In this document: in pieces, positions 1 through 64,000 of the stretch | Layout of the letters: every line of letters begins with the position of its first letter | How positions within the stretch are numbered: position 1 is the stretch's first letter | From: Streptomyces tardus | Lineage (GTDB): Bacteria; Actinomycetota; Actinomycetes; Streptomycetales; Streptomycetaceae | Direction: 5' to 3' | Assembly (NCBI RefSeq): GCF_018101125.2 | Contig: NZ_JAELVF020000001.1 | Span: 993,095-1,057,094 of the forward strand | DNA: 64,000 nucleotides | The notes under the pieces: model-generated | The model's input: only the letters and a program-made list of their open reading frames with translations | Databases searched by the model: none | Told to the model about the DNA's origin: nothing | Translations under genes and position numbers: made by a program

Positions 1-4
1 CCAC
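1..4 (-). CDS. glmM: glmM start codon at window edge (phosphoglucosamine mutase)
   Basis: Only the GTG start codon and one further base are inside the window; the gene would run leftward beyond it. The orientation is the expected one, downstream of rplM-rpsI on the same strand. The identification rests on the inverted second copy at 246-429, whose translation starts MGRLFGTDGVRGVAN, the conserved phosphoglucosamine mutase N-terminus. The enzyme converts glucosamine-6-phosphate to glucosamine-1-phosphate for cell-wall precursors. Confidence 0.55.
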
Positions 5-249
5 CGTTGTCCTCCGAGCTGTCGAGCTGTGTGGTCGGCCGCCTGCGAGTGCGACGGTCGCGGGGCGCGGCCGGTTCCCCGCCCTTCCGCCGGGCCGGGG
101 AAGTCATGTGATGTCCGCCGTGCGATGCACGACGGACATCACATGACTTCCCCGGCCCGGCGGAAGGGCGGGGAACCGGCCGCGCCCCGCGACCGTCGCA
201 CTCGCAGGCGGCCGACCACACAGCTCGACAGCTCGGAGGACAACGGTGG
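1..249. repeat. Near-perfect 249-bp palindrome at the rpsI-glmM intergenic
   Basis: Positions 1-123 are the reverse complement of 127-249, with a 3-base loop and one mismatch (118 against 132). The unit is the region upstream of glmM; the glmM GTG start lies at each outer end, at position 4 on the minus strand and 246 on the plus strand. The centre is a natural hairpin, so an assembler could have turned round there. A real inverted duplication is possible but less likely, because the same pattern recurs at 424-521 and at 14391-16321. Confidence 0.9.
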
Positions 250-429
250 GACGACTCTTCGGTACGGATGGAGTGCGTGGCGTCGCCAACGCCGGGCTGA
301 CGGCCGAGATGGCGCTCGGTCTCTCGGTCGCCGCCGCGCACGTGCTGACCGAAGCAGGACCCACCGGTGGCGGAGAGCCGGCGCCGGAACGCACCACCTC
401 GGGCGAGCGGCGCCCGGTGGCCGTGGTGG
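246..429 (+). pseudogene. glmM: glmM 5' fragment, inverted and truncated
   Basis: About 61 codons of glmM read rightward, opposite to the expected direction, from MGRLFGTDGVRG to RRPVAVV. There the frame runs into the rpsI downstream hairpin at a short shared sequence (gtggtgg). A full GlmM is about 450 residues with a phosphoserine active site; that part is absent. It is best read as a duplicated piece of the real glmM created by faulty joining, not as a gene. Confidence 0.85.
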
Positions 430-521
430 ACGCCCCGGCGGCACGCTCCGTGCTCGCCGGGGCGTTCCCGTATCGGGGCGCCCCCGGCGAGCACGGAGCG
501 TGCCGCCGGGGCGTCCACCAC
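424..521. repeat. Inverted repeat of 40-bp arms holding the rpsI terminator
   Basis: Arms 424-463 and 482-521 are exact reverse complements with an 18-base loop. Each arm alone forms a GC-rich hairpin (ccccggcg-gcacg / cgtgc-cgccgggg), typical of a Streptomyces terminator. One copy just downstream of the rpsI stop is probably the native terminator; the other is its inverted duplicate, fused to the glmM fragment. Confidence 0.75.
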
Positions 522-535
522 AGCCAGGGGCCGGG

Positions 536-1063
536 TCAGCGCTTGCTGTACTGCGTACCCTTGCGCGCCTTCTTGAGACCGGCCTTCTTCCGCTCCACCG
601 CACGGGCGTCACGGGTGAGGAAGCCGGCCTTCTTGAGCGGGCCGCGGTTGTTGTCCACGTCCGCCTCGTTCAGCGCACGGGCCACGCCCAGGCGCAGCGC
701 GCCGGCCTGACCCGAGATGCCGCCGCCGGAAATGCGGGCGACGACGTCGTAGCGGTTGTCCAGCTCGAGCACCTTGAAGGGCTCGTTGACTTCCTGCTGG
801 TGCACCTTGTTCGGGAAGTAACCGTCCAGCGCGCGGCCGTTGATGCGCCACTGGCCGGAGCCCGGCACGATGCGGACGCGGGCGATGGCGTTCTTGCGGC
901 GGCCGGTGCCGGCTGCCGGCTGGGGCTCACCGAACGGTGCGGCGAGGGACTCGGAGGTGTACTCACCGGCGACCTCGGGGGTCTCGGTGGTGTACTCCTC
1001 GAACTCCTCGCCGGTGTGCTCGGCGTTCTCGGTGTTCTCGACGGTCTCAGCGGTCTCAGCCAC
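536..1063 (-). CDS. rpsI: 30S ribosomal protein S9
   Basis: 175 residues. The C-terminal 130 are canonical S9 ([11 protein letters not shown] near the start of the fold, ending [12 protein letters not shown], whose C-terminal tail reaches the P-site tRNA). The first 45 or so are an acidic, Thr/Glu-rich extension ([15 protein letters not shown]...) that is normal in Streptomyces. It lies 41 bp downstream of rplM on the same strand, forming the rplM-rpsI pair, with glmM expected next. Confidence 0.98.
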
Positions 1064-1104
1064 GGAATTCCTCAGCTTCTCTTCGTCTAGGGGTGTGGCC
1101 GGAC

Positions 1105-1548
1105 TTACTGCGCGACCTGGGTGATCTCGAACGGGACCGGCTGCTGAGCAGCGTGCGGGTGCTGGTCACCCGCGTACACCTTCAGCTTCGAGAACATCTG
1201 ACGGCCCAGGGTGTTCTTGGGGAGCATGCCCTTGACGGCCTTCTCGACGGCCTTCTCCGGGTTCTTCTCCAGCAGCTCGTCGTAGCGCACGGAGCGCAGG
1301 CCGCCCGGGTAACCGGAGTGGCGGTAGGCGAGCTTCTGGGTCCGCTTGTTACCGGACAGGTGCACCTTGTCGGCGTTGATGATGATGACGAAGTCACCGG
1401 TGTCGACGTGGGGCGCGTACACGGGCTTGTGCTTGCCCCGCAGAAGGGTGGCCGCCTGAGAGGCCAGACGCCCCAGGACCACGTCCTGGGCGTCGATGAC
1501 GTGCCACTGGCGCTGGATGTCGCCGGGCTTGGGGCTGAACGTACGCAC
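1105..1548 (-). CDS. rplM: 50S ribosomal protein L13
   Basis: 147 residues starting at a GTG ([21 protein letters not shown]), which gives the usual Streptomyces length; the longer open frame to 1635 has no L13 homology. L13 is an early-assembly protein of the large subunit. First gene of the rplM-rpsI operon. A good housekeeping promoter lies about 180 bp upstream at 1728-1757. Confidence 0.98.
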
Positions 1549-1727
1549 GGTCGTAGCCTTCGCTTCTTCAGTGAGTGGGTCCTGACAAGGCCACCCGGAG
1601 ATCACGACAGCCGAGACCGCGCGGCGGTGACGCATCCGCCCGCTGGTCGCTGGTCATCGTCCTGGTGGACCTGCGTAGCGGCCTCTCACCGTGAGATGGA
1701 GCAAGCCAATACGCATAACAAACAGGC

Positions 1728-1757
1728 AGACTACCGTCCGTCCGCCAGCAGGGTCAA
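1728..1757 (-). promoter_or_regulatory. Predicted sigma-70-type promoter of rplM-rpsI
   Basis: On the minus strand TTGACC (1752-1757) and TAGTCT (1728-1733) are separated by 18 bases. This fits the principal sigma factor consensus and leaves a leader of about 175 bases before the rplM GTG. The rest of the interval 1549-1937 shows no gene. Confidence 0.6.
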
Positions 1758-1937
1758 AGCGGGTCCCCGCTCCCCCGTGCGGGTGACCGCCGAGCCCCCC
1801 GTCCGCCCCCGCGCACGCCGTGGGCCGAACTCCGGGAACCGGTGTCGGAGGAGGCTCTCCCCGGACCGCACGGACTCCTCCGGGCTGCGGGCCGCGAGCT
1901 CCTCCGGACCGCGAGCTCCGGGCTGCGGGCTGCTTGC
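1758..1937. other. Intergenic with imperfect direct repeats, no gene
   Basis: Between the rplM promoter and the ABC-F stop codon. Roughly 1880-1935 contains imperfect repeats of tccgggctgcggg and gcgagctcctccgg, which may fold into a terminator for the ABC-F gene. No open frame here has a recognisable product. Confidence 0.4.
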
Positions 1938-3557
1938 TCAGCGGCGGCGGGCCACTCGGGTCTCGTCCCAGACCGGCTCCGAAGTCTCCCGCACCAGGCC
2001 GTCGGAGCCGAAGACCAGACAGCGGTCGAAGGAACGGGCGAACCAGCGGTCGTGGGTCACCGCGAGCACTGTCCCGTCGTACGCCTCCAGACCGGTCTGC
2101 AGCGCCTCGGCGCTCTCCAGGTCCAGGTTGTCTGTGGGCTCGTCCAGCAGCAGCGCGGTGGTGCCCACCAGCTCCAGCAGCAGGATCTGGAAACGCGCCT
2201 GCTGCCCGCCGGAGAGACGGTCGAAGGGCTGCTCGGCCTGACGGTCGAGCTCGTAGCGGCGCAGCACCGGCATCGCGCCGCCGCGGTCCCTGGCGTGCTC
2301 CTTCCACAGGATGTCCAGCAGGCTGCGCCCGGCCAGCTCCGGATGCGCGTGGGTCTGGGCGAAGTGGCCGGGGACGACCCTGGCGCCGAGTCTCCACACC
2401 CCTGAGTGCGCGACCTCGTCACCGGCGAGCAACCGCAGGAAGTGCGATTTCCCCGAGCCGTTGGACCCGAGCACCGCGACCCGCTCGCCGTAGAAGACCT
2501 CCAGGTCGAACGGGCGCATCAGACCGGTCAGTTCGAGCCCCGCGCAGGTGATCGCCCGCACTCCGGTACGGCCGCCGCGCAGCCGCATGGTGATGTCCTG
2601 CTCGCGCGGCGGCTCCTGCGGCGGCCCGGCCTCCTCGAACTTCCGCAGCCGGGTGCGCGCCGCCTGGTAGCGCGAGGCGAGGCCGTCGTTGAACGCCGCC
2701 TTGTTCTTCAGGGTGTTCACCAGCCGCTTGAGCTGGGCGTGCTTCTCGTCCCAGCGCCGCCTCAACTCCTCGAAGCGCGCGAAGCGTTCGCGCCGCGCCT
2801 CGTGGTACGTGTCGAAACCCGCACCGTGCACCCACACGTCCGAACCGGCCGGACCGGGCTCCACACTGATGATCCGCCGAGCCGTGCGGGCCAGCAGCTC
2901 GCGGTCGTGGGAGATGAAGAGCACCGTCTTGCGGGTCTGCCGCAGTTGCTCCTCAAGCCAGCGCTTCCCCGGCACGTCCAGATAGTTGTCCGGTTCGTCG
3001 AGCAGCAGCACCTCCTCCGGGCCGCGCAGCAGGTACTCCAGCACCAACCGCTTCTGCTCGCCGCCCGAGAGCGTCGTCACCTTCCGCCACTGGGCCCGCT
3101 CGTACGGGACGCCCAGCGCGGCCGTGGTGCAGACGTCCCAGAGCGTCTCCGCCTCGTACCCCTGCGCCTCGGCCCAGTCGCTGAGCGCCTGCGCGTACCC
3201 CAACTGCGCCTTCTCGTCGTCCCGTTCCATCAGCGCCAGCTCCGCGGCGTCCACCGCCTCGGCGGCGGTCCGGATACGCGGCGGGGCGACCGACACCAGC
3301 AGGTCGCGCACTGTCCGCTCGTCCCGTACGGAGCCGATGAACTGGGGCATCACACCCAGGCCGCCGCTGGTGACCACGCTCCCCTCGTCCGCCTGGAGGT
3401 CGCCGGCGATCAGCCGCAACAGCGTCGTCTTGCCCGCCCCGTTGGCGCCGACGAGCGCGACGGCGGTGCCCTCGCCCACCCGGAACGAGACATCGTCGAG
3501 CAGCACTCGACCGTCCGGCAGCAGATATTCCAGATGTGCGACTTCCACGTGGCCCAT
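1938..3557 (-). CDS. ABC-F family ATPase (two fused nucleotide-binding domains)
   Basis: 539 residues from the ATG at 3557 (MGHVEVAHLEYLLPDG). Two ABC domains without membrane segments: first Walker A GANGAGKTT, signature LSGGEQKRL, Walker B LLLDEPDNYLD; second Walker A GSNGSGKSH, signature LSGGQQARF, Walker B LLLDEPTDNLD. A charged linker rich in Arg/Lys/Glu joins them, as in ABC-F translation factors and target-protection proteins that act on ribosomes. The first Walker B reads DEPDNYLD in place of the usual DEPTNHLD. Substrate or antibiotic specificity cannot be told from sequence. It runs divergently from the gene at 3620. Confidence 0.9.
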   Translation of the reverse strand: MGHVEVAHLEYLLPDGRVLLDDVSFRVGEGTAVALVGANGAGKTTLLRLIAGDLQADEGSVVTSGGLGVMPQFIGSVRDERTVRDLLVSVAPPRIRTAAEAVDAAELALMERDDEKAQLGYAQALSDWAEAQGYEAETLWDVCTTAALGVPYERAQWRKVTTLSGGEQKRLVLEYLLRGPEEVLLLDEPDNYLDVPGKRWLEEQLRQTRKTVLFISHDRELLARTARRIISVEPGPAGSDVWVHGAGFDTYHEARRERFARFEELRRRWDEKHAQLKRLVNTLKNKAAFNDGLASRYQAARTRLRKFEEAGPPQEPPREQDITMRLRGGRTGVRAITCAGLELTGLMRPFDLEVFYGERVAVLGSNGSGKSHFLRLLAGDEVAHSGVWRLGARVVPGHFAQTHAHPELAGRSLLDILWKEHARDRGGAMPVLRRYELDRQAEQPFDRLSGGQQARFQILLLELVGTTALLLDEPTDNLDLESAEALQTGLEAYDGTVLAVTHDRWFARSFDRCLVFGSDGLVRETSEPVWDETRVARRR

Positions 3558-3619
3558 GAGGCCGGATTGTGACCGCCCGCGGCGTCGGAGACCAACTGGT
3601 TTTCCGTAGGATTCGCCGC

Positions 3620-4459
3620 ATGAGCTTTGGGCAAGGGGGGCCTGACTGGGGCCCTGGCGGATCACACACGCCGGACTGGAACGCCTTGGCGAGCGACGCG
3701 GAGGCCTCGCACGCACGCAAGCGGCGGTTGCTGTTCCTCGGCGGGGGCGGAATGGCCGCGGTCGCGCTCGCGGCGGTGATAGCGGTCGCCGTGGTCGCGC
3801 AGGGCCGTGACGACGACGGCTCGCAGGGCGCGCTGCCGACACCCGAGGAGCTGCCGTCCAGCCAGGGGCCCAAGCCGACCTTCGAGTCCAAGGCGCCGCC
3901 CCCGCCGCCCAACCCCACGGACTTCATCACCGACCCGAAGAAGGACACCGCGCCGCTGAGCGCCAAGCGACTCTTCTCCACCGCCGAGGTGAGCGTCAAC
4001 GGGCGCACCTACCTGCGACGCGGCACCGCCAACACCACCACCTGCGAGAACGCCGCCGGCGGTGGACTCAGCGCCGCGCTGAAGAGCAACGCGTGCAAAC
4101 AGCTGCACCGCGCCACCTTCATAGGCGGCGGACGGGTGGTGACGGTCGGCGTGGCCCTCTTCGACACCCGCGCGCAGGCCCGCGCCACCGCCGGCGAGGC
4201 ACAGCAGATCTCACCGCTCGACGGTTCCGGGGTCAGCGAGTTCTGCCAGACCTCCGCCTGCCACGTCAGCGCCAACTCCGTAGGCCGCTACGCCTACTTC
4301 ACCGTCGCCGGCTACGAGAACGGCAAGGACGCGAAGGCGGGCGACACCGCGCAGGCCACCGGCCGCGATCTGGCGAAGTACACCTTCGAGCAGATCCACC
4401 AGCGCGGCGAGGACCAGGCCGACAAGGCGTACGCGGAACAGCTGGAGCAGGACGGCTGA
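3620..4459 (+). CDS. Membrane-anchored hypothetical protein
   Basis: 279 residues from the ATG at 3620 (MSFGQGGPDWGPGG). A Gly/Pro-rich cytoplasmic N-terminus is followed by a basic stretch (ARKRR) and one transmembrane helix at about 34-59, then a Pro-rich linker and an extracytoplasmic domain with four cysteines, likely two disulfides (TTTCENAAG, SNACKQLH, SEFCQTSACHV). I do not recognise the family; a similar gene occupies this place in other Streptomyces as far as I recall. Divergent from the ABC-F gene, about 60 bp apart. Confidence 0.85.
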   Translation: MSFGQGGPDWGPGGSHTPDWNALASDAEASHARKRRLLFLGGGGMAAVALAAVIAVAVVAQGRDDDGSQGALPTPEELPSSQGPKPTFESKAPPPPPNPTDFITDPKKDTAPLSAKRLFSTAEVSVNGRTYLRRGTANTTTCENAAGGGLSAALKSNACKQLHRATFIGGGRVVTVGVALFDTRAQARATAGEAQQISPLDGSGVSEFCQTSACHVSANSVGRYAYFTVAGYENGKDAKAGDTAQATGRDLAKYTFEQIHQRGEDQADKAYAEQLEQDG

Positions 4460-4685
4460 GCCACCGCTGCGCGGCGCGAACCGGGCGGACCCGGGCCGGT
4501 ACGGGTCGTGTTGCGCGTCCTCTGCAAGCACGCACGTCGGCGACGGGGCGGCACGCAGGACGCGGCTCCGGCGGCGACGCACGGCCGCGCCCGTACCGCC
4601 ACCCACGCAGAGCCGCCGCGCCCGGCCGCGCCTCTGGCCCGTCGTGTGGCGGTGCCTCTTGGCCGTGCCTCTTGGCGGCGTCCGC

Positions 4686-5603
4686 TCAGCAGCAGTCCGA
4701 CCCCGGGCCCGCCGCAGCCTCCGCCGCCCCGGCTCCGGAGCCGGTGGCCCCCGAACCGGCGGGCAGCGTACGCCTGTTTCGCGCTTCGAGGTTCCGCGCG
4801 GCCAGCTGCTCGTCGGCCGGGTAGCCGACCTCCTCCAGCGTCAGCCCGTGCGGTCGTACGACGTGCACCGCCGAGTCGCGCACGCCGGCGGCCAGCACCT
4901 CGGCCGGCCAGTGTGGCGGCCGGTGCCCGTCCCCGACGAAGAGCATCGCGCCGACCAGCGAACGCACCATGTTGTGGCAGAACGCGTCGGCCAGCACCGT
5001 CGCCTCCAGCACACCGTCCGGCAACCGCTCCCAGCGCAGCGTACGGAGCGTACGGATGGTGGTGGCGCCCTCGCGCTTCTTGCAGTACGCCGCGAAGTCG
5101 TGCTCGCCCAGCAGCTGTTCGGCGGCGGCGTTCATCGCGTCCTCGTCCAACGGCCAGTTGTGCCAGAGGACATGGCCGCGGCGCAGCGGGTCGACGCCGC
5201 CCGGGTGGTCGCTGACGCGGTAGCAGTAGCGGCGCCAGACCGCCGAGAAGCGCGCGTTGAAGTGGGCCGGCGCCCGTACGACCCGTCGCACCCGTACGTC
5301 CATCGGCAGCCGGCCGGCCAACCGCCGCAGCAACTGCTCGCCGTGCACGGCCCACTCCGCCTCCGGCAGGTCGACATGGGCCACCTGGCCGCGGGCGTGC
5401 ACCCCCGCGTCCGTACGCCCCGCGACAGTCAGCTCGACCGGGCCGTCGGCCTCGCCGCGGCGCATCACCACCCGCAGGGCGTCCTGCAGTTCGCCCTGCA
5501 CGGTACGCCGGCCGTGCTGGGTCGCCCAGCCGGAGAAGTCCCTGCCGTCGTAGGCCAGATCAAGCCGCACCCGCACAAAGCCGGGCTCCACCGCATCGCT
5601 CAT
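4686..5603 (-). CDS. truA: tRNA pseudouridine(38-40) synthase TruA
   Basis: 305 residues. It makes pseudouridine at positions 38-40 of the tRNA anticodon arm. The catalytic Asp is D65 in [12 protein letters not shown], the TruA signature; the start [20 protein letters not shown] fits. The last 30 or so residues are an Ala/Gly/Pro-rich tail beyond the usual fold. It follows rplQ by 83 bp on the same strand, the usual end of the Streptomyces alpha operon. Confidence 0.96.
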
Positions 5604-5686
5604 GTGGCAATCCTCGCAAACAGGAACGGGCCCGCCCCCAGCAGGGAGCGGGCCCGTATCCGGACTCTGCCGGACGGAAGGGCGCC

Positions 5687-6214
5687 TCAGGCGTCCTTCT
5701 TGTCCTCGGCCTCGTCGGCCGGGGCCGCGTCCTCGGGCTCGGCGTCCTTCGGGGCCTCGTCCTTCTTGAGGTCCTTCAGGGCGTCGTCGCCGGCGGCGTC
5801 CTTGGCGGAGCGCTTGGTGGCGGCCTCGGCCTCACCGACCGCCGCCTGCTGCACCGTCAGGGCCTCGACCAGCTCGATCACGGCCATGGGAGCGTTGTCG
5901 CCACGGCGCGGACCGACCTTGGTGATCCGGGTGTAACCACCCGGGCGGTTCTCGTACCGCGGGCCGATCTCGGTGAAGAGCGCGTGGACGACGCTCTTGT
6001 CCAGGATCGTGCGCATGACCTGGCGGCGGTTGTGAAGGTCGCCCTTCTTCGCCTTGGTGATCAGACGCTCCGCGACCGGGCGCAGGCGACGAGCCTTGGC
6101 CTCGGTCGTGGTGATGCGGCCGTGCTCGAAAAGGCTGGTTGCCAGGTTCCCCAGCATGGCCTTCTGGTGCGACGCGCTGCCGCCCAGACGGGCACCCTTG
6201 GTGGGCTTCGGCAT
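5687..6214 (-). CDS. rplQ: 50S ribosomal protein L17
   Basis: 175 residues from the ATG at 6214 ([21 protein letters not shown]). The first 120 or so are canonical L17; the rest is an acidic Ala/Asp/Glu/Lys-rich tail ending EAEDKKDA, common in Actinobacteria. The upstream in-frame ATG at 6238 is rejected because it precedes the conserved start. Located 112 bp downstream of rpoA. Confidence 0.98.
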
Positions 6215-6326
6215 GTTCTCTCTCCTTGTTCTCTGCACCGGCCGTATCAGGTACCGGTGTCAGGCCGGCTGAGCGGTCGCCCAGCCGAGTTCACAGCCCC
6301 TCGCGGGGCTCGTGAGCAGTACCGGC

Positions 6327-7346
6327 TCAGTACTGCTCGGTCTCGACGAAGCCCTGGTCGTCGTCGTCCGAGCCGAAGGCGTCGGCGGCGGCGGTCGGGT
6401 CGAATCCGGGCGGGCTGTCCTTGAGCGCCAGGCTCATGCCGGCCAGCTTTGCCTTGACCTCGTCGATCGACTTGGCACCGAAGTTGCGGATGTCGAGCAG
6501 GTCCGCCTCGGAGCGGGCCACGAGCTCGCCGACCGAGTGGATGCCCTCGCGCTTGAGGCAGTTGTAGGAGCGGACGGTGAGCTCCAGCTCCTCGATCGGC
6601 AGCGCCAGATCGGCGGCCAGCGCGGCGTCGGTCGGGGACGGGCCCATGTCGATGCCCTCGGCGTCGACGTTGAGCTCACGGGCCAGACCGAACAGCTCGA
6701 CCAGCGTCTTGCCCGCGGACGCCACGGCGTCGCGCGGACGCATGGCCTCCTTGGTCTCGACGTCGACGATCAGCTTGTCGAAGTCGGTGCGCTGCTCGAC
6801 ACGGGTCGCCTCGACCTTGTAGGTGACCTTCAGCACCGGGCTGTAGATGGAGTCGACCGGAATGCGGCCGATCTCCTGGCCGACCTGCTTGTTCTGCACC
6901 GCGGAGACGTAGCCGCGACCGCGCTCGACGGTCAGCTCCATCTCCAGCTTGCCCTTGCCGTTGAGAGTGGCGAGGACCAGGTCGGGGTTGTGCACCTCGA
7001 CACCGGCCGGCGGCGCGATGTCCGCGGCGGTGACCAGGCCGGGGCCCTGCTTGCGCAGGTACATCACGACGGGCTCGTCGTGCTCCGAGGAGACGACCAG
7101 CTGCTTGATGTTGAGGATCAGGTCCGTGACGTCGTCCTTCACACCCGGCACGGTGGTGAACTCGTGCAGGACACCGTCGACCCGGATGCTGGTGACAGCC
7201 GCACCGGGGATCGAGGACAGGAGCGTACGACGCAGGGAGTTACCGAGGGTGTAGCCGAAGCCCGGCTCCAGCGGCTCGATCACGAACCGTGAGCGGAACT
7301 CGTCGACGACCTCTTCGGTCAGAGAGGGGCGCTGAGCGATCAGCAT
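6327..7346 (-). CDS. rpoA: RNA polymerase alpha subunit
   Basis: 339 residues from [12 protein letters not shown] at 7346, with the SD-like GGAGGC just upstream. The N-terminal domain (about 1-230) dimerises and nucleates core assembly; the C-terminal domain (about 250-310, [21 protein letters not shown]...) contacts UP elements and regulators. It is separated from rpsK by a strong hairpin (7423-7467), so its level may be set apart from the ribosomal genes upstream. Confidence 0.99.
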
Positions 7347-7422
7347 GAGAATGTGCCTCCAGTATTCGGCAACCGCTATTTGATGCCGAGCCCCGGACCT
7401 GCGCCCGGGGCCATTGCTACAA

Positions 7423-7467
7423 GGGTACGGGCGGTACGGCACCGAAAGTGCCGTACCGCCCGTACCC
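7423..7467 (-). terminator. Perfect 20-bp-stem hairpin between rpsK and rpoA
   Basis: Arms 7423-7442 and 7448-7467 are exact reverse complements around a 5-base loop. It lies 61 bp downstream of the rpsK stop and about 77 bp upstream of rpoA in the direction of transcription. There is no long U tract, as is usual for Streptomyces terminators. It could be a partial terminator or an mRNA-processing stem separating rpsK from rpoA. Confidence 0.8.
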
Positions 7468-7528
7468 CGCGGGGCTCGACCCGGGACCCGATGTCCCGGA
7501 CCGGCCCGACTACCCGGTCAGCCCGGCG

Positions 7529-7933
7529 TCAGACGCGACGACGCTTGGGCGGACGGCAACCGTTGTGCGGGGTCGGGGTGACGTCCTGGATGGAGCCGAC
7601 CTCCAGGCCGGTGGCCTGGAGCGAGCGGATCGCGGTCTCACGGCCGGAGCCGGGACCCTTGACGAACACGTCAACCTTGCGCATGCCGTGCTCCTGCGCG
7701 CGGCGGGCGGCCGACTCGGCGGCCATCTGCGCGGCGAACGGAGTCGACTTGCGCGAACCCTTGAAACCGACGTGCCCGGCCGAGGCCCAGGAGATCACGT
7801 TGCCGGTGGGGTCGGTGATGGAGACGATGGTGTTGTTGAACGTGCTCTTGATGTGAGCGTGCCCGTGGGCGACGTTCTTCTTCTCCTTGCGGCGCACCTT
7901 CTTGGCGCCGGCCGTACGGCCCTTCGGAGGCAT
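7529..7933 (-). CDS. rpsK: 30S ribosomal protein S11
   Basis: 134 residues, [20 protein letters not shown] to [10 protein letters not shown]. The length and the conserved core ([26 protein letters not shown]) are canonical. It forms the small-subunit platform with S18 and S21. Lies 104 bp downstream of rpsM on the same strand. Confidence 0.99.
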
Positions 7934-8037
7934 ATGGTTTTACTCCCGTGGAGGTGGTCGGTCCTACAACACGGACCGCGATGTCCTGCGAACCTGTGGG
8001 ACGAGTCCCGCGGCTCCGCAGCAGCGTCCGGTGTGGA

Positions 8038-8418
8038 CTACTTCTTGCCCGGCTTCTTCTTACCGGCGATGGCGCGACGCGGGCCCTTGCGGGTGCGGGC
8101 GTTGGTCTTGGTGCGCTGACCGCGGACCGGCAGGCCACGACGGTGACGCAGACCCTGGTAGTTGCCGATCTCGACCTTGCGGCGAATGTCGGCCTGGATC
8201 TCCCGGCGGAGGTCACCCTCGGTCTGGAAGTTGGCGTCCACGTACTCGCGCAGCTTGACGAGGTCTTCCTCGCTGAGGTCGCGCACCCGGACGTCCGGGC
8301 TCACACCGGTGCTCTTCAGCGCTTCCTGCGATCGGGTGCGACCGATGCCGAAGACATAGGTGAGGGCGACCTCGATGCGCTTTTCACGCGGGAGATCAAC
8401 GCCTTCAAGGCGTGCCAT
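8038..8418 (-). CDS. rpsM: 30S ribosomal protein S13
   Basis: 126 residues from [21 protein letters not shown] at 8418. It carries the helix-two-turn-helix core ([14 protein letters not shown]) and the basic C-terminal tail ([16 protein letters not shown]) that contacts the tRNA in the head of the small subunit. The longer open frame to 8538 has no homology and is rejected. Confidence 0.99.
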
Positions 8419-8626
8419 GAATGTGGCTCCTGATGATCGTCGGAGGTCTTCCGCAGCACCTCTCCCCAGCCTCTCGCGGGCGAGGTCCCCGGCCTCCGTC
8501 CGGGGGTGTCGTCCCCGGCCGGCCGCTGGGGCCGCCAAGAACGGGTGACTGCGTATCTACTTGTGGTGAGCGCACCCTGCGGGCGCACTCGCGTCGTGCG
8601 AAGAAGCGGCTAGTGCCGGTACCGCG

Positions 8627-8740
8627 TCAGCCCTGGCGCTGCTTGTGGCGCAGGTTGTCGCAGATGACCATGACCCGCCCGTGACGGCGGATCACCTTGC
8701 ACTTGTCGCAGATCTTCTTGACGCTCGGCTTGACCTTCAT
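8627..8740 (-). CDS. rpmJ: 50S ribosomal protein L36 (zinc type)
   Basis: 37 residues, [14 protein letters not shown] to RHKQRQG. Cysteines at 11, 14 and 27 plus a histidine near 32 make the C+ zinc ribbon. Streptomyces can also encode a zinc-free paralogue elsewhere under Zur control; this is the zinc-replete form. It sits between infA and rpsM as expected. Confidence 0.98.
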
Positions 8741-8799
8741 GGGATGTGAGGTTCTCCGGGTCAGGCCATCACCCCACGGGAGCGGGATGGTGGCTCGAT

Positions 8800-9021
8800 C
8801 TACTTGTAGCGGTAGACGATCCGTCCACGCGTCAGGTCATAGGGAGAGAGCTCCACCACGACACGGTCGTCGGGAAGGATACGGATGTAGTGCATCCGCA
8901 TCTTGCCGCTGATGTGCGCGAGGACCTGGTGGCCGTTCTGAAGCTCCACCTTGAACATCGCGTTCGGCAGAGATTCGACGACAGTGCCCTCGATCTCGAT
9001 GGCCCCTTGTTTTTTGGCCAT
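8800..9021 (-). CDS. infA: Translation initiation factor IF-1
   Basis: 73 residues from [20 protein letters not shown] at 9021; an S1-type OB fold that binds the 30S A site during initiation. All conserved stretches ([31 protein letters not shown]) are present. First gene of the infA-rpmJ-rpsM-rpsK-rpoA-rplQ group; the next gene upstream is the accessory ABC permease. Confidence 0.99.
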
Positions 9022-9096
9022 GCTTGAGCGCTTCACCTTCCGGGATCGGCTACCTGGATCAGTCCGAGCACAGAAATACGCAAGGACCGACGAGCC

Positions 9097-9125
9097 AGTC
9101 TACGGCAGCGCCTCCCGAAAGACGA
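9097..9125 (-). promoter_or_regulatory. Predicted infA promoter
   Basis: Minus-strand TAGACT (9097-9102) with TCGTCT (9120-9125) 17 bases upstream. The -10 element is good and the -35 weak. It would give a leader of about 70 bases to the infA ATG. Confidence 0.4.
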
Positions 9126-9127
9126 AT

Positions 9128-9183
9128 CCGGGTATCCTCCCCCAACTGGAAGATCATTAAGCCCAGTTGGGCCGGATACCCGG
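9128..9183. repeat. Nested inverted repeat upstream of infA
   Basis: Two concentric pairs of arms: outer 9128-9137 with 9174-9183 (ccgggtatcc / ggatacccgg), inner 9141-9149 with 9163-9171 (cccaactgg / ccagttggg). It lies just upstream of the predicted infA promoter. It may be the terminator that insulates infA from the ABC island, or an operator. Confidence 0.75.
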
Positions 9184-9292
9184 CCACGAGCAGCACCTCG
9201 AGCAGGCATGCGGCGCAACTCACACCGCGCCTCTCCGCCGCCCGCGCACAGGCGCAACCCCCACCCAAAGCCGCACCCCAGGACCACGGCGC

Positions 9293-9332
9293 CTACGGGG
9301 CTACGGGGCTACGGGGCTACGGGGCTACGGGG
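9293..9332. repeat. Five tandem copies of an 8-bp unit
   Basis: The unit ctacgggg is repeated five times without change, followed by a partial copy. It is in the 588-bp non-coding interval 9022-9609 between infA and the ABC permease. An 8-bp unit is not a multiple of three and can gain or lose copies by slippage. Confidence 0.9.
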
Positions 9333-9416
9333 TACAGAACACCAACTTCAGCACGCCGGGGCGTCACGGAGCGACAACCAGCCCCAGCGACAACCGTCAC
9401 ACCCCAGCCCTTCTTC

Positions 9417-9452
9417 TGTATCCGCTCCCCGCCCGGGCGGGGAGCGGATACA
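9417..9452. terminator. 36-bp perfect palindrome, probable terminator of the ABC island
   Basis: Two 18-base arms (tgtatccgctccccgccc and its exact complement) abut without a spacer. It lies 158 bp downstream of the permease stop codon, so it can terminate the leftward island transcript. The remainder of 9022-9609 holds no recognisable gene. Confidence 0.65.
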
Positions 9453-9609
9453 GAGGGACAGGCAAGACAACGCGAGAGAGGCGTACGGGGGGGCATCCCT
9501 ACGTGCACTCTCAAGATCACCACCGATGGCCAGCACCACGGCCACGCTCACCGATCCATCCAGTGCAGGCCTGCGCAACGCCCGGCACTCACTCAGCCCG
9601 GCCTCTACT

Positions 9610-11862
9610 TCACTCCGCTCTCAAAAGCTGGGGCTCCACTCGCCGGGGCGTCGAGAACGCGGCAATCGTCACGGCCGTCGCCACAGCGACCAGGGTGCCG
9701 AGTGTGAGCCAACCGAAAGCAACCCAGTCCGGCGTCCGAATCAGTCCTCCGGTGTACTGCCACGTCATTGCACCCACAATGCCGAGCAACCAGGCCAGTG
9801 CCACCTGCGGCACCATCGAGGCCGCTGCCTCCCACGCCTGCACCGCACGCAGCTGCCCGGGACGCATGCCCTGCGCGAGCATCCGCGCGTTCACTCTTCG
9901 GCGCTGGACCGCGCGATCGAGCAGAGCCACCACCAACGCCATCAGCGCCACCAAACCGCCGAGCACAAAAGCGAATCTGATGTACGCCCCCAACATCGAG
10001 TTGATCTCCGCCTGAGCCGGATTCTCTCCATACACAGAAGGCTGACTGTAAGGCGCAATCGCCAACAGCTTCGCCATCATCTCGTCAATATTCTGTTCGT
10101 CCGGGACTAGGACTAATTGATCGGCTGCCTGGCGCGCACCAGGCGCAGAGATCGGCAGCACCGCATCATAACCACCGAGCGGTGAATCGATCCTCGGAAC
10201 AAGGCTTCCTCGAGGCGTAAGAGTGGACTTAGGCGCGGCGAACTCAGTCCTGCCGGATGAGAGATTGTCGATAATCATCGGCTCCCCGGCCTTAATTTCT
10301 GACACTCGATAGCCAGAACCTGACCTCAAGTCACATTTGTCAAGCTTCATCCCACTCACAAACCGAAGCCCCCGACAGTCGGTGAATAGCAGAGAGGAGG
10401 ATTCGCCGAAACCACCTGCAGCAAGCGCAACGGCGGAGGCGTCTGGCACTTCCAGGGCTTGCGACAGCTGGCGATTGGTGAGTTTTTCAAGTGAAACAGA
10501 GAAGACGGCAGGGTCATCCGGGTTCAGCTCGCTCGTAGCGCGGGCATCACGAGAATGCCCAATTCCAACACCGACAGCGAAGACCAGTACCATAACTCCG
10601 GCCGCGAGCTTCCCGGACGAAATTGCATTGAATGCTGCACGCGCACCTCCGATCCGGCGTGTCACACGATGCGATTTCCTCCACCACCGTCCCACCACCG
10701 CCGTCAGAACACCAGCACCCAAAAGCATACCGATACCAGTAAGGAACACGAAGAAGATCATTACCGGCGCATTTGTCATCGAGGATTCATTACCATCATC
10801 GCCATGGAAATAGCCTCGCCAGAATTGCCACCACAGACCTGCAACACCTACCGCCAATGGCAGCAGCTGCCACCAACGGACACGCTCCTCAGGAATCCAG
10901 CGCCTCTGCGTCCAAGGTGCGCGAATGGCATCCGCCGCAACTCTCGCACCAAGGAACCAAGAGAGAGCAACAGAACCCAGCAGGAGAGTAGAAGCTCCGA
11001 GCGGCCCAGTGGAAGTAGCTTGAGGGAACCAGGTCACCGATAGTACTCCGCTACCGGCAACGAAATAATTCACGGGGGGATAAAGCAGAAGCGCAACGAC
11101 GCCTGCCGAAAGACCGACAACCATCTGCTCTACCGCATTTACGCGAGCTGTTTGACGAGCCGATACTCCAAGAAGACGCAGGGCAGCAAACCTACGCGTT
11201 CGGATTGTCGCGGATAGCCGAGTGGCAACCATCAGTAGTGCACAAATTGGCAATCCTAGGCACGCCAGAAAGAAGCCGGCAAGTCCCTGCACTTGGCTTT
11301 CTTGAAGCTCAATATTCATGGGGAACCTGCCACCATAGCCAGCAATTGCCCGCGCCTGCTCGCCCAGTTCTTCAAGCTGAAGGCCCTGATAGACCACGAG
11401 TTCATCCGGAGAGCGCAGGCCAGGCTCACCGATGGTCCCTACCACTCTTCCTGCTGCCCAAGCCTGCAACAAGTCCGAGCGCTCTAGTTCCTCCAGAAAG
11501 CGCGGCGAAACGACAAGCTCTCCTGGGCCAGGCCATTCAGCCACCCCCGGAGGCTTCGTAACAGATCTAGCAGCATCGCTTCGGTCAGTTGCAACGCCGG
11601 TACGGAAGACGACATTCCTGTCGTACGCGAGCGTCTCGCTATGGATCCAGACATGCCCGCGTTCTGTCTCATTTTCGAGGAGCATCGGACTCCGCGCGAG
11701 TCCAACCGATTTTCTGTGTTCAACCACGGAGAACGATGCGAATGCAAGTAGCGCACATACTCCAGCCAAGGCGAGACCGATGACTGTGAGAGCAAGAGCG
11801 ATAGCCCTTCTGCGGTCCCGCACCCGAAGCAAGCGGATTCCCAGGCGCAGCGTCACAGACAT
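9610..11862 (-). CDS. FtsX-like ABC transporter permease
   Basis: 750 residues from the ATG at 11862 (MSVTLRLGIRLLRVRDRRRA). About ten hydrophobic helices are visible: one near residues 19-43, a cluster at about 200-420, and three in the last 160 residues. Large extracytoplasmic segments follow the first helix and lie between about 430 and 620. This double-FtsX layout is typical of single-chain permeases of the MacB/Bce type that handle peptides, lipids or mechanotransmission rather than nutrients. The start overlaps the ATPase stop by 10 bp. Base composition is visibly less GC-rich than the flanking ribosomal genes. Substrate unknown. Confidence 0.88.
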   Translation of the reverse strand: MSVTLRLGIRLLRVRDRRRAIALALTVIGLALAGVCALLAFASFSVVEHRKSVGLARSPMLLENETERGHVWIHSETLAYDRNVVFRTGVATDRSDAARSVTKPPGVAEWPGPGELVVSPRFLEELERSDLLQAWAAGRVVGTIGEPGLRSPDELVVYQGLQLEELGEQARAIAGYGGRFPMNIELQESQVQGLAGFFLACLGLPICALLMVATRLSATIRTRRFAALRLLGVSARQTARVNAVEQMVVGLSAGVVALLLYPPVNYFVAGSGVLSVTWFPQATSTGPLGASTLLLGSVALSWFLGARVAADAIRAPWTQRRWIPEERVRWWQLLPLAVGVAGLWWQFWRGYFHGDDGNESSMTNAPVMIFFVFLTGIGMLLGAGVLTAVVGRWWRKSHRVTRRIGGARAAFNAISSGKLAAGVMVLVFAVGVGIGHSRDARATSELNPDDPAVFSVSLEKLTNRQLSQALEVPDASAVALAAGGFGESSSLLFTDCRGLRFVSGMKLDKCDLRSGSGYRVSEIKAGEPMIIDNLSSGRTEFAAPKSTLTPRGSLVPRIDSPLGGYDAVLPISAPGARQAADQLVLVPDEQNIDEMMAKLLAIAPYSQPSVYGENPAQAEINSMLGAYIRFAFVLGGLVALMALVVALLDRAVQRRRVNARMLAQGMRPGQLRAVQAWEAAASMVPQVALAWLLGIVGAMTWQYTGGLIRTPDWVAFGWLTLGTLVAVATAVTIAAFSTPRRVEPQLLRAE

Positions 11863-12551
11863 TTTGCGGCCAATCCGTCCGAGCGGACACATCCATCCGC
11901 CATATGAATCTGCCTGTCCGCTGCCACCGCAACGTTCTGGTCGTGGGTAACCATTACCAGAGACGTGCCACGGATCGCAGTCATAGTCAGGAGTTGATCG
12001 AGGACTCGGCGCGCATTATCACCATCCAATGCACCCGTCGGCTCGTCAGCCAGGACAACCACAGGATCATTCATCAAAGCTCGAGCAACCGCAGCTCGCT
12101 GGGACTGCCCTCCCGACACCTCACCTGGGAAACGATTGCCCAGCTCTTCGATACCCAACTCTTTCATATGAGATCGGGCGCGGCGCCGAGCCTCGTGGCG
12201 CCGAACACCCTTCAGCTCCAGCGGGATTGCAACATTCTCGAGCAGCGTCAGTTCCGCAATGAGTTCCCCAAGCTGGAACACGAAACCCATCGCATCACGG
12301 CGCATGACACAGATCGCGTCATCGTCAGCCGTGCGAACATTCGTTCCTGCAATGCGAATTTCCCCCTGGTCCGGACGAATAATTCCAGCCAGCGCAAGCA
12401 GCAGCGTGGATTTACCGCATCCACTCGGGCCCGTAATTGCCACAGATTCACCTGCTTCGACATCCAGGTCGACATCTCGTAGCACAGGCTGACCCGGACT
12501 GTACTGATAATTCAGCCCTCGAACCTTCACGACGGGCCCGCAGCTACTCAA
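11853..12551 (-). CDS. ABC transporter ATP-binding protein (MacB/LolD-like)
   Basis: 232 residues. Walker A GPSGCGKST at 41-49, Q-loop region FVFQLGEL, signature SGGQSQRAAVARAL, Walker B VVLADEPTGALDG and the switch histidine in MVTHDQ are all intact. The first codon is TTG at 12551, overlapping the stop of the secreted-protein gene by 4 bases; an in-frame GTG at V8 is the alternative start. It energises the FtsX-like permease encoded next. Confidence 0.92.
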   Translation of the reverse strand: MSSCGPVVKVRGLNYQYSPGQPVLRDVDLDVEAGESVAITGPSGCGKSTLLLALAGIIRPDQGEIRIAGTNVRTADDDAICVMRRDAMGFVFQLGELIAELTLLENVAIPLELKGVRRHEARRRARSHMKELGIEELGNRFPGEVSGGQSQRAAVARALMNDPVVVLADEPTGALDGDNARRVLDQLLTMTAIRGTSLVMVTHDQNVAVAADRQIHMADGCVRSDGLAAKCL

Positions 12552-12991
12552 CGGACGTACTCTTCCTTTCCGGAACAGTTGTCGGGGATTAGAGTTCCGC
12601 GATCCCGACAGACGCGCACTCGTACGTCCCGCGTCCGCTGCATCGCACCGTCGAACACATTCTTGTTGTACCTCTTGGCGGTTCCGCGCGAGGCACGAAA
12701 TACATTCGGCGCGTATCCGTGAACCGCAACCTCGAGGTATACGCCGTTGTTCTTGTCAGTCGAACGAAGAGTCCCGGTGAAATTGAAGGCACCACGAGTC
12801 TCCGGCCCTGCGGGAAGAAAGCGATATCGAGCATCGCTCCACTGTGCGCCAGAGGTGCTCTGATCATTCATTTTGTGCCACTTTGCCGCGCGGGCGTCCG
12901 GTGGGGTGGATCGGTCGGCGGTGGCGTAGGCGATGGTGGGGGCGGTGAGCACGGTGGTGGTGGCCAGTACGGCGATGAGCAAGCGCTTCAT
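12548..12991 (-). CDS. Small secreted protein, first gene of the ABC operon
   Basis: 147 residues. A Sec signal peptide is clear (MKRLLIAVLATTTVLTAPTI, cleavage probably after AYA near 23), giving a mature domain of about 124 residues. The mature part has only two cysteines (VRVCRDRG and DNCSG), likely one disulfide, and looks beta-rich. I cannot name the family. A GAGG-type ribosome site precedes the ATG. Its stop overlaps the ATPase start, so it is translationally coupled to the transporter and may be its substrate, its sensor or a co-secreted effector. Confidence 0.82.
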   Translation of the reverse strand: MKRLLIAVLATTTVLTAPTIAYATADRSTPPDARAAKWHKMNDQSTSGAQWSDARYRFLPAGPETRGAFNFTGTLRSTDKNNGVYLEVAVHGYAPNVFRASRGTAKRYNKNVFDGAMQRTRDVRVRVCRDRGTLIPDNCSGKEEYVR

Positions 12992-13601
12992 CGGGCCTCG
13001 TTTCGGAGGTAGGCGGAGAGTGGGTACGTCGAGGTCCGCCGCGGGCGCACTTCAACGCCGCGCAGCACTGCGGGACTTCGCGTTGATCACTCTGGCAGCC
13101 TTCGCCGTGCCAATAGCGGCGAATCGGGACAGAACGGTCTGACCACCACGCTTTGGTGTATCGGTTTAGACCTCGCGTTGACTGCCTCGACCTGCAGAAA
13201 CGTCACGCTTCGACGGCCGTGCCAGTGGTCAGGGCGGGTGAGGTTGTGCGGAGGGCTTCGCCTGCGCCCGCCGTCGCCGGGCGTTCCAGCCGCTCGTGTC
13301 CACGGCTCCGGGCGAGCAGCGCACGGCAACCGGCCCGACGGCAACGGACCCGCCGTGCGCTGACGCACGGCGGGTCCCGGTCATACACCGCACCACCGCA
13401 CTCTCGCCGCAGCAGCCTGGGCTTCGGCGACACAGTGCTCAGAGCGCGCTCAGCACCAAGCAAGCCCCGGGCTCAACGGGGCGCCTCCACGGGCTCCACG
13501 CTCACTTCGCGCACCCGCGGGCAGGGCCCGGCCCACGCCGCACTCCCCCGGGCAAAGCCCGCCGGCGCCGCGCGCCTCCCCGGGCGCGCGAGCGGCGGCG
13601 C
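12992..13601. other. 610-bp intergenic between map and the ABC island
   Basis: No supported gene. Several short open frames on both strands lack homology, ribosome sites or consistent codon use. The interval holds one clear terminator (13346-13377) and must contain the island promoter, but no convincing -10/-35 pair stands out. The part near 13060-13230 differs in composition from its surroundings and could be the scar of a lost mobile element; I could not identify one. Confidence 0.5.
13346..13377. terminator. Terminator downstream of map
   Basis: Arms 13346-13359 and 13364-13377 (ggacccgccgtgcg and its complement) with a 4-base loop, GC-rich, 225 bp past the map stop codon on the leftward transcript. 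Confidence 0.75.
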
Positions 13602-14438
13602 TCAGCCCAGCGGGTCGGGGGCTGCTTCGACGCCGTACTCGGCGAGCTTCGCCCGGCCGCCGTCGGGGGCGGTGAGGACGAGCGGGCCCTGCTCGGTGAG
13701 CGCGATGGAGTGCTCCCAGTGGCTGGAGCACGAGTGGTCGTCGGTCACGACGGTCCAGTCGTCCTCCAGCACGTGTGTCTTGGCGGTGCCGAGGCTGACC
13801 ATCGGCTCGATCGCCAGGCACATTCCCGGTACGAGCTTGGGGCCGCGTCCGCGTCGGCGCTCGACGTAGTTCAGCACGTGCGGGTCCATGTGCATCTCGC
13901 TGCCGATGCCGTGCCCGCCGTAGTCCTCGATGATCCCGTACTTGCCGCTGGCCGGACGGGGTTGGCGGCGGATGTAGCCCTCGACCGCCTTGGAGATGTC
14001 GACGAGCCGGTTGCCCTTGCGCATCGCGGCGAGCCCGGCCCACATGGACTCCTCGGTGACCCGGCTGAGTTCGAGCAGCTCCGGTGCGTGGCCCTCGCCC
14101 ACGAAGACGGTGATCGCGGCGTCACCGTGCCAGCCGTCGATGATGGCGCCCGCGTCGATGGAGAGCACGTCGCCGGAGTTCAGCACGGTCTCCCGGTCCG
14201 GGATGCCGTGGACGACGACATCGTTGACCGAGGTACAGATGTTGCCGGGGAACCCGCCGTAGCCGAGGAAATTGGGCTTGGCGCCGTGGTCGGCGAGCAC
14301 CTTGGCCGCGACCTCGTCGAGGTCCTTGGTGGTCGCACCGGGTACGGCCGCCGCGGCGCACTCCTTGTGCATGGCTGCGACCACCAGCCCCGCCGCCCGC
14401 ATCTTCGCGATCTGCTCGGGGGTTTTGATCTCCACCAT
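13602..14438 (-). CDS. map: Methionine aminopeptidase, type I
   Basis: 278 residues from MVEIKTPEQIAKMRAAGL at 14438, with GGAGGC 13 bases upstream. It removes the initiator Met from nascent proteins and is a di-metal pita-bread enzyme; metal ligands are visible in SIDAGAIIDGWHGDAA and EDYGGHGIGSEMH, and in the C-terminal EHSIALTEQG. The usual Streptomyces order is secY-adk-map. Here map is separated from adk by the mosaic at 14391-16321 and by the NLR gene. The coding sequence itself is intact. Confidence 0.97.
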   Translation of the reverse strand: MVEIKTPEQIAKMRAAGLVVAAMHKECAAAAVPGATTKDLDEVAAKVLADHGAKPNFLGYGGFPGNICTSVNDVVVHGIPDRETVLNSGDVLSIDAGAIIDGWHGDAAITVFVGEGHAPELLELSRVTEESMWAGLAAMRKGNRLVDISKAVEGYIRRQPRPASGKYGIIEDYGGHGIGSEMHMDPHVLNYVERRRGRGPKLVPGMCLAIEPMVSLGTAKTHVLEDDWTVVTDDHSCSSHWEHSIALTEQGPLVLTAPDGGRAKLAEYGVEAAPDPLG

Positions 14439-14712
14439 CTCGGCTGACGCCTCCAGCTCAGACAACAACAACTGACCGCCCGTGCCGGACGTAACCCCCA
14501 ACGATACGGCTCCCCGACCGGCGGGCGCGTACGGGCCCGCGAGACCCCGCAGGGCCCGGTCGCACACCGCTCTCCCCACCGCCGGTCGGGGAGCCGTATC
14601 GTTGGGGGTTACGTCCGGCACGGGCGGTCAGTTGTTGTTGTCTGAGCTGGAGGCGTCAGCCGAGATGGTGGAGATCAAAACCCCCGAGCAGATCGCGAAG
14701 ATGCGGGCGGCG
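14391..14712. repeat. 134-bp inverted duplication of the map 5' region
   Basis: 14391-14524 (map start plus upstream region) recurs as its exact reverse complement at 14579-14712, with a 54-base spacer. The second copy again encodes the MVEIKTPEQIAKMRAA start, reading rightward, and is fused to an NRPS adenylation-domain fragment at the shared sequence cggcgagctgg. A repeat-mediated assembly error explains this better than evolution does. Confidence 0.9.
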
Positions 14713-15022
14713 AGCTGGAGTTCGTCGGCCGCCGGGACAACCAGGTCAAGCTGCGCGGCTTCCGCATCGAGCTGGGCGAGATCGAGTCCGCTCTCGCCGC
14801 CCACGAGGCCGTCGGCCACATCGCGGTCGTGGTCCGCGAGGACCGTCCGGGCGTCAAGCAGCTGGTCGGCTACGCCGTACCGGCGGCGGGCGCCGAGCTG
14901 GACACCGAGGAGCTGCGCCGCTGGGCCGGCGACCGGCTGCCCGACTACATGGTGCCGCGCCCGATCATCGCGCTCGACACCCTGCCGCTGACCACCAACG
15001 GGAAGGTCGACCAGAAGGCGCT
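14708..15022 (+). pseudogene. NRPS adenylation-domain C-terminal fragment (copy 1)
   Basis: Reads [20 protein letters not shown] through [21 protein letters not shown] to [10 protein letters not shown], covering adenylation core motifs A8 to A10 including the A10 lysine (NGKVDQ). There is no start codon, condensation domain or carrier domain. Its first 223 bp recur inverted at 15023-15245. It is a displaced fragment of a peptide synthetase encoded elsewhere in the genome. Confidence 0.85.
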
Positions 15023-15600
15023 GCCGGCCCAGCGGCGCAGCTCCTCGGTGTCCAGCTCGGCGCCCGCCGCCGGTACGGCGTAGCCGACCAGCTGCTTGAC
15101 GCCCGGACGGTCCTCGCGGACCACGACCGCGATGTGGCCGACGGCCTCGTGGGCGGCGAGAGCGGACTCGATCTCGCCCAGCTCGATGCGGAAGCCGCGC
15201 AGCTTGACCTGGTTGTCCCGGCGGCCGACGAACTCCAGCTCGCCGTCCGAGCGCCAGCGCACCACGTCGCCGGTGCGGTAGAGCCGGGTGCCGGGGGCGC
15301 CGAAGGGGTTGGCCACGAAGCGGTCGGCGGTCAGATCCGAGCGGCCGACGTAGCCCCGCGCCAACCCGACGCCTGCCACGTACAGTTCACCGGCCACGCC
15401 GATCGGGCACAGCCGCAGCCGGCTGTCGAGCACGTAGACCTGCTTGCCGTCCAGCGGGCCGCCGATCGGCACCGGCTCGGTCACCGCGCCGCCCGGACGC
15501 AGCGCGTACGCGGCGGCCATGACGGTGACCTCGGTGGGGCCGTAGGCGTTGACCACGGTCAGGTCGGGGCAGGCCGCCAGGGTCTGGCGCACCGAGGCGG
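15023..15600 (-). pseudogene. NRPS adenylation-domain fragment (copy 2, inverted)
   Basis: Leftward frame from [21 protein letters not shown] (A5 region) through [14 protein letters not shown] (A7) and [10 protein letters not shown] (A8) to TEELRRWAG. It overlaps the sequence of copy 1 (14708-14930 against 15023-15245) and copy 3 (15287-15492 against 15659-15864) at essentially full identity. Put together, the three copies give one half adenylation domain, so this is one template read back and forth. Confidence 0.85.
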
Positions 15601-15604
15601 TCGG

Positions 15605-15659
15605 CAGCGCCTCGTAGAGATACGTCGCGTCCTGGCTCAGATCCCTGGCTGCGTCCGGG
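15605..15659. repeat. 55-bp inverted copy of an internal NLR segment
   Basis: 15605-15659 is the exact reverse complement of 16267-16321 inside the NLR gene (codons of [16 protein letters not shown]). It sits outside the gene, joined to NRPS sequence on both sides. It is the last piece of the chimeric join between the map-side and NLR-side sequences. Confidence 0.9.
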
Positions 15660-15864
15660 CGGCGCGGTGACCGAGCCGGTGCCGATCGGCGGCCCGCTGG
15701 ACGGCAAGCAGGTCTACGTGCTCGACAGCCGGCTGCGGCTGTGCCCGATCGGCGTGGCCGGTGAACTGTACGTGGCAGGCGTCGGGTTGGCGCGGGGCTA
15801 CGTCGGCCGCTCGGATCTGACCGCCGACCGCTTCGTGGCCAACCCCTTCGGCGCCCCCGGCACC
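15659..15864 (+). pseudogene. NRPS adenylation-domain fragment (copy 3)
   Basis: Encodes [20 protein letters not shown] to [11 protein letters not shown] (A5-A6 region) rightward, in frame with the NLR gene by chance, so the open frame appears to begin here. The reverse complement of 15287-15492. Native NLR upstream sequence resumes at about 15865. Confidence 0.85.
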
Positions 15865-15903
15865 GTCGACACGTACGTGAGTGCGCACCTACTCTCGGTG
15901 CTC

Positions 15904-18900
15904 ATGGACTTCGGTGTGGTGGGGACCCGGCTGGCCTCGAGTGTGGTGAGCCCGCTGGTGAAACGGTTGTTCGTGCAGGAGGGAAGGGGGGCGGACCTCG
16001 TCAGGACGCCGGTGCGGATCAGCGGGCTGGTGTCGTTCGGCGGCGAGAAACGGGTGGTCGGCGAGCGCGAGGTGCACCGGATCGCGAGTGAGCTGGTGCG
16101 GCGGGCGGTGAGCACGGGCGAGCGTCCGATCGGAGCCGACCAGGACCTGGCCGTGACCGACGCGCTCTGCCGTACGCTGCTCGGCCTCGGCGAGCTGGGC
16201 ATGGAGGACGCCCAGGCGGTCGACCTCGGCCACCGTGCCTTCGCACTGCGCTTACGGGAGGCGGCTCCGGACGCAGCCAGGGATCTGAGCCAGGACGCGA
16301 CGTATCTCTACGAGGCGCTGCTGGAGACTGCCTGTCTGCACATACTGCACTTCTTCACCCAACGCTCCTCCTTCGTGCCGCGGCAGCAGGTGGAGCAGAG
16401 CCGCCGGTTGCGGGACGTCGTCGACCGGCTCGACCAGCTCGCCGCCCGCATGCCGTCGCCGAGCGTCGCGGACGCCCGGTTCGAGCGCCGGTACGCGGAG
16501 TTCGTCGACCGCAAGTACAACTCGCTCACCATCTACGGCCTCGATCTCCGGCAGAGCCGCGAATGGCCGCTGGACTCGGCGTACCTGAGCCTGCGGGTGG
16601 AGGCGTCGGCGGAGCTGCGCCACGAGCTGCCCGACGCGCGGCAGCACCAGCAGGACGGCCGTGGCGACGGGTTGACGCTCCCGCACGCCGTAGGGGGCGC
16701 GCGCCAGGCCGCGGACCGCGCGCTCGCCGGGCACGAACGTGTGATGCTGCGCGGGCTCGCCGGTTCCGGGAAGACGACTCTGGTGCAGTGGCTCGCGGTG
16801 ACCACCGCGCGCCAGGACGCCGACGCCGGCGTGCCGCACCTGCTCGGCCGGGTGCCCTTCGTTCTGCCGCTGCGCACCCTCACCCGGGGCGGCGCGGGGC
16901 TCCCGCTGCCCTCCCAGTTCCTCGCGGCGACCGGTTGCCCGCTCGCGGGCAGCCAGCCGGAGGGCTGGGTGGAGCGGGTGCTCTCCGCCGGGCGCGGCGT
17001 GCTGCTGATCGACGGCGTGGACGAGCAGCCGGCCGAGGAGCGCGAGCGCACCCGGCGCTGGTTGCGCGACCAGCTCACCGCCTTCCCTCAGAACCAGTGG
17101 GTGGTCACCACCCGGGCCACCGCCGTACGGGACGGCTGGCTCGCCGAGGACCGGTTCAGCGAGCTGTCTCTCTCACCCATGAGCCGCGCCGAGGTCACGG
17201 CGTTCGTCGGCCGCTGGCACACCGCAGCCGACGCGGACGAGGACCTCGCCCCCGCCCTGCTGGAGACGCTGCGCACCAAACCGGACCTGGCCGGTCTGGC
17301 CTCCAACCCCCTGATGTGCGGCCTGATCTGCGCGCTCCACCGCGAGCGCCGGGGCTACCTCCCGCGCGGGCGCAAAGCGCTGTACGACGCGGCGCTCTCC
17401 ACGCTCCTCTACCGCAGGGACGTCGAGCGCGAGGTCATGCCCGGCTCCTCCCTCGAGCTCGACGACGAGGCCCAGACCTCGCTGCTGCAGAAGCTGGCGT
17501 ACTGGCTGATCCGCAACGGCCGCTCCGAGCTGGACAAGTCCGGTGCGGTCCGTCTGATCGCACGCGCCCTGCCCGCTATGCCGTACGTCGCCCAACAGGC
17601 GGACGCCCAGGAGGTGTTCGACCATCTGCTGCTCAGGTCCGGGCTGCTGCGCGAGCCGGCCCCCGGTGCCGTCGACTTCGTCCATCGCACCTTCCAGGAC
17701 TATCTGGGCGCCAGGGCCGCCGTCGAGGAGGGCGATCTCGGCGTGCTCGCCCAGCACGCCCACCTCGACCAGTGGGCCGACGTGCTGCGGATGGCGGTCG
17801 CCCACGCCAGACCGGACGAACGCGCCGCCCTGCTGCGGCAGTTGATCGAGCGCGGGGACAGCGAGCCCATCCACAGGACCAGGCTGCACCTGCTGGCGAC
17901 CGCCTGCCTCGAGCACGCGCCGAAGCTCGATCCGGAGGTCCGGGTGGAGGTGGAGGCGCGTACGGGCGCGCTGGTGCCGCCGCGGAGCTACGCGGAGGCC
18001 AAGGAGCTCGCCGCGGCCGGCCCGGTGATCCTCGATCTGCTGCCCGGCCCGGAAGGGCTGCAGGACGACGAGTCCTCGGCAGTCGTGCACACCGCGTGCC
18101 AGCGCGGCGGCGACGCCCCGCTGCCCCTGCTGCTGCGCTTCCTGGAGCGCCCGACGAACGTGGTCGCCTACCAACTCGCCGGTCACTGGGACCGGTTCGA
18201 CACCGCGACCTACGCGCACGAGATCCTGCGTCCGCTGCTCGACCGCGTACCCGCCACTCTGGTCACCGTCCGGTCGGCGCCCGAGCTGGAGCAGATCCTC
18301 CGCCTCCCCGTGACCCACCTGCGGTTGTCCGGCGATTTCACCTCCGACCAGCTCGCGGAGGCGGTGGCCGGCAACCGCCTGACCGAGTTCGAGCTCGTCA
18401 ACAACAACCTGATCGAGGACCTGGACGAGCTCCGCGGCTGCACCTCGCTCACCCGGCTCAGGGTCTCCGGCTGCCTGAGCCTGAGCGACCTCGCCGACAT
18501 CGGCGACCTGCCGCTGCGTTCACTGCACCTCAACCTGCTGCCGAAGCTGCGCGACTTCGGGCCGCTCCAGGACATGGACCGGCTGAACAAGCTGGTCTTC
18601 GGCAGCATGTCGCAGTGCGACGACGCGGCGGCCGTGCTCCCGTTCGGCCTGCCGCTGACCGAGCTCGGGCTCTCCTCCTGGACGGTGCGGCTGCGCGGCA
18701 TCGAGCGCTGCCCGCAGCTGACCAGGCTCCATGTCGCCCAGCGCGAGCGCCCGCTCCAACTCGCGGACTGGAACGCGCTGCACGCCCTCCCCGAGCTCCG
18801 CACGCTCCATCTGGAGTCGGTGGCGCTGCCCACGACGGAGACCGAGCTGGTGCCCCTGGCGACCGTCACCTACCCGTGTGTGCGCGGCGGCGGACCGACC

Positions 18901-19101
18901 GAGTGGGTACGCCGGCTGGTACAGCTCTTCCCGGCGATGCAGGCGCTGCAGATACACGACGCCACCGAGCTGGACGTGACGGCTCTGGCCGCGGCCCCGG
19001 AGCTGCGCACGCTCTTCCTCAGCCGCGTCGAGAACCTCAGCGGTCTGGAGGGCCTGCCGTCCGCGGTGGAGGTCGTGCGCCGGCCCCGACCGCGCGTCTG
19101 A
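15904..19101 (+). CDS. NACHT-type STAND ATPase with LRR-like C-terminus (bacterial NLR relative)
   Basis: 1065 residues from the ATG at 15904 ([21 protein letters not shown]), chosen because the family starts this way; GTG at 15877 or 15898 are alternatives and no strong ribosome site is seen. Residues 1 to about 270 are an alpha-helical N-terminal domain of the kind found on Streptomyces NACHT proteins. The NACHT core has Walker [10 protein letters not shown] (K290), the extended Walker B LLIDGVDE (D370-E374), [15 protein letters not shown], and [11 protein letters not shown] typical of the winged-helix end. From about residue 800 there are repeated LxxLxL units (LRR-like). Bacterial NACHT proteins of this design include antiphage effectors or sensors; this one is not characterised to my knowledge. 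It runs opposite to the surrounding operons and converges on adk. Confidence 0.88.
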
Positions 19102-19103
19102 CG

Positions 19104-19160
19104 CACTGAACACCGGTGGCCGCGAACCCCACTCGGGTTCGCGGCCACCGGTGTTCAGTG
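19104..19160. terminator. Bidirectional terminator between NLR and adk
   Basis: Perfect 26-bp arms (19104-19129 and 19135-19160) with a 5-base loop, 2 bp after the NLR stop and 20 bp after the adk stop on the other strand. It can end both convergent transcripts, so adk is the last gene of the spc/secY transcript here. Confidence 0.92.
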
Positions 19161-19180
19161 CTGCCGAGCAGCTGCTTCGA

Positions 19181-19840
19181 CTACGCGGCTTCCGCCCGGC
19201 CGAGCGCGCTGAGCGCCCGGGAGGTGACGTCGGACACCGCGCCGAGCGCGGAGAGCGTGGTCACCAGGCCCTGGGAACGGTAGTAGTCGATGATCGGCTC
19301 GGTCTCGCTGTGGTAGACCTCGAGGCGCTTGCGCACGGTCTCCTCGTGGTCGTCCTCGCGCTGGTACAGCTCACCACCGCACGTGTCGCACACGCCCTGC
19401 TCCTTGGAGGGGGTGTACTCGACGTGGAAGATGTGGCTGCTGTCCTGGCGGCACATGCGCCGCCCGGCGATCCGCTTGACGATCTCCTCCTCGGGGACCT
19501 CCAGGTCCAGCACCGCGTCGAGCTTCAGCTCCGCGTCGCGGAGGATCTCGTCGAGCGCTTCGGCCTGTGCGAGGTTGCGGGGGAAACCGTCGAGCAGAAA
19601 ACCGTCCTCGGCGTCCGCCTGGTCCATCCGGTCCTTGGCCATCCCGATCGTGACCTCGTCCGGCACCAGCTGGCCCTCGCGCATGAACTGCTGGGCCTTG
19701 AGCCCGAGTTCGGTGCCCTGGCTGATGTTGGCGCGGAAGAGATCGCCGGTGGAGATGTGCGGAACAGACAGAGTCTGGGCGAGAAGCGCAGCCTGCGTGC
19801 CCTTGCCCGCTCCAGGCGGTCCGACGAGGACGATACGCAT
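19181..19840 (-). CDS. adk: Adenylate kinase
   Basis: 219 residues. It converts ATP and AMP to 2 ADP. P-loop GPPGAGKGT at 8-16, DGFPRN motif, and a LID with cysteines at MCRQDSS and VCDTCGG, indicating a zinc-type long form. ATG overlaps the secY stop by one base (TAATG), so the pair is translationally coupled. The expected next gene, map, is displaced by the NLR. Confidence 0.98.
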   Translation of the reverse strand: MRIVLVGPPGAGKGTQAALLAQTLSVPHISTGDLFRANISQGTELGLKAQQFMREGQLVPDEVTIGMAKDRMDQADAEDGFLLDGFPRNLAQAEALDEILRDAELKLDAVLDLEVPEEEIVKRIAGRRMCRQDSSHIFHVEYTPSKEQGVCDTCGGELYQREDDHEETVRKRLEVYHSETEPIIDYYRSQGLVTTLSALGAVSDVTSRALSALGRAEAA

Positions 19841-21156
19841 TAGCGGAGGAACCCTTCGTAGTTGCGCTGCTGGAGCTGGCTCTCGATCTGCCGAACAGTT
19901 TCGAGTCCAACACCCACGATGATCAGGATGCTTGTCCCGCCGAACGGGAACTCACCCTGCGCATTGAATGCGATCAGCGCGACGGTGGGCACCAGGGCGA
20001 TCAGACCAAGGTAGATGGCGCCGGGCCACGTGATGCGGTTCAGCACGTAACCCAGGTACTCCGCCGTTGGGCGTCCGGCCCGGATACCGGGAATGAACCC
20101 ACCATACTTCTTCATGTTGTCGGCAACTTCTTCGGGGTTGAAGGAGATGGCGACGTAGAAGAATGCGAAGAAGACGATGAGCAAGAAGTACGTCAGGACG
20201 TAAAGCGGGGCATCCTGCCGCTCCAGGTTCTGCCGGACCCAGTCCGCCCAGCCCGCGTCCGAGTTGCTGAACTGGACGACGAGTGCCGGGATGTAGAGCA
20301 GGGACGAGGCGAAGATGACAGGAATCACACCCGCCTGGTTCACCTTCAGCGGGATGTAGGTCGACGTCCCGCCATAGGAACGCCGCCCGATCATCCGCTT
20401 CGCGTACTGCACCGGAATTCGGCGCTGCGCCTGCTCGACGAAGACAACCAGACCGACCATTCCGAGACCGCAGAGGATCACGGTCCCGAACTCGATCCAG
20501 CCACCCGCCAGGTCACCCTGCTGCTTGATCGCCCACAGCGCGCCCGGGAAGCCCGAGGCGATGGAGACGAACATCAGCATCGACATGCCGTTGCCGATAC
20601 CGCGGTCGGTGATGAGCTCACCGAGCCACATGATCAGCGCGGTGCCCGCGGTCATCACGACCACCATGGAGATGGTGGCGAACATCGAGCCGTCCGGCAC
20701 GACTTCGTTCGCGACGCTGCATCCCTGGAAGAGAGTGCCGCTGCGGGCAGCCGCCACCAGACCGGTCGCCTGGAGCACTGCGAGCGCCATGGTCAGGTAA
20801 CGCGTGTACTGGGTGATCTTGGCCTGGCCGGCCTGACCCTCCTTCTTCAGCGCCTCAAGTCGCGGGATCACCACGACGAGCAGCTGAAGGATGATGCTTG
20901 CCGTGATGTACGGCATGATCCCGAGCGCGAAGATGGTGATCTGCATCAGTGCGCCACCACTGAACATGTTCACCAGGTCGAACAGACCCGACTGCCCGCT
21001 GCCCGCCTCGTCCTTGCAAACCTGGACTTGCTCATAGCTGACACCCGGCGTCGGGATCTGCGATCCCAGCCGGAAGAGCACGATGATGCTCAGCGTGAAC
21101 AGCAGCTTCTTGCGCAGGTCGGGCGTCTTGAACGCCCGGGTGAACGCGCTGAGCAC
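19840..21156 (-). CDS. secY: Protein translocase subunit SecY
   Basis: 438 residues from a GTG at 21156 (VLSAFTRAFKTPDLRKKLLF). Ten transmembrane helices form the Sec channel with SecE (at 52222) and SecG. The plug and pore regions and the cytoplasmic loops (PRLEALKKEGQAG; RRIPVQYAKR) are conserved. It is 209 bp downstream of rplO, with a terminator-like hairpin between them, so it may have its own promoter. Confidence 0.98.
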   Translation of the reverse strand: MLSAFTRAFKTPDLRKKLLFTLSIIVLFRLGSQIPTPGVSYEQVQVCKDEAGSGQSGLFDLVNMFSGGALMQITIFALGIMPYITASIILQLLVVVIPRLEALKKEGQAGQAKITQYTRYLTMALAVLQATGLVAAARSGTLFQGCSVANEVVPDGSMFATISMVVVMTAGTALIMWLGELITDRGIGNGMSMLMFVSIASGFPGALWAIKQQGDLAGGWIEFGTVILCGLGMVGLVVFVEQAQRRIPVQYAKRMIGRRSYGGTSTYIPLKVNQAGVIPVIFASSLLYIPALVVQFSNSDAGWADWVRQNLERQDAPLYVLTYFLLIVFFAFFYVAISFNPEEVADNMKKYGGFIPGIRAGRPTAEYLGYVLNRITWPGAIYLGLIALVPTVALIAFNAQGEFPFGGTSILIIVGVGLETVRQIESQLQQRNYEGFLR

Positions 21157-21315
21157 GGTACCTCCTGCGGCCTCCGCGTCCTGCGCGAGAGGTGACGGTC
21201 TTGAGAAACGATGGATATGACGGAAAAGCAACTCTTCGTGCCCACAGCGATGGTCACGGCCGCGGGCAGTGCCCGCCACCTTACCCGCGAGAGGGCCGCC
21301 CGTGGAATGACCAAC

Positions 21316-21342
21316 GGGGATGCCCCTGTTGAGGGCATCCCC
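21316..21342 (-). terminator. Hairpin between rplO and secY
   Basis: Arms ggggatgccc (21316-21325) and gggcatcccc (21333-21342) with a 7-base loop, 24 bp past the rplO stop codon. It probably reduces read-through from the spc ribosomal genes into secY-adk. Confidence 0.75.
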
Positions 21343-21365
21343 GGAAGGCCATCACGGCGTCACTC

Positions 21366-21821
21366 TCAGACGAGCTCGGTGACGCTGCCGCCGGCTGCGG
21401 CGATCTTCTCCTTGGCGGAGCCGGAGACGGCGTCAACCGTCACCGTCAGCGCCACGGAGACCTCGCCGGAGCCGAGCACCTTGACGAGACTGTTCTTGCG
21501 AACCGCGCCCTTGGCGACCAGATCGGCCACCGTGACCTCGCCACCCTCGGGGTAGAGGGAAGCCAGACGGTCCAGGTTGACGACCTGGTACTCGGTCTTG
21601 AACGGGTTCTTGAAGCCCTTGAGCTTGGGCAGCCGCATGTGCAGCGGCATCTGCCCACCCTCGAAGCGCTCCGGTACCTGGTAACGGGCCTTGGTGCCCT
21701 TGGTGCCACGACCGGCCGTCTTGCCCTTCGACGCCTCACCACGACCCACGCGGGTCTTGGCGGTCTTGGCGCCCGGAGCCGGACGGAGGTTGTGGATCTT
21801 GAGCGGCTTGTCTTCAGCCAT
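21366..21821 (-). CDS. rplO: 50S ribosomal protein L15
   Basis: 151 residues from [19 protein letters not shown] at 21821; typical Gly/Lys/Arg-rich N-terminus ([19 protein letters not shown]) and globular C-terminal part. It begins 1 bp after the rpmD stop codon, consistent with coupling. The longer frame to 21875 overlaps rpmD and is rejected. Confidence 0.98.
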
Positions 21822-21822
21822 C

Positions 21823-22005
21823 TCAGGAAACCTCCTCGACCGTGATGAGGTGCCGCACGGCGTGGACCATGCCACGGAACTCCGGACGGTCCTCCTTCAC
21901 GACCACGTCGTTGACGCGCTTGAGACCGAGGGTCCGCAGCGTCTCACGGTGGTTCTGCTTCGTACCGATCACAGAACGGGTCTGGGTGATCTTGAGCTGC
22001 GCCAT
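21823..22005 (-). CDS. rpmD: 50S ribosomal protein L30
   Basis: 60 residues, [20 protein letters not shown] to HLITVEEVS, the usual bacterial short form. Its ATG overlaps the rpsE stop by one base (TGATG). Confidence 0.98.
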
Positions 22006-22607
22006 CACGCACTCACCCCAGCCCGCGCCCGCAGCAGAGCGGCGGGAGCAACGTCCTCGAGCGGCAGACCACGGCGGGCCGCGATCTCCTCGGGGCGCTG
22101 AAGGCCCTTCAGAGCGGCCACCGTGCCGTGCACGATGTTGATCGGGTTGGACGAACCGAGCGACTTGCTCAGCACGTCGTGGATGCCCGCGCACTCCAGC
22201 ACGGCACGCACCGGGCCACCGGCGATCACACCGGTACCGGGGGAAGCCGGCTTGAGCAGCACGACACCGGCTGCTTCCTCACCCTGGATGGGGTGCGGAA
22301 TGGTGCCCTGAATGCGGGGGACCTTGAAGAAGTTCTTCTTGGCCTCCTCGACACCCTTGGCGATGGCGGAGGGAACTTCCTTCGCCTTGCCGTATCCGAC
22401 ACCCACGGTGCCATCGCCATCGCCCACCACGACCAGCGCGGTGAAGCTGAAGCGACGACCACCCTTCACTACCTTGGCGACACGGTTGATCGCGACGACG
22501 CGCTCAACGTACGCGGTCTTTTCGGCAGCTGCGCCGCCGTCCCGGCCCTTACGGTCCCGCCGCTCGCCGCCACCGGCGCCGCCACCGCGGCGCTGGGGTC
22601 CAGCCAT
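22005..22607 (-). CDS. rpsE: 30S ribosomal protein S5
   Basis: 200 residues. A Gly/Arg-rich N-terminal extension (about 28 residues) precedes the dsRNA-binding-like domain ([20 protein letters not shown]) and the C-terminal domain ([21 protein letters not shown]). S5 takes part in decoding fidelity; the loop [13 protein letters not shown], where spectinomycin-resistance changes occur in other species, looks wild type. Confidence 0.98.
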
Positions 22608-22649
22608 TGGAAATACCTCTCTCGTCTGTCCGCTAGCTACGGAACCGGC

Positions 22650-23033
22650 TCAGAACTTGAGCCCGGCCTCGCGGGCGGCGTCCGCCAGAGCGGCGATGCG
22701 CCCGGCGTACCTGTTTCCACCGCGGTCGAAAACAACGGTCTCCACGCCCGCAGCCTTGGCACGCTCGGCCACCAGCTCGCCGACCTTCTGCGCCAGGGAG
22801 CTCTTGTCACCCTCCGCGCCGCGGATGGCGCTGTCCATCGACGAGGCGGAGGCCACAGTGTGGCCCGCGATGTCGTCGATGACCTGCGCCACCATGTGCC
22901 GGTTGGAACGCGTCACGACCAGCCGCGGACGCTCGGGCGAACCCGAGATCTTCTTGCGGATCCGGATGTGACGGCGCTTGGCAGCAGCACGCTTGTACGC
23001 GTCGCCCTTGGCGATCTTCACGCCGTATGCCAT
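22650..23033 (-). CDS. rplR: 50S ribosomal protein L18
   Basis: 127 residues, [20 protein letters not shown] to [11 protein letters not shown]; binds 5S rRNA in the central protuberance. Basic N-terminus and the conserved [19 protein letters not shown] are present. It starts 3 bp after rplF ends. Confidence 0.98.
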
Positions 23034-23036
23034 GGC

Positions 23037-23576
23037 TTACTTACCAGCCTTTCCGACCTTGCGGCGGATGACTTCGCCCTCGTACTTGACGCCCTTGGCC
23101 TTGTACGGGTCGGGCTTCCGCAGCTTGCGGATGTTCGCGGCGACTTCGCCGACCTTCTGCTTGTCGATGCCCTCGACCGAGAAACGGGTCGGCGACTCGA
23201 CCTTGAAGGAGATGCCCTCGGGCGCCTCCACCAGGATCGGGTGGCTGTAGCCCAGAGCGAACTCCAGGTTGGATCCCTTGGCCTGGACGCGGTAACCGAC
23301 ACCGCTGATTTCGAGCTTCTTGCCGTAGCCCTGGGTCACGCCAGTGATCATGTTCGCCACCAGCGTGCGGGACAGGCCGTGCAGAGCCTTGTTCCTGCTC
23401 TCGTCGTTCGGGCGGGAGACGGCAATGGCGCCGTCCTCACCCTTGGCGACCTCGATGGGTGCCGCAACAGTGTGCGAGAGGGATCCCTTGGGACCCTTCA
23501 CCGCGACCGTACGGCCCTCGATGGTGACGTCCACACCGGCGGGAACCTGAATGGGGAGCTTGCCGATTCGCGACAT
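23037..23576 (-). CDS. rplF: 50S ribosomal protein L6
   Basis: 179 residues from [20 protein letters not shown] at 23576; two homologous L6 folds and the C-terminal [15 protein letters not shown] signature. The much longer open frame upstream runs through rpsH out of frame and is discarded. Lies 23 bp after rpsH. Confidence 0.99.
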
Positions 23577-23599
23577 GGCTTTTCCTCCGTTCCCTTCCG

Positions 23600-23998
23600 T
23601 TACCAGACGTAGGCGAGGACTTCCCCGCCCACGCCCTTCTTCTGTGCCTGCTGGCCGGTCAGCAGCCCGTGCGACGTGGAGATGATCGCCACGCCGAGGC
23701 CGCCCAGAACGCGGGGCAGGTTGGTGGACTTTGCGTATACACGCAGGCCCGGCTTCGAGATGCGCTTGATGCCGGCGATGGAACGCTCGCGGTTGGGGCC
23801 GAACTTCAGCTCCAGGACGAGGCTCTTGCCGACCTCGGCGTCCTCGACCTTCCAACCGGTGATGTAACCCTCCTGCTGGAGGATCTCCGCGATGTGCGCC
23901 TTGATCTTGCTGTGCGGCATCGCGACGTCGTCGTGGTACGCCGAGTTCGCGTTTCGCAGACGCGTCAGCATGTCTGCGATCGGATCGGTCATGGTCAT
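23600..23998 (-). CDS. rpsH: 30S ribosomal protein S8
   Basis: 132 residues from [20 protein letters not shown] at 23998; C-terminal [20 protein letters not shown] is canonical. S8 is a primary 16S rRNA binder and in E. coli the translational repressor of the spc operon. It is preceded by an unusually long 282-bp structured gap after rpsN. Confidence 0.98.
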
Positions 23999-24280
23999 GT
24001 GATGGCCTTCGGCCTCTCTCGCCGGGGTTTCCTGTATGCGCCATCCCTCTCCCCGCTCAGGGGCGGGACGGGTGCGGCACGGGGACCTACGGCGTAGTAA
24101 GCGACTTTTGGCGGGCATGCGCCCGCGGCTGTCACGGGCGACGAGGCGCCCAACCCCCCAAGGCTAAGCCATGCGGGGAGGGCTCCCGTCGCCCAGATTG
24201 CTTACCGAGAGCCCTGGTTCTCCGAACCGTCGCCCGTCAGGCGCCCGTTGAGGACGCCGGCCGGGCGACGGAAACGGCAT
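23999..24280 (-). promoter_or_regulatory. Structured 282-nt leader between rpsN and rpsH
   Basis: No gene. On the transcript a 10-bp stem (24262-24271 with 24227-24236, cgtcgcccg type) is followed by further copies of the same hexamers (cgacgg / ccgtcg, near 24130 and 24185), allowing alternative pairings, then a GC-rich stem-loop near 24050-24070. The conserved spc genes are otherwise packed within a few bases, so this gap stands out. It may be an attenuator, processing site or protein-binding leader. Confidence 0.5.
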
Positions 24281-24466
24281 TTACCAGGAGCTCTTGGTCA
24301 CGCCCGGCAGCTCGCCGCGGTGGGCCATCTCACGAAGGCACACGCGGCACAGGCCGAACTTGCGGTAGACGGAGTGCGGACGGCCGCAGCGCTGGCAGCG
24401 GGTGTAACCGCGGACACCGAACTTGGGCTTGCGGGCAGCCTTGGCGATCAGGGCCTTCTTCGCCAT
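24281..24466 (-). CDS. rpsN: 30S ribosomal protein S14, zinc type
   Basis: 61 residues, [20 protein letters not shown] to GVTKSSW. Two CxxC pairs (CQRCG and CRVCL) make the C+ zinc ribbon, the short S14 form. Starts 1 bp after rplE. Confidence 0.98.
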
Positions 24467-24467
24467 G

Positions 24468-25025
24468 TCAGTTCTCCTTGAACGGGAAGCCGAGGTGACG
24501 CAGCAGGGCGCGGCCCTCTTCGTCGTTGGTCGCCGTGGTCACCACGGTGATGTCCATACCCCGGGCCCGGTCGATCTTGTCCTGGTCGATCTCGTGGAAC
24601 ATGACCTGCTCGGTGAGACCGAAGGTGTAGTTGCCCCGACCGTCGAACTGCTTCGGCGAGAGACCGCGGAAGTCGCGGATACGCGGCAGTGCGAGGGAGA
24701 GCAGCCTGTCCAGGAACTCCCACATCCGGTCACCGCGAAGGGTGACGTGGGCGCCGATCGGCTGGCCCTCGCGCAGCTTGAACTGCGCGATGGACTTGCG
24801 GGCCTTGGTCACGGCGGGCTTCTGGCCGGTGATCGTGGTGAGGTCGCGGATGGCGCCCTCGATCAGCTTGGAGTCGCGGGCGGCGTCGCCCACACCCATG
24901 TTGACCACGATCTTGGTCAGACCGGGGATCTGCATGACGTTCTCGTAGGAGAACTCCTCACGCATCTTGCCCTGGATGTCCTCGCGGTACCGCAGCTTGA
25001 GGCGCGGTGAAGTGGTGGCAGTCAT
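24468..25025 (-). CDS. rplE: 50S ribosomal protein L5
   Basis: 185 residues; binds 5S rRNA and contacts P-site tRNA. Conserved [16 protein letters not shown] and [19 protein letters not shown] are present. The ATG overlaps the rplX stop codon. Confidence 0.99.
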
Positions 25026-25348
25026 CAGATGTCCTCACCGGTCCGCTTGGCAACGCGGATCTTGTTGCCGTCCTCGTCGAAGCGGTAACCGACGCGAGTG
25101 ACAACCTTGTTGCCGTCCTTCTCCACGATGAGCTGAACGTTGCTCACGTGAATCGGGGCCTCGGTCGTCACAATGCCGCCGGTCTTCGAACCGCGAGCGG
25201 TCTGGCCGGCCTTGGTGTGCTTCTTGACCCGGTTGACACCCTCGACCAGGACGCGGTCTTCGCGCGGGAAGGCCTGAACGACCTTGCCCTGCTTGCCACG
25301 GTCCTTGCCGGTGATGACCTGAACCAGGTCGCCCTTCTTGATCTTCAT
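25025..25348 (-). CDS. rplX: 50S ribosomal protein L24
   Basis: 107 residues from [23 protein letters not shown] motif ([20 protein letters not shown]) near the N-terminus. An alternative GTG start two codons upstream (25354) overlaps the rplN stop by 4 bases; the ATG is preferred for family length. L24 nucleates large-subunit assembly. Confidence 0.97.
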
Positions 25349-25350
25349 GC

Positions 25351-25719
25351 TCACAGCACCTCCGGCGCGAGCGAGATGATCTTCATGAACTTCTTCTCGC
25401 GCAGCTCACGGCCCACGGGGCCGAAAATACGGGTGCCGCGGGGGTCGCCGTCGTTCTTCAGAATGACGGCGGCGTTCTCGTCGAAGCGGATGTACGAGCC
25501 GTCGGCACGGCGGCGCTCCTTGACGGTGCGCACGATGACGGCCTTGATGACGTCACCCTTCTTCACGTTGCCACCGGGGATCGCATCCTTCACGGTGGCC
25601 ACGATGACGTCACCGACGCCCGCGTAGCGGCGACCCGAACCACCGAGAACACGAATGCAAAGGATTTCCTTCGCGCCCGTGTTGTCGGCGACACGCAGTC
25701 GCGACTCCTGCTGGATCAC
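25351..25719 (-). CDS. rplN: 50S ribosomal protein L14
   Basis: 122 residues, [20 protein letters not shown] to [10 protein letters not shown], canonical over its whole length. It is 103 bp after rpsQ, with a long hairpin in the gap, and may begin a separate translational unit. Confidence 0.99.
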
Positions 25720-25747
25720 GTCTCTCTCCTGATCGTCTGCCGGTTCC

Positions 25748-25786
25748 CGGCAGGGGCCTCACCGCGTACGGTGTGCGCCCCTGCCG
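25748..25786 (-). terminator. Hairpin between rpsQ and rplN
   Basis: Outer arms 25748-25757 and 25777-25786 (cggcaggggc / gcccctgccg) enclose an inner stem (caccg/cggtg at 25760-25764 and 25769-25773). It may be an attenuator or processing stem between the S10-side and spc-side genes. Confidence 0.65.
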
Positions 25787-25822
25787 AGCCTGGCGGAACT
25801 GGCCCTGAGGAACTCAGGGAGG

Positions 25823-26107
25823 TTACTTGGCCTTCTCGAGGATCTCGACGATGCGCCAGCGCTTGGTGGCGGAAAGCGGCCGGGTCTCCATCAGGAGAAC
25901 GCGGTCACCCACCCCAGCGGCATTCTGCTCGTCGTGCGCCTTGAGCTTGTTGGTACGGCGGATGACCTTGCCGTACAGGGCGTGCTTGACGCGGTCCTCG
26001 ACGGCGACGACGACAGTCTTGTCCATCTTGTCGCTGACGACCAGACCCTCGCGGGTCTTGCGGAATCCGCGCTGCTCGTTCGTTTCAGTCACATTCGTCT
26101 CGCTCAT
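25823..26107 (-). CDS. rpsQ: 30S ribosomal protein S17
   Basis: 94 residues; OB fold with [13 protein letters not shown] and the C-terminal [16 protein letters not shown]. The first 18 or so residues are an actinobacterial extension. ATG overlaps the rpmC stop by one base. Confidence 0.98.
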
Positions 26108-26331
26108 CAGGCGCTCTCCACCGTCTCGATGCCGAGCTCGCGCTCACGCATCAGGGTGTAGATCCGGGCGATGTCCTTACGGACGGCCTTGAGCCGGCCG
26201 TTGTTCTCCAGCTGTCCGGTCGCCGCCTGGAAGCGGAGCTTGAAGAGCTCCTCCTTGGCCTCGCGCAGCTTGACGACGAGCTCCTCGTCGTTCAGCTCAC
26301 GCAGCTCGTTGGCCTTGGTACCGGTCGCCAT
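26107..26331 (-). CDS. rpmC: 50S ribosomal protein L29
   Basis: 74 residues from the ATG at 26331 ([20 protein letters not shown]); an adjacent GTG at 26334 is the alternative. Two-helix protein at the exit tunnel that, with L23, receives SRP and trigger factor. The start overlaps the rplP stop (TGATG). Confidence 0.97.
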
Positions 26332-26750
26332 CACGACTCACCTGCCTCGCGCCGCACGATCCGGCACTTCATCGGAAGCTTGTGAGCAGCGCGGGTGAGC
26401 GCCTCACGAGCAATCTTCTCGTTCGGGTAGGACAGCTCGAACATCACCCGACCGGGCTTGACGTTCGCGATCCACCACTCCGGAGAACCCTTACCGGAAC
26501 CCATGCGGGTTTCGGCCGGCTTCTTCGTCAGCGGACGGTCCGGGTAGATGTTGATCCAGACCTTGCCGCCACGCTTGATGTGACGGGTCATGGCGATACG
26601 AGCTGCCTCGATCTGCCGGTTCGTCACGTACGCGGCGGTGACGGCCTGAATGCCGTACTCACCGAAAGCGACCTCGGTACCGCCCTTGGCCATACCGTTG
26701 CGCTTGGGGTGGTGCTGCTTGCGGTGCTTGACCCTGCGCGGGATCAGCAT
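26331..26750 (-). CDS. rplP: 50S ribosomal protein L16
   Basis: 139 residues from [20 protein letters not shown] at 26750. Conserved [19 protein letters not shown] loop near the A site, where avilamycin/evernimicin-resistance substitutions arise in other bacteria, appears standard. Begins 5 bp after rpsC. Confidence 0.98.
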
Positions 26751-26755
26751 GACGG

Positions 26756-27595
26756 TCAGGCCTCCGTTCCGCCGGTAGAAGGAGCGGCCTCGGCAGCCGG
26801 AGCAGCCGGGGCGTCGGCCTTGGCCGCCGCCTCGGGCTGTGCCTGCTGCTGCGGCTTGCGGCCACCACCGCGACGGTCGCCACCACCACGGCGCGGACGG
26901 TCGTTGCCGCCGCCGCGCGAGGGGCGGTTGCCCGCACGGGCAGCCGCGTTCTCGGCACGGACCTCGGCGATGTTCTTCACATCGCCCTTGTAGATCCACA
27001 CCTTGACGCCGATGCGGCCGAAGGTGGTCTTGGCCTCGAAGAACCCGTAGTCGACGTTCGCGCGAAGGGTGTGCAGCGGCACACGGCCCTCGCGGTAGAA
27101 CTCCGAGCGGGACATCTCGGCGCCGCCGAGACGGCCACCACACTGGATCTTGATGCCCTTGGCGCCGGCCTTCATCGTCGACTGCATGCTCTTGCGCATG
27201 GCACGACGGAAGGAGACACGGGAGGACAGCTGCTCTGCGACGGCCTGGGCCACCAGCTGAGCGTCCGTCTCCGGGTTCTTCACCTCGAGGATGTTGAACT
27301 GGATCTGCTTGCCCGTCAGCTTCTCGAGCTTGCCGCGGATCCGCTCCGCCTCGGCGCCACGACGGCCGATCACGATGCCCGGACGGGCGGTGTGAACGTC
27401 GACGCGAACCCGGTCACGGGTGCGCTCGATCTCGACCTTGGAGATGCCGGCCCGCTCCATGCCCTGCGTGAGCAGGCGGCGGATCTCGACGTCTTCCTTG
27501 ACGTAGTCCTTGTACAGCTTGTCGGCGTACCACCGGGACTTGAAGTCCGTGGTGATGCCGAGCCGGAACCCGTGCGGGTTAACCTTCTGGCCCAT
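26756..27595 (-). CDS. rpsC: 30S ribosomal protein S3
   Basis: 279 residues. KH domain with [19 protein letters not shown] and the C-terminal S3 domain; the last 70 residues are an Arg/Gly-rich then Ala/Pro-rich tail ([13 protein letters not shown]), longer than in E. coli but usual for Streptomyces. ATG overlaps the rplV stop by one base. Confidence 0.99.
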
Positions 27596-27942
27596 TACCG
27601 GGTTCCTTCCTTGCTGCTGACGACCACCGTGATGTGGCTGGTCCGCTTACGGATCCGGTAGGCGCGACCCTGCGCACGCGGACGGAACCGCTTGAGAGTC
27701 GGGCCCTCGTCGACGTACGCCTCGGAGATGACGAGGCTGTCGGCGTCGGTGTGGTCGTAGTTGTGCGCGGCGTTGGCGATGGCGCTGTCGAGCACCTTGC
27801 CCACCGGCACACTCGCGGCCTGCGGAGCGAAACGCAGGACCGCCTGAGCCTCCGTGGCACTCATGCCACGGACAAGGTCCACCACCCGGCGGGCCTTCAT
27901 GGGCGTGACACGCACGTAGCGCGCCTGGGCCCTGGCTTCCAT
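27595..27942 (-). CDS. rplV: 50S ribosomal protein L22
   Basis: 115 residues from [20 protein letters not shown] at 27942. The beta-hairpin that lines the exit tunnel ([20 protein letters not shown]) is intact, with no deletion of the kind that gives macrolide resistance. In-frame ATGs upstream (27966, 27978) are less likely. Confidence 0.98.
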
Positions 27943-27986
27943 GGTTGTCCCTTCGATGTCAGTCATAAGTCTTCGCACTCCGCCGA

Positions 27987-28268
27987 TCAGCGACGACGCG
28001 ACTTGCGGTCGTCCTTCACGTGGCCGCGGAAGGTGCGGGTCGGCGCGAACTCGCCGAGCTTGTGGCCGACCATCGACTCGGTGACGAACACCGGGACGTG
28101 CTTGCGGCCGTCATGCACCGCGATCGTGTGGCCGAGCATGGCCGGGACGATCATGGAGCGGCGGGACCAGGTCTTGATGACGTTCTTGGTGCCGGCTTCG
28201 TTCTGTACGTCCACCTTCTTGCTCAGGTGGTCGTCGACGAAGGGCCCCTTCTTGAGACTGCGCGGCAT
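27987..28268 (-). CDS. rpsS: 30S ribosomal protein S19
   Basis: 93 residues, [20 protein letters not shown] to [12 protein letters not shown], canonical; forms a head complex with S13. 12 bp after rplB. Confidence 0.99.
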
Positions 28269-28280
28269 CTAAACCCGCTC

Positions 28281-29117
28281 CTAGCGCTTCTTGTTCGTCT
28301 TGCGGCGGCGGACGATGTACTTGTTGCTCGCCTTCTTCGGCGAACGAGTACGTCCTTCCTTCTTGCCCCACGGCGACACCGGGTGGCGACCACCGGAGGT
28401 ACGACCCTCACCACCACCGTGCGGGTGGTCGATCGGGTTCATGACCACACCGCGGACGGTCGGGCGAACGCCCTTCCAGCGCATACGGCCGGCCTTGCCC
28501 CAGTTGATGTTCGACTGCTCGGCGTTGCCGACCTCGCCGACTGTGGCGCGGCAGCGGACGTCGACCAGCCGGATCTCACCGGACGGCATGCGCAGGTGGG
28601 CCATGCGGCCCTCCCTCGCGAGCAGCTGCACGGAGGCACCTGCGGAGCGGGCGAACTTGGCCCCGCCACCCGGCCGCAGCTCGATGGCGTGCAGCACGGT
28701 ACCCACCGGGATGTTGCGCAGCGGCAGGTTGTTGCCCGGCTTGATGTCGGCGTTCGGGCCGTTCTCGACGCGGTCGCCCTGCTGGAGCTTCGCCGGCGCG
28801 AGGATGTAGCGCTTCTCGCCGTCAGCGTAGTGCAGCAGCGCGATGCGCGCGGTGCGGTTGGGGTCGTACTCGATGTGCGCGACCTTGGCCGGCACGCCGT
28901 CCTTGTCGTGACGACGGAAGTCGATCACTCGGAAGGCGCGCTTGTGGCCACCGCCCTGGTGGCGAACGGTCACACGACCGGCGTTGTTACGGCCGCCCTT
29001 GCTGTGCAGCGGGCGGACCAGCGACTTCTCCGGCGTGGACCGCGTGATCTCGACGAAGTCGGCGACGCTGGAGCCACGACGGCCCGGGGTCGTCGGCTTG
29101 TACTTGCGGATACCCAT
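28281..29117 (-). CDS. rplB: 50S ribosomal protein L2
   Basis: 278 residues; includes the conserved [17 protein letters not shown] segment close to the peptidyl-transferase centre and the basic C-terminus [11 protein letters not shown]. 38 bp after rplW. Confidence 0.99.
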
Positions 29118-29155
29118 TTCTCAGTCCTCGTCCGATATCGGACGGATCGACTCCG

Positions 29156-29479
29156 TTAGGAGACCGGCCCGCCGAAGATGTCGATACGGTCGCCCTCGGC
29201 GAGGGTCACGATGGCGCGCTTGGTGTCTGCGCGCTTTCCGTAACCGGTCCTGGTGCGCTTGCGCTTGCCCTGGCGGTTGATCGTGTTCACTCCGACAACC
29301 TTGACCGAGAAGACAGACTCGACGGCCTGCTTGATCTGGGTCTTGTTGGCCCGGGTGTCCACGATGAACGTGTACTTGCCCTCGTCCAGCAGTGCGTAGC
29401 TCTTCTCCGAGACCACGGGCTTGAACAGAATGTCCCGCGGGTCGCTGAAGGTCTTGCTGGTGACGGTTGCCTCGCTCAT
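29156..29479 (-). CDS. rplW: 50S ribosomal protein L23
   Basis: 107 residues; canonical core with [10 protein letters not shown] and [18 protein letters not shown]. Exit-tunnel docking site for trigger factor and SRP. ATG overlaps the rplD stop by one base. Confidence 0.98.
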
Positions 29480-30135
29480 CAGGCTTCGCTCCCTTCGAGC
29501 TCAGCCCCGGCAGCGGTACGGCTGGCCACGAAGGCGTCGAAGGCGGCCTTCGTGAAGACCACGTCGTCGGAGACGAGCACGTCGTACGTGTTCAGCTGGC
29601 CCGGCTCCAGGACGTGCACCTGGGGCAGGTTGCGGGCGGAGAACCACGAGGCATCGTCCGACCGGTCGGCGACCAGGAGCACGTTCTTGCGCTCGCTGAC
29701 CTTGCCGAGCAGGGTCTTCGCTGCCTTGGTGGAGATCTCGCCCTCGACCACGCCGGTGACGACGTGGATGCGGTTGTGGCGGGCCCGGTCCGACAGGGCA
29801 CCGCGCAGGGCGGCGGCCTTCATCTTCTTCGGGGTCCGCTGCGAGTAGTCGCGCGGCACGGGGCCGTGGACCACGCCACCGCCGGCGAACTGCGGCGCGC
29901 GGGTCGAACCCTGACGGGCACGGCCGGTGCCCTTCTGGCGGTACGGCTTGCGGCCACCGCCGCGCACCTCGCCACGCGTCTTGGTCTTGTGCGTGCCCTG
30001 GCGGGCCGCGGCCAGCTGCGCGACAACGACCTGGTGGATCAGCGGAATGCTGGTCCTGGCGTCGAAGAGCTCGGCGGGGAGCTCGACGGTGCCGGTCTTG
30101 TCGCCTGCCGGCGAAAGAATGTCAACGGTGCTCAT
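29479..30135 (-). CDS. rplD: 50S ribosomal protein L4
   Basis: 218 residues from [20 protein letters not shown] at 30135. The extended tunnel loop ([20 protein letters not shown]) is intact. In E. coli L4 represses the S10 operon; whether it does so here is unknown. 7 bp after rplC. Confidence 0.99.
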
Positions 30136-30142
30136 CTTTACC

Positions 30143-30787
30143 TCAGGCCCCCTTGGCCGCGGTACGGACCAGGACGAGGCCGCCGTTCGGACCAGGAACC
30201 GCGCCCTTGATGAGCAGCAGGCCCTTCTCCGCGTCAACGGCATGAACGGTCAGGTTCTGGGTGGTGACCCGCTCGTTGCCCGCGCGACCGGCCATGCGCA
30301 TGCCCTTGAAGACACGGCCCGGGGTTGCGCAGCCACCGATGGCGCCCGGCTTGCGGTGCACGCGGTGGGCACCGTGGGATGCCTTGCCGCCGCGGAAGCC
30401 GTGACGCTTCATCACACCGGCGGTGCCCTTGCCCTTGGACTTGCCCGTCACGTCGACCTTGATGCCCGACTCGAACACCTCAGCCGTGAGCTCCTGGCCC
30501 AGGGTGAATTCGGTGGAGTCGGCGGTACGGATCTCGACGAGGTGGCGCCGGGGGGTGACGTCCGCCTTGGCGAAGTGGCCCTTGAGGGGCTTGTTCACCT
30601 TGCGCGGGTCGATCTCGCCGAAGGCGATCTGGACGGCCTCGTAGCCGTCCCTTTCTGCACTGCGCACCTGGGTCACGACGCAGGGACCGGCCTTGACCAC
30701 GGTGACCGGGACGACACGGTTGTTCTCGTCCCAGACCTGGGTCATGCCGAGCTTCTCGCCCAGGAGGCCCTTGATGTTCTTAACCAT
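30143..30787 (-). CDS. rplC: 50S ribosomal protein L3
   Basis: 214 residues, [20 protein letters not shown] to VRTAAKGA. The extension reaching the peptidyl-transferase centre ([20 protein letters not shown]) is standard. 13 bp after rpsJ. Confidence 0.99.
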
Positions 30788-30800
30788 CTCTCGACACCCC

Positions 30801-31109
30801 TCAGAGCTTGATCTCGATGTCGACGCCGGCCGGAAGGTCCAGACGCATCAGCGAGTCAACGGTCTTGGGAGTCGGGTCGAGGATGTCGATGAGGCGCTTG
30901 TGGGTGCGCATCTCGAAGTGCTCGCGCGCGTCCTTGTACTTGTGCGGCGACTTGATGACGCAGTACACGTTCTTCTCTGTGGGCAGCGGCACCGGGCCTG
31001 CGACCGACGCACCAGTACGAGTCACCGTCTCGACGATCTTCTTCGCCGAGTTGTCGATGACCTCGTGGTCGTAGGCCTTGAGCCGGATGCGGATCTTCTG
31101 TCCCGCCAT
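30801..31109 (-). CDS. rpsJ: 30S ribosomal protein S10
   Basis: 102 residues from [20 protein letters not shown] at 31109; S10 also forms the NusE part of antitermination complexes with NusB. First gene of the S10 operon. The leader upstream carries a 24-base hairpin element shared with rpsL. The longer frame to 31334 is rejected. Confidence 0.99.
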
Positions 31110-31171
31110 GGCTACTTCGTAGTCCTGTCTCTCGTGAAAGCTCTGGAACCCGGTGGAACTCCACCCCTGTC

Positions 31172-31195
31172 CGACCCACGCGGTCGGGCGTGTCG
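31172..31195 (-). promoter_or_regulatory. rpsJ leader hairpin element, shared with rpsL
   Basis: This 24-base sequence matches 36807-36830 upstream of rpsL at 23 of 24 positions. On the transcript CCGACC and GGTCGG can pair across a GCGTG loop. It sits 63-86 bases before the rpsJ ATG. Such sharing between two ribosomal operons suggests a common leader control or processing element. Confidence 0.6.
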
Positions 31196-31425
31196 CAACC
31201 CTTCCCGTACTTCTCCGCATGACTCCACGCGGAGAAATCCCTTGGAAAGGGGAGGAGCTGGGGGTAGGCAAAACCCACCGAATGCCTGGCTGGAAGCCCC
31301 TCCCGCACTTCCCGAAAGATTCCCGTACTTCCACCCCTGATCAGGGGCGACGAGTACGTGGGACTCGCTTCCGGTCCTCCCGGCGGGAGGCGCACGGCAT
31401 CGGCACTCAACCGAGCAACCTGGTT

Positions 31426-31456
31426 AGTGTGCCATAGCGGGCACCGGGAGGGCCAA
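31426..31456 (-). promoter_or_regulatory. Possible rpsJ (S10 operon) promoter
   Basis: Minus-strand CACACT (31426-31431) with TTGGCC (31451-31456) 19 bases upstream. The spacing is long and the -10 imperfect, so this is tentative. It would give a leader of about 310 bases containing the shared hairpin. The interval 31110-31508 holds no gene. Confidence 0.35.
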
Positions 31457-31491
31457 TCGGCCCAGTCCCCACCCCGCGACCTCCTCACACC

Positions 31492-31505
31492 GTGACAGGC
31501 ATCAC
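31492..31505. promoter_or_regulatory. CRP-like palindrome upstream of the S10 operon
   Basis: gtgacaggcatcac has GTG/CAC half-sites with the spacing of Crp sites in actinobacteria (GTG, eight bases, CAC). It lies 3 bp past the cbiZ-like stop and about 35 bp upstream of the tentative rpsJ -35. It may be fortuitous. Confidence 0.3.
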
Positions 31506-31508
31506 AGT

Positions 31509-32204
31509 TCAAATCTCTTGCGCTCGTGCGGAGTTGAGCCGCCAGTCCCGGGCCCCGTCGAGGGTGGCCGCGTACACCGTGCGGGCGATACGCGCGCCCC
31601 AGCGGCTGCGCGGACCGGCGAACGGCTCGGCCGTCCCGCCGGCAGCCGGCACCGGCGCGACCACGCACACCGCGTCCGACGGAGTCCCCGAGCAGTCCGC
31701 ACCTGCGTCCAGCAGCGCCTGCACCTTGGCCTCGGTGGCGGTCGCGACGGCGTTCACCAGAGCCGCATCACTCAAAGGAACGGCGACCACGAGCACGGTG
31801 TTGACGGTCCCCGCCGCAGGCGGCCCCGGCAGCCCCGGTGGCCGTTCTGCGGCCCAGCCGCGGACCCCGAGTCCCGTGGTCACCACGGTACGCACCCCCG
31901 CTTCCTCGGCCTCCGTGAACCGCGCCACCTGCGCAGCGGTCATCAGGCCTGCTCCGGCCCCCTCCAGCCCCGCGGTGCGGGCGAGTTCGGCGAGGTGCGC
32001 GGCGGGGTCGGTACGGCAGTAGCCGGGCGGCACCTGCGCGTTGAGCACCCAGCCCCGCTCCCCCAGACCGCCGCCCAGCACGGCGGAGGAACACACGCGC
32101 TGCCCGGGGCCCAGCCGCCACACCAATTGCGGAAGACTCACCCCGGCCTCCTCCCGCACCGTCAACTCCGGTGCGCAGAGGCCGACTTCGGGGAACACGT
32201 CCAT
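31509..32204 (-). CDS. CbiZ-like adenosylcobinamide amidohydrolase family protein
   Basis: 231 residues from the ATG at 32204 ([20 protein letters not shown]). It resembles the CbiZ family, which in archaea cleaves adenosylcobinamide to cobyric acid for corrinoid salvage: the stretch [21 protein letters not shown], then [17 protein letters not shown] and [20 protein letters not shown] fit. In actinobacteria such proteins are often encoded next to ribosomal genes and their activity is less certain. It is isolated between tuf and rpsJ on the same strand. Confidence 0.7.
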
Positions 32205-32243
32205 CCGGGGCTCCGGTCTCTCGGTGGAACCGGCCTCTCGGCC

Positions 32244-32265
32244 CGGGCCCGCGCGAAAGGGCCCG
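32244..32265 (-). terminator. Short terminator-like hairpin downstream of tuf
   Basis: cgggccc (32244-32250) and gggcccg (32259-32265) pair around an 8-base loop, 65 bp after the tuf stop codon on the leftward transcript. Confidence 0.5.
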
Positions 32266-32329
32266 TACGACCGAGGTCGCACAGGCCCTTCACGTGGTAC
32301 TGGTACTGCGAGCCCTTACGGGCCGGGGG

Positions 32330-33523
32330 TCACTTGGTGATCTTGGTGACCTGGCCGGCGCCGACGGTCCGGCCACCCTCACGGATGGCGAACTTGAGGC
32401 CCTCCTCCATGGCGACCGGCTGGATCAGCTGGACGGACATGGTGGTGTTGTCGCCCGGCATGACCATCTCGGTGCCCTCGGGGAGGGTCACGACGCCGGT
32501 CACGTCGGTGGTACGGAAGTAGAACTGCGGGCGGTAGTTGTTGAAGAAGGGGGTGTGACGACCACCCTCGTCCTTCGACAGGATGTACGCCTGCGCCTCG
32601 AACTCCGTGTGCGGGGTGACGGTGCCCGGCTTGATGATGACCTGGCCGCGCTCGACGTCCTCGCGCTTGATGCCGCGGAGGAGCAGACCGACGTTCTCAC
32701 CGGCCTGGCCCTCGTCCAGCAGCTTCCGGAACATCTCGATGCCGGTCACCGTGGTGGTGGTCTTCTCGGTCTTGATGCCGATGATGTCGACAGTCTCGTT
32801 GACCTTGAGGATGCCACGCTCGATACGGCCGGTGACGACCGTACCGCGACCGGTGATCGTGAAGACGTCCTCGATCGGCATGAGGAACGGCTTGTCGACC
32901 TCGCGCTCCGGCTGCGGGATGGCCTCGTCCACGGCCTTCATCAGGTCGAGAACGCTCTGGCCCCACTCGCCGTCGCCCTCGAGGGCCTTGAGCGCCGAGA
33001 CCTTGACGACCGGCAGGTCGTCGCCCGGGAACTCGTACTCGGTGAGGAGTTCACGGACCTCGAGCTCGACGAGCTCCATGATCTCCTCGTCGTCCACCAT
33101 GTCGGCCTTGTTCAGGGCGACAACGATGTACGGAACGCCGACCTGGCGGGCCAGGAGCACGTGCTCCTTGGTCTGCGGCATCGGGCCGTCGGTGGCGGCG
33201 ACCACGAGGATGGCGCCGTCCATCTGAGCGGCACCGGTGATCATGTTCTTGATGTAGTCCGCGTGACCCGGGCAGTCGACGTGGGCGTAGTGACGGCTCT
33301 CCGTCTGGTACTCGACGTGCGCGATGGAGATCGTGATACCGCGCTGGCGCTCCTCGGGCGCCTTGTCGATGTTCTCGAAGGCCGAGGCCTCGTTGATGTC
33401 GGGGTAGGCGTCGTGCAGCACCTTGGTAATGGCCGCCGTGAGGGTGGTCTTACCGTGGTCGATGTGACCGATGGTGCCGATGTTGACGTGCGGCTTAGTC
33501 CGCTCGAACTTCGCCTTCGCCAC
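32330..33523 (-). CDS. tuf: Elongation factor Tu
   Basis: 397 residues from a GTG. It delivers aminoacyl-tRNA to the ribosome. G1 [10 protein letters not shown]3 DCPGHADY and G4 NKADMVD are intact; domains 2 and 3 are canonical. Streptomyces often carry a second divergent tuf elsewhere; this is the housekeeping copy of the str operon, 220 bp after fusA. Confidence 0.99.
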
Positions 33524-33720
33524 TGGGGTCCTCCTGTGGACTGGTGCTGTACGCCTCCGCAGTTTACGGAGGGTTCCAGGTGGTCGTACCGAACCGGCCA
33601 GGACCCCTAGGGGGACGCCCTTGGCCTGTTCGCTCTTAAGGGCTGGCTGCCGGGGCCGGCACGGACCGTCTGGCGGACCGCACCGGTAACCCGAATGCCT
33701 TTTGCTACAGCCTAAGGGCT

Positions 33721-33747
33721 GTGACTTCGGCTTCTAGCCGAGGTCAC
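33721..33747 (-). terminator. Hairpin at the fusA stop codon
   Basis: Arms gtgacttcggct (33721-33732) and agccgaggtcac (33736-33747) pair with one G-U; the fusA stop codon is inside the stem. It may be an attenuator or an mRNA-end stabiliser between fusA and tuf. Confidence 0.5.
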
Positions 33748-35867
33748 TCACCCTTGGCCTTCGCGATGATCTCCTCGCTGACGTTCTTGGGAACCTCGGC
33801 GTAGGAGTCGAACTGCATGGAGTAGCTCGCGCGACCGGAGGTCTTGGAGCGAAGGTCACCGACGTAACCGAACATCTCCGACAGCGGGACGAGTCCCGTG
33901 ACGAGCTTGGCGCTGCCGCGGTCCTCCATGGCCTGAACCTGTCCGCGACGGGAGTTGATGTCGCCGATCACATCGCCCATGTAGTCCTCGGGCGTGGTGA
34001 CCTCGACCTTCATCATCGGCTCGAGCAGGGCCGGGCTGGCCTTGCGTGCGGCCTCCTTGAAGGCGATCGAACCGGCGATCTTGAACGCCATCTCCGAGGA
34101 GTCGACGTCGTGGTACGCACCGTCGAGCAGGGTCACGCGGACGCCGGTCAGCGGGTAGCCGGCGAGCACGCCGAACTCCATCGCATCCTGGCAGCCGGCG
34201 TCCACCGAAGGGATGTACTCCCTGGGGATACGGCCACCGGTGACCTTGTTGACGAACTCGTAACCGTCGCCCTCGAGCGGCTCGATCGCGATCTGCACCT
34301 TCGCAAACTGGCCGGAACCACCGGTCTGCTTCTTGTGCGTGTAGTCGTGCTTCTCGACGGACTTGCGCAGTGTCTCGCGGTACGCGACCTGCGGCTTGCC
34401 GACGTTGGCCTCGACCCGGAACTCCCGCTTCATACGGTCGACCAGCACGTCGAGGTGCAGCTCGCCCATACCCGCGATGATGGTCTGGCCGGTCTCCTCG
34501 TCGGTCTTGACCTGGAAGGACGGGTCCTCCTCGGCCAGCCGCTGGATGGCCACACCCAGCTTCTCCTGGTCGCCCTTGGTCTTCGGCTCGATGGCGACCT
34601 CGATCACCGGGGCCGGGAACTCCATGGACTCCAGGATGACCGGGCTGCCCTGGTCGCAGAGCGTCTCACCGGTGGTGGTCTGCTTGAGACCCATCACGGC
34701 GATGATGTCGCCGGCGCCCACCGACTCGATCTCCTCACGCTTGTTCGCGTGCATGCGGTAGATCTTGCCGATGCGCTCCTTGCGGCCCTTGACCGAGTTG
34801 AGCACCGCGGTGCCGGAGACCAGACGACCGGAGTAGACGCGCACGAACGTGAGCTTGCCCAGGTGGGGGTCGCTCGCGATCTTGAACGCCAGGCCGGCGA
34901 AGGGCTCCTCGTCGGACGGCTTGCGCTTGATGACCGTCTCCGGGTCCTTGACGTCCTGGCCTTCGACGGCCTCGACGTCCAGGGGCGACGGCAGGTAGCG
35001 CACGACCGCGTCGAGCAGGGGCTGAACGCCCTTGTTCTTGAACGCGGTTCCGCAGAACACCGGGGTGACCGTGGTCGTGCCCTCGGCGCCCGTGGACGCC
35101 AGGGTGACGCGGCGGATGGCGGCCATCAGCTGCTCCTCGGTGGGCTCGACGCCCTCGAGGTACAGCTCCATCATCTCGTCGTCGTTCTCCGAGACGGCCT
35201 CAAGGAGCTTGCCGCGCCACTCGTCGGCGCTCTCCTTGTGGGTGTCGGGGATCTCGACGACGTCGTAGGCCTCACCGAGCTTGGTGTCGACGGACCAGAC
35301 GAGCGCCTTCATCTGGACGAGGTCGACCACGCCCTTGAAGTCCGCCTCTGCGCCGATCGGCAGCTGCATGACGATGGGGGTCGCACCGAGGCGGTCGACG
35401 ATCATGTCGACGCAACGGTGGAACTCCGCGCCCGTGCGGTCCAGCTTGTTGACGAAGCAGATGCGCGGGACGCCGTAGCGGTCCGCCTGACGCCACACTG
35501 TCTCGGACTGCGGTTCCACACCGGCGACACCGTCGAACACCGTCACGGCACCGTCGAGTACGCGCAGCGAACGCTCCACCTCGACGGTGAAGTCGACGTG
35601 CCCCGGGGTGTCGATGATGTTGATGGTGTGGTCGACATCGTTCAGCGGCCAGTGACACGTGGTCGCGGCCGAGGTGATCGTGATGCCGCGTTCCTGCTCC
35701 TGCTCCATCCAGTCCATGGTGGCTGCGCCGTCATGGACCTCACCGATCTTGTAGCTCACACCGGTGTAGTACAGGATTCGCTCGGTGGTGGTCGTCTTGC
35801 CCGCGTCGATGTGGGCCATGATCCCGATGTTTCGGACCCTGGCCAGGTCAAGTGAAGTGGTAGCCAT
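33744..35867 (-). CDS. fusA: Elongation factor G
   Basis: 707 residues, [20 protein letters not shown] onward. GTPase motifs [24 protein letters not shown] and NKLDRTGA are present, followed by domains II-V with the usual C-terminus. It catalyses translocation and, with RRF, ribosome recycling. 39 bp after rpsG in the str operon. Confidence 0.99.
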
Positions 35868-35906
35868 AAGGCTTCAGTCTTCTCTCGGTCTCGATGTGGG
35901 TAGCGA

Positions 35907-36377
35907 CTACCAGCGGTAGTGCGCGAAGGCCTTGTTGGACTCGGCCATCTTGTGGGTGTCCTCGCGCTTCTTCACGGCAGCGCCGAGGCCATTGCTGGCG
36001 TCGAGCAGCTCGTTCATCAGACGCTCGGTCATCGTCTTCTCGCGGCGGGCGCGGGAGTAACCCACGATCCAGCGCAGTGCGAGAGTGGAGGAGCGGCCGG
36101 GGCGAACCTCGACCGGCACCTGGTAGGTGGCGCCACCAACACGCCGCGAGCGGACCTCGAGGGTCGGCTTCACGTTCTCGAGCGCGCGCTTGAGGGTGAT
36201 GACCGGGTCGTTGCCGGTCTTCTCCCGCAGACCCTCCATGGCGCCGTAGACGATGCGCTCGGCGGTGGAGCGCTTGCCGTGCAGCAGCACCTTGTTGATG
36301 AGGGACGTCACCAGAGGAGAACCGTAGACCGGGTCGATGATGACCGGGCGCTTCGGGGCAGGGCCCTTACGAGGCAT
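35907..36377 (-). CDS. rpsG: 30S ribosomal protein S7
   Basis: 156 residues, [20 protein letters not shown] to NKAFAHYRW; nucleates 30S head assembly and in E. coli represses the str operon. 2 bp after rpsL. Confidence 0.99.
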
Positions 36378-36379
36378 TC

Positions 36380-36751
36380 TTACTTCTCCTTCTTGGCGCC
36401 GTAGCGGCTGCGAGCCTGCTTGCGGTTCTTGACGCCCTGGGTGTCGAGGGAACCACGGATGATCTTGTAGCGAACACCCGGCAGGTCCTTCACACGGCCA
36501 CCGCGCACGAGCACGATGGAGTGCTCCTGCAGGTTGTGGCCCTCACCCGGAATGTAGGCAGTGACCTCGATGCCGCTGCTGAGCTTCACACGGGCGACCT
36601 TGCGGAGCGCCGAGTTCGGCTTCTTCGGGGTGGTGGTGAAGACACGCGTGCAGACGCCACGGCGCTGCGGCGAACCGTCTAGCGCGGGCGTCTTGTTCTT
36701 CTCGACCTTGTCCTGCCGGCCCTTGCGGACCAGCTGCTGGATCGTAGGCAC
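36380..36751 (-). CDS. rpsL: 30S ribosomal protein S12
   Basis: 123 residues from a GTG at 36751 ([20 protein letters not shown]). The two streptomycin-resistance hot spots are wild type: the lysines of [12 protein letters not shown] and the lysine of [12 protein letters not shown]. First gene of rpsL-rpsG-fusA-tuf. Upstream are the shared leader hairpin and a strong promoter. Confidence 0.99.
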
Positions 36752-36806
36752 AGTCTCTCCGGTTTCTGTGTGCCGTATCGGTAAATCTAACCTGGGCCAC
36801 CTCACC

Positions 36807-36830
36807 GACCCACGCGGTCGGGTGTGTCGA
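36807..36830 (-). promoter_or_regulatory. rpsL leader hairpin element, shared with rpsJ
   Basis: Matches 31172-31195 in the rpsJ leader at 23 of 24 positions, and lies 56-79 bases before the rpsL start, nearly the same distance as in rpsJ. It forms a CCGACC/GGTCGG stem on the transcript. Confidence 0.6.
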
Positions 36831-36986
36831 AGCCACCACGTCTCTCATCGAGGAAAACTCCGCCGACTTGGAGAGTGTGTGATCCCGGTGTCTCCACTCG
36901 TATCCAGCAGAACCGCTTCACCAGGGAAGGGGTCGCGGACACGAGCCATCGCATGAGCGCAGGGGACACCCCAGGCACAAGGTCAG

Positions 36987-37015
36987 AGCGTACCGACCGC
37001 GCAGGCTCCGGTCAA
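36987..37015 (-). promoter_or_regulatory. str operon promoter
   Basis: Minus-strand TTGACC (37010-37015) and TACGCT (36987-36992) with a 17-base spacer, the best housekeeping promoter in the window. The predicted leader to rpsL is about 230 bases. The interval 36752-37207 otherwise has no gene. Confidence 0.75.
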
Positions 37016-37207
37016 AATCGATGCGGAGCGGCGGGCCGGCCGGAGGGCGCGACCCTGTGCAACGGGGCCGCGCGAGGAACGTACGCGCACAAGGAGCCCC
37101 CGCCTGTCCGCGGGCACTCGGCGCAACTCTGCCCGGCCTCGAACAGAACCAAACCTCGGCGCTCCGGCAGGAAAGAGAAATGCTCCTCCTCCGACAGCTT
37201 CGACGGG

Positions 37208-37759
37208 TCAGGCCGCCAGCACCGCGATCAGGATGAACAGCGACCAGAAGGCCATACCGAGGTAGCCGAGGACCAGGCCCGCAGTGGCCATGCCGTCGCC
37301 CTTCTCGGTCCTGCCCTGCATCTCCGCACGGGCCTTGTGGCCCAGAATCACCGCGGGCAACGACGTCAGCCCCCAGGTCATCGGCGTCAGCACGCCGCAC
37401 ACCAGCGCCCCGACAGCCGTGCCGTTCGTCGAGGTGGGCGGCGGCAGGGCCGCCCAGTTCCGCTGCGGCATCGGGGCCGGGCGGAACGCCTGCGGCACCA
37501 CCGCCATCGGCTGCTGCTGGTAGCCGGTCATCGGCACCGGACCCTGCGGCAGATCGACGATCATCGGCTGGATGTCGGCGTACGTGGCCGCCCGGTGCAC
37601 GCGATCGAGCCGGTGGTCGTACTCCTCCTTGCTCAGTCGACCCTCCGAGTAGCCGGCCTTGAGCACGTCGGCAGCGCGCTCACGGTCGGAATCCGATGCA
37701 CGCATCATCGGATTGTGACCGGGCTGCCCCTGCCCCGCGCCGTGCCAGTGGAGCGACAT
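37208..37759 (-). CDS. DUF1707/DUF4190 membrane protein
   Basis: 183 residues from the ATG at 37759, set by GGGGAGGT 8 bases upstream. Residues about 19-70 are the DUF1707 domain (MRASDSDRERAADVLKAGYS); then a Pro/Gln-rich linker; then two transmembrane helices at about 110-135 and 157-181 matching DUF4190. A common actinobacterial small membrane protein without a firm function. Lies between rpoC and rpsL on the same strand. Confidence 0.88.
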   Translation of the reverse strand: MSLHWHGAGQGQPGHNPMMRASDSDRERAADVLKAGYSEGRLSKEEYDHRLDRVHRAATYADIQPMIVDLPQGPVPMTGYQQQPMAVVPQAFRPAPMPQRNWAALPPPTSTNGTAVGALVCGVLTPMTWGLTSLPAVILGHKARAEMQGRTEKGDGMATAGLVLGYLGMAFWSLFILIAVLAA

Positions 37760-37935
37760 CCCCAGCACCTCCCCGCCTTAGACCGAGTACTGTCCCCATG
37801 TTCCATGACGACTGGGCCCGGTGGGGAGTTCCGGGCAGGACCGTATGAGAACGCCGACACAGCCGTCACAGATACGAGACCCGGCGGCGCGCGGGAATCC
37901 CGAATCGTGTGCGCCCGTGTACGGGGCAAACGCCG

Positions 37936-37977
37936 AGAGGCGGCTCTCCACCCCCGAAGGAGTGGAGAACCGCCTCT
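37936..37977 (-). terminator. rpoBC terminator
   Basis: 16-base arms (37936-37951 and 37962-37977) pairing with a single G-U around a 10-base loop, 17 bp after the rpoC stop codon. Confidence 0.85.
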
Positions 37978-37994
37978 GGCGGAACGCTCGCGCC

Positions 37995-41894
<3,900 letters not shown>

Positions 41895-41998
41895 TCTCGT
41901 CAATCCCTCTCAGGGTCGAGTCAAAAAGGGGTCTGAACGGGGGTCCGGGGAGAGCCGGGGAGCGTCCTGCTGTCGCGGAACGCTCCCCGGCCAGCCCG

Positions 41999-45481
<3,483 letters not shown>

Positions 45482-45573
45482 GAGGGGGTCCTTCCGAGGG
45501 CTCGGACTCACTACGCGCATACCGGTGCCCCCGGGTGACGGCAGGAGGCAACTAACAGGCAGCGCAAAGTGTC

Positions 45574-45602
45574 AGTGTAGCCACAAGGCACACTGATGTC
45601 CA
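45574..45602 (-). promoter_or_regulatory. Predicted rpoB promoter
   Basis: Minus-strand TGGACA (45597-45602) and TACACT (45574-45579) with a 17-base spacer. The leader to the rpoB TTG would be about 85 bases. The 671-bp interval 45482-46152 has no gene; the other item in it is the hairpin at 46044-46079. Confidence 0.65.
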
Positions 45603-46043
45603 GAGCGGATATCCGGAGATCGGCGCAGTGCCTCTCTCTCCCTCCGGGAGGGATCGCTCCCTCGTTGTTCCTCCATTGCCTTCAGGGCCTCGGCCGGGGC
45701 TGTGCACCCGGCCCGAGAGGACCCTGCCTTACGCGTCGAGCGGCCTCCTTCGGCGTCTGCCGCAAGACTTCCCACTTCCTCTGCGATCCATGCCTCGGAC
45801 CCGAAATCGATGTGGATCGTCTGCTGCCGCCAGCCGCCGACCGTCCTCGCCACCCAGGAGCGCCGCCTGTGTGCCGGCCGATCGCTGTCGAGCAGCGTCC
45901 TGAGAATCGCTTGCCGTGTGCCGTTCGTCAAGGCCCTGCCGACCGCGGGCGGGGCTGCGAAGCGGTTCGCACCGGCAACGATGATCACCCTACCCCCGGT
46001 GCCCCCGGGCGCTCTCGACTGTCACTCGAACACCTGAGAACGC

Positions 46044-46079
46044 CGAAGGGCGACCACCCCAACGGGTGATCGCCCTTCG
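46044..46079 (-). terminator. Terminator/attenuator between rplL and rpoB
   Basis: 16-base arms (46044-46059 and 46064-46079), one G-U pair, 4-base loop, 74 bp after the rplL stop. It likely lets only part of the rplJL transcript continue into rpoBC. Confidence 0.8.
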
Positions 46080-46152
46080 TGTGACGCCGTCCCGAACGGA
46101 ACGGCACCGAGTCAGACGGCTCGCAGAACGGGCCGCGCGAGACTCAGCAGGG

Positions 46153-46542
46153 TCACTTGACCTCGACAGCGGCGCCGGCGCCCTCAAGGGACTCCTTGGC
46201 CTTGGCCGCGGCCTCCTTGGTGACCTTCTCCAGAACCGGCTTCGGGGTGCCGTCGACCAGGTCCTTGGCTTCCTTCAGACCCAGCGAGGTCAGCTCACGC
46301 ACGACCTTGATGACCTGGATCTTCTTCTCGCCCGCACCGGTGAGGATGACGTCGAACTCGTCCTGCTCCTCCTCGGCCTCGGCAGCGCCGCCGCCCTGGC
46401 CCGGAGCGGCAACGGCGACGGCGGCCGGAGCGGCAGCCTCGACGTCGAACTTGTCCTCGAAGGCCTTCACGAACTCGGAGAGCTCGATGAGGGTCATCTC
46501 CTCGAACTGCGCGAGCAGCTCGTCCTGGGTGAGCTTCGCCAT
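46153..46542 (-). CDS. rplL: 50S ribosomal protein L7/L12
   Basis: 129 residues from [20 protein letters not shown] at 46542. The N-terminal dimerisation domain, Ala-rich hinge and C-terminal factor-binding domain ([20 protein letters not shown]) are all present. Multiple copies form the stalk that recruits translation factors. 81 bp after rplJ. Confidence 0.99.
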
Positions 46543-46623
46543 GGTGGCGATCCTTCCACTAATCGGCTGGTGCCGGATGTACATTGCGGCGGGCGTACGG
46601 GCCCGCTGGACTGCTGAGGGTTC

Positions 46624-47178
46624 TTACTCGGCAGCCTCGGCGGGAGCCGGCGTACCGGCACCGCCCTGCTCGACCTTGTCGCGCAGCGCGTCCGCAGTGC
46701 GGACGAGCTTCGTGAGCGGGGCCTGGAAGGTCGCCGCGGCCTTGGCCGTGGACGCCTTCATGCCACCGGCCAGCTTGGCGAGCAGCACCTCGCGGGACTC
46801 GAGGTCCGCGAGCTTCTTGATCTCGTCGGCGGACAGCGCCTTGCCATCAAGGACACCGCCCTTGATGACGAGAGCGGGGTTCTCCTTGGCGAAGTCACGA
46901 AGACCCTTTGCCGCAACTACCGGGTCACCGGTAACGAAAGCGACAGCCGTCGAGCCCGTCAGGAACTCGTCGAGCGCGTTGACCCCGGCCTCTTTGGCCG
47001 CGATCTTGGTCAGCGTGTTCTTCACCACACGGTACTGAGCGTTATCACCGAGCGAGCGGCGCAGCTCCTTGAGCTGAGCCACGGAAAGCCCGGTGTACGC
47101 GGTGACCACAGTGGCGTTGGAGTTGCGGAACTTGTCCGTCATCTCCGCCACAGCTGCGACCTTGTCGGGCGTCGCCAT
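46624..47178 (-). CDS. rplJ: 50S ribosomal protein L10
   Basis: 184 residues, [20 protein letters not shown] to PAPAEAAE. L10 anchors L7/L12 on the stalk and represses its own operon by binding the leader RNA immediately upstream. Confidence 0.99.
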
Positions 47179-47199
47179 GGGCCTCGGCCTCCTTCCGGG

Positions 47200-47450
47200 T
47201 GATGATCGTCAACCGACCTCTCGATCGGTCCTGCGAGCCGGACCGCCCGGATCGGGAGCGAGGACGCCCCACCTGACACGCGCACACGACAAACGCCCCG
47301 GCGCAGGCGCACGGGGCGTGGCTCGACCGGATGAATTTCTCCACCGGGAGCTGCTACCTCATTTACCTGCACGGGCCGCCCGCGCCAGCGGGGCCTTCGG
47401 ACGCCGCACACTAACTGTGCGCGGAGACGACCAGCGGTCTTTGGCTACCG
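47200..47450 (-). promoter_or_regulatory. L10 leader of the rplJL operon
   Basis: The leader contains the ribosomal-protein L10 leader hallmarks CCAAAGACCGCTGG near 47435 and GTCCGAAGGCC near 47395, then a terminator-type stem (47294-47318, cgccccg/cggggcg) followed by TTTGT on the transcript. L10(L12) binding is expected to favour termination or block rplJ translation. No coding function is seen in 47179-47530. Confidence 0.75.
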
Positions 47451-47454
47451 CGCC

Positions 47455-47484
47455 AGAGTAGACGGAGCAGGGCGGCGCAGGCAA
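47455..47484 (-). promoter_or_regulatory. rplJ promoter
   Basis: Minus-strand TTGCCT (47479-47484) and TACTCT (47455-47460) with an 18-base spacer, placing the start just before the L10 leader. Confidence 0.65.
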
Positions 47485-47530
47485 ATCCGCCAAGTCTTCC
47501 CGTCCCGGCGGCGGTTCACACCTCGCCGGC

Positions 47531-48409
47531 TCAGGCTCCGAGATCGGCGAACCGCTCAAGCAGCGGCGCCACATCGAAGGTCTCCTCCGCGGGCGGAGCC
47601 TTCGCGTTCACCTCGACGCCGTATTCCGAGAGCTTCTGCACCACGGAGATCTTCCCCGCCGGGCTGTCCACAGTGGTGTGGATGCGCAGCGGCAAGTCGT
47701 CCTTGACCCAGGCCTCGATGGTGTAGCTCTTCACACCGGAATCGCGCAGATCCTTCAGCAGTGCCGACCGCTCGGACTCGCCGAGCGAATCGAGGCCGCC
47801 GCCGGCCTCGGCGGCCTCGGCGGGAGTGACGGTGCCCCGGTAGTGCTCGGCGGTGGCACCGTCGACGCGCTTCTGACCGAGGTGGCGAACGTTCGGTGCG
47901 GAGCGCAGCAGGGCCATGATCCGGCTCGGGTCCTGGTTGTTCACCTCACCCAGACCGCCGGCGAGGTCCTTCGCGCCGGCCTCCGCAAGGGCGTCGCCGA
48001 GGTCGAGCTTCATCCACTCCTTGCCACCGGGCGCCGTTGCCCCTTTGTTCTGGGAACCGAGGTAGAGGGTGTCCTCCACCCAGACCAGCCGCCCGGAAGC
48101 CGGGAGGAAGGAGCTCGCGGCCTCCCCGGTGTCGACTTCGAGGTCGGCCACCAGCGGGCCCCAGCCCATGACACCGGACAGCCGCACGTCACCGACGAGC
48201 CCGTTCGGCGACTTGACCGTCGTGGTGACCTTCGCGGAGTCCGCTTCACTGGTCCGCTCGGCCGCTGCCGTCACGGCACTCACAGCGGCGGTACGGGACT
48301 TCTCCGACGCGCTCTCGACACCCGAGCCCGCGGGATCGTCACAGCCGGTCAGCAGCAGTGCTCCGGCCAGTCCGGCAGCGTGCACGGCCCCCCTGCGTGT
48401 GCTGCTCAT
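47531..48409 (-). CDS. Lipoprotein, LppX/LprG-like
   Basis: 292 residues from the ATG at 48409 (MSSTRRGAVHAAGLAGALLL). Lipobox LLTGC places the lipidated cysteine at 23. The mature protein (TSEADSAKVTTTVKSPNG; a C-terminal ISVVQKLSEYGVEVNAKAPP) resembles the LppX/LprAFG-type family of actinobacterial lipoproteins that bind or carry lipids across the envelope. It lies between rplA and rplJ on the same strand, as in other Streptomyces from memory. No operon partner suggests its ligand. Confidence 0.8.
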   Translation of the reverse strand: MSSTRRGAVHAAGLAGALLLTGCDDPAGSGVESASEKSRTAAVSAVTAAAERTSEADSAKVTTTVKSPNGLVGDVRLSGVMGWGPLVADLEVDTGEAASSFLPASGRLVWVEDTLYLGSQNKGATAPGGKEWMKLDLGDALAEAGAKDLAGGLGEVNNQDPSRIMALLRSAPNVRHLGQKRVDGATAEHYRGTVTPAEAAEAGGGLDSLGESERSALLKDLRDSGVKSYTIEAWVKDDLPLRIHTTVDSPAGKISVVQKLSEYGVEVNAKAPPAEETFDVAPLLERFADLGA

Positions 48410-48553
48410 GCCCGCCCCTTTCTGCCAACCGTCCGACCGCCGGGCCGAGTTGTCCCGTTCGGTCACCGTAGCGCACGGACTCGAACGACTCCGGCCCCGT
48501 TCCCTGGTGGGGGAACGGGGCCGGGATGCGTGAGACTCGGCTCACCGCGAGGC

Positions 48554-49270
48554 TCAGACAGCCTCTTCCGCCACCAGAAGGTTGCGGGTGCGGTTGCCGT
48601 CGACCGGGATTCCGGAGCCCATCGTGGTGGTGATGGTCGCCTTCTTCACGTAACGGCCCTTGGCCGCGGACGGCTTGAGACGCATGATCTCGTCGAGCGC
48701 CGCCGCGTAGTTCTCCACCAGCGAGGTCTCGTCGAACGAGGTCTTGCCGATGATGAAGTGCAGGTTGGCGTGCTTGTCGACGCGGAACTCGATCTTGCCA
48801 CCCTTGATCTCGGTGACAGCCTTGGCCACGTCGGGGGTGACCGTACCGGTCTTCGGGTTCGGCATCAGACCACGCGGACCGAGCACCCGGCCGAGGCGGC
48901 CGACCTTGCCCATGAGGTCCGGAGTGGCGACGACGGCGTCGAAGTCCAGGCGGCCCTTGGAGACCTCGGCGATCAGTTCGTCAGCACCGACGATGTCGGC
49001 GCCGGCGGCTTCCGCGGCCACCGCACGGTCGCCGGTCGCGAAGACCAGGACCCGGGCGGTCTTACCGGTGCCGTGCGGGAGGTTCACGGTGCCGCGCACC
49101 ATCTGGTCGGCCTTGCGCGGGTCGACGCCCAGGCGCATGGCCACCTCGACGGTGGCGTCGAACTTGGCGGTCGAAGTCTCCTTGGCGAGACGCACGGCCT
49201 CAAGCGGCGCGTACAGCCGCGTGTGGTCGATCTTGGCGTCCGCGCTGCGAAGATTCTTGCTGCGCTTCAC
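48554..49270 (-). CDS. rplA: 50S ribosomal protein L1
   Basis: 238 residues, [20 protein letters not shown] to [10 protein letters not shown]. Conserved [21 protein letters not shown] is present. L1 is a mobile arm at the E site and represses the L11 operon in E. coli. 125 bp after rplK. Confidence 0.99.
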
Positions 49271-49395
49271 TTCTGCTCCTGACAGATCTTTGCCTCGCGG
49301 ACGGACCGCTGAGGCGGGTGGGAGTCGTGGTACGGGCCAGCGCTTGGCCCTGCCACGGTGGTTCAGGCCACGGGGGCACTGAGAGACGGGCGGTT

Positions 49396-49833
49396 TCAGC
49401 CCTCGACGGTGACGCCCATGGAACGCGCGGTGCCGGCGATGATCTTCTCGGCGGCGTCCATGTCGTTGGCGTTGAGGTCGGGCATCTTCGTGGTGGCGAT
49501 CTCACGAACCTGGTCGCGGGTGATCTTCGCGACCTTGTTGACGTGCGGCTCGCCGGAGCCCTTCTCGACACCCGCGGCCTTGAGGATCATCTTCGCGGCC
49601 GGCGGAGTCTTGGTGATGAAGGTGAAGGAACGGTCCTCGTAGACCGTGATCTCCACCGGGATCACCCAGCCACGCTGCGACTCGGTCGCCGCGTTGTAGG
49701 CCTTGCAGAACTCCATGATGTTGACGCCGTGCTGACCGAGCGCGGGGCCGACCGGCGGAGCCGGGTTGGCCGCACCGGCCTGGATCTGGAGCTTGATCAG
49801 CCCCGTGACCTTCTTCTTCTTCTTGGGAGGCAT
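49396..49833 (-). CDS. rplK: 50S ribosomal protein L11
   Basis: 145 residues from [20 protein letters not shown] at 49833. The N-terminal Pro-rich helix that contacts thiopeptides and relaxed-state RelA sensing ([15 protein letters not shown]) is wild type. It normally follows nusG directly; here an SDR gene intervenes. Confidence 0.99.
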
Positions 49834-49923
49834 GCTCTCTCCGGGTCTTGAGTGAGAGTGTTGGTGTCTGCCCGCCGACGTGCCGCCCCGCGAGGGACCG
49901 GCTGGTCGCAGGCATACCGCACA

Positions 49924-49953
49924 ACGATAGCCCCTCCCCACCGCGCGAGGAAA
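49924..49953 (-). promoter_or_regulatory. Predicted rplK-rplA promoter
   Basis: Minus-strand TTTCCT (49948-49953) and TATCGT (49924-49929) with an 18-base spacer, about 90 bp upstream of rplK. It would free rplKA from the inserted gene and from the nusG terminator. Confidence 0.5.
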
Positions 49954-50073
49954 CCGGCTGGTCAGTGCGGTCGAACAGACGGACGAGCCCCGGGTTCGCG
50001 CAGGCAGGAACACCTCTGCGCGGGCCCGGGACGCGCAGGGCCCGAGTCAGGCCGCGGTGTTCGCGCCACCGGC

Positions 50074-50925
50074 CTACGCCAGCACCCGGCGCAGCGTCTC
50101 CTCCAGCCCGGTCGTACAGGCGTGCCGCCGGTCGCCGCGGAACTTCAGGATTCCCTGCTGCTCGGCGTCGTGGAGCCCCGTCAGCTCCTGGGCGAACACC
50201 CGCGGCAGGCCGGCCTCCACGAGCGAGTCGACCCAGCCGGACCGGGGGATGGTGACGATCTCCAGCCGGCGGCCGAGTATCGACTCCAGCGCTTCCGCGA
50301 CTTCCCGCTCGGTGTACTGCGGGCCCTCCAGATCGACGACCTCGCTGCGCGTCGGCGGCTCCAGCAGCGCCCCGGCGGCGGCCCGGCCGATGTCGGCGGT
50401 GGCGATCATCCGAGTGGGGACGTCGACTGTGTCGCCGAAGACCGGGTACACACCCGCTCCGAGCACCGCGGGAAGCAGCGTCTCGACCTTCTCCTGGAAG
50501 TGCCAGGAGCGGATCGCACTCAGCACGGTGCCCGTACCGCGCAGCAGGTTCTCCAGATGGCAGAGCCAACGGACAGGCCCGGTCCCCTCGGCCAGTTCGG
50601 CTCCGATCGAGGAGAGCATCACCACGTGCGGCACCCCGCTGTCGGACACCGCGCCGGCGATCGAGTCGGCCAGCGCACGGTGCTCGACGTCGCCGCCGGT
50701 CACGACGGTGGGCAGCAGGACGAACGCGCCGCTGCTCCCGCGCAGCGCCTCCGCGAACGCCTCCCGGTCCCCCAGGTCGGCGGTCGCTGCCTCGGCTCCG
50801 AGCCGCGCCGGCCGCTCTCCCCCGGCCCTCTCCCGCACCACCGTCCGGACGGGAGCGCCCCGCTTCAGCAGTTCCTCGGCGACGACCGCGCCAACATGTC
50901 CGGTGGATCCGGTGATCGTGTACAT
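50074..50925 (-). CDS. NmrA/SDR-family NAD(P)-binding protein inserted between nusG and rplK
   Basis: 283 residues from the ATG at 50925 (MYTITGSTGHVGAVVAEELL), with AAGGGGA upstream. The Rossmann glycine motif TGSTGHVG is at the start; later stretches (VVMLSSIG, PTRMIATADIGRAAAGALLE) fit atypical SDRs of the NmrA/YtfG type, used as redox sensors or quinone reductases. It has no catalytic YxxxK. In most actinobacteria nusG and rplK are neighbours, so this is an accessory insertion in the same direction. Substrate unknown. Confidence 0.88.
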   Translation of the reverse strand: MYTITGSTGHVGAVVAEELLKRGAPVRTVVRERAGGERPARLGAEAATADLGDREAFAEALRGSSGAFVLLPTVVTGGDVEHRALADSIAGAVSDSGVPHVVMLSSIGAELAEGTGPVRWLCHLENLLRGTGTVLSAIRSWHFQEKVETLLPAVLGAGVYPVFGDTVDVPTRMIATADIGRAAAGALLEPPTRSEVVDLEGPQYTEREVAEALESILGRRLEIVTIPRSGWVDSLVEAGLPRVFAQELTGLHDAEQQGILKFRGDRRHACTTGLEETLRRVLA

Positions 50926-51182
50926 CGCATTCCCCTTGGCCCTGGCTGCTCTTGCTCGGTTCCCCTCAGTCAACCGCCGGTAGCTGAGCCGATCCATCGC
51001 CGATCCGCGCAGTTCCATGTGTTTGCGTCTACGACTGTCCGGAGCGTCAACGGTTCGCTCAGCCGCCAGCGCGCTGCATGGTCGTCAACTGCGCGCGGCG
51101 GCAGGGGCGTTCGCCGCGCGGCAGAGCGGGCGGCGGGAGCCCGGGGAGGGCCGAAGGGTCGGCCATGAGGAAGAGAGCGAAA

Positions 51183-51232
51183 ACGAGAAACGCCCCCGTC
51201 CCGCTGTCGTCCAGCGGTCGGGGGCGCTTCTC
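51183..51232 (-). terminator. Terminator downstream of nusG
   Basis: Long hairpin: cgagaaacgcccccg pairs with cgggggcgcttctcg (one mismatch), with an inner ccgctg/cagcgg stem, 18 bp after the nusG stop. It isolates secE-nusG from the inserted SDR gene. The rest of 50926-51250 has no gene. Confidence 0.85.
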
Positions 51233-51250
51233 GATGCCTGCTTGCGAGGC

Positions 51251-52147
51251 TCAGTTCTTCTGGATCTGGTCGAAGCTCAGCTCGACCGGGGTCTCGCGGC
51301 CGAAGATCTCCACCAGGCCCTTGACCTTCTTGGAGTCGGCGTTGATCTCGTTGATCGTCGCCTGGAGGGTCGCGAACGGGCCGTCGGTGACGGTGACCGA
51401 GTCCCCGACCTCGAAGTCCAGAACCTGGACCTCGACCTTGCGGCTCGGCGCCGGCTTGCCCTCGGCCTCGGCCGCCTCGCGGGCCGCCTTCTCCTCGGCC
51501 TCCGGCGCGAGCATCTTGACGACCTCGTCCAGGGTCAGCGGGTACGGGTCGTAGGCGTTGCCCACGAAGCCGGTGACGCCCGGGGTGTTGCGGACGGCGC
51601 CCCAGGACTCGTTCGTCAGGTCCATGCGCACCAGCACGTAGCTGGGGAGCTTGTTCTGGCGGACTGTGCGGCGGTCGCCGTTCTTGATCTGGACGACCTC
51701 TTCCTGCGGCACCTCGGCCTGGAAGATGTAGTCCTCGACGTTGAGCGAGACGGCACGCTGCTCGAGGTTGGTCTTCACGCGGTTCTCGTAACCCGCGTAG
51801 GTGTGGATCACATACCACTCACCCGGAAGCATGCGGAGCTCTTCACGGAGGGCGACGACCGGGTCGACCGGCTCGGGCTCCTCCTGCTCCGCTGCTTCTT
51901 CCTCGCTGTCGGCAGCGTCCGCGTCGGCGGCAGCGTCCGCGGCGTCCGCAGAAGCCTCCGAGGACTCCGCCGATTCGGCCTCGGTCGGCTCGGCGGCTTC
52001 CGCGGAGGCGGCAGCTTCGGCCTTGTCCGCGCCGTCCCCTGCGGGTGCCTCCGGGGAGGACGAAGCCTCGACGTTGCCGAGCGAGGCCTCGCCGCCCTTG
52101 GTGGGCTCGGCAGGCTCGACGACATCGTTCAGGTTCGGGTCAGACAC
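51251..52147 (-). CDS. nusG: Transcription termination/antitermination protein NusG
   Basis: 298 residues. The first 110 or so are an acidic, Ala/Glu/Ser/Asp-rich extension ([19 protein letters not shown]) typical of Streptomyces; then the NGN domain ([20 protein letters not shown]) and the KOW domain ([20 protein letters not shown]). It binds RNA polymerase and links it to Rho or the ribosome. 74 bp after secE. Confidence 0.99.
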
Positions 52148-52221
52148 GGTAGCTGCTTCTTCCTGGCTTTATGGATGTGGAACATACGGATTCAGCGCCG
52201 TCCGACGCCTCCGCGGAGCGG

Positions 52222-52503
52222 TCAGCCAAAGACAAAACTGACGACTTCTCCAAATCCATAGTCAATCACGAACACCAGGCCGATGACGATGAGAACGAAG
52301 ATGATCACGACGAACGTGTAGGTCAACAGCTGACGGCGCGTGGGCCAGACGACCTTGCGCAGCTCGGCGACGATCTGCCGATAGAAAAGCGCGAGGCGGG
52401 CGAACGGGCCCTTCTTGCCCCGCTTGCCCCCGCGACGCGGCTTCTTGTCGTCGGAGGACCGCCCGGGTTCGGGAACCTCGGGGGTGTCCGTGATCTCGGC
52501 CAC
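52222..52503 (-). CDS. secE: Preprotein translocase subunit SecE
   Basis: 93 residues from a GTG. A charged N-terminal part, the amphipathic helix with FYRQIVAELRKVVWPTRRQL and one transmembrane helix at about 62-85. It clamps SecY. tRNA-Trp lies just upstream on the same strand, the usual arrangement. Confidence 0.97.
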   Translation of the reverse strand: MAEITDTPEVPEPGRSSDDKKPRRGGKRGKKGPFARLALFYRQIVAELRKVVWPTRRQLLTYTFVVIIFVLIVIGLVFVIDYGFGEVVSFVFG

Positions 52504-52610
52504 TCGTCCTCACCTGATCCGGGGTCATGGCCGTGCAGCGTCGAGTCCCTGCCGCACGGCCGTGCATTTCAGTACGTACGCATGCACGCACCGTGGTGAA
52601 GATGCGTGAG

Positions 52611-52683
52611 CAGGGCCGGAGGGACTTGAACCCCCAACCGCTGGTTTTGGAGACCAGTGCTCTACCAATTGAGCTACGACCCT
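52611..52683 (-). tRNA. trnW: tRNA-Trp (anticodon CCA)
   Basis: 73 bases. The acceptor stem AGGGTCG/CGGCCCT, D arm with GGTAGAGC, anticodon loop with CCA, and T arm GGTTCAAGTCC are all present. The CCA end is not encoded. Upstream of secE on the same strand. Confidence 0.97.
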
Positions 52684-53074
52684 TTGTGTGTCCCCAACCT
52701 ACCCCATCCGCAGGCCGCACCTGATTCACACCTGGTACGGGCACTGCTCGTGGTGACCGGGGCCAACGACGGACGAGTGTACGTGGTCCTGGGCCGGTCG
52801 TCGAACACGTAGCTGTGGACGGCCGGTTCGCCCCTGTTCGGGCGGGTGTCGAGCCGGTTTCGGAGCCGCTGCGAGGCACTCTCCCGGGATGCACCGGCGC
52901 AGGTCCTCAGAGCCCTGCCGCGGCGTTCGGACGTTCCGCCGGCGCGTCTTGGTTGCGGCGCCGGGGGACGCGGGGCCGGGTCGGCGACCGGGCCCCCGTA
53001 TCGGAGCACGGGCCGGGCGTATCGCACTGCGGGCTGATGTGCGCGGATCGTCCCCGGCCTGAAACGATGGCTGT
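52684..53074. other. 391-bp intergenic between tRNA-Trp and the aminotransferase
   Basis: Divergent promoter region. No supported gene; overlapping short frames are unsupported. No Shine-Dalgarno sequence is evident just before the aminotransferase ATG, and no clear promoter pair was identified. Confidence 0.5.
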
Positions 53075-54343
53075 ATGAGTGCTACAACTCCTTCCGCACA
53101 GTCGGACCCCGCACAGTCCTCCGCCACCGTGAGCGCGACCGAGCGCCGGGTGTCGGCGCGGATCGGCTCGATCTCCGAGAGCGCGACGCTCGCCGTGGAC
53201 GCCAAGGCCAAGGCGCTGAAGGCCGCCGGGCGACCGGTCATCGGCTTCGGCGCGGGCGAGCCCGACTTCCCCACGCCCGACTACATCGTCGAAGCTGCCG
53301 TCGAGGCGTGCCGCAACCCGAGGTTCCACCGCTACAGCCCGGCGGGCGGTCTGCCCGAGCTCAAGGAAGCGATCGCGGCCAAGACGCTGCGCGACTCCGG
53401 CTATCGCGTCGAACCGGCCAACATCCTGGTGACCAACGGCGGCAAGCAGGCCATCTACGAGGCCTTCGCCGCGATCCTGGACCCGGGTGACGAGGTCATC
53501 GTCCCGGCCCCGTACTGGACGACCTACCCCGAGTCCGTACGGCTGGCCGGCGGCGTGCCGGTGCCGGTCGTGGCGGACGAGACCGTCGGCTACCGGACGA
53601 GCGTCGAGCAGCTGGAAGCCGCGCGCACGGACCGTACGAAGGTTCTGGTGTTCGTCTCGCCGTCCAACCCGACGGGCGCGGTCTACTCGCGGGAGCAGAT
53701 CGAGGAGATCGGGCGCTGGGCCGCCGAGCACGGCCTGTGGGTGCTCACCGACGAGATCTACGAGCACCTGGTCTACGGCGAGGCGGAGTTCCACTCGCTG
53801 CCGGTCGTCGTTCCGGAGCTGGCCGACCGCTGCATCGTGGTCAACGGCGTCGCCAAGACGTACGCGATGACCGGATGGCGGGTGGGGTGGATCCTCGGCC
53901 CGAAGGACGTGGTGAAGGCCGCGACGAACCTCCAGTCGCACGCGACCTCCAACGTCAGCAACGTCGCGCAGGCCGCCGCGCTCGCCGCCGTCTCCGGCGA
54001 TCTGTCGGCGGTGGAGGAGATGCGCGCCGCGTTCGACCGCAGGCGGCGGACGATCGTGCGGATGCTGAACGAGATCGAGGGCGTCGACTGCCCCGAGCCG
54101 GAGGGCGCGTTCTACGTGTACCCGTCGGTCAAGGGCCTGCTTGGCAAGGAGATTCGGGGCCGTCGCCCGCAGACTTCGGTGGAGCTCGCGGCGCTGATCC
54201 TGGAGGAGGTCGAGGTCGCGGTCGTACCGGGCGAGGCGTTCGGCACCCAGGGGTACCTGCGGCTGTCCTACGCGCTCGGCGACGACGATCTGACCGAGGG
54301 CGTCTCGCGCGTGCAGAAGCTCCTCGCGGAGGCTTCCGACTGA
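53075..54343 (+). CDS. aspC: PLP-dependent aspartate/tyrosine-type aminotransferase
   Basis: 422 residues, class I/II aminotransferase of the AspC-1b kind. The PLP lysine is K261 in [16 protein letters not shown]; also [11 protein letters not shown], the PLP-contacting Asp in [12 protein letters not shown], and the substrate-binding Arg near the C-terminus ([10 protein letters not shown]). The first 25 residues are a loose Ser/Thr/Ala-rich extension; a later start at the conserved part ([14 protein letters not shown]) is possible. Exact amino donor not determinable. Followed by a terminator. Confidence 0.93.
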
Positions 54344-54376
54344 CGTCGCACCGCTGGCCTGCCGGCCTTCCGGCGT

Positions 54377-54414
54377 GATCGGGGTGTTCCGGATTCTTCC
54401 GGAACACCCCGATC
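54377..54414. terminator. Terminator after the aminotransferase
   Basis: Perfect 16-base arms (54377-54392 and 54399-54414, gatcggggtgttccgg and its complement) with a 6-base loop, 33 bp past the stop codon. Confidence 0.88.
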
Positions 54415-54506
54415 TGCGTTCGGTTCCGGGCGTGGAGATGTTCGGTTCGGCGCTCGTTCGGGGAAACGGACTTCCGACCCTGTCGACAATGCGGCAAGAT
54501 CCTGGA

Positions 54507-55580
54507 ATGCAGCAGCAGTTTTCCGGGGAGCGTCCCCCTCAGCCCCGTGCACATGTTCGTGATGTCCGTCAGCTGCCGAAGGCGCATCTGCATCTGCACT
54601 TCACCGGCTCCATGCGGCCGGGCACCCTGCTCGAACTGGCCGACAAGTACGGCGTGCACCTGCCGCCGGCCCTGAGCGGAGCGGAGCCTCCCAGGCTCAG
54701 GGCGACCGACGAACGCGGCTGGTTCCGCTTCCAGCGGCTCTACGACATGGCCAGGTCCTGTCTGCGCGAGCCGGAGGACATCCAGCGCCTGGTGCGCGAG
54801 GCCGCCGAGGAGGACGTGCGGGACGGCAGCCGCTGGCTGGAGATCCAGGTCGACCCCACCTCGTACGCGCCGCGCCTGGGCGGTCTGATCCCCGCCCTGG
54901 AGGTCATCCTCGACGCCGTCGCCGCCGCCACCCGCGACACCGGTCTGCCGATCCGGGTGCTGGTCGCGGCGAACCGGATGAAGCACCCGCTGGACGCGAG
55001 AACGCTCGCCAGGCTCGCGGTGCGGTTCAAGGACCGGGGCATCGTCGGCTTCGGGCTCTCCAACGACGAACGCCGGGGATTCGCCCGGGACTTCGACCGT
55101 GCCTTCGCCATCGCCAGGGACGGCGGGCTGCTCGCCGCACCGCACGGCGGTGAGCTGTCCGGTCCGTCGAGCGTGCGCGACTGTCTGGACGACCTGCACG
55201 CCGGGCGGGTCGGCCACGGCGTACGGGCCGCAGAGGACCCGCGGCTGCTGGCGCGGCTGGCGGACGCACAGGTCACCTGCGAGGTGTGCCCGGCGTCAAA
55301 CGTGGCCCTGGGGGTCTACGAGAAGCCCGCCGACGTGCCGCTGCGCACCCTCTGGGACGCGGGAGTGCCCATGGCGCTCGGTGCGGACGACCCACTGCTC
55401 TTCGGCTCCCGGCTGGCGGCGCAGTACGAGCTCGTGCGCGAGCACCACGGCTTCACCGACGTCGAACTGGCCGAGCTGGCGCGGCAGTCGGTGCGCGGCG
55501 GTCGTATCGACGAGGCCGAGCGGAAGGCGATCCTGGCGGACATCGACGCCTGGCTCGCGGCGGAGCCGGCCGGGAGCTGA
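54507..55580 (+). CDS. add: Adenosine deaminase
   Basis: 357 residues from the ATG at 54507 (MQQQFSGERPPQPRAHVRDV). Deaminates adenosine to inosine in purine salvage. Metal-ligand pair H29/H31 in KAHLHLHFTGSM, the HGGE catalytic region (APHGGELSGPSS), VGHGVRA and the metal Asp in LGADDPLLF are present. The first motif has FTG where LDG is typical. The longer frame from 54375 starts inside the preceding terminator and is rejected. Confidence 0.92.
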   Translation: MQQQFSGERPPQPRAHVRDVRQLPKAHLHLHFTGSMRPGTLLELADKYGVHLPPALSGAEPPRLRATDERGWFRFQRLYDMARSCLREPEDIQRLVREAAEEDVRDGSRWLEIQVDPTSYAPRLGGLIPALEVILDAVAAATRDTGLPIRVLVAANRMKHPLDARTLARLAVRFKDRGIVGFGLSNDERRGFARDFDRAFAIARDGGLLAAPHGGELSGPSSVRDCLDDLHAGRVGHGVRAAEDPRLLARLADAQVTCEVCPASNVALGVYEKPADVPLRTLWDAGVPMALGADDPLLFGSRLAAQYELVREHHGFTDVELAELARQSVRGGRIDEAERKAILADIDAWLAAEPAGS

Positions 55581-55776
55581 AACCCCGCGGCGGGCCCGGC
55601 GGATCGCGTGCCGGGCCGGGCGGCGCGCGCCGGGGCGCACCGACGCGGGCCGGACCGGCACGCGGCGGGAGCGACCGGGCCGCAGCTGGGCCCGTGCCGG
55701 CGTACGGCTCCGGACAGGCGTATGCCGGCGGGCAGACGTACGCCGGAGGCTGGGTGCGGGCCCCGGTGGCGCGGGG

Positions 55777-56838
55777 TCAGAGCGAGCAGCCCACCGTGAC
55801 CGGCTCGTTGACCAGCGTCACGCCGAAGGCCGCGTGGACGCCGTCGCGCACCTCGCGGGCCAGCGCGAGCAGTTCGTCGGTGCGGGCCTCGCCGCGGTTG
55901 GTCAGCGCGAGGGTGTGCTTGGTCGAGATCCGCGCGCGGCCCGTGCCGTACCCCTTGCTGAAGCCGGCGCGGTCGATCAGCCAGGCCGCGGAGGTCTTCA
56001 CCCGCCCCTCCCCCGCCGGGTACGCGGGCGGCGCCGCGTCCGGGCCGAGCCGCTCGGCGGCGCGGGCGAGGAACTTCTCGTGCTCGGCGAGGGTCAGTAT
56101 CGGGTTGGTGAAGAAGGAACCGGCGGACCAGGTGTCATGGTCCTCGGGGTCCAGCACCATGCCCTTGCCGGCCCGCAGCTTCAGCACCGTCTCGCGGGCC
56201 TGCGCGGCGGGCACGCGGTCGCCGACTGAGACGCCCAGCAGCCTCGCGGTCTCCGCGTAGCGCAACGGCGCGGAGAGGCCTTCCGCGTCCTCCAGCGCGT
56301 AGCGGACCCGGAGCACGACGAAGCGGTCCGGCTCCGACTTGAACCGGCTGTGCCGATAGGAGAAGGCGCACTCGGCGGCGGGCACGGTGACGAGGCGGCG
56401 CTCGCGGCGGTCGTAGGCGTCGACCTCGGTGACGGTGTCGGCGACCTCCTGGCCGTACGCGCCCACGTTCTGGATCGGGGTGGCGCCGGCCGAGCCGGGG
56501 ATGCCGGCCATGCACTCGATACCGGCCAGCCCCGCCTCAACGGTGCGGGCGACGGCCTCCGACCAGTTCTCGCCGGCGGCCAGTTCGAGGCCGGTGCCGT
56601 CGAGCCGGAAGCCCCGGGTGGCGATCCGCAGGGCGGTGCCGGGGAAGCCCTCGTCACCGATGACCAGGTTGCTGCCGCCGCCGACGATCAGCAGCGGAGT
56701 GCCGCGCTCGTCGGCCTCCCGCACGGTCGCGACGACCTCGTCGTCAGTGGTGGCGGTCACCAGCACTCGGGCGGGACCGCCCAGCCGCAATGTGGTGAGC
56801 GGGGCGAGGGGGGCGTTGGATTCTTCCTGCACGGGCAC
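55777..56838 (-). CDS. murB: UDP-N-acetylenolpyruvoylglucosamine reductase
   Basis: 353 residues. FAD-dependent reduction of enolpyruvyl-UDP-GlcNAc to UDP-MurNAc in peptidoglycan synthesis. FAD-binding GGGSNLVIGDEG and AGIPGSAGATPIQNVGAYGQ; catalytic Ser in SAGSFFTNPIL; C-terminal glutamate in LVNEPVTVG. Next to the two MaoC genes on the same strand, the usual Streptomyces setting. Confidence 0.97.
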   Translation of the reverse strand: MPVQEESNAPLAPLTTLRLGGPARVLVTATTDDEVVATVREADERGTPLLIVGGGSNLVIGDEGFPGTALRIATRGFRLDGTGLELAAGENWSEAVARTVEAGLAGIECMAGIPGSAGATPIQNVGAYGQEVADTVTEVDAYDRRERRLVTVPAAECAFSYRHSRFKSEPDRFVVLRVRYALEDAEGLSAPLRYAETARLLGVSVGDRVPAAQARETVLKLRAGKGMVLDPEDHDTWSAGSFFTNPILTLAEHEKFLARAAERLGPDAAPPAYPAGEGRVKTSAAWLIDRAGFSKGYGTGRARISTKHTLALTNRGEARTDELLALAREVRDGVHAAFGVTLVNEPVTVGCSL

Positions 56839-56904
56839 AGACTACGGCGCCGCCGTGTCCGCGCCCGCGGTGGACGGGGTGCACGGACGCGGCGGCGCGG
56901 CACG

Positions 56905-57357
56905 TCAGGCCAGGCGCACGACGGCCTGGGCGCGGCCGAGGACCTTCTGGCCCTTGCTGGTCGCGGTCAGATCGACGCGGACCGTACGGGCCTCGTCGTC
57001 CAGCTTGGCGGCGACCTTCGCGGACACCTCGATCAGCGCGCCCTGCTCGTCGTTGGGCACGACGACGGGGCGGGTGAAGCGGACTCCGTAGTCGATCAGC
57101 GCGCCGGGGTCGCCGGCCCAGTCCGTCACCACACGGGCGGCGGAGGCCATGGTGAGCATCCCGTGCGCGATGACGTCCTCCAGCCCGACCTTCCTGGCGA
57201 AGTCCTCGTTCCAGTGAATGGGGTTGAAGTCGCCGGAGGCGCCCGCGTAGCGCACCAGCGCCCCCCGGGTGAGGGGGAAGCTGCGCGGGGGCAGCTCGGT
57301 GCCCTTCTCCACGTCGGCGTAGGCGACCTTCGCGGTCATCGGTGTGTGCGCCGTCAT
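56905..57357 (-). CDS. MaoC-type dehydratase, HadB-like
   Basis: 150 residues; hot-dog fold with the active-site motif ASGDFNPIHWNEDFA (Asp and His of the MaoC hydratase 2 motif). The ATG at 57357 has GGAGGG upstream; an ATG six codons later is the alternative. It probably pairs with the next protein as in mycobacterial HadA/HadB (3-hydroxyacyl-ACP dehydratase), acting in lipid synthesis. Confidence 0.9.
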   Translation of the reverse strand: MTAHTPMTAKVAYADVEKGTELPPRSFPLTRGALVRYAGASGDFNPIHWNEDFARKVGLEDVIAHGMLTMASAARVVTDWAGDPGALIDYGVRFTRPVVVPNDEQGALIEVSAKVAAKLDDEARTVRVDLTATSKGQKVLGRAQAVVRLA

Positions 57358-57358
57358 C

Positions 57359-57811
57359 TCAGCTGCCCTCCAGCGAACGCGAGACCAGCTTGGTGAAAGC
57401 GGTCACCACCAGCTCGCCCGACTCGTCGTGAACATCGCCGCGGATGTCCAGAATGTCGTTGCCGGCAAGGGACTTGATCGCCTCGATGGTCGAGGTGACG
57501 GTCAGCCGGTCGCCGGCCCGCACCGGGCGGTGGTGCACGAACCGCTGGTCGCCGTGGACCACCCGGTCGTAGTCCAGGCCGAGTTGCGGGTCGTGCACGA
57601 CGTCCTGGGCGGCGCTGAAGCTGATCGCGAAGACGAAGGTGGGCGGAGCGATCACGTCGGGATAGCCGAGAGCCCTCGCCGCTTCCCGATCGGTGTGGAC
57701 GGGATTGTCCTCCCCGATCGACTCGGCGAATTCCCTGATCTTCTCCCTGCCGACCTCATAGGGATCGGTCGGCGGATAACTCCGGCCGACGAATGCCTGA
57801 TCGAGCGCCAT
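57359..57811 (-). CDS. MaoC-type dehydratase N-terminal-like subunit, HadA-like
   Basis: 150 residues with an N-terminal MaoC-like fold (KIREFAESIGEDNPVHTDRE) but without the full hydratase motif, as in non-catalytic HadA/HadC partners. Its stop is 1 bp before the HadB-like start. rpmG lies upstream on the same strand. Confidence 0.9.
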   Translation of the reverse strand: MALDQAFVGRSYPPTDPYEVGREKIREFAESIGEDNPVHTDREAARALGYPDVIAPPTFVFAISFSAAQDVVHDPQLGLDYDRVVHGDQRFVHHRPVRAGDRLTVTSTIEAIKSLAGNDILDIRGDVHDESGELVVTAFTKLVSRSLEGS

Positions 57812-58020
57812 GACCCCGTGCCTCCTGATACTTCCGCCGACCGACGGAGCCGGTCATCTGAGAGAACCGGTCCGCACAGGATCGGGCCCGGGCCGGGCCG
57901 AACGACGAACCGGTCCGAACGAACGGATTCGAACGCGAACGAACCGGTCCGATGAACGAACAACACCGCCGGAACGTGCCGGGACACACACGCGATCGCA
58001 GCGAATCCGGCGCGCAACGC

Positions 58021-58056
58021 CCGGAGGCCGCCCCCTGTTACGGGGACGGCCTCCGG
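58021..58056 (-). terminator. Terminator downstream of rpmG
   Basis: ccggaggccgcccc pairs with ggggacggcctccgg (one bulged base) around a short loop, 14 bp after the rpmG stop codon. Confidence 0.85.
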
Positions 58057-58069
58057 AAACGAGCCTTGT

Positions 58070-58234
58070 TTATCGCGTCTCGCGATGCGCGGTGTGCGCC
58101 TTGCAACGAGGGCAGTGCTTCTTCATCTCAAGACGGTCCGGGTTGTTGCGCCGGTTCTTCTTGGTGATGTAGTTCCGCTCCTTGCACTCCACGCAGGCCA
58201 GCGTGATCTTCGGGCGGACGTCGGTGGCAGCCAC
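58070..58234 (-). CDS. rpmG: 50S ribosomal protein L33 (zinc type)
   Basis: 54 residues from a GTG at 58234 ([20 protein letters not shown]). Two CxxC pairs (CVEC and CPRC) make the C+ zinc form. The ATG/GTG choice is set by family length. Confidence 0.96.
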
Positions 58235-58328
58235 GTGAGTGCTCCTTGGACGCGGATGGACAGGTGATTAACACAGAAAGAGTAGCCGATCGAAGGGACC
58301 GACCCCACAATCGGCTACTGAGAGTGAG

Positions 58329-58401
58329 TAGCGGCGACCGGACTTGAACCGGTGACACAACGATTATGAGCCGTTTGCTCTACCGACTGAGCTACGCCGC
58401 C
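58329..58401 (-). tRNA. trnM: tRNA-Met (anticodon CAT, elongator type)
   Basis: 73 bases; acceptor stem GGCGGCG/CGCCGCT, discriminator A, anticodon loop CTCATAA, T arm GGTTCAAGTCC. The first base pair is G-U rather than the C1-A72 mismatch of initiator tRNA, so it is the elongator. Confidence 0.95.
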
Positions 58402-58448
58402 ACGATGCGAGGGCCACCCGCCCTAAGGCGGACGGCCTTGCACATCAG

Positions 58449-58521
58449 AGCCCCAAAACGGAATCGAACCGTTGACCTTCTCCTTACCATGGAGACGCTC
58501 TGCCGACTGAGCTATTGGGGC
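58449..58521 (-). tRNA. trnT: tRNA-Thr (anticodon GGT)
   Basis: 73 bases; acceptor GCCCCAA/TTGGGGC, anticodon loop ATGGTAA, T arm GGTTCGATTCC. Adjacent to tRNA-Met on the same strand, 47 bp apart. Confidence 0.96.
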
Positions 58522-58799
58522 GAGCGAGGAAGACATTACACGCTCTGCCGCCGAACGTGAAATCCGTATCCGCGGCCCTCGCGAGGGCCCTTCCGACCCC
58601 CGCCGGATGCGCCCTCCACACCGCTCCCGAAGGTGCAACACACCACGTCCGTACGACTATTCCCGGCCTGCCGGGGAGCGGGCGGAGAGCGTCCTACCCT
58701 CGACGCATTCCATGATCACGCGGCATCCGTCCAGGGTGTCCCGCGTCCATCCGCGCGGGTGCGCGCCCCCGCACACCCGCCAGAGCGAGCGGGAGTGCG

Positions 58800-60059
58800 A
58801 TGGCCGACAGTCAGCCGCAGGGGCCGGGAGTGCCCGACCAGCCCAGCCCCACACCGACCGGCAAGGGCCTGCTCCTCACCGGCGCCCGGCTGAAGGACGG
58901 CCGCACCGTCGACGTACGGCTGCGCAACGGACGGATCGACGCCGTGAGCGCCGCGGGCAGCCTGCCCCGCGACGAGGCCGACCGGCCGCCCCGGATGGAC
59001 CTCGCCGGCTATCTGCTGCTCCCGGCGCCCGCCGAACCGCACGCCCACCACGACACCGCACTCACCGCCCCCGCCCGCGGACTGCCGCCCTCCCGCAAGC
59101 CGGCGCACATCCAACGGCGCACCACCGATGCGGCGCTGCTCCAGCTCGGCCACGGCGCGACCGCCGTGCGCACCCATGTGCCGATCGGCGGCCGGGACGG
59201 TCTTGCCACCCTCCAGGCCGTGCTCGCCGCCCGGCGGGCCCTGCGCGGACTGACCGAACTCACCGCCGTCGCCGTACCCAGGCTGCTCAGCGGGATCGCC
59301 GGCGCGGACACGGCGGCGATGGTCGAGGACGCGGTGCGCATGGGCGCCACGGCCATCGGAGGCTGTCCCGACCTCGACCCGGACCCGGCCGAGTACACCG
59401 CCACGCTGCTGGACATCGCCGCCGAGCACGGCTGCGCCGTCGACCTGCACACCGACGCACGCGATCCGGCCCGGCTGGCCGAGTTGGCCGGCGCCGTCGG
59501 CGGAGTCGGGGCCCCCGTCACCGTCGGCCCGTGCGGCGGTCTCGGCCGGATGGCAGGCCACACGGTCGCGGACGTCGCCGACCGCCTCGCCGCCGCGAAC
59601 GCGACCGTCACCCTCCTGCCGCAGGGTGGCTGCGCCCTGACCGACCGCCAACTCCCCTTTGCCACAGCGCCGTTGCGCGTGCTGCAGGATGCCGGCGTAC
59701 GGGTGGCGGCCGGCAGCGGCGCCGTGCGCGACACGGCGAACCCGGTGGGCCGCGGAGACCCGCTGGAGGCCGCGTACCTGCTCGCCGCCCAGGGCGCGGT
59801 GAGCGCGGCGGAGGGGTACGAGGCGGTCAGCGCCGGCGCCCGTACCGCGCTCGGTCTGCCGGCGGTACGCGTCGAACCGGGCTTCCCCGCCGAGCTGTTG
59901 GCGGTGCGCGGCGAGACGCTGGAGGGCGCACTGTCACTGGCGTACAGCAGGGTCGTACTGCACCGGGGCCGAGTGGTCGCCAGAACGAGCGCGGTGCGGG
60001 AGTTCTGCGACGCGGACGCGGCCGGCACGCCCGAACTGCCGCGCCAGGCGCAGGGGTAG
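58800..60059 (+). CDS. Amidohydrolase-family protein, cytosine-deaminase-like, active site incomplete
   Basis: 419 residues. A TIM-barrel amidohydrolase by pattern: N-terminal beta-sandwich, then EPHAHHD (H81, H83) where metal-binding HxH is expected, and VDLHTD (H217). The third metal/base region reads VTVGPCGG instead of a His-containing motif, and the usual Asp motif (GHDD in cytosine deaminase) appears as GSGAVRDT, lacking His and Asp. It may be catalytically dead or have another activity. I would not assign a substrate. Confidence 0.75.
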   Translation: MADSQPQGPGVPDQPSPTPTGKGLLLTGARLKDGRTVDVRLRNGRIDAVSAAGSLPRDEADRPPRMDLAGYLLLPAPAEPHAHHDTALTAPARGLPPSRKPAHIQRRTTDAALLQLGHGATAVRTHVPIGGRDGLATLQAVLAARRALRGLTELTAVAVPRLLSGIAGADTAAMVEDAVRMGATAIGGCPDLDPDPAEYTATLLDIAAEHGCAVDLHTDARDPARLAELAGAVGGVGAPVTVGPCGGLGRMAGHTVADVADRLAAANATVTLLPQGGCALTDRQLPFATAPLRVLQDAGVRVAAGSGAVRDTANPVGRGDPLEAAYLLAAQGAVSAAEGYEAVSAGARTALGLPAVRVEPGFPAELLAVRGETLEGALSLAYSRVVLHRGRVVARTSAVREFCDADAAGTPELPRQAQG

Positions 60060-60094
60060 CACCAGCGCGGCCGGCACCGGCGTAACGTCGGAGC

Positions 60095-60754
60095 ATGCGC
60101 ACAGTAATCGCAGGTGGAGCCGGACAGATCGCCCAGCGCCTGGAGCGGCTGCTCCGCTCCAGGGGAGACACGCCCCTCGGGCTGATCCGCAGTCCGCAGA
60201 AGGCCGACCTGGTGCAGGAGGCGGGCGCCGAACCGCTCGTCTGCGACCTGGAGTCGGCATCCGTCGAAGAGGTCTCCGAGCTGCTGCGGGGCGCGGACGC
60301 GGCGGTGTTCGCGGCCGGTGCGGGACCCGGCAGCGGCGAGGCGCGCAAGGAGACCGTCGACCGGGCGGCGGCCGAGCTGTTCACCGACGCCTCGGCTCGG
60401 GCGGGCGTACGGCGGCTGCTGGTCGTCTCGGCCATGGGCGTCGACGGCGAGCCCCCGGCCGAGGCCGACCCGGTGTTCGCCACGTACCTGCGCGCCAAGG
60501 GCGCCGCCGACGCGGCCGTCCGGGCCCGCACCGACCTGGACTGGACGATCCTGCGGCCCGGCCGTCTGACCGACGACCCCGGCACCGGCCGGGTAGAGCT
60601 CGCCGCGCACACCGGGCGCTCCGAGGTGACCCGGGACGACGTGGCCGCGGTACTGCTCGCGCTGCTGGACGAACCCCTGTCGGTGGGACACACCCTGGAG
60701 CTCGTCAACGGGGATGTGCCGGTCGCCGAGGCCGTCGCGGCAGCGGTGCGCTAG
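60095..60754 (+). CDS. NAD(P)-binding SDR (atypical, NmrA/HSCARG-like)
   Basis: 219 residues, MRTVIAGGAGQIAQRLERLL; Rossmann motif AGGAGQIAQ, VFAAGAGPGSGEARKETVD, RRLLVVSAMG and YLRAKGAADAAVRARTDLD (the YxxxK Tyr-Lys pair seems to be YLRAK). It follows the amidohydrolase by 35 bp and may be co-transcribed. Substrate unknown. Confidence 0.88.
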   Translation: MRTVIAGGAGQIAQRLERLLRSRGDTPLGLIRSPQKADLVQEAGAEPLVCDLESASVEEVSELLRGADAAVFAAGAGPGSGEARKETVDRAAAELFTDASARAGVRRLLVVSAMGVDGEPPAEADPVFATYLRAKGAADAAVRARTDLDWTILRPGRLTDDPGTGRVELAAHTGRSEVTRDDVAAVLLALLDEPLSVGHTLELVNGDVPVAEAVAAAVR

Positions 60755-61006
60755 CTCCGCGCCGGGCGCGCGGCCGATGCACCCGGCCGCGGCGCCCGGC
60801 GGTCCCGGCGCAGGTGCCTGCCCGGCCGGCGCTCCCAGAGGAGGCCGAGAAGCAGCTCCGGGGCGCCCGCGCCGTTCGAGCACCGCACACGGGTTGAACG
60901 TCTGATGAAGAGTGTCGAGAACACCGGATGAAAGGTGTCCCAGGAGTGCGTACTCCGGACCGGAACCTGCTGACCCGGCACTTCCGGCGCCACTAGCGTC
61001 CGCGAC

Positions 61007-61891
61007 ATGAGCCTTCTCCTCCGCAAAGCCGCGCGCCCCGTCCTCGACCGCATCGACCGACGCATCGACCGCAAGGTGCGCAGGGAACTGCGCGACACCA
61101 GGGACGAGCTGAAGCGCCTCCGGGAGCAGCAGCACAGCACCGAGCTGCTGCTCGGCAGCGACGGCCGCCGGTTCAACCGCCACCCGGGGCCCGGCCAGAT
61201 CGCGGCCGTGACGAAGCAGGTCGGCGACGTCACCGGCGAGAAGCACGCGCGCCGCGCCGTCATCCAGGCGTACCGCACGCTCGTCGAGGCGGAGAACCGC
61301 GGGGTCGGCCGGATCGCCGGCGGCACCTCCAACATCCTCGGCAAACTCGCCACCGCGCCGCTGCTGCAGCCGCCCAACGGCCGGGTGCTGGAGATCGGCA
61401 CCCTGTACGGCCTGTTCGCCGGCTGCCTCGCCCGGCAGCTGCTGCGCGCCGGCATCCCGTACGAGCTGACGATCGTCGACCCGATCGCCTCCGTACAGCT
61501 CCAGGAGGAAATGACGATCGACGTCGACGCCTCCGGCACCCCGATCAACGAGGACGTCGTACGCGCCAACCTGCACTACACCGGCGTGCTCCCCGACCGG
61601 CTCCGCCTGTTGCGCGGCTACTCCACCGACCCGGAGATCCACACCGCGCTGGCCGGCAGCGAGTTCGGCGTGATCGTCGTCGACGGCGACCACTCGGCGC
61701 AGGGCGTCAAGGCAGACCTCGAATGGGTCGAGCAACTGGCCGCGCCCGGCGCGGTGGTCGTCGTCGACGACTACGACGACCGCGTGTGGCCCGGCGTCAA
61801 GGAGGCCACCGACAAGCACCTCGCCGACGGCGGCAGCCGGTTGCGGAGGATCGGCCAGGTCACCACCAGCGCCTTCCTCCGCGCCGAGTAA
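61007..61891 (+). CDS. Class I SAM-dependent methyltransferase family protein
   Basis: 294 residues. A basic amphipathic N-terminus with likely coiled coil (RRIDRKVRRELRDTRDELKR) precedes a Rossmann methyltransferase domain: motif I RVLEIGTLYGLFAGCL, VIVVDGDHSAQG and VVVVDDYDD. It resembles the Methyltransf_24 group. Target unknown; it stands alone. Confidence 0.85.
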   Translation: MSLLLRKAARPVLDRIDRRIDRKVRRELRDTRDELKRLREQQHSTELLLGSDGRRFNRHPGPGQIAAVTKQVGDVTGEKHARRAVIQAYRTLVEAENRGVGRIAGGTSNILGKLATAPLLQPPNGRVLEIGTLYGLFAGCLARQLLRAGIPYELTIVDPIASVQLQEEMTIDVDASGTPINEDVVRANLHYTGVLPDRLRLLRGYSTDPEIHTALAGSEFGVIVVDGDHSAQGVKADLEWVEQLAAPGAVVVVDDYDDRVWPGVKEATDKHLADGGSRLRRIGQVTTSAFLRAE

Positions 61892-62433
61892 CCCGCGCTG
61901 GGCCGCTGGTGGCCGCCAACCGACAGCGGGAGGTGCTTGCCTGTGCTCCCGCGTGCGGAGGCGGCAGCCCGCCGGGCCTCGGAGCAGCCGGGCGACGTCC
62001 CCGTCCTGTGCGCACAGCCGGAACACCCGGCGTGGGGATTGTCCGGTGCTCTGAAAGTTGCCCAGCCCGGCCCCTCGCCGGAGGGAACCCCGGGTCAGCT
62101 GGCTCGCTCCCCGCGTCGGCGGGGACGGTCCAGGGTCTCGTCGGATCGCGTACTCGATGGGCTCCCGCTCCCCGCACGCAGGGACGGGTCCGGTGGCTGG
62201 GGCTGGGGCTGCACCGGGGCTGGGGCTGGCCGGTCCACATGCGTGGGGAATCGGGGCCGGGCGAGGTTGCGTGGAGTGACCCGGAGCCCCGTTCCCGGAG
62301 AGGAGTGGCAGTACTGCATGGGCGCGTCCGGGGCCGGGACTTCCGGGGCCGGAGGGTGCCCCGTCGGGTGGCGGGGCAGCGGTGGACGGGGCGACTCGAC
62401 GGGGTGCGGGGCTGTCTCGTCACCCGGAACGAC
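61892..62433. other. Non-coding interval with a G-quadruplex motif
   Basis: No supported gene in 542 bp; the open frames on both strands are GC-driven and overlap one another. It contains repeats of ggggct, and 62199-62225 on the plus strand has four runs of four G with loops of 2, 7 and 2 bases, a good G-quadruplex candidate. Confidence 0.5.
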
Positions 62434-62478
62434 GAAACCCCCTTCGACCTGCTGTAACAGCTGGTCGAAGGGGGTTTC
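62434..62478 (-). terminator. Terminator downstream of tRNA-Tyr
   Basis: 16-base perfect arms (62434-62449 and 62463-62478, gaaacccccttcgacc and its complement) starting 10 bp beyond the tRNA 3' end. Confidence 0.88.
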
Positions 62479-62487
62479 CCATCCATG

Positions 62488-62569
62488 TGGCGGCGCCAGG
62501 ATTCGAACCTGGGAAGGCTGAGCCGGCAGATTTACAGTCTGCTCCCTTTGGCCGCTCGGGCACACCGCC
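62488..62569 (-). tRNA. trnY: tRNA-Tyr (anticodon GTA)
   Basis: 82 bases, class II with a long variable arm. Acceptor GGCGGTG/CGCCGCC, anticodon loop CTGTAAA, T arm GGTTCGAATCC, discriminator A. Confidence 0.96.
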
Positions 62570-62759
62570 TGGGATTTGCCGCCCCGGAGCCCTGCTCCGC
62601 GGCAACGGGGTAAACACTACCTGATACCCGTGGGTGGTCCGCCACCTGGTTGTTGCGGGGCAGGGGGCCATCCGTCGGGGCTAGGCTGACCCGGCCGGAA
62701 CGGGAGCGCCGGGCCGGCATCGTCGTCAGCGGAATCTATGTACGAGGAGCCAACTCACG

Positions 62760-63248
62760 ATGGCCGACTCCAGTTTCGACATCGTCTCGAAGGTCGAGCG
62801 GCAGGAGGTCGACAACGCCCTGAACCAGGCGGGCAAGGAGATCTCCCAGCGGTACGACTTCAAGGGCGTGGGCGCGTCCATCGCCTGGTCGGGCGAGCAG
62901 ATCGAGATCAGGGCGAACTCCGAGGAGCGCGCGAAGGCTGTGCTCGACATCTTCCAGTCCAAGCTGATCAAGCGGGGCGTCTCGCTGAAGGTGCTGGACT
63001 CCGGGGAGCCTCAGCTCTCCGGCAAGGAGTACCGCCTGGCCTCCTCCCTCAAGGAGGGCATCTCCCAGGAGGACGCCAAGAAGGTCGCGAAGATCATCCG
63101 CGACGAGGGCCCCAAGGGCATCAAGGCGCAGGTCCAGGGTGACGAGCTGCGGGTCAGCTCCAAGAGCCGGGACCACCTCCAGGAAGTGATCACCCTGCTC
63201 AAGGGCAAGGACTTCGACTTCGCGCTGCAGTTCGTGAACTACCGCTGA
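62760..63248 (+). CDS. yajQ: YajQ family nucleotide-binding protein
   Basis: 162 residues, [20 protein letters not shown] to FALQFVNYR, full length and highly conserved ([29 protein letters not shown]). Family members bind nucleotides; in Xanthomonas a homologue binds cyclic di-GMP. The role in Streptomyces is not established. Confidence 0.95.
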
Positions 63249-63455
63249 GACAGCGGTAGTTGGTCGCCCGACGACCGGTCCCACGAGATGTGGCGACCGG
63301 GAGCCCGGGACCGCTGGGCGCAGACGACCGGGCCGGTCGCGTGCGGGGTGATGCCCCGGTTCGCGACCGGCCCGGCCCGCGTGCCGCGCGGGCAGGCCGC
63401 CCAGTGCGATGGCTCCGGCACGGCCTGACGGGCGAGTGCCGCACCGCCGTCGACT

Positions 63456-64000
63456 TCAGTCGCGCACGAGGCCGCGGTCGGATCCGGGAACGCCCCCGGG
63501 CTCGCCGGGGCCCGCCACCCTCGGTTCCGGCGCCGTGGCACCTCTGTCCGACCCCCGCGCGGTGGCGGGCGCGAACGTGTCGCGCGCGGTGGCGGCAGCG
63601 TCGCCCGACGGGGCGGAGGTGTCGTCCACCGGCTGACCGGTGGGCGTGGTGCCGGTGTGGCGCAGCCGGTGTGCGGCGAGCCCCGCGGTGGCCAGTGCGA
63701 GTACAGCGGCCACGAGGGCGGCGACGTTCATGCCGTTGGTGAAGGCCGTACGGGCTGCGGCGAGCAACGTTCGCCCTGCCTCGTCGGGCAGTTGGCCGGC
63801 CATCTGTACGGCGCCCCCGAGGGTTTCGGCGGCGGGGCCGTCGGCGAGCGTGTCCCTGATCTCACCGCGGTAGACGGCGGCGCCGATGCTGCCGAGGATC
63901 GCCATGCCGAGCGCGCCGCCCAGTTCCGAGGCGCACTCCACGGTGGCCGAGGCGCTGCCGGCCCGTTCGGGCGGAGCGGCGCCGACGACGAGGTCGGTCA
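63456..64000 (-). CDS. MFS transporter, DHA2 (EmrB/QacA) type, C-terminal part
   Basis: The last 181 or so residues of a larger gene continuing past the right edge. AGSASATVECASELGGALGMAILGSIGAAVYRG is typical of DHA2 drug exporters between helices 11 and 12 of 14; the final helix is at about MNVAALVAAVLALATAGLAA. A hydrophilic Thr/Pro/Ala-rich tail of about 60 residues follows. Substrate unknown. Confidence 0.82.
   Translation of the reverse strand, partial: TDLVVGAAPPERAGSASATVECASELGGALGMAILGSIGAAVYRGEIRDTLADGPAAETLGGAVQMAGQLPDEAGRTLLAAARTAFTNGMNVAALVAAVLALATAGLAAHRLRHTGTTPTGQPVDDTSAPSGDAAATARDTFAPATARGSDRGATAPEPRVAGPGEPGGVPGSDRGLVRD

What the first reader, a model, noticed from the sequence alone, without database searches (positions are those of the whole stretch)
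31172..31195. A 24-base hairpin element shared by the rpsJ and rpsL leaders
23 of 24 bases are identical between two operons 5.6 kb apart, at nearly the same distance from the start codon (63 and 56 bases), and fold into a CCGACC/GGTCGG stem. Shared leaders suggest coordinated control of the S10 and str operons, through a common protein or antitermination (S10 is NusE).
Basis: partly seen in the sequence, partly recalled or inferred. Interest (0 to 1): 0.5.

Follow-up and report, generated by a model that had tools for sequence, protein, structure and literature searches.

The report
WhiA binding site heading ribosomal operons
The short repeated sequence before two ribosomal gene clusters is real and widely conserved among actinomycetes, but it is best read as a landing site on DNA for the known regulator WhiA rather than as an RNA hairpin, which suggests that WhiA helps control ribosome production.

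Summary
A 25-base element (24/25 identical) lies before rpsJ (31171-31195, -) and rpsL (36805-36829, -); the genome has only these two copies. In 80 class genomes a matrix search found it in 91 of 136 scored rpsJ/rpsL upstream regions (54/57 rpsL, 37/79 rpsJ; 72 of 80 genomes). rpsJ has its own copy mostly when it is separated from tuf, so the element tends to head each transcription unit.

The hairpin reading fails: no compensatory change in 93 distinct elements, and the 3' arm decays or is lost. The near-invariant part, GACAC[A/G]CC, matches the published WhiA core (GAYACRCY). WhiA ChIP-seq in Streptomyces venezuelae peaks 75 bp before rpsJ, inside the element's position in other Streptomyces. 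All 29 class genomes tested have whiA. Predicted promoters put the site downstream of the transcription start, as reported for Mollicutes, though further downstream.

Best explanation: a DNA site for WhiA at both operons. The rpsJ site is in effect known. The rpsL twin, the full class-wide site and the one-per-unit pattern appear new. Mechanism and sign of regulation are open.

The parts
31171..31195 (-). rpsJ copy of the element, CGACACGCCCGACCGCGTGGGTCGG; inferred WhiA site
   Evidence: conserved in 37 of 79 scored rpsJ upstreams of the class
31187..31194 (-). GACACGCC, matching the published WhiA core GAYACRCY
   Evidence: sequence; core from PMC11701221 and GACAC from PMC3781837
31171..31181 (-).
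   Evidence: column conservation; auxiliary-motif idea from PMC11701221; inference
31426..31456 (-). predicted rpsJ promoter TTGGCC-N19-CACACT, upstream of the element
   Evidence: promoter upstream in 21 of 37 class rpsJ regions with the element
30801..31109 (-). rpsJ (ribosomal protein S10), first gene of the S10 unit
36805..36829 (-). rpsL copy of the element, CGACACACCCGACCGCGTGGGTCGG; inferred WhiA site
   Evidence: conserved in 54 of 57 scored rpsL upstreams of the class
36821..36828 (-). GACACACC, matching the published WhiA core GAYACRCY
   Evidence: sequence
36987..37015 (-). predicted rpsL promoter TTGACC-N17-TACGCT, upstream of the element
   Evidence: promoter upstream in 41 of 54 class rpsL regions with the element
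36380..36751 (-). rpsL (ribosomal protein S12), first gene of the str unit
32330..33523 (-). tuf (EF-Tu), last gene of the str unit; its distance to rpsJ largely predicts whether rpsJ has its own element

Best explanation
The element is a long, one-directional DNA binding site for WhiA, a transcription factor made of a helix-turn-helix domain joined to a LAGLIDADG homing-endonuclease-like domain. The helix-turn-helix would read C-GACAC-[A/G]CC. The LAGLIDADG domain would contact the conserved downstream half (CGA-CC-[G/T]CG-[G/T]GGGTCGG). The site lies between the promoter and the start codon of the first gene of each ribosomal-protein transcription unit, one at rpsL and one at rpsJ where the two units are separate. 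WhiA bound there would tune transcription of both units together, perhaps in response to ATP as reported in Mycoplasma. Shown here: the conserved sequence, its placement at rpsJ and rpsL only, the predicted promoters upstream of it, the one-copy-per-unit tendency, and whiA in every class genome tested. Taken from papers: the core motif, and WhiA binding in vivo at rpsJ in S. venezuelae. Inferred: binding at rpsL, the role of the downstream half, how a site this far inside the leader acts, and the sign of the effect.
For: Of 107 collected elements, 105 have GACAC and 103 the full GAYACRCY at the fixed position (they were collected with a pattern that demands most of these letters, but the matrix, which fixes no letter, finds exactly the same 91 class sites). 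PMC11701221 gives GAYACRCY as the WhiA core before rpsJ operons of most species examined that keep whiA, Actinobacteria among the groups surveyed, plus a clade-specific motif downstream, with the site downstream of the transcription start in Mollicutes. PMC3781837 Table 1 lists rpsJ as a WhiA ChIP-seq target in S. venezuelae, 75 bp from the start codon, significant in vegetative and mid-sporulation samples. In S. narbonensis, as in this window, the element spans 62-86 nt before rpsJ. whiA is found in 29 of 29 class genomes tested. The four genus-g188 genomes lack the element genome-wide at up to 2 mismatches of a shortened pattern and their WhiA scores 288-293 bits against 324-369 in the other 25 class genomes. 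The hairpin does not covary and its 3' arm is dispensable. The same core reappears upstream of the -35 box at rrn and rpsJ promoters of family f79 and, as GATACGCCCGG, at rpsL promoters of three genomes of other classes: behaviour of a DNA site.
Against: No binding was tested here. rpsL is not named in the main text of either WhiA paper, the main text of the WhiA/WhiB ChIP-seq paper PMC4850268 has no 'ribosomal' or 'rps', and supplementary tables could not be read. In Mycoplasma the authors conclude that WhiA blocks initiation, from a site 22-40 nt after the start; placed about 1 kb downstream it had only a very weak effect. Here the site mostly lies 100-200 nt after the predicted -10 box, so that mechanism may not carry over. 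All sites at these leaders share one orientation, whereas the ChIP-seq study found no fixed orientation at WhiA targets. The sign conflicts: rpsJ expression is reported down in a whiA mutant of S. venezuelae, while Mycoplasma WhiA represses. Other reported translation targets, infA and rpsH, have no GACAC within 320 nt upstream in this window. In other classes of the phylum whiA does not predict a core at rpsJ/rpsL (6 of 65 upstreams with whiA, 1 of 49 without; Fisher p = 0.24). The g188 correlation is a single evolutionary event. A site inside the leader fits an RNA element equally well by position.
Confidence: 0.82

Rival explanations
1. An RNA leader element: a ribosomal protein from these operons binds the hairpin or the single-stranded part of the mRNA leader and represses its own operon.
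For: Predicted promoters place it in the leader in 41 of 54 rpsL and 21 of 37 rpsJ regions; one orientation only; ribosomal operons are classic targets (general knowledge).
Against: No compensatory change in 93 distinct elements for three candidate stems; 69 of 107 leaders form neither of two local hairpins with mean pair probability above 0.5; no Rfam family; no significant linear 16S/23S likeness; WhiA core and ChIP peak at the spot.
Confidence: 0.08
2. A Nus-type antitermination signal recruiting NusB-S10 or another elongation factor to these long operons.
For: It tends to head long transcription units, one copy each; the product of rpsJ is NusE (general knowledge).
Against: The full element was not seen upstream of the 30 16S rRNA loci read, 7 of which had under 300 nt of upstream sequence. 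The partial look-alikes are the f79 copies, which lie before the promoter, TTGACACGCCCC inside a -35 box of one of the two window-genome rRNA loci, and CGACACCCCGGG 1.2 kb upstream in L139.
Confidence: 0.04
3. A DNA site for another actinomycete regulator that happens to contain GACACRCC.
For: In Streptomyces-genus genomes only the two full sites are found, whereas the WhiA regulon of S. venezuelae has about 240 units, so the extended half is not general to WhiA.
Against: WhiA ChIP peak on the rpsJ site and the independently described rpsJ-operon site in Mollicutes.
Confidence: 0.06

Closest known systems
WhiA site before the rpsJ operon of Mollicutes (Mycoplasma gallisepticum; PMC11701221)
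   Same: Core GAYACRCY, a second conserved half downstream, position between transcription start and rpsJ, same operon.
   Different: The downstream half here is [G/T]CG[G/T]GGGTCGG, not GTTGT; the site lies further from the promoter (mostly 100-200 nt after the predicted -10 box, against 22-40 nt after the mapped start); a second copy sits at rpsL.
WhiA target rpsJ in Streptomyces venezuelae (ChIP-seq, PMC3781837 Table 1)
   Same: Same gene and genus; peak 75 bp before the start codon, inside the element's position (62-86) in S. narbonensis and in this window.
   Different: The paper reports only GACAC as consensus, found no further over-represented letters across targets, and its main text does not name rpsL.
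Predicted ribosomal leaders of Actinobacteria in Rfam, e.g. RF03132 L17 leader (present in this window at 6233-6287)
   Same: Conserved element in the leader of a ribosomal-protein gene.
   Different: Rfam families are models of sequence plus RNA fold; this element shows no covariation and matches no Rfam family.

Membership tests
WhiA binding site | core GAYACRCY (GACAC in Streptomyces) | tested here: met
   103 of 107 (GACAC in 105 of 107); the collection pattern favours these letters, but the free matrix recovers the same 91 class sites
WhiA binding site | a whiA gene in the same genome | tested here: met
   29 of 29 class genomes; own genome G000:C2:4452859-4453761, E 1.1e-108
WhiA binding site | binding by WhiA at this place | not testable with these tools
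   rpsJ: reported by ChIP-seq in S. venezuelae; rpsL: no report seen in the main texts
WhiA binding site at r-protein operons | second, clade-specific motif downstream of the core | tested here: met
   element positions 15-25 conserved, though altered or lost in the rpsL copies of family f3; that it is a WhiA contact is inferred
WhiA binding site at r-protein operons | site downstream of the transcription start | tested here: met
   predicted promoters only, with patterns chosen after inspecting: 41/54 rpsL, 21/37 rpsJ upstream of the element; 0/54 and 0/37 between element and start codon
WhiA binding site at r-protein operons | repression of the operon | not testable with these tools
   opposite sign suggested in S. 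venezuelae
Ribosomal-protein leader RNA | conserved covarying secondary structure | tested here: not met
   0 pairs with changes on both sides in three candidate stems; three inner pairs of the third stem never vary and so are silent
Ribosomal-protein leader RNA | match to a described Rfam family | tested here: not met
   (the lax threshold, covered the rpsJ side only)
Ribosomal-protein leader RNA | mimicry of the protein's rRNA site | tested here: inconclusive
   no significant linear likeness to 16S or 23S; structural mimicry not tested
Nus-type antitermination site | same element in rRNA leaders | tested here: not met
   full element absent upstream of 30 16S loci, 7 with under 300 nt upstream

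The most novel reading that the evidence does not exclude
WhiA is, across the class Actinomycetes, the shared DNA-level controller of both the str (rpsL) and S10 (rpsJ) ribosomal-protein units through one dedicated bipartite site per transcription unit. Control of ribosome supply, not sporulation, would then be its ancestral role, also in lineages such as mycobacteria and Arthrobacter and in family f71 with genomes as small as 1.2 Mb. In family f79 the same core is also placed upstream of the promoters of rRNA operons and rpsJ.
Probability: 0.5. Interest if true: 0.65.

Novelty: new member of a known kind. Interest (0 to 1): 0.45.

Why it matters
[quoted passage not shown] A conserved site at the head of both major ribosomal-protein units, usually one per unit and present at each when the units are apart, points to control of ribosome supply as a conserved role and gives a simple place to test this. 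It also offers, for these two targets, the kind of extra sequence specificity that the ChIP-seq authors said must exist beyond GACAC.

Tried and rejected
Upstream complement to the core as an alternative fold: mean duplex score 16.8 against 15.6 in mononucleotide shuffles, highest in a few related groups; not pursued. rRNA mimicry: none significant. Conserved small upstream ORF: variable positions do not follow codon third positions (judged by eye).

DNA activator at a fixed distance from a downstream -10 box: it looked right for Streptomyces rpsL (TAGCTT 13 nt after the element), but TANNNT boxes are scarce downstream elsewhere while near-consensus promoters lie upstream. I held the RNA-leader reading as best until the literature lead.

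Core in other classes as a general WhiA signature: not supported (6 of 65 with whiA, 1 of 49 without; p = 0.24; 68 of the 80 genomes chosen were fetched, the rest having too little sequence before rpsJ, a fragmentary rpsJ or none). Weak matches of the sequence model outside the class (20 genomes): I checked 11 loci from 10 of them (L218-L223, L231, L234-L237), plus two extra weak hits of class genome G254 (L232, L233); none was at S10 or S12.

Full report
OBSERVATION. On the minus strand the window carries CGACACGCCCGACCGCGTGGGTCGG at 31171-31195 before rpsJ (start 31109) and CGACACACCCGACCGCGTGGGTCGG at 36805-36829 before rpsL (start 36751). They differ at one of 25 positions. With up to 3 mismatches, a 24-mer finds only these two in the window, with none in 100 shuffles. 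The held genome (6.16 Mb, 10 contigs) has only these two copies. By DNA likeness the nearest named loci to the window's rpsJ and rpsL regions are Streptomyces.

CONSERVATION. A phylum scan of 197 genomes with up to 3 mismatches hit 19. Of its 28 matches, 27 lie before S10 or S12; one (L003) does not. I then took upstream regions of rpsJ (80) and rpsL (58) from 80 class genomes without reference to the element. A weight matrix made from the first hits finds the element in 91 of the 136 regions long enough to score: 37 of 79 rpsJ and 54 of 57 rpsL. The lowest accepted score is 20.4 bits and the next is 8.2; the highest control score (shuffles and reverse strands) was 17.4. 72 of 80 genomes have at least one copy. 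Of the eight without, four are g188 genomes of family f79 and four have contigs that end before rpsL. Conservation has sharp edges: about 28 bases (GnG + element), then background.

SPECIFICITY. A sequence-only model scanned over 246 phylum genomes hits 24 of the 25 listed class genomes with E 8.4e-5 or better (the miss, G261, is in g188). Twenty genomes of other classes gave weak hits (best E 7e-4); I read 11 loci from 10 of them, none at S10 or S12. Four weak class hits (G049, G093, G262, G270) and one (G297), all in family f3, turned out to be rpsL leaders. Family f3 is unnamed; its nearest named loci are Mycolicibacterium and Mycobacterium. The 80 loci it held, from Streptomyces to Mycolicibacterium, Arthrobacter, Cutibacterium and Demequina, are all before S10 (58) or S12 (22), same strand. 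One genome of another class (G154) has a variant before rpsL.

ONE COPY PER TRANSCRIPTION UNIT. Where tuf ends within 330 nt before rpsJ, rpsJ lacks the element in 37 of 41 genomes; in 35 of those 37 rpsL could be read and had it. Where tuf is further or not in the fetched stretch, rpsJ has it in 33 of 37, the four exceptions all being g188 (L076 and L101 left out because the contig ends; Fisher p = 4e-13). The 330-nt cut was chosen after seeing the distances, four genomes with short gaps (187-303 nt) do have a copy, and related genomes are not independent, so the p-value overstates the case. The pattern is: a fused cluster usually has one element at rpsL, a split cluster one at each head. Within a genome the two copies are no more alike than copies of different genomes (22.4 against 22.1 of 25; 19 genomes).

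POSITION. Near-consensus promoters lie upstream of the element in 41 of 54 rpsL and 21 of 37 rpsJ regions. Shuffles give 1.6-1.9%, the reverse strand 1 of 54 and 0 of 37, and none lies between element and start codon. The promoter patterns were written after inspecting the same regions. In the window they are 36987-37015 and 31426-31456. The element therefore lies in the transcribed leader by prediction, mostly 100-200 nt after the -10 box (range 27-205) and 28-228 nt before the start codon. No transcript ends were measured.

NOT A CONSERVED HAIRPIN. Two other stems do no better. The 5' part outside the stem is more conserved than the 3' arm. In the rpsL copies of six f3 genomes (the five above and G038) CGACAC[A/G]CCCG and CGGG-like letters stay, while GGTCGG is lost or altered. 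No Rfam family matches (the lax search covered the rpsJ side only) and there is no significant linear rRNA likeness.

WHAT IT IS. The near-invariant GACAC[A/G]CC is the published WhiA core. For PMC11701221 I read the abstract, passages, section 3.8 and the first part of the discussion. It reports that WhiA of Mycoplasma gallisepticum binds GAYACRCY before the rpsJ operon and represses it; that this core occurs before rpsJ in most species examined that keep whiA, Actinobacteria being among the groups surveyed; that some clades have a further motif downstream; and that in Mollicutes the site lies 22-40 nt downstream of the transcription start. It also reports that repression acts on initiation and that a site about 1 kb downstream had only a very weak effect, which does not favour a site deep in a leader. 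PMC3781837 (passages) reports WhiA ChIP-seq in S. venezuelae. Table 1 lists rpsJ at 75 bp from the start codon, with infA, efp, rpsH and rpsA; the text says expression of these targets is down in a whiA mutant, and that determinants beyond GACAC must exist. In S. narbonensis, which I recall as a close relative of S. venezuelae, and in this window the element occupies 62-86 nt before rpsJ.

WHIA GENE. All 29 class genomes tested have one whiA. The four g188 genomes, which lack the element, have lower-scoring WhiA (288-293 bits) than the other 25 (324-369); this is one evolutionary event and only suggestive. In other classes whiA was found in 47 of 80 genomes tested, but the core is not generally present at rpsJ/rpsL. 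The WhiA of genome G023, same genus as the window, has the three WhiA Pfam domains and matches chains 8dy7_I and 8dy9_I of the Protein Data Bank at E about 1e-197.

DNA OR RNA. In family f79 (unnamed; nearest named loci of two of the three members compared are Leifsonia) CGACACGCCCGGG sits directly upstream of the -35 box at the rpsJ promoter. Close versions occur in 4 of the 5 f79 16S loci with 500 nt or more upstream, about one helical turn further from the -10 box by hand count. G254 and G269 keep both the promoter copy and the leader copy at rpsJ. Three genomes of other classes have GATACGCCCGG 11-12 nt before a TTGACA-N17/18-TANNNT promoter at rpsL. A sequence used both before and after promoters behaves as a DNA site. 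Against this, orientation is constant at the leaders, which ChIP-seq did not find at WhiA targets in general.

MECHANISM. My reading: WhiA sits on DNA in the leader of each unit, its helix-turn-helix on GACAC[A/G]CC and its LAGLIDADG part on the downstream half, and changes initiation or early elongation. Repression with relief by ATP is the Mycoplasma model; activation is what the Streptomyces mutant suggests. I leave the sign open.

NOVELTY. The rpsJ site is in effect known from the two papers. I saw no mention of rpsL: 'rpsl' has zero hits in the main text of both, and the sequence strings gave no relevant paper (the one hit is unrelated); supplements were not readable. Six other papers were seen as passages only; in the passages shown, none describes this element. 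New here, as far as these searches go: the rpsL copy, the class-wide 25-base form, the one-per-unit pattern and the f79 promoter copies.

Noticed in passing
L113, L138, L133, L129, L182, L183 (rrn); L188, L178, L179, L096, L105, L238 (rpsJ); L172 (ABC-F-like gene, named by eye): In family f79 the WhiA-like CGACACGCCCGGG (or 11-12 letters of it) lies just upstream of promoters of rRNA operons, rpsJ and an ABC-transporter-ATPase-like gene: a possible WhiA-dependent rRNA promoter class. One of five rrn loci with enough upstream sequence (L130) has a degenerate form.
   Followed up: partly
L285, L275, L287 (genomes G012, G027, G146, other classes): GATACGCCCGG followed 11-12 nt later by a TTGACA-N17/18-TANNNT promoter before rpsL.
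   Followed up: partly
window 36784-36789 (-): Streptomyces rpsL leaders conserve CCAGGTTAG[C/A]TT[C/T]ACC with a TANNNT box 13-15 nt after the element, a possible second promoter specific to the genus.
   Followed up: partly
window 6233-6287 (-): Rfam RF03132 L17-Actino-Proteobacteria ribosomal leader, 69.3 bits.
   Followed up: no
window 31509-32282 (-): A 257-codon open frame lies between tuf and the rpsJ promoter; not identified.
   Followed up: no
window upstream of infA (9021) and rpsH (start taken as 23998): No GACAC on either strand within 320 nt, although both genes are WhiA ChIP-seq targets in S. venezuelae.
   Followed up: partly
L046 (G212), rpsL leader: A second core copy, CGACACGCCCGGGCGTTGAAA, lies upstream of the full element next to a -35-like TTGAAA.
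   Followed up: no
class rpsL/rpsJ leaders between element and start codon: CAGCAGGT/AACAGCG-like words are over-represented (e.g. CAGGTCA in 10 of 91 against 0.2 expected in shuffles), partly from related families.
   Followed up: no
L120 (window genome, 16S locus), about 545 nt before the 16S gene: TTGACACGCCCC overlaps a -35 box (TTGACA-N17-TAGTGT), a partial look-alike of the core at an rRNA promoter; the other 16S locus read (L140) lacks it.
   Followed up: no
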